A stretch of DNA of 16,563 nucleotides, from assembly GCA_012271065.1 (NCBI GenBank), contig JAAXHE010000344.1, positions 1-16,563 on the forward strand, written 5' to 3'. The position numbers were made by a program, and so were the translations under genes. Source of the DNA: Candidatus Latescibacterota bacterium (GTDB lineage: Bacteria > Latescibacterota > UBA2968 > GCA-2709665). The notes beneath the pieces are model-generated. The model ran no database searches. It saw only the letters and a list, made by a program, of their open reading frames with translations, and had not been told where the DNA came from. Shown here piece by piece: positions 1 to 16,563 of this stretch. The stretch's first letter is position 1; each line of letters begins with the position of its first letter.

Positions 1-102
1 GGATTCCAGCGACGCTACAACCAAACCTCGAGTCCCTTCAAGTGGCAATTTACACGCAGCGACCTTGAAGAAAGGCTCCGCGAACTCAATGCCGCCGCCT
101 GA
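1..102 (+). CDS. IS630-family transposase, C-terminal end (partial at window edge)
   Basis: Frame 1 is open from the first base to a TGA at 100-102 and gives 33 residues. They contain RRYNQTSSPFKWQFTRSDLE, which matches the usual tail of IS630/Tc1-mariner type DDE transposases (an R-Y-N-x-T/A-x-x-PF-x-W pattern followed by a short helix). The catalytic DDE core would lie to the left of the window, so activity cannot be judged. The gene is convergent with the Fic gene, whose stop is only about 30 bases away, so the insertion end must fall close to position 103-133. I could not pick out a terminal inverted repeat in that short gap. The family call rests on the short tail motif alone. Confidence 0.7.
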   Translation, partial: GFQRRYNQTSSPFKWQFTRSDLEERLRELNAAA

Positions 103-133
103 CTTGATACATACTTCTGAAATCGCCCACTAG

Positions 134-1324
134 TCAGCTGTTCGACGTAGGTTTTTCACCGTCTGAATTGGACTCGTGGAACAGGGCAATGTAGCTCCCA
201 TATATGAATCTCCGGTTTCGCGCCTGTCCGGTAAATTCGTGCAAAATGTCGCAGCTAGTCAATCGATTGACGAGGTTGTTGGCTGCGGTGTACGTTGTTC
301 CTGTAAGTTCCTGAACGTCGGCTACGGAAATGATCGGGCGTTCGTAGAGGTGTTCCAGGACTCGATGTCCGTTGCTTGCTGCACGCCCGAAATTTTCGGT
401 GATCACTTGCCGATGCTCTTCACGCAGGTCAATAATCGCGCGTGCGGTATCGGTCGCCTGTCGGCTTACTTCGACAACGCCGTGCAGGAAGAACAGGAGC
501 CATTGTTCCCACGTCCCGGCGTCGCGTACGGATTGCAGTTCCTGGTAATATTGTCGTCGATGCTGTTTGAAGAAGTAGGAAAGGTAGAGAACGGGCTTTT
601 GAAGTACCTTTTGCTCACAGAGGAGAAAGGTGATGAGTAGCCGACCAACCCGTCCGTTGCCATCCAGAAAAGGGTGAATCGTTTCGAACTGTGCGTGAGC
701 CAGTCCGACCTTAATTAGTAGTGGCAATTCCGCATCCTGCAGAAACCGCTCCAGTTCCATCAGCTTATCTGGAACTTCCTGATGTGGCGGTGGGACAAAG
801 ATCGCATCGTAAATGGATTGGCCAGTAGATCCTATCCAATTCTGCCGCGTTCGAAATTCTCCGGGCGTCAGATGGGAACCGCGTACGCCTCTAAGCAGTT
901 CGGAATGGATTTCACGTATCAATCGAACCGATACCGGTCGTTCAGACAGCCTCTCAAGACCGTAATTCATCGCCCTCACGTAATTCACTACTTCGTCAAC
1001 ATCTCTGGGGCGATCGGGCGCGAATATATTGGCTTCGGCCGCGAGCAGGTCCTGTAACGAGCTCTGAGTCCCTTCAATCTGGCTCGAAAGCACGGCCTCT
1101 TTTCGGACATACATGTACACAAAAAGGTCTGGGTTGGGCAGCGTTTGGATTGATCCATCCAGGCGTCCGAGAACACGGTCAGCCTCAGAGAGCAACGTTT
1201 GCATCTGCCCTGTGATTTGGAGAGGAGGCTCGGGTGGCAATGGTGCGGGTAGGTACGCTCTATAGCCCGCGGGTTGTAAAATGTAACGACCGGCTCGAGT
1301 CGAGGTCGCAAAATGGGCTTCCAC
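134..1324 (-). CDS. fic: Fic-domain protein AMP-transferase (class II, with C-terminal winged helix)
   Basis: This 396-residue protein carries the full Fic catalytic motif HPFLDGNGRVGR at residues 217-228. The catalytic His is H217, and the Asp/Asn/Arg residues bind the ATP phosphates and metal. An N-terminal Fic_N-type region holds SSQIEG at residues 80-85, which fits the class II inhibitory helix ([S/T]xxxE[G/N]) whose Glu blocks productive ATP binding. The C-terminal part (about 318-385) reads like a winged helix-turn-helix. Known Fic enzymes of this layout transfer AMP to Ser/Thr/Tyr hydroxyls and are auto-inhibited; the target here is unknown. The start is GTG at 1324, preceded by a GAGAG ribosome-binding site about 8 bases upstream. 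It lies 150 bases downstream of hsdM on the same strand. Fic genes are often found inside type I restriction loci, which fits this position. All key residues are intact, so it is probably active. Confidence 0.92.
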   Translation of the reverse strand: MEAHFATSTRAGRYILQPAGYRAYLPAPLPPEPPLQITGQMQTLLSEADRVLGRLDGSIQTLPNPDLFVYMYVRKEAVLSSQIEGTQSSLQDLLAAEANIFAPDRPRDVDEVVNYVRAMNYGLERLSERPVSVRLIREIHSELLRGVRGSHLTPGEFRTRQNWIGSTGQSIYDAIFVPPPHQEVPDKLMELERFLQDAELPLLIKVGLAHAQFETIHPFLDGNGRVGRLLITFLLCEQKVLQKPVLYLSYFFKQHRRQYYQELQSVRDAGTWEQWLLFFLHGVVEVSRQATDTARAIIDLREEHRQVITENFGRAASNGHRVLEHLYERPIISVADVQELTGTTYTAANNLVNRLTSCDILHEFTGQARNRRFIYGSYIALFHESNSDGEKPTSNS

Positions 1325-1405
1325 GCTAAACTCTCACTTGCTTATGGGTAACTGTCGAGTCCATAGTAAAGGCTACGTTGACCATGGACCATGATCGCGG
1401 CCTTG

Positions 1406-1422
1406 TTAAAGGCTGCCTTTAA
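1406..1422. promoter_or_regulatory. Inverted repeat upstream of fic, possible operator
   Basis: TTAAAGGC-t-GCCTTTAA is a perfect 8-bp inverted repeat with a single central base, about 80 bases before the fic start codon. On the minus strand a TATTAA sequence (a possible -10 element) immediately precedes and overlaps it. A second small inverted repeat, GACTTT-gt-AAAGTC, lies at 1439-1452. The Fic protein has its own winged-helix-like C-terminus, so autoregulation is possible. This is inference from position only. Confidence 0.35.
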
Positions 1423-1474
1423 TATGGAGAAAACACCTGACTTTGTAAAGTCCTACGTGAAATAAGGCAGCCCG

Positions 1475-3673
1475 TTAATTTTCCAGGCCGAGAATTCCTT
1501 CCAATAGCCCATCTGTTTCCCGCTCCAGCGCTAGAATGTCAGCCCGTATTTCTTCCAGCGTGCGCATCGGCTGCGGTTTGTAGAAATAGCGCGTGAAGCT
1601 GATTTCGTATCCGACCTTGACACTTCCAGGGACGTACCAGACATCCGGCGCATAGGGCAACACTTCTCGGCGCAGGAAGTTTTCGATACCGCCCTCTTCA
1701 AGCAGAGCCACCTGCTCGGTGTCTCTCAGTTCGGTATCGGGTTCGTACTCGACAATGCGACTCCGACCGTTCATTGTGGCTTGGAAGAGACCGCGGATCG
1801 GGTCGGCTTCCACACTTCCTGAACGATGGATCTTCTTTATTACGGGCTCCGCCGTCTCGTCGCGGAATGCTAGGTCAGCTTGAATCAGCTTTTCGCGTCC
1901 GGCGGTCAGCTTCACGCCGCACTCAGGTGCGTAATCTGCGACGACGTCGAGAAACGTGTTGAAGTCTCTGTGAGGCCCATCGCCCATCGCCGCCGCTACA
2001 CAATCGATGACGTCGGCAAGCGGTTCTTCGTTTTCGTCGCTACACGTTGAGCGGAAGCGCTCGCGATGGTCCGCCGACAGATCAACGGAGAGCCGCAAAG
2101 GCCTGTCGACAGTGACTTTCCAGTAACCAAACGCTTCGTTAGGGAAGATCCTCGACTCGTCGCTTTCCTCGAAGCCGAGAAAGGTATCACAGATACGCGT
2201 CAGATCCTCGTCCGACAACTCGCAGTTCTTGTTGCCGAGATTCTTGCGTAGTGGTTTGGACCATTGTGTGGCGTCGATGAGTTGCACCTTGCCGCGCCGA
2301 TGCTTCGGTTTGCGGTTCGTCAACACCCAGATATAAGTGGCAATGCCGGTGTTGTAGAACATGTTCAATGGCAGCGCCACGATAGCTTCGAGCCAGTCGT
2401 TTTCGATAATCCATCGACGGATGTTGCTCTCGCCTTGACCGGCGTCACCAGTGAACAGCGAACTCCCGTTGTGTACCTCGGCGATGCGGCTGCCGAGCGG
2501 CGTGTCCTGCTTCATCTTGCTCAGCATATTGGCCAGGAACATCATCTGTCCGTCTTTGGAACGGGTGATAAGTGAGTATTCCGGATCTCCGTCATGCTCG
2601 ACGATGAATCGGGGATCCCGGATGCCCGACTTCCCGCCCATGCGTTCCTGATCGCCTTTCCAACTCTTACCATAGGGCGGATTGGACAGCATGAAGTCGA
2701 ACTCATTGGCCGGGAAGGCGTCGGCGGCAAGCGTCGATCCATAACGCATGTTGTCGGCCTCTACACCTTCGCCCTTGAGGATCAGGTCGGCTTTGCTGAT
2801 GGCGTAGGTTTCCGGGTTGATCTCCTGGCCATACAGATGAACGGAGACCTCCTTGCCGTGCTCGGCGGCTAGTCGAGTAAGCGTCTCTTCGGCGACCGTA
2901 AGCATCCCGCCGGTGCCGCAGGCGCCGTCGTATACAAGGTAGGTGCCGGATTTGACCTCGTCGGCAACCGGTATGAAAATCAACCGCGCCATGAGCTGTA
3001 CGACGTCACGAGGGGTGAAGTGCTCGCCGGCCTCCTCGTTGTTTTCCTCGTTGAAACGTCGGATCAGTTCCTCGAAAACGGTGCCCATTCCGTGGTTGTC
3101 GAGAGCTTCAAGACGCACGGATCCGTCGGCGTTCAACACGGGTTTGGGGCTGAGGTTGATCGAAGGGTCAAGGAATTTCTCCAAAAGAAACCCAAGCAAG
3201 TCGTTCTCAACCAATTCAGGAATCTGATTCCGAAACTTGAATCTCTCAAGGACCTCCAGCACGTTGGGTGAGAAGCCATCGAGGTAAGCAACAAAGTCGG
3301 CATGTAGCTGCTGCTGTCTGGCGCGGGAGGTCAGATCACGGAGTTTGAACGGTGAGGCGTTGTAAAAGGCCTCGCCGGATGCCTGGCGCAACGCCGCGTC
3401 TTGGTTGGTCACTCCCGCCGCGTCGAGCCGGGCTTTCATCTGGAGCACGGCTTCTTTCGTCGGTTCCAGAACGGAGTCGAGACGACGGATAACCGTCATA
3501 GGCAGGATGACATCCCGGTATTTTCCCCTGCCGAACACATCTCGCAGTACGTCATCAGCAATGCTCCAGATGAAATTGCTGATGTTCAACCTGCCCACAA
3601 CGGCGCCACGGCCTTTCACGGATGGTTTTCGATCTGAACTGTTGTTCGTCGATCCGGTTTCGTCAGAACTCAT
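1475..3673 (-). CDS. hsdM: Type I restriction-modification DNA methyltransferase subunit (HsdM)
   Basis: This 732-residue N6-adenine DNA methyltransferase has an N-terminal helical HsdM_N region (about 30-165). The catalytic domain follows, with the AGEHFTPRDVV segment (215-225), AdoMet-binding motif I as DGACGTGG (249-256) and the catalytic motif IV NPPY (331-334). The C-terminus ends in a coiled-coil-like helix of the kind long HsdM subunits use for contact with HsdS. In the known complex HsdM2-HsdS methylates a bipartite site, and HsdR is added for restriction. The start is ATG at 3673 with a strong GGAG ribosome-binding site 7-9 bases upstream. No specificity or restriction subunit is visible: fic follows and then a convergent transposase. 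An HsdM alone normally lacks sequence specificity, so its partners are either left of the window or lost. Confidence 0.95.
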   Translation of the reverse strand: MSSDETGSTNNSSDRKPSVKGRGAVVGRLNISNFIWSIADDVLRDVFGRGKYRDVILPMTVIRRLDSVLEPTKEAVLQMKARLDAAGVTNQDAALRQASGEAFYNASPFKLRDLTSRARQQQLHADFVAYLDGFSPNVLEVLERFKFRNQIPELVENDLLGFLLEKFLDPSINLSPKPVLNADGSVRLEALDNHGMGTVFEELIRRFNEENNEEAGEHFTPRDVVQLMARLIFIPVADEVKSGTYLVYDGACGTGGMLTVAEETLTRLAAEHGKEVSVHLYGQEINPETYAISKADLILKGEGVEADNMRYGSTLAADAFPANEFDFMLSNPPYGKSWKGDQERMGGKSGIRDPRFIVEHDGDPEYSLITRSKDGQMMFLANMLSKMKQDTPLGSRIAEVHNGSSLFTGDAGQGESNIRRWIIENDWLEAIVALPLNMFYNTGIATYIWVLTNRKPKHRRGKVQLIDATQWSKPLRKNLGNKNCELSDEDLTRICDTFLGFEESDESRIFPNEAFGYWKVTVDRPLRLSVDLSADHRERFRSTCSDENEEPLADVIDCVAAAMGDGPHRDFNTFLDVVADYAPECGVKLTAGREKLIQADLAFRDETAEPVIKKIHRSGSVEADPIRGLFQATMNGRSRIVEYEPDTELRDTEQVALLEEGGIENFLRREVLPYAPDVWYVPGSVKVGYEISFTRYFYKPQPMRTLEEIRADILALERETDGLLEGILGLEN

Positions 3674-3783
3674 TTTATCTCCTCTATTACGAACCGTAGC
3701 ACAGGTCTGCGACGGGGAATAAGGCGGAAACCTTAGAATCTAAACAAACGGGGATCGATATCCAAGAGGGGAGTAGCCAACTT

Positions 3784-3793
3784 CCAATATTGG
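3784..3793. repeat. 10-bp palindrome between hsdM and the GH113-like gene
   Basis: CCAATATTGG is a perfect palindrome about 110 bases upstream of the hsdM start, in the 196-base gap between hsdM and the preceding glycosidase gene. It could be a protein-binding site or chance. I see no convincing -35/-10 pair attached to it. Confidence 0.2.
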
Positions 3794-3869
3794 CCATAGG
3801 TGCGTCGCGATTGCTTCACTTTTCCTGTAGATTGGACTACCGCCCCATTGGCCGCCAGAAGAACCGCCT

Positions 3870-4955
3870 TCACTCACCCCCATCCCCCCTGTACCACCGG
3901 GCAAGAACTTCCTCCGCGGGTTTGCCCTGCGGCGTGAATCCCCGTTCCCTTTGAAGTGCGTGGCGGCGTGCGCGTCGTCCTCCGAATCGCGTACTCCCCT
4001 CCGGGAACCACTTCCATACGTGCGTGCCCGCAAACCAGGGCTTGCGCCAGAACGTTTGAAACATCGCCTCGTAACACGCCGCCTGCAGCTCCAGGTCCAC
4101 GGGCGCCGCAGATCGCCAGACCCACGGCTCCACGGCCGCATCCGCGGTACTCCGGTAGCCCACCTCCGTGAAGAGTACCGGCTTGCCCACCCGGTGCTGA
4201 ACTGCTTCAATCAACTTTACATGGGGCGCCCACGCAGCCTTTAAATCGTCGAGCGTCAAAGCGGCGGCTGCGCTGTCCGCCAGCGGGAAGTAGACCTGCA
4301 GTCCAATGTAATCGAGCGCGTCCCAGAAGGGTATCTCCTCGAACTCCCGGTACCAGTTCGCCGAATAGGTCAGTTCTCCGCCATAGACAGCCCGCACCTC
4401 TGCAATCAGCCCGCGCCAGGCGTCGGGGCGGTTCAACACGGCGCTGCGCAATTCCGTCCCGATGCACAGCGCCTCCATCCCGGTGGATTCCGCGAGTGCG
4501 GCGTAGTGAAGGGTGAACCGCCGATAACTCGCCCACCACCTGTCCCATTCTTCAGGCGTCGAAAAGTCGATATTCCCACGCCATCTCCCGTCACCGCGGT
4601 CACGGATCCAGACGTGTGGCTTCAGTATCGTCCGGATGCCCCGCTGCCGCGCCCGCCGGGCCGCATCCGCCAGTCCCGCGTCCGATTCCCCCCACCAGAC
4701 GCGGCCGGAATTCGCCAGTACCACCTCGGGGCTGCCGGCGCTACGCTGCCACCCGAACGGCGTCTGTGAAATCCAGTTCACGTTCAACGCGGCCAAGCGG
4801 TCGAACGCCGCATCCGCGGGGCGTCCCGGTCCGGCCACGAAACAGACGCCGCGGTGTTTTTCCGTGATACGCGGCCTGTAAGCCGGGGTCGGCGTCTCAG
4901 CCCATAAGGCCCCGCTCAATAGAACACAACCTAAGAGTCCGGTTACCTGCCGCAT
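3870..4955 (-). CDS. Secreted GH113-like glycoside hydrolase (TIM barrel, beta-mannanase type)
   Basis: The predicted protein has about 361 residues and an N-terminal signal peptide (MRQVTGLLGCVLLSGALWA, likely cut after ALWA). A TIM-barrel domain follows. Key segments match family GH113 (beta-mannanase-like): CIGTELR with the candidate acid/base Glu at 168, a YSANW...FWDALDYIGLQVYFPL stretch (197-225), and LFTEVGY with the candidate nucleophile Glu at 264. The protein should act in the periplasm or outside the cell on a beta-linked hexose polymer; the substrate is not determined by sequence. Start choice is uncertain. ATG at 4955 fits the signal peptide but has no good ribosome-binding site. 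An in-frame TTG at 4964 lies 7 bases after AAGGGA, and the frame stays open to 4991. Cys10 in a LLGC context could suggest a lipoprotein, but the hydrophobic stretch before it is too short. The gene stands alone, divergent from vapBC. Confidence 0.82.
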   Translation of the reverse strand: MRQVTGLLGCVLLSGALWAETPTPAYRPRITEKHRGVCFVAGPGRPADAAFDRLAALNVNWISQTPFGWQRSAGSPEVVLANSGRVWWGESDAGLADAARRARQRGIRTILKPHVWIRDRGDGRWRGNIDFSTPEEWDRWWASYRRFTLHYAALAESTGMEALCIGTELRSAVLNRPDAWRGLIAEVRAVYGGELTYSANWYREFEEIPFWDALDYIGLQVYFPLADSAAAALTLDDLKAAWAPHVKLIEAVQHRVGKPVLFTEVGYRSTADAAVEPWVWRSAAPVDLELQAACYEAMFQTFWRKPWFAGTHVWKWFPEGSTRFGGRRARRHALQRERGFTPQGKPAEEVLARWYRGDGGE

Positions 4956-5104
4956 CTGCGTCAACGCTGCGTCCCTTCTACAGTAGTTCAATACCGTTTA
5001 CTGTCCGGTGTACGGCTCCGCCATCCACTATTCTCAAAGAACAAATTTCCCGCATCGTTTGTCCGTCAAGGCGCACCAGCAGGACAGACCATGCAAGAGG
5101 GGCA

Positions 5105-5133
5105 TTGACGGTCATGGCGTAAGACGTTATCTT
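5105..5133 (+). promoter_or_regulatory. Candidate vapBC promoter placing the start site at the vapB ATG
   Basis: TTGACG (5105-5110) and TATCTT (5128-5133) are separated by 17 bases, a good sigma-70 arrangement. Transcription would begin near 5140-5141, which is the A of the vapB ATG. There is no Shine-Dalgarno sequence before that ATG, so a leaderless mRNA is plausible. A weak inverted repeat (AAGA...TCTT, 5121-5133) overlaps the -10 element and might serve as a VapB-binding site. Confidence 0.45.
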
Positions 5134-5140
5134 GCTTCCT

Positions 5141-5374
5141 ATGAAGACAGTTCTATCAACCAGGGGTCAGATTGTCATTCCGGCCGAGTTTCGACACCAG
5201 GACAAGCTCGAACCGGGCCAGTTGTTTGCAATAGAACGGGTGGACAGAGGCGAATATCGTCTGGTCGTTGCCGACCCCCCGAGGAACCACGGGCTGGTGG
5301 ACACACTTCTCGCTTGTCCTGAAAAAGGCTGGTTCGTGTCGATCGAATCCGAGTCGACCGACTCGCTCGGATGA
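5141..5374 (+). CDS. vapB: AbrB/MazE-type antitoxin (VapB)
   Basis: This 77-residue protein starts with MKTVLSTRGQIVIPAEFR, the typical SpoVT/AbrB swapped-hairpin DNA-binding domain (residues 1-45). A short C-terminal tail of the kind that wraps the toxin follows. In known VapBC modules the antitoxin neutralises the PIN ribonuclease and, with it, represses its own promoter. The ATG at 5141 is preferred over an upstream in-frame TTG at 5132 because the domain begins exactly there. Its TGA overlaps the toxin ATG (ATGA, 5371-5374), giving strict translational coupling. No ribosome-binding site is visible, consistent with a leaderless transcript. Confidence 0.9.
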   Translation: MKTVLSTRGQIVIPAEFRHQDKLEPGQLFAIERVDRGEYRLVVADPPRNHGLVDTLLACPEKGWFVSIESESTDSLG

Positions 5375-5787
5375 TCACCATGACGTTTCTCGTGGACGCC
5401 AATGTATTGTCCGAGGCGACGCAGTCGAGGCCGGATCCGCGCGTGATCGCGTGGCTGGCGCGAAACGAACGCGACCTGGCCGTCGATCCCGTGATCCTGG
5501 GAGTAATTCGCTTTGGTATCCTTCTGCTGCCGCGAGGGCGTCGGCGTCGCGCGCTCGAGCGCTGGTTCGACGACGTCGCCCGTCGCATTCACTGTATCCC
5601 GTGGGATGCCGAGACCGGATTGCGCTGGGCGGAACTGCTGGCGCACCTTCGTCTTGTCGGAAAGCCGATGCCGATCAAGGACAGCCTCATTGCCGCTACC
5701 GCACTGACCCACGGATTGTCTCTGGCGACCCGAAATCGTCGCGACTTCGAAGCCAGCGGCGTCAAACTCGTCGATCCCTTTGCCTGA
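5371..5787 (+). CDS. vapC: PIN-domain toxin (VapC) with a substituted active-site Glu
   Basis: This 138-residue PIN-domain protein of the VapC ribonuclease family shows FLVDANVLSE with the first acidic residue (D9), IKDSLIAATAL with D104, and ATRNRRDF with D125. The second acidic position, normally Glu in a (L/I)GE(I/L)RxG context, reads LGVIRFG, with Val at residue 45 (codon GTA, 5503-5505). A single A-to-T change from GAA would produce this. VapC proteins cleave tRNA or rRNA with a metal-binding acidic cluster, so losing this Glu may weaken or abolish activity. The gene overlaps vapB by ATGA. An alternative start is ATG at 5380 (MTFLVD). Apart from that residue the protein is full length. 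Confidence 0.9.
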   Translation: MITMTFLVDANVLSEATQSRPDPRVIAWLARNERDLAVDPVILGVIRFGILLLPRGRRRRALERWFDDVARRIHCIPWDAETGLRWAELLAHLRLVGKPMPIKDSLIAATALTHGLSLATRNRRDFEASGVKLVDPFA

Positions 5788-5903
5788 CGGCGGAGTGAAG
5801 GTATTCAGGTCAGCGGGATGCGCCTCTAAAGAACCGTGGCCTGAAGGTTACGCATCCTCGTGTGATCCGGCTTTGTTTCGTCTGATGTGGTTTGAATTCG
5901 AGA

Positions 5904-5941
5904 ATTGAAAACAGGGGAAGGGGCGATCGCCCCTTCCCCTG
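5904..5941 (-). terminator. Intrinsic terminator, perfect 15-bp stem (minus strand)
   Basis: Positions 5912-5941 form a perfect 30-base palindrome: arms of CAGGGGAAGGGGCGA and its complement, with no unpaired loop unless the centre opens. Read on the minus strand, the stem is followed by CTGTTTTCAATTC, a T-rich tail. It therefore fits a terminator for the DUF2442/DUF4160 pair ending at 6045. On the plus strand, downstream of vapC, the tail is only weakly T-rich. A closely similar hairpin lies at 6634-6657. Confidence 0.7.
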
Positions 5942-6044
5942 CAGTTTGCCTGTCAACGCCGTGACCCCGCTCCAAGCAATCCGTCCCCCTCTGCTTCGTA
6001 CGCGGCACACCGCCAGATCCTCATGGAATCGTTGGTTTGAATTC

Positions 6045-6305
6045 TCATTCCAGTGGAGCGATTTTACCAGGCGATTCGAGGCGTTGTGCCTTCTGCCACG
6101 CTTGCCGTAACTGAAGCCGGCGCAAGAGTGCCCATTCCGTGACGAGACCCTGTGCGCGCGGCGGCAGGCGCCCACCCAGAACCGACGGTGTTTCTATACT
6201 GATCACTGCCTCGTCCCCACTGTACTCAGCGTGGAAATGTGCGGGTGCGTGGTCGTTGAAATACATTCGAATAACGATTCCGTAAAATCGGCAGAGTTCA
6301 GGCAT
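6045..6305 (-). CDS. DUF4160 family protein
   Basis: This 86-residue protein begins MPELCRFYGIVIRMYFNDHA and continues with PAHFHAEYSGDEAVISIET. That matches the DUF4160 pattern: a short beta-rich N-terminus with the conserved (N/D)DH.PPHFHA-type His cluster. DUF4160 genes are commonly found beside DUF2442 genes, and the pair has the small, overlapping layout of a toxin-antitoxin-like module. I know of no established biochemical activity. ATG at 6303-6305 is preferred; an in-frame TTG lies two codons earlier. It overlaps the end of the DUF2442 gene by 8 bases, so the two are translationally coupled. The perfect hairpin at 5912-5941 lies about 100 bases after its stop. Confidence 0.85.
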   Translation of the reverse strand: MPELCRFYGIVIRMYFNDHAPAHFHAEYSGDEAVISIETPSVLGGRLPPRAQGLVTEWALLRRLQLRQAWQKAQRLESPGKIAPLE

Positions 6306-6582
6306 TTTCAACCGATACCAATGTGTCGGACATCACCTCCACAACCGATTTGCCGCTGAGCTGCAAATACAGGGCATCGGGGCAAAGTTCCAATTCCTCA
6401 CCCCAGGCCACAGCGCCATGATCCTCAATACGCACGGCCTCAAAAAAGGTGCGATCTTCCCAGGCCGTGAATACGCCGCGTCCAGTGAGGTGCTCCAGGT
6501 CTACCTCACCCTCAGTGCCGTCCGAATAGCGCAGCCAGATGTGGTAGCCTTCTCGGGCCTCCACCGCAATTGGTCGCTTCAT
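6298..6582 (-). CDS. DUF2442 family protein
   Basis: This 94-residue protein has the DUF2442 hallmarks: a beta-strand segment YHIWLRYSDGTEGEVDLEHL, then FTAWEDRTFFEAVRIEDHGAVAWG and ELCPDALYL. The family is small and alpha/beta and is often encoded with a DUF4160 partner; its function has not been defined. The ATG at 6582 has a GGAG ribosome-binding site 6-8 bases upstream. It is the first gene of a two-gene operon with the overlapping DUF4160 gene. A role as regulator or antitoxin for its partner is inference from gene order and size only. Confidence 0.85.
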   Translation of the reverse strand: MKRPIAVEAREGYHIWLRYSDGTEGEVDLEHLTGRGVFTAWEDRTFFEAVRIEDHGAVAWGEELELCPDALYLQLSGKSVVEVMSDTLVSVENA

Positions 6583-6625
6583 CGTATACTCCAGCGAATT
6601 GCCGTGTGATGGTTTTTTTTATCAG

Positions 6626-6657
6626 ATGAAAACGGGAAGGGGCCATTGCCCCTTCCC
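6626..6657 (-). terminator. Intrinsic terminator, second copy of the same hairpin (minus strand)
   Basis: GGGAAGGGGC (6634-6643) pairs perfectly with GCCCCTTCCC (6648-6657) around a four-base loop. On the minus strand the stem is followed by GTTTTCATC. It lies about 60 bases past the stop of the outer-membrane protein gene (6717) and so ends that transcript. Core stem and tail are nearly identical to the hairpin at 5912-5941. Confidence 0.65.
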
Positions 6658-6716
6658 TTCTGTTTCTGGTTCCCTTGGCTGTTCCATCGGCGGCGTCGGG
6701 TCCTTCGTTGAAGCCT

Positions 6717-7565
6717 TTACTGCATCAGGCTTCCGGTGTAGGAGATCCCGAACAGGAACGTGGAGCCGGCGAAGAACGTATAAGGCGCTCCCAACGAGGG
6801 GTCGGCCCGGCCGAGCACGGAGACACGCGCCGCAGCTTCGAGGGCGATGCCCTGCGGCAGGCTGATGATTGCCGTGGGTATCGCATAGGTGACCCGCCGG
6901 CCGGCGCCCGAGATCCCTTCCAGCTTGAGGGCAAGGTTCAACATCTCCACGGGGCTGGCGCCGATCTCGACATTGTAGATCAACTCGTCGTCCGGGTTGT
7001 GGTGAATGGTCTCGTTGGTCTCCCGGAGGCGATATCCCAGATCGATGTTGGCGTAGATCGGGATGGGCCAGTAGGACTTGCCGATTTGCGCGACCAATTC
7101 GACGTCCCACTGTCCGTTGCCGGCGGACATGGCCTCGGGGGCGGCGCGGAAATCCCCGGTTGGCGCCTTGATACCAAGCATCAGGGTGCCCACGACGGGC
7201 TCATGAACGAGGTTGACCTTGCCGAAGACGCGGATGTCGCCAAGCCCTGACTCCTTTGCACGGTATCCGAACATCTCTCTGTGCCTGTTCGAAGTGAAAT
7301 TTTCAAACTTCCGGTTAATCGCCCCGAACTGAACGCCGAGATCGAAGCGCTTGGTCACCCCGTAGTACACGTCGAGATACACCTCCTGCGAAGTATAGTC
7401 GGCAGGGAACCCGCTCGGTTCTCCATCCTTGTCGAAGTGTTCATCGGCGGCCTGGTACAGGCCGGTAATCTTGCTCCACACCTGTCCCTTCTCAAGGGTC
7501 CACGCGCCCGCGTAAGCGGACTGTGGCGCAAGAATACAAAGGGTGGCGATGAGAATGGGCGCCAT
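6717..7565 (-). CDS. Predicted outer-membrane beta-barrel protein
   Basis: From ATG at 7565 the protein has about 282 residues. It starts with a signal peptide (MAPILIATLCILAPQSAYA, cut likely after AYA). The rest alternates hydrophobic and polar residues with many aromatic strand ends (VYLDVYYGVTKRFDLGVQFG, GTLMLGIKAPTGDF, WPIPIYANIDLGYRL), as in MetA-pathway/transporter-like outer-membrane barrels. An outer-membrane channel or receptor role is inferred; no substrate can be named. Start choice is open. A TTG at 7631 in the same frame is preceded by a perfect AAGGAG at 6 bases spacing and would add a 22-residue N-region, whereas the ATG has no clear ribosome-binding site. The frame stays open to 7787, but the residues before 7631 look non-coding. 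It is followed by a terminator hairpin. Confidence 0.7.
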   Translation of the reverse strand: MAPILIATLCILAPQSAYAGAWTLEKGQVWSKITGLYQAADEHFDKDGEPSGFPADYTSQEVYLDVYYGVTKRFDLGVQFGAINRKFENFTSNRHREMFGYRAKESGLGDIRVFGKVNLVHEPVVGTLMLGIKAPTGDFRAAPEAMSAGNGQWDVELVAQIGKSYWPIPIYANIDLGYRLRETNETIHHNPDDELIYNVEIGASPVEMLNLALKLEGISGAGRRVTYAIPTAIISLPQGIALEAAARVSVLGRADPSLGAPYTFFAGSTFLFGISYTGSLMQ

Positions 7566-7902
7566 TCTAAAGTATGGCCTGAGGTTCGCGATCTTCGCGT
7601 CCGAGTACGGAATTTCCTTAGCGAGGCTCAACGCCAGCTCCTTTTCAATACGTCCCCCGGCCTGCCGGACAGCGTCGGGCAGACGTAGAAGACAATCGTG
7701 AAAAAAGCACCTGAACGCCGGGGATTTCCTGCCACCGCCATGGCCTTTGTGAAACGGCGAATTCACCTTTAATTCTACAATATTCACGTCCGTACCGCAA
7801 TAGGCATCTTCACCAAATGGCGGTTCGCTATTGCAAAATGCGACGGCGCAGGCTGCGGGCCCGTTCTGACGTCGCCCCTCACGACTCCCTTGACCCCTTC
7901 GG
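7566..7902. other. 337-base gap between the C45 gene and the barrel gene
   Basis: I see no convincing gene here. It holds the AAGGAG at 7638-7643 that could serve an alternative TTG start of the barrel gene. It also holds a short hairpin, TTGACC-ccttc-GGTCAA (7890-7906), that overlaps the stop codon of the C45 gene. The hairpin lacks a T-tract on the minus strand, so it is not a standard intrinsic terminator. The section near 7720-7790 reads like an intergenic repeat-type sequence (in-frame NSPFHKGHGGG) rather than protein. Confidence 0.5.
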
Positions 7903-8967
7903 TCAATTTGGATATTCGAACTCCTCGTAATCGTCTTTCCCGATCGGATGCAGGTAAAGCCTCATTTTTCGATCTCTCGTGGTTGCGAACATCACCTGGC
8001 AGGAGATCAGGTCGCCCACGTTCAAACCATGCGTCTGCAGGATGCGCCCGGGCGCATGGACGTCGAACGAGAAATCGATCAGTTCCTGCAGGGTTTTCAT
8101 CCGGGCGAAGACGTTCCGATAGTGCGCGAAATACATGACGCGCGCCTGGGAGTTGTAATAGTAGGGTCCGTCCCAGAATTCGGGGTCGGCCTCGCGCGAC
8201 GGATTCTGAAGCCTGGGATGCTGCCAGTGGTTGACCTCCAGGAGCATCCCGTCCTGCGCTTCAGAGATGGCGACATTCTCAGATTCCAACTCGAGACCCA
8301 GTATATTCCCTGCGGCGTCGACCGTGACCAGGTTCATCCCCTTCTGTCCCGAGAGGCGGTACTGTTCCACGAAATGCCGGACGTCGTCGCAGTCGCCGCA
8401 GTGCTGCGTCAGCAGGTGGACGACGAAGTAGAGGTTCAGGTGTTCGGGATTGGAGGCGAAGTTGAACTTCCGATGACCGGAGTTCGCCCCCACGGCCAGT
8501 CCGGCGTCGTTCACGCCCATCCCGAGTGTGACGTGCCTGCTGGAGCCGAACCCCATCATTCCATGAGGTTTCGTGTCCGGGAAAAACGAGACAACGGAAC
8601 CGGACACCGTTCCGGGCACCGTATCCGTGCCACCGTCGTTGGTGGACAGCATAGCGGGCCCGTCATCATCCAGTACGATTCCCAGCGTGGAGCAGGCATC
8701 CCCCGCGGGCCCGGTCCAGAGAATATGGCCGTAATACGCGTGATCGAAAGACGCCATTCCCGCCGCCTCTCCGAACGCTTCGATCTGCTCGATCATATCC
8801 GGAAACTCACGCCGCATAAATGCCATGTTCTGCCGGAAGTAGGTATTCTCGAAATCGTGCGGTCGGGCCTGCCAGAACTTCAGGTAGTCCTGCGCGGCCT
8901 CAGGGCTTATGGAACCCTGGGCCTTTCCGGTCTCGGCGGGACTGCCGCGAAACGTTCGCGTTTCCAT
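7903..8967 (-). CDS. C45-family acyltransferase/amidohydrolase (6-APA acyltransferase-like, Ntn type), copy 1
   Basis: This 354-residue protein resembles acyl-CoA:6-aminopenicillanic acid acyltransferase (peptidase family C45). These Ntn hydrolases self-cleave before a Cys that becomes the N-terminal nucleophile. The candidate is Cys92 in GDACSTLGI, with the following DDGPAMLSTND segment in the place of the family's substrate-pocket strand. Later conserved parts are GHRKFNFASNPEHLNLYF and LEVNHW. The family makes or breaks amide bonds to acyl chains; the true substrate here is unknown. ATG at 8967 is chosen because GGAGGAG lies 6-9 bases upstream; an in-frame start at 8997 would overlap the CocE stop. 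It follows the CocE gene by 26 bases, so the two are almost certainly co-transcribed. No signal peptide is seen. A close paralogue is at 14215-15282. Confidence 0.85.
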   Translation of the reverse strand: METRTFRGSPAETGKAQGSISPEAAQDYLKFWQARPHDFENTYFRQNMAFMRREFPDMIEQIEAFGEAAGMASFDHAYYGHILWTGPAGDACSTLGIVLDDDGPAMLSTNDGGTDTVPGTVSGSVVSFFPDTKPHGMMGFGSSRHVTLGMGVNDAGLAVGANSGHRKFNFASNPEHLNLYFVVHLLTQHCGDCDDVRHFVEQYRLSGQKGMNLVTVDAAGNILGLELESENVAISEAQDGMLLEVNHWQHPRLQNPSREADPEFWDGPYYYNSQARVMYFAHYRNVFARMKTLQELIDFSFDVHAPGRILQTHGLNVGDLISCQVMFATTRDRKMRLYLHPIGKDDYEEFEYPN

Positions 8968-8993
8968 CGTTGACTCCTCCGCATTGAATGTTG

Positions 8994-10823
8994 TCACGAC
9001 GTCCAGACGGGCAGTTCTATGTATGAGGCTCGTCCGGCCTCGTGGTAGACAGTGTTACGAGCGATTCGCCAGTCTCTGTCGTCGGGATCGCCCGTGTTCC
9101 GGTTAATGTCGAAATTCGGAAAGTTGCTGCTGCAGATGTCCAGGCGGATGCGATGCCCCGCTTTGAACAGGTTCGCCGACGGCTGCATGTCGATTTCGAT
9201 GCGATACACCGTTCCCGGCTCCATGGGACGCGGCCGTTCGAAACTGTCACGATATCGTACCCTGAGGATGCCCTCGGAAACGGGGAAGGCGTACCCGTTA
9301 GGATCGTCCCGGCTCGGCGGATATACGTCCAGTAGCTTGAGGAAGAAATCGGTATCCGGCGCGTCCGAGGATATCCAGAGGCTCCCTCTGATGTTCCCGG
9401 CGATCGACAGGTCGTCCGTCAGCGGCGCGGTCTGAAAGACCAGCACGTCGGGCCGCGAGGCGATGGGCATGCCGGGGATGCCATGCCCGGGAAGGGTCTC
9501 GATCTCGATCTGATCGCGGGGACCCATCCCCTTGAACCACCCCTCCTTCATCGGACCGTAGGGGATGATACAGCGGCCGTTGCTGGATACCGTATTGCGC
9601 GGGTCATACGTGTACGTCGTCGAAGCATCTTCCTCGGACGGGGCATCGGACGACAGGATTCCGTTCTCATGGATATAGTAGTTAATCGAACTCGAACCCT
9701 TCGGCGGCCACCCATCCACGCTGAACCACTTCCCGCCGTGTTGCAGGAGTCCGTCTCTGTCCCGGCTGCCGTCCCCGCCGCCCATCCGGAACATCCGCAC
9801 AGCGCTTCCCACGTCCACCGTGGTATCGTCCTTCAGCCACCGGTTGAACCACTGCAGGTAGAGGTGGAGGAAATCCTTATGGAAATGGAGGCCGCCCTCC
9901 GGCCCGAAGTGCACGTCTCCGCAGGACGGTTCGCAGTTGCCGTGGGTCCAGGGACCCACCAACAGGTGCTGATTCCCGCGCCCCATGCTCACCATCTTCC
10001 GGAAACCGTCGATGATGGTCCTGGGATACCAGTCGAACCAGCCTACCATCCAGAGGATGGGCATGTCGGGAAACGAATCGAAATACTCGTCCATCGCGAA
10101 TCCCGGCTGCCGCCAGAATTCCGTATAGTCGTTGTTCTCGAAATAAAGCTGGAAGACCGCGTCCTCATATTGCGGGACCACCGCCAGCGGCGTCTGACCG
10201 CGCCGCCAGGGGATGCGGGATGCCCATTCGAGAAACTGTGTTCCGTCGGCGGACATCGCCCGTACGGCTTCGGCAATGGCCGGGTCCGCCTGCGCCTCGT
10301 GGCCTGTTATCGACATCCGGACCGCCCAGTTCAGGAGGCCAAGGTGCAGCGCGCCGCCCTCGCGCATGCTGTAGTGGTAGGCATTGATGGGCCCTTCGAA
10401 TGGAATCATCGTCGTAAGAGACGGGGGGTTCCGCGTGGCCGCGTGGAACTGGACCCACGCATCGTAGGAACACCCGTGCATGCCCACCTTCCCGTTGCAC
10501 GAGGGATGATCGGCGATCCACTCGATGGTGTCGTACCCGTCTTCCGGGTCGTCCCTGAAAGGGAAGAACACGCCTTCGGAACCGTAGCGCCCCCTGCAGT
10601 CCTGTACGGCGGCGATGTAGCCGTGACGCGCGAAAAAGCTCGCGATGGCCGAACCGCCGTTCTTGTTGTACGGCGTCCGCTCCAGGGCCGCGGGGAAGGT
10701 CCCGGTACGTCGATTCGCAACTTCGCCCGGGAAATAGAGGTCGGTGGCCAGGCGCACGCCGTCCCGCATCGGGACCATCAGGTCCCTGGCCACAATAACG
10801 TCAGCCGTATGAGGCTCACCCAT
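8994..10823 (-). CDS. CocE/NonD-family hydrolase (S15-type alpha/beta hydrolase)
   Basis: This 609-residue protein has the layout of cocaine-esterase/alpha-amino-acid-ester-hydrolase/X-Pro dipeptidyl-peptidase relatives. An alpha/beta-hydrolase core (about 10-330) is followed by a C-terminal jelly-roll domain with the family's ...YRIEIDMQPSANLFKAGHRI segment. Catalytic residues can be read: Ser119 in GCSYDAW (usually GxSYxG), Asp264 in GWFDW and His294 in GPWTHGN. Tyr52 in RTPYNK is the likely oxyanion residue. The family hydrolyses esters or amides, and some members act on beta-lactam side chains. No signal peptide is visible, so it is probably cytoplasmic. ATG at 10823 has a TAAGGTGA ribosome-binding site 6-8 bases upstream. 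It sits between the propeller gene (112 bases) and the C45 gene (26 bases) on the same strand, so the three likely act on one substrate. Confidence 0.9.
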   Translation of the reverse strand: MGEPHTADVIVARDLMVPMRDGVRLATDLYFPGEVANRRTGTFPAALERTPYNKNGGSAIASFFARHGYIAAVQDCRGRYGSEGVFFPFRDDPEDGYDTIEWIADHPSCNGKVGMHGCSYDAWVQFHAATRNPPSLTTMIPFEGPINAYHYSMREGGALHLGLLNWAVRMSITGHEAQADPAIAEAVRAMSADGTQFLEWASRIPWRRGQTPLAVVPQYEDAVFQLYFENNDYTEFWRQPGFAMDEYFDSFPDMPILWMVGWFDWYPRTIIDGFRKMVSMGRGNQHLLVGPWTHGNCEPSCGDVHFGPEGGLHFHKDFLHLYLQWFNRWLKDDTTVDVGSAVRMFRMGGGDGSRDRDGLLQHGGKWFSVDGWPPKGSSSINYYIHENGILSSDAPSEEDASTTYTYDPRNTVSSNGRCIIPYGPMKEGWFKGMGPRDQIEIETLPGHGIPGMPIASRPDVLVFQTAPLTDDLSIAGNIRGSLWISSDAPDTDFFLKLLDVYPPSRDDPNGYAFPVSEGILRVRYRDSFERPRPMEPGTVYRIEIDMQPSANLFKAGHRIRLDICSSNFPNFDINRNTGDPDDRDWRIARNTVYHEAGRASYIELPVWTS

Positions 10824-10854
10824 GGGAATTCACCTTAAGAAGAACCAGTTGTCG

Positions 10855-10930
10855 GTGGCCAGTGGATAGTGGACAGTCCCAAACAGCCCCGGAATCTCGG
10901 CGGGGGGACTGACCCCTCATCACTGACCAC
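10855..10930. repeat. Long imperfect inverted repeat between the propeller and CocE genes
   Basis: The reverse complement of 10855-10880 and the sequence 10905-10930 agree at about 21 of 26 positions with one-base shifts; both begin GGGACTG and end CCAC. A 24-base spacer separates them. The element could fold in the mRNA between the two genes or be a remnant of a small repeat element. It sits almost entirely inside the intergenic space. Confidence 0.5.
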
Positions 10931-10935
10931 TGCTT

Positions 10936-12444
10936 CTAAAATCGATAGCCGTACAGCCGGGCTGCGCCATAGAGATGGAAGCGGAGCCTGAAGCGGTCCC
11001 GGCCGATGCCGGCAAGTCGTTTGTCGCCCCAGGTGACGGGGCGCCGCAGCCCGTCGACGTCGACATCGTCGCAGTCCCTGCATCCATATCCCGGTACCGG
11101 CTCGCAGGAGTCCGCGTCGAGCACCTCGACTTCGAGCCAGTTGCGGTTGCGCCGCACGTCGCCCACGTTGACCGTCAGCTCGGTCGACCGGTCGGTCAGC
11201 GCCAGCGGGGAGGTGGTCGCGTGTCCCGGCGTCTCGCGGTCCGGGGTCTCCAGACAGGTGAACCCGTCTTCGCGAAGCGTGGCCAGACCCATCCGCGCCA
11301 TGCGCGCACTCCCGCTCCCCATCTCATGGACGAACTCGGGGATCTCGTTCTCCGGCGGCCAGCTCGTGAACTCTTCGCCCGATCCGCCATAGAACAGGTA
11401 GACGGTCCCGTCCTTGACAACCGGTTTATCCGTAATGATGAGCAGCCCCCCGTCCCACTCGCCGTGGGCGCCGCGGGAGATGACCTTCTGGTGAGGATTG
11501 ACCCGATCGAAACTGAGCCCGTCGCCGCTGACCGCCAGCCGGATGTCGGCCGAGTACATCCCGTAGCGGCCGTAGCCGTTCGGCACGTACCAACCGTACT
11601 CGTAGCAGATGATCCACGCGCCGCCGTACGGCGACATCATGATGTGATGGTCTTCGTACTCGAGTCCGTCGGCGGGGGAAATCAGGGGATTCTCCTCTGC
11701 CCGCCGGAAGTTCTCGATGTCCGGGCCGTACGCCAGAGTCTTCGCGCGTCCGAGGCCGCGGTACCGATCGGCGTGGCGCTTGATATCCGGCTTGTCGAAC
11801 GGTACCATCTCCTGGAAGACGGTTTTGTACCGGCGCGAGGGATCCGGGTCCTGGTCGTCGCGGACGAGCACGCCGATATCGGGCGGGCCGCGAAACCACT
11901 CCGGCAGGTCGATGTTCGGTCCCTCGGTCCAGTGGATCCCGTCGGGCGAGTAGTTGGCCCGGGCGCCCTTTCCGGCATAGACCTTCTGCCCGCCGAAGCT
12001 GCGCTTGATCCCCTTGAATCGTCTGTTCGGGTTCGGCTCAGCGTCGTCCTTGATAATCGGGCCGCGCCCGTCCAGGACGATGTTGTTCTTCTTGCTCCCG
12101 TTGTACTCGTACAGGCCCAGATCGGGTTTGTGCCAGTTGATCCCGTCCTCGCTGACGGCGTACCCCATCGCCCACCACCTCGACGTCGCGATGTCCGATC
12201 CGGCGTACCAGGCCTTGAACAGCCCGTCTTCATCGTCGTAGATGACCGTGGGCGAGGACCACGGCGCGCAGTGGGTGGAATCCCACTCGTGCGAGTCGCC
12301 CACCGGGAGTACGGGATTCAGCGGGTGTTTTTCCGCCTCGCACACGGTTTGTGTGACATGATGAGCCGACTCGATTCCGTGCATCAGAAGGAATCCATCC
12401 GCACTGCCGGCCTCCGTGTTCATCCTCTCCACGTTCCCCTCCAC
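10936..12444 (-). CDS. Five-bladed beta-propeller glycosidase-like protein (GH32/GH43/GH130-type fold)
   Basis: This 502-residue protein contains repeated blade motifs of the S-x-D-G-(I/L)-x-(W/F) kind: VSEDGINW (about 97-104), SPDGIHW (166-172) and VSGDGLSF (305-312). These are separated by strands such as FKAWYAGSD, WIICYEYGWY and VYLFYGGSG. This is typical of GH32/GH43/GH68/GH130-like five-bladed propellers; a smaller beta domain follows at the C-terminus. The family handles sugars (hydrolysis or phosphorolysis), but I cannot assign catalytic acids with confidence, so an exact reaction is not claimed. GTG at 12444 has GGGAG about 9 bases upstream. An internal ATG (12423) also has purine-rich sequence before it. 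No signal peptide is seen. It is the first gene of the minus-strand cluster with CocE and C45. Confidence 0.75.
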   Translation of the reverse strand: MEGNVERMNTEAGSADGFLLMHGIESAHHVTQTVCEAEKHPLNPVLPVGDSHEWDSTHCAPWSSPTVIYDDEDGLFKAWYAGSDIATSRWWAMGYAVSEDGINWHKPDLGLYEYNGSKKNNIVLDGRGPIIKDDAEPNPNRRFKGIKRSFGGQKVYAGKGARANYSPDGIHWTEGPNIDLPEWFRGPPDIGVLVRDDQDPDPSRRYKTVFQEMVPFDKPDIKRHADRYRGLGRAKTLAYGPDIENFRRAEENPLISPADGLEYEDHHIMMSPYGGAWIICYEYGWYVPNGYGRYGMYSADIRLAVSGDGLSFDRVNPHQKVISRGAHGEWDGGLLIITDKPVVKDGTVYLFYGGSGEEFTSWPPENEIPEFVHEMGSGSARMARMGLATLREDGFTCLETPDRETPGHATTSPLALTDRSTELTVNVGDVRRNRNWLEVEVLDADSCEPVPGYGCRDCDDVDVDGLRRPVTWGDKRLAGIGRDRFRLRFHLYGAARLYGYRF

Positions 12445-12719
12445 ATTTGATTTCTCCCGCGTTGTTGGGCGCCCTCTCTATTGGATCAACGGATTGATCG
12501 TAAACCATGATTTGTAAGAAATATGCAAACGACAGCTCGACTATGCCGAGGAAAGCTCGGAATAAGGCCGTACGTTGTAACTGTTCAACCGCATACGGAT
12601 TCTTCGGCAATCGTGTTACATTCAACGGAAGGATCTGGAGATTTGGAAAACACATTGAATGGATTATCTGTCTGTATCTTCGGTGTTTAGAAAGAGATTA
12701 ATCTGAAGATGGTTTTCGC
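12445..12719. other. Intergenic region upstream of the propeller gene, with a perfect inverted repeat
   Basis: This stretch separates the divergent propeller gene (-) from the AT-rich cassette (+) and shows no gene I can support. GATCAA-cgga-TTGATC (12484-12499) is a perfect 6-bp inverted repeat about 40 bases upstream of the propeller start. It could be an operator for the catabolic cluster. G+C falls clearly from about 12500 onwards. Confidence 0.4.
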
Positions 12720-12804
12720 TTGACAGACGAGTGTTTGTGCGCTATACATGCCGATCCAGATATCTAAGCCATAGTTTGACAACCTCCGGGATTTCCTGTA
12801 TTCT
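12720..12804 (+). promoter_or_regulatory. Two tandem sigma-70 promoters of the AT-rich cassette
   Basis: The first is TTGACA (12720-12725), a 17-base spacer and TATACA (12743-12748). The second is TTGACA (12776-12781), a 17-base spacer and TATTCT (12799-12804). Both have a perfect -35 element and ideal spacing. The first would give a leader of about 70 bases. The second would start near 12811, only about 12 bases before the ATG, with the GGAG of the first gene at its very 5' end. A weak ATTCT...AGAAT repeat overlaps the second -10 element. Confidence 0.65.
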
Positions 12805-12822
12805 TTAAGTTGGAGAATTTCA

Positions 12823-13065
12823 ATGTCGCCCAAAATTAGACTTAATGACGAGGAAGTAGAGTGCAAGAAAGTCATTATTATAGAATCCGTTGAGAGGTTT
12901 AGCCAGATTCGCCTAGATGATGGAACGATATTGAATATAAAGGCCTCTCCACAGGAAGTCTTTCGCGTGGATAATCGGTATGATCGTGCCGGTAATCCCG
13001 TCTATGTGGTAAATAGCAACAACGTAATCACCGTACATAGTAGCCCGTTATCTCAGGAGCGTTGA
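12823..13065 (+). CDS. Hypothetical 80-residue beta-rich protein, first gene of the cassette
   Basis: I do not recognise a named family. The 80 residues alternate short beta-strand-like stretches (ECKKVIIIESV, SQIRLDDGTILNIKA, EVFRVDNRYD, NPVYVVNSNNVITVHS) and have no membrane segment or signal peptide. That suggests a small soluble beta-barrel or sandwich protein. The ATG has GGAG 7 bases upstream and lies directly after two strong promoter candidates, so expression is likely. The codon choice is AT-rich (22 G/C in the 60 bases from 12841), unlike the genes on either side, which suggests transfer. The stop is two bases before the next ATG, and that gene's AGGAG lies inside the end of this one. 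A regulator, antitoxin or small partner role is possible, but nothing in the sequence proves it. Confidence 0.8.
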   Translation: MSPKIRLNDEEVECKKVIIIESVERFSQIRLDDGTILNIKASPQEVFRVDNRYDRAGNPVYVVNSNNVITVHSSPLSQER

Positions 13066-13066
13066 A

Positions 13067-13558
13067 ATGGTCATTGCGCGCATCAGGGCTGGTAACTACC
13101 CCCCCGATGATGTCCCAATCCTCAAATATCAACAGACCGAGGTGGCTTGGAATGATAACATCAGTCTCATTTATTTTGTACACAGCGAGTCTTACGAATT
13201 TGACCCAGGCTTAGATGTTTGTGATACCTCTGATCCTGAAATCGGGCGTCTCCCAGACAGTACTCTGTTTTTACTGTATATGCAGAGTTGGGATGAAGAA
13301 GCGGGCGTTACATCTTCTCCGATTGAAATGGCCGAGTGCGAGTCCTATCGGAAGATAGTCAAAATGGGACGCAGAGCCCTTCCTTTAATCATGGACCAGT
13401 TAGTGGCAAATTTGGAAGATCCCGATCATTGGTTTATGGCGCTATCCGAAATTACTGGCGAAGATCCAGTTCCCGAAAATGACTATGGTAATACGGTAAA
13501 CATGGCTGAGGCGTGGCTTGAGTGGTGGAGGAAGAATAGTGGCGAATACGTGGGCTGA
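13067..13558 (+). CDS. Hypothetical protein with conserved MGRRALPLI...HWFMALSEITGEDPV domain
   Basis: This 163-residue protein has two parts. Residues 1-70 look beta-rich. Residues 90-158 carry a helical segment, KMGRRALPLIMDQL (99-112), and HWFMALSEITGEDPV (121-135), ending in AEAWLEWWRK (148-156). From memory, this C-terminal block recurs in small uncharacterised proteins encoded beside DUF7689-type genes, as here; I could not check that. It resembles a short HEAT-like helical repeat, but no enzyme motif is apparent. The ATG follows the upstream stop by one base and has AGGAG 9 bases before it. Its end overlaps the next gene by 20 bases, so the three genes are translationally coupled. A binding or immunity-type partner of the DUF7689-like protein is inference. 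Confidence 0.82.
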   Translation: MVIARIRAGNYPPDDVPILKYQQTEVAWNDNISLIYFVHSESYEFDPGLDVCDTSDPEIGRLPDSTLFLLYMQSWDEEAGVTSSPIEMAECESYRKIVKMGRRALPLIMDQLVANLEDPDHWFMALSEITGEDPVPENDYGNTVNMAEAWLEWWRKNSGEYVG

Positions 13559-14009
13559 ATACGGCTTGCCATATCTTGACTCTGCGAATCATGCCATAAC
13601 AAGCGACCGAAGTCGAAAATACAATTGCATTGCTTGGACTGCAGGACGGGACGATCAATGGTGGTGGCCCATCTCGCCCGATCAGCCATTCGGTTCGTAT
13701 TATTGGCCCTCTGAAGTTCCTCGGGAGGTGTCCATACAAGCGTTCTTAAGGGCATTTGAAGGATTGGGATACAAAGAATGCAGGAATAGTGAAGTCGAAG
13801 AAGGATTTGAAAAAATCGTGTTGTTCGCTAGGGATGGTCTTAGCGGGCCGCCTGTTCCCACACATGCAGCGCGACAATTGTCCAATGGTCATTGGACAAG
13901 CAAATTGGGACGACGTGAGGATATTGTTCATCGAAATGTCCACGATGTAAGCGGTCCAGCCTATGGCAATCCGGTCAAATTCATGAAACGAAAAATAACA
14001 GAATGCTGA
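13539..14009 (+). CDS. DUF7689-like protein with candidate Cys/His active site
   Basis: This 156-residue protein has the blocks YNCIAWTAG (28-36), a tryptophan run WWW (41-43), LGYKEC, FEKIVLFA, THAARQLSNGHWTSKLG (108-124) and EDIVH (127-131). These match my recollection of the DUF7689 pattern. Cys30 and His109 sit in the strongest motifs, with His131 close by. A Cys-His hydrolase (papain or transglutaminase-like) is a reasonable guess but unproven. GTG at 13539 is chosen because GGAGGAAG ends 5 bases before it; an earlier in-frame TTG at 13518 lacks such a site. The gene overlaps its upstream partner and ends just before an intrinsic terminator. It has no signal peptide, so a cytoplasmic role is likely. 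Confidence 0.82.
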   Translation: MANTWAEYGLPYLDSANHAITSDRSRKYNCIAWTAGRDDQWWWPISPDQPFGSYYWPSEVPREVSIQAFLRAFEGLGYKECRNSEVEEGFEKIVLFARDGLSGPPVPTHAARQLSNGHWTSKLGRREDIVHRNVHDVSGPAYGNPVKFMKRKITEC

Positions 14010-14032
14010 ATAATAGTTCAAATAATCCAATG

Positions 14033-14060
14033 CCCTGGCGACTGGCCGGGGTTCTTTCTT
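14033..14060 (+). terminator. Intrinsic terminator of the three-gene cassette
   Basis: CCCTGGC (14033-14039) pairs with GCCGGGG (14045-14051), with one G-T pair, around a five-base loop. TTCTTTCTT follows. It lies 24 bases after the stop of the DUF7689-like gene and closes the operon. Confidence 0.7.
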
Positions 14061-14214
14061 GCGACGGTTTACTTGTACAATTTGACATACACGCCTGGTA
14101 CACGTGGAGGAATCATTGTGTGTGAAACCCTATCGATTGCAAGACCAGAGCGAACCAAAGTTACGGTTTGAATTATCTTTCACACGCGAAGGGAAGGCAT
14201 AGTAATCACCCGGG

Positions 14215-15282
14215 TCATTCCCCATACGTCATTTGCGTCAAACGGTTCTTCTCCAGCGGATACCGGTGGACGCGCAGCATCCGGTCCCGCGATGTCATAA
14301 AGATCGCGTGGGTGGTGAACCAGCCGCCGATATTGGTTTCAGGGCTCTGAAGAATCCTGCCCGGCGCGTGCAGGTCGAAAGAAAAATCGGTCAGTTCGCT
14401 CACGGTGCGCAATTTTTCGAACGCATCCCGGTGACAGGCCAGGTACTGGACCCGGTTCTGGGAGTTGTAGAACGAGGCGCTCGCCCACCAGTCCGGATCG
14501 GCCTCGCGGGACGGGCGCTGGAGCTCCGGGTCCTGCCAGTGGTTGGTCTCGAGAACCATTCCGTTGTCGGGTTCCCGAAGGGCGATGTTCTCCGATTCCA
14601 GCTCGAAACCCACCATGTCGCCGGCCGCGTCTACGGCCACGCCCGTCAATCCCTTGATGCCCGAGATCCGATATTGCCGGAGGAAATGCCTGACGTCGCC
14701 GCAATTGGCGCAGTATTGCGCGAGAAGATGCGTGGTGAAATAGAGATTGACGTGTTCGGGGTTGGCGCCCGGGTTGAACTTCCGGTGTCCCGACGCGCAG
14801 CCCACCAGCAGCCCCGCGTCGTTGATCGCCGTGCCGACGGTGACGCCGAACCGCTCGCCGATGCCGATCAGCCCGTGCGGCCTGGCGTCCGGCAACCCCA
14901 TCAGGATCTTGTCGTTCACAAAATCCTCGACCCTGCCGATCGAACTCGTATCGTACGTCCTCAACATCGCCGGACCGTCGTCCTTCAGCATGATCCCGAG
15001 CGCCGAACATCCGTCCAGGTCGGCGTCGGTGAAGTAGACGTGTAGCAGAAACGTATGGTCGAAGTCTTCGATCCCCGCCGCTTCGCCGTATGCCTCCATC
15101 TGCGTCACCGGTTCCGGGAATTCCCGCCGCATGAAAGCCATGTTCTCACGGAAGTAGCGATCCGTGAAATCCTGGCGCAGTTCCAACCGCTTGTCCAGCT
15201 CACGCCGGGCGTATTCGGGATCGAGCGCGCCCTGCGCCCGTCCCGCTTCGGCAGAATCTCCCGCAAAGAAGTACTTTTCCAC
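14215..15282 (-). CDS. C45-family acyltransferase/amidohydrolase (Ntn type), copy 2
   Basis: This 355-residue protein is a clear paralogue of the C45 protein at 7903-8967. YFRENMAFMRREFP and GEAAG near residues 43-70 and FELESEN...NHWQ later on are nearly the same. The candidate self-processing nucleophile is again Cys92, here in LDGCSALGI, followed by DDGPAMLRTYD. The differences after the nucleophile (RTYD instead of STND) point to a different acyl or amine substrate. The start is GTG at 15282 with GAGAGG about 12 bases upstream, a rather long spacing. No signal peptide is seen. It lies in the same orientation as the propeller-CocE-C45 cluster and is separated from it only by the AT-rich plus-strand cassette. 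No terminator was recognised in the 205-base gap after its stop, though GTGTGAAA (14120-14127) and TTTCACAC (14178-14185) could pair at a distance. Confidence 0.85.
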   Translation of the reverse strand: MEKYFFAGDSAEAGRAQGALDPEYARRELDKRLELRQDFTDRYFRENMAFMRREFPEPVTQMEAYGEAAGIEDFDHTFLLHVYFTDADLDGCSALGIMLKDDGPAMLRTYDTSSIGRVEDFVNDKILMGLPDARPHGLIGIGERFGVTVGTAINDAGLLVGCASGHRKFNPGANPEHVNLYFTTHLLAQYCANCGDVRHFLRQYRISGIKGLTGVAVDAAGDMVGFELESENIALREPDNGMVLETNHWQDPELQRPSREADPDWWASASFYNSQNRVQYLACHRDAFEKLRTVSELTDFSFDLHAPGRILQSPETNIGGWFTTHAIFMTSRDRMLRVHRYPLEKNRLTQMTYGE

Positions 15283-15333
15283 AGCAGCAGCCTCTCAACG
15301 AGCGCTCCGAGTCAGCTCCAACCGGATTCCTAA

Positions 15334-15371
15334 TTGACAAAACCTGTCGTCGTAGCTACATTGTAGCTACA
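15334..15371 (+). promoter_or_regulatory. Promoter and operator palindromes of the dinJ/yafQ operon
   Basis: TTGACA (15334-15339), 17 bases and TACATT (15357-15362) form a good sigma-70 promoter. Two copies of the palindrome GTAGCTAC (15352-15359 and 15363-15370) flank and overlap the -10 element, with centres 11 bases apart, about one helix turn. This is the layout expected for cooperative repression by a ribbon-helix-helix antitoxin. GGAGG at 15376-15380 serves the following ATG. Confidence 0.75.
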
Positions 15372-15387
15372 CTTTGGAGGTCTTTAA

Positions 15388-15645
15388 ATGGGTAACGACA
15401 GTGTGGTACGCGCGCGAATCGACAGCGATACCAAGGCCCGGGCTACCGAGGCGCTTGAAGCCATGGGGCTTTCCGTTTCCGATGCGATCCGCATGCTGTT
15501 ACTGATGATAGCCGAAGAGAAACGGCTGCCATTCGCTGTGAAAGTCCCTAATTCCACGACTGTTGCAGCGATGAAGGAACTGGAAGAGGGAAAGGGCAAA
15601 CGATTCAGCAGCGCCGATGAACTGTTCCGGGATCTTGGCATCTGA
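15388..15645 (+). CDS. dinJ: RelB/DinJ-type antitoxin
   Basis: This 85-residue protein has the N-terminal ribbon-helix-helix typical of RelB/DinJ. VVRARIDSDTKARATEALEA is followed by MGLSVSDAIRMLL and the LPFAVKVPN segment that begins the toxin-wrapping tail. Known DinJ proteins dimerise, bind operator palindromes and hold YafQ inactive. The ATG has GGAGG 7 bases upstream. The toxin ATG begins one base after its TGA. The two palindromes over its promoter give direct sequence support for autoregulation. Confidence 0.92.
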   Translation: MGNDSVVRARIDSDTKARATEALEAMGLSVSDAIRMLLLMIAEEKRLPFAVKVPNSTTVAAMKELEEGKGKRFSSADELFRDLGI

Positions 15646-15646
15646 C

Positions 15647-15919
15647 ATGCTTGCTACTGTTCGTTCGACTCAGTTCCGGCGTGACGTAAAACGAGCAGAG
15701 GCAAGAGGGAAGAATCTCGGTAAACTGAGAGAGATCCTGGCGTTGTTGATCCGGGAGACGCCATTGCCGGGTCGCTATCGCGACCACCGACTTCGGGGGA
15801 GCTGGCAGAGGCACCGGGAAGCCCACATCGAACCGGACTGGCTTTTAATCTACCGAATCGATGGGGATCGGTTGCACCTGGTCCGTACCGGCTCCCATTC
15901 CGACCTGTTCAGGGAGTAA
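15647..15919 (+). CDS. yafQ: YafQ-family toxin (RelE superfamily mRNA interferase)
   Basis: This 90-residue protein aligns by eye with YafQ: YRDHRLRGSW, HREAHIEPDWLLIY and RTGSHSDLF. The catalytic set can be matched at a constant offset of three: H47, H60, D64-W65, H84 and F88 correspond to E. coli H50, H63, D67-W68, H87 and F91. All are present, so the toxin should be an active ribosome-dependent mRNA endonuclease. ATG at 15647 is one base after the antitoxin stop; the frame extends further back, but those residues overlap dinJ and are not conserved-looking. The gene is convergent with the mntA-like gene, and no clear terminator was found between them. Confidence 0.92.
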   Translation: MLATVRSTQFRRDVKRAEARGKNLGKLREILALLIRETPLPGRYRDHRLRGSWQRHREAHIEPDWLLIYRIDGDRLHLVRTGSHSDLFRE

Positions 15920-16010
15920 ATCCGCGTAAAGCTCCGTCATCGATACAATATATATATTTCTGCTCTCCCGCAAGGGGTTGCCACTCTCCAAAAAGGCACC
16001 ATCCCGACTC

Positions 16011-16316
16011 TCAGGCCGCATAAATCACCTCTTTGGTGCTCAGAATTCCCTTCCGACGGAAAGGATTTCGGAGCCCCTGCTCTTCTATGAGGTCAACGGG
16101 CCGTTCGAGGATTTCCGTCAATTCTTCCTGCATCTGAACCAGGTCGAGTAAACTGTGTCCGGCGCCCGGAGTGAACGTAACCAAAAGGTCGACGTCGCTG
16201 TCTTCTGCAAAGTCACCGCGAAGCACAGAGCCGAACGCAGCCAATTCAGTAATCTTCCAGCGACAACAGAAATCATCAATCCGGGCTTGCGGCAAATCTA
16301 TCCGGAGCGGCGCCAT
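16011..16316 (-). CDS. mntA: MNT-type nucleotidyltransferase (MntA-like antitoxin), no HEPN partner visible
   Basis: This 101-residue minimal nucleotidyltransferase contains AFGSVLRGDF (28-36), giving GSxxRG, and SDVDLLV (40-46) with the metal-binding Asp pair D41 and D43. D75 in VDLIEE is a candidate third acid. The ending RNPFRRKGIL...EVIYAA is typical of MntA-like proteins encoded upstream of HepT (HEPN, DUF86) genes. In the characterised system MntA adds AMP to HepT and so blocks the RNase. Here the bases after its stop (15920-16010) hold no HEPN gene, and the next gene is yafQ on the other strand. It is therefore an orphan at this locus. ATG at 16316 has GAGG 5 bases upstream. Confidence 0.88.
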   Translation of the reverse strand: MAPLRIDLPQARIDDFCCRWKITELAAFGSVLRGDFAEDSDVDLLVTFTPGAGHSLLDLVQMQEELTEILERPVDLIEEQGLRNPFRRKGILSTKEVIYAA

Positions 16317-16367
16317 ACCTACCTCAATTGGCAGCTATTCGTTAGCGGTCTTTTCGGAAGAGCGTAC

Positions 16368-16391
16368 ACAATATACGCACATGTATGTTGT
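16368..16391. promoter_or_regulatory. Imperfect inverted repeat upstream of mntA, possible operator
   Basis: ACAATATAC (16368-16376) and GTATGTTGT (16383-16391) are complementary at 8 of 9 positions around a six-base spacer. The repeat lies about 52 bases upstream of the mntA start, a position suited to promoter control. The AT-rich core includes a TATATT-like sequence on the minus strand that might be a -10 element. Confidence 0.4.
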
Positions 16392-16421
16392 CTCGCTACT
16401 CGGTAGATGCGCCTTTTGTGT

Positions 16422-16563
16422 TCACAGGTACGCGTAATAGATGACCTCTTTGCGCTCGATGTTGAAGCCCGCCTTCTCGTAGGCCTTCCTGGCGCCGGTC
16501 TGCGCGTCGTTCAGGCCCGTTCGCACCTGCGCGTACTTAACAGCCCGTTGAAAAAGTCCATCC
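16422..16563 (-). CDS. GNAT-type acetyltransferase, C-terminal end (partial at window edge)
   Basis: On the minus strand the frame is open from the window edge to a TGA at 16422-16424, giving about 46 residues. They include AQTGARKAYEKAGF followed by ERKEVIYYAYL. The A-R-x-A-Y-x-K-x-G-F pattern marks the end of GNAT N-acyltransferases (acetyl-CoA-dependent), where the Tyr often acts as general acid. The N-terminal acetyl-CoA-binding part lies outside the window, so the substrate cannot be inferred. It is transcribed in the same direction as mntA, with about 105 bases between them. Confidence 0.7.
   Translation of the reverse strand, partial: DGLFQRAVKYAQVRTGLNDAQTGARKAYEKAGFNIERKEVIYYAYL

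Follow-up and report, generated by a model that had tools for sequence, protein, structure and literature searches.

An AT-rich three-gene cassette in a Latescibacterota bacterium resembles a toxin-antitoxin operon with a predicted papain-like toxin

Organisation of the cassette and its surroundings

The whole stretch of DNA analysed here (the window; 16,563 nucleotides of contig JAAXHE010000344.1 from a Candidatus Latescibacterota bacterium) carries a compact cassette with the following features.

12720..12748, plus strand: candidate promoter 1 (TTGACA, 17 nt, TATACA), by direct reading of the sequence; absent from the promoter scan list
12776..12804, plus strand: candidate promoter 2 (TTGACA, 17 nt, TATTCT; 10/12), from the promoter scan
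12823..13065, plus strand: gene 1, 80 aa, ATG start, predicted exchangeable third component
13067..13558, plus strand: gene 2, 163 aa, ATG start, predicted antitoxin
13539..14009, plus strand: gene 3, 156 aa, GTG start, DUF7689, predicted papain-like cysteine toxin (Cys30, His109)
14032..14062, plus strand: terminator-like hairpin (14032-14052) with a T-rich tail to 14062, from the terminator scan

The cassette itself is real. Its genes are as tightly coupled as the original prediction had stated, with a gap of 1 base between genes 1 and 2 and an overlap of 20 bases between genes 2 and 3, and a purine-rich, ribosome-binding-like stretch precedes the start of each. The list of open reading frames also holds a longer gene 3 from TTG at 13518 (163 aa); the GTG start fits relatives that are 156 aa long. 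The G+C content was 46.6%, against 64.6% and 61.3% in flanking genes, which bears out the description of the cassette as AT-rich. The proposed terminator was recovered as the hairpin with its tail, in a scanned region with 6 terminator-like sites against 2.0 expected. Two tandem promoters had also been proposed: TTGACA stands at both 12720 and 12776, but the scan lists the second site only, and 3 promoter-like sites were found against 2.9 expected from shuffles, so the two-promoter claim is plausible and not above chance.

The surroundings had been described as metabolic, but they are not metabolic alone, and the window also holds the following genes.

134-1324: Fic
1475-3673: HsdM
5132-5787: MazE-like (below cut-off)/PIN, toxin-antitoxin type
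6045-6582: DUF2442/DUF4160, toxin-antitoxin type
15388-15919: RelB/YafQ, toxin-antitoxin type
16011-16316: nucleotidyltransferase, toxin-antitoxin type

Genes of the AAT acyltransferase family flank the cassette region at 7903-8997 and 14215-15282, the former adjoined by a peptidase S15 gene.

Gene 3 is a DUF7689 protein with papain-like features

HMM searches, which the original prediction had suggested as a check, gave a name to one product. The third protein, predicted to be DUF7689-like, matched PF24738 with an E-value of 3.2e-39 and 134.7 bits (gathering score 22.6); beyond DUF7689 its matches in Pfam, NCBIfam and PADLOC were at chance level. The products of genes 1 and 2 had no match in these three collections, and the gene 1 profile had no significant match among PDB sequences. 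The cysteine and histidine that had looked conserved in a single sequence proved to be so, Cys30 in 112/113 and His109 in 113/113 gene 3 relatives. Cys30 lies at the start of a helix (30-34) and His109 in a strand (106-113), and candidate third polar residues are Ser121 (112/113), Lys122 (113/113) and His131 (111/113). The gene 3 model had papain-like structural neighbours, headed by a papain-like toxin/immunity pair (9l5u), and NlpC/P60 structures were common in the list. A hydrophobic N-terminus was found in 0/121 gene 3 proteins above a threshold that we set ourselves and that differs from a signal-peptide predictor. Our search of the open-access literature returned no paper naming DUF7689 or TIGR04255, and no description of the gene 2-gene 3 pair, which may be described elsewhere.

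Genes 2 and 3 travel together

The genome scan yielded 343 DUF7689 relatives among pattern matches, and the 80 best-scoring loci, spread over many phyla, were kept. The original prediction had the families of genes 2 and 3 travelling together, and in 79 of these best 80 loci gene 2 indeed lay directly upstream of gene 3 on the same strand; the exception (L041) begins at a contig end. On viral contigs gene 2 lay directly upstream of gene 3 in 16/16 loci. Collapsing near-identical gene 2 sequences left 129 non-redundant loci, and the two genes were co-directional in all 121 in which both were found. A1 was used with rows P0048 and P0050 removed.

The two families were also distributed together. 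Among 194 genomes of the cyanobacterial phylum (search centre G010), 12 carried gene 2, and 11 of these same 12, with no others, carried gene 3 (hypergeometric p = 4e-17); the sole genome with gene 2 only, G115, held a 27-residue remnant. Among 199 Planctomycetota genomes, the phylum of G002, gene 2 occurred in 6 and gene 3 in 8, with all 6 in common (p = 3.5e-10). At the gene 3-only loci of this phylum, a divergent gene 2 (E = 0.0015) stood beside gene 3 at L148, and at L149 the gene 3 frame was broken and gene 2 was missing. G002 has an additional copy, L153, where a single open frame (817-2259) joins YCII, DUF7689 and, by eye, a gene 2-like segment, possibly a fused toxin-antitoxin. Elsewhere the pair was patchy, in 8/247, 3/249 and 1/151 genomes of three other phyla and 21/80 of one cyanobacterial order, counts that are inflated because the search centres were chosen as known carriers and counted in; in Chloroflexota the centre genome was the only match. 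Nine loci (for example, L038:812-5470) contained a loose cluster of large neighbour proteins, CHAT-like by eye and maybe linked by common repeat domains only.

Gene 2 is modular and the first gene is exchangeable

Gene 2 consists of a variable N-terminal part (about residues 1-60) and a conserved helical domain (about 61-161), the putative neutralising domain, for which no known fold match was found. In relatives this domain is fused to SocA_Panacea (1.8e-23), AbrB-like (1.5e-32), DUF433 (2.6e-22), HU (1.6e-18) and Sigma70_r2 (1.2e-10) domains, all over Pfam cut-offs, while Phd/YefM was seen below cut-off in 4/81 members (best 1.5e-4). No such module was seen in the window's own gene 2. Some relatives have N-termini that are signal-like by eye. 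On a viral contig (L164:5115-5993) a sigma-70 region 2 domain stands in front and the gene 2 domain is fused behind. Two relatives (L065:4955-5992 and L067) have about 250 additional N-terminal residues with no Pfam match, nuclease-like by eye only.

Co-occurrence of all three families was more limited: the full trio was present in 10/80 loci with gene 1 first (14/129 non-redundant loci, window included), but in others the first slot holds different genes. Directly upstream of gene 2, 28/129 non-redundant loci have a TIGR04255-type gene (NCBIfam; the match at L124 is weak), and two scanned representatives gave 3.3e-43 and 1.6e-36. This gene type was found in 0/20 control stretches. It overlaps or abuts the gene 2 frame, for example at L051:2523-3269. 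In 6 loci the slot is taken by c3, a family without a name whose members have about 125 aa. On a tree of 113 intact gene 3 sequences (third-gene, fusion or other label for 73/129 loci), the loci headed by gene 1 form nearly one group (2 changes).

Third genes and recognised fused modules were never found together (0/16 loci with a fusion against 46/101 without; Fisher p = 1.9e-4), with 12/129 loci left out for a partial or contig-cut gene 2; such p-values are indicative only because the loci are related, and 11/16 fusions are by-eye or sub-threshold. Compared with loci having neither third gene nor fusion, those with a third gene had a longer N-terminal extension of gene 2 (median 58 against 29 residues), which was also more hydrophobic.

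Gene 1 has other company as well. Of the 13 gene 1 loci examined (L219-L231), 5 adjoin genes 2 and 3, and for 5 more (L222, L228-L231) no partner stands out. At L227 a relative precedes a HicB-like/HicA pair (HicA 1.3e-9; UPF0150 5.1e-6, just below cut-off); the HicB-like protein there has about 90 residues in front of its UPF0150 domain. Relatives are followed by an unknown gene and then a ParE-like toxin (2.9e-9) at L221, and by an unknown gene and then a HEPN-like protein (0.0098, below cut-off) at L223. Our guess is that gene 1 may be a chaperone.

Gene 3 decays beside an intact gene 2

The decay pattern was scored in a non-redundant set of 65 loci found through gene 2, of which 62 lie inside contigs (L115, with no gene 2 frame of at least 30 aa, was left out). 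By 'intact' thresholds of our own setting (78/88 and 110/135 profile positions), both genes were intact in 48 of the 62; gene 3 was broken or gone next to an intact gene 2 in 10, both were broken in 4, and a broken gene 2 next to an intact gene 3 was seen in 0. That last combination occurs in one of the 3 contig-edge loci, where it is edge-cut. Since gene 2 was the means of finding these loci, they are fairly set against those found with gene 3 (L001-L080). There, 65 non-redundant loci have gene 2, which is full length in 63 and cut by contig starts in L038 and L076; two further loci, L048 and L058, have gene 3 split into two frames. These results indicate that gene 3 is lost beside gene 2 and not the reverse, with false frameshifts possible in draft assemblies.

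A natural deletion was found in P0002 (136 aa), in which residues 1-22 of gene 1 (17 of the 22 identical) are fused to gene 2 from residue 50. This removed the body of gene 1 together with the N-terminus of gene 2 but spared the C-terminal domain. P0004, the gene 3 relative, is complete, and both proteins are listed on contigs of 2,380,734 bases.

Discussion

Toxin/immunity, defence and protein modification had all been put forward for this cassette. Among these options, the evidence favours an intracellular toxin-antitoxin pair. Given the observed gene order, linkage, active-site-like conservation, module swapping and decay pattern, we consider it probable that these genes form a toxin-antitoxin operon of a type II-like kind whose toxin is papain-like, where toxicity, neutralisation, enzyme activity and the role of gene 1 are what we infer. 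A type II system is an adjacent, co-directional pair with the antitoxin gene usually first; here the partner precedes gene 3 in 79/80 loci and is co-directional with it in 121/121. Its antitoxin has a DNA-binding or known antitoxin module, to which the five over-cut-off fusions of gene 2 relatives correspond, alongside a toxin-binding part that is putative here. The gene 1 relatives ahead of HicA and ParE-like toxin genes, and the further genes of toxin-antitoxin type within the window, also count for this reading.

The protein of gene 3 would then be the toxin, a cytoplasmic papain-like thiol enzyme that would use Cys30 and His109, with Ser121 or His131 as a third polar residue, and may cleave or otherwise modify a protein of the cell. 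Gene 2 would encode the antitoxin, whose C-terminal helical domain would bind and block it and whose variable N-terminal part would serve regulation, through a DNA-binding or sensor module in some relatives. In the lineage of the window this part comprises about 60 uncharacterised residues, presumably served by gene 1. The latter would be an exchangeable third component, replaced by a TIGR04255-type protein in other lineages, with a most likely role in controlling how the antitoxin is expressed, folded or kept stable.

Strict linkage of genes 2 and 3 also suits an enzyme with its adaptor, and the HU and sigma-70 region 2 fusions suit targeting equally with regulation. Gene 3 might thus be a benign regulatory cysteine protease (or amidase/deamidase) directed by gene 2 to DNA-bound or sigma-associated substrates, with the swapped domains as targeting modules. 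We regard this as unlikely, because gene 3 is lost while gene 2 is kept and not the reverse, because Panacea, DUF433 and Phd-like domains are antitoxin modules, and because gene 1 is common to HicBA- and ParE-type pairs.

Secreted systems with papain-like toxins are well known (PMC3482391, PMC12136450), and the structural neighbour at the top of the list, 9l5u, would fit an effector delivered into rival cells with gene 2 as its immunity protein, as in Cpe1/Cpi1. PMC12136450 describes Cpe1 as an effector that T6SS or CDI delivers, with the immunity gene placed after the toxin gene. In the cassette, by contrast, the antitoxin gene comes first, gene 2 relatives have DNA-binding modules, and no delivery, secretion or trafficking gene was recognised by eye among the neighbours that recur around 81 loci, listed as 25 clusters. 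With no gene 3 protein passing the hydrophobicity threshold either, this role seems very improbable. The same threshold result, short of a signal-peptide predictor, speaks against an envelope enzyme, a peptidoglycan hydrolase of NlpC/P60 type controlled by an exported gene 2 protein, and the DNA-binding fusions of gene 2 are cytoplasmic; for all the NlpC/P60 structures near gene 3 and the signal-like N-termini of some gene 2 proteins, we give this explanation hardly any credence.

The preferred toxin-antitoxin reading has parallels in known systems. As described in PMC10440598, the Panacea/NetFlax network comprises type II systems with modular antitoxins, in which Panacea is attached linearly to a dedicated neutralising element. 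The cassette is like it in its small two-gene core with the antitoxin first, its exchangeable antitoxin domains, Panacea included, which are likewise joined linearly to a putative neutralising element, and its patchy distribution. It differs in that its toxin is a predicted papain-like enzyme and its neutralising domain lacks a known fold match; the words 'papain' and 'cysteine' have 0 occurrences in the main text of that paper. In TAC (toxin-antitoxin-chaperone) modules, several antitoxin families have an extra segment that is served by a chaperone (PMC5105189). The cassette shares a third gene that occurs with several unrelated antitoxin families and an extra antitoxin segment, but its segment is N-terminal and its third gene comes first, and a SecB-like nature of gene 1, TIGR04255 and c3 is conjecture.

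A bolder proposal, which we offer as a doubtful possibility, is that of a new three-part class: an intracellular papain-like protease toxin, an antitoxin whose new neutralising fold is joined to interchangeable sensor or DNA-binding heads, and a slot whose occupant (gene 1, TIGR04255 or c3) would act on the N-terminal segment to 'addict' the antitoxin, in the manner of the SecB-like chaperones of TAC modules, gene 1 being portable and also serving HicBA-, ParE- and HEPN-type systems. The toxin-antitoxin reading itself, if true, would assign DUF7689 and its unnamed partner a function; a protease-type toxin would join the intracellular toxin-antitoxin repertoire, and gene 1 and TIGR04255 would be portable third components.
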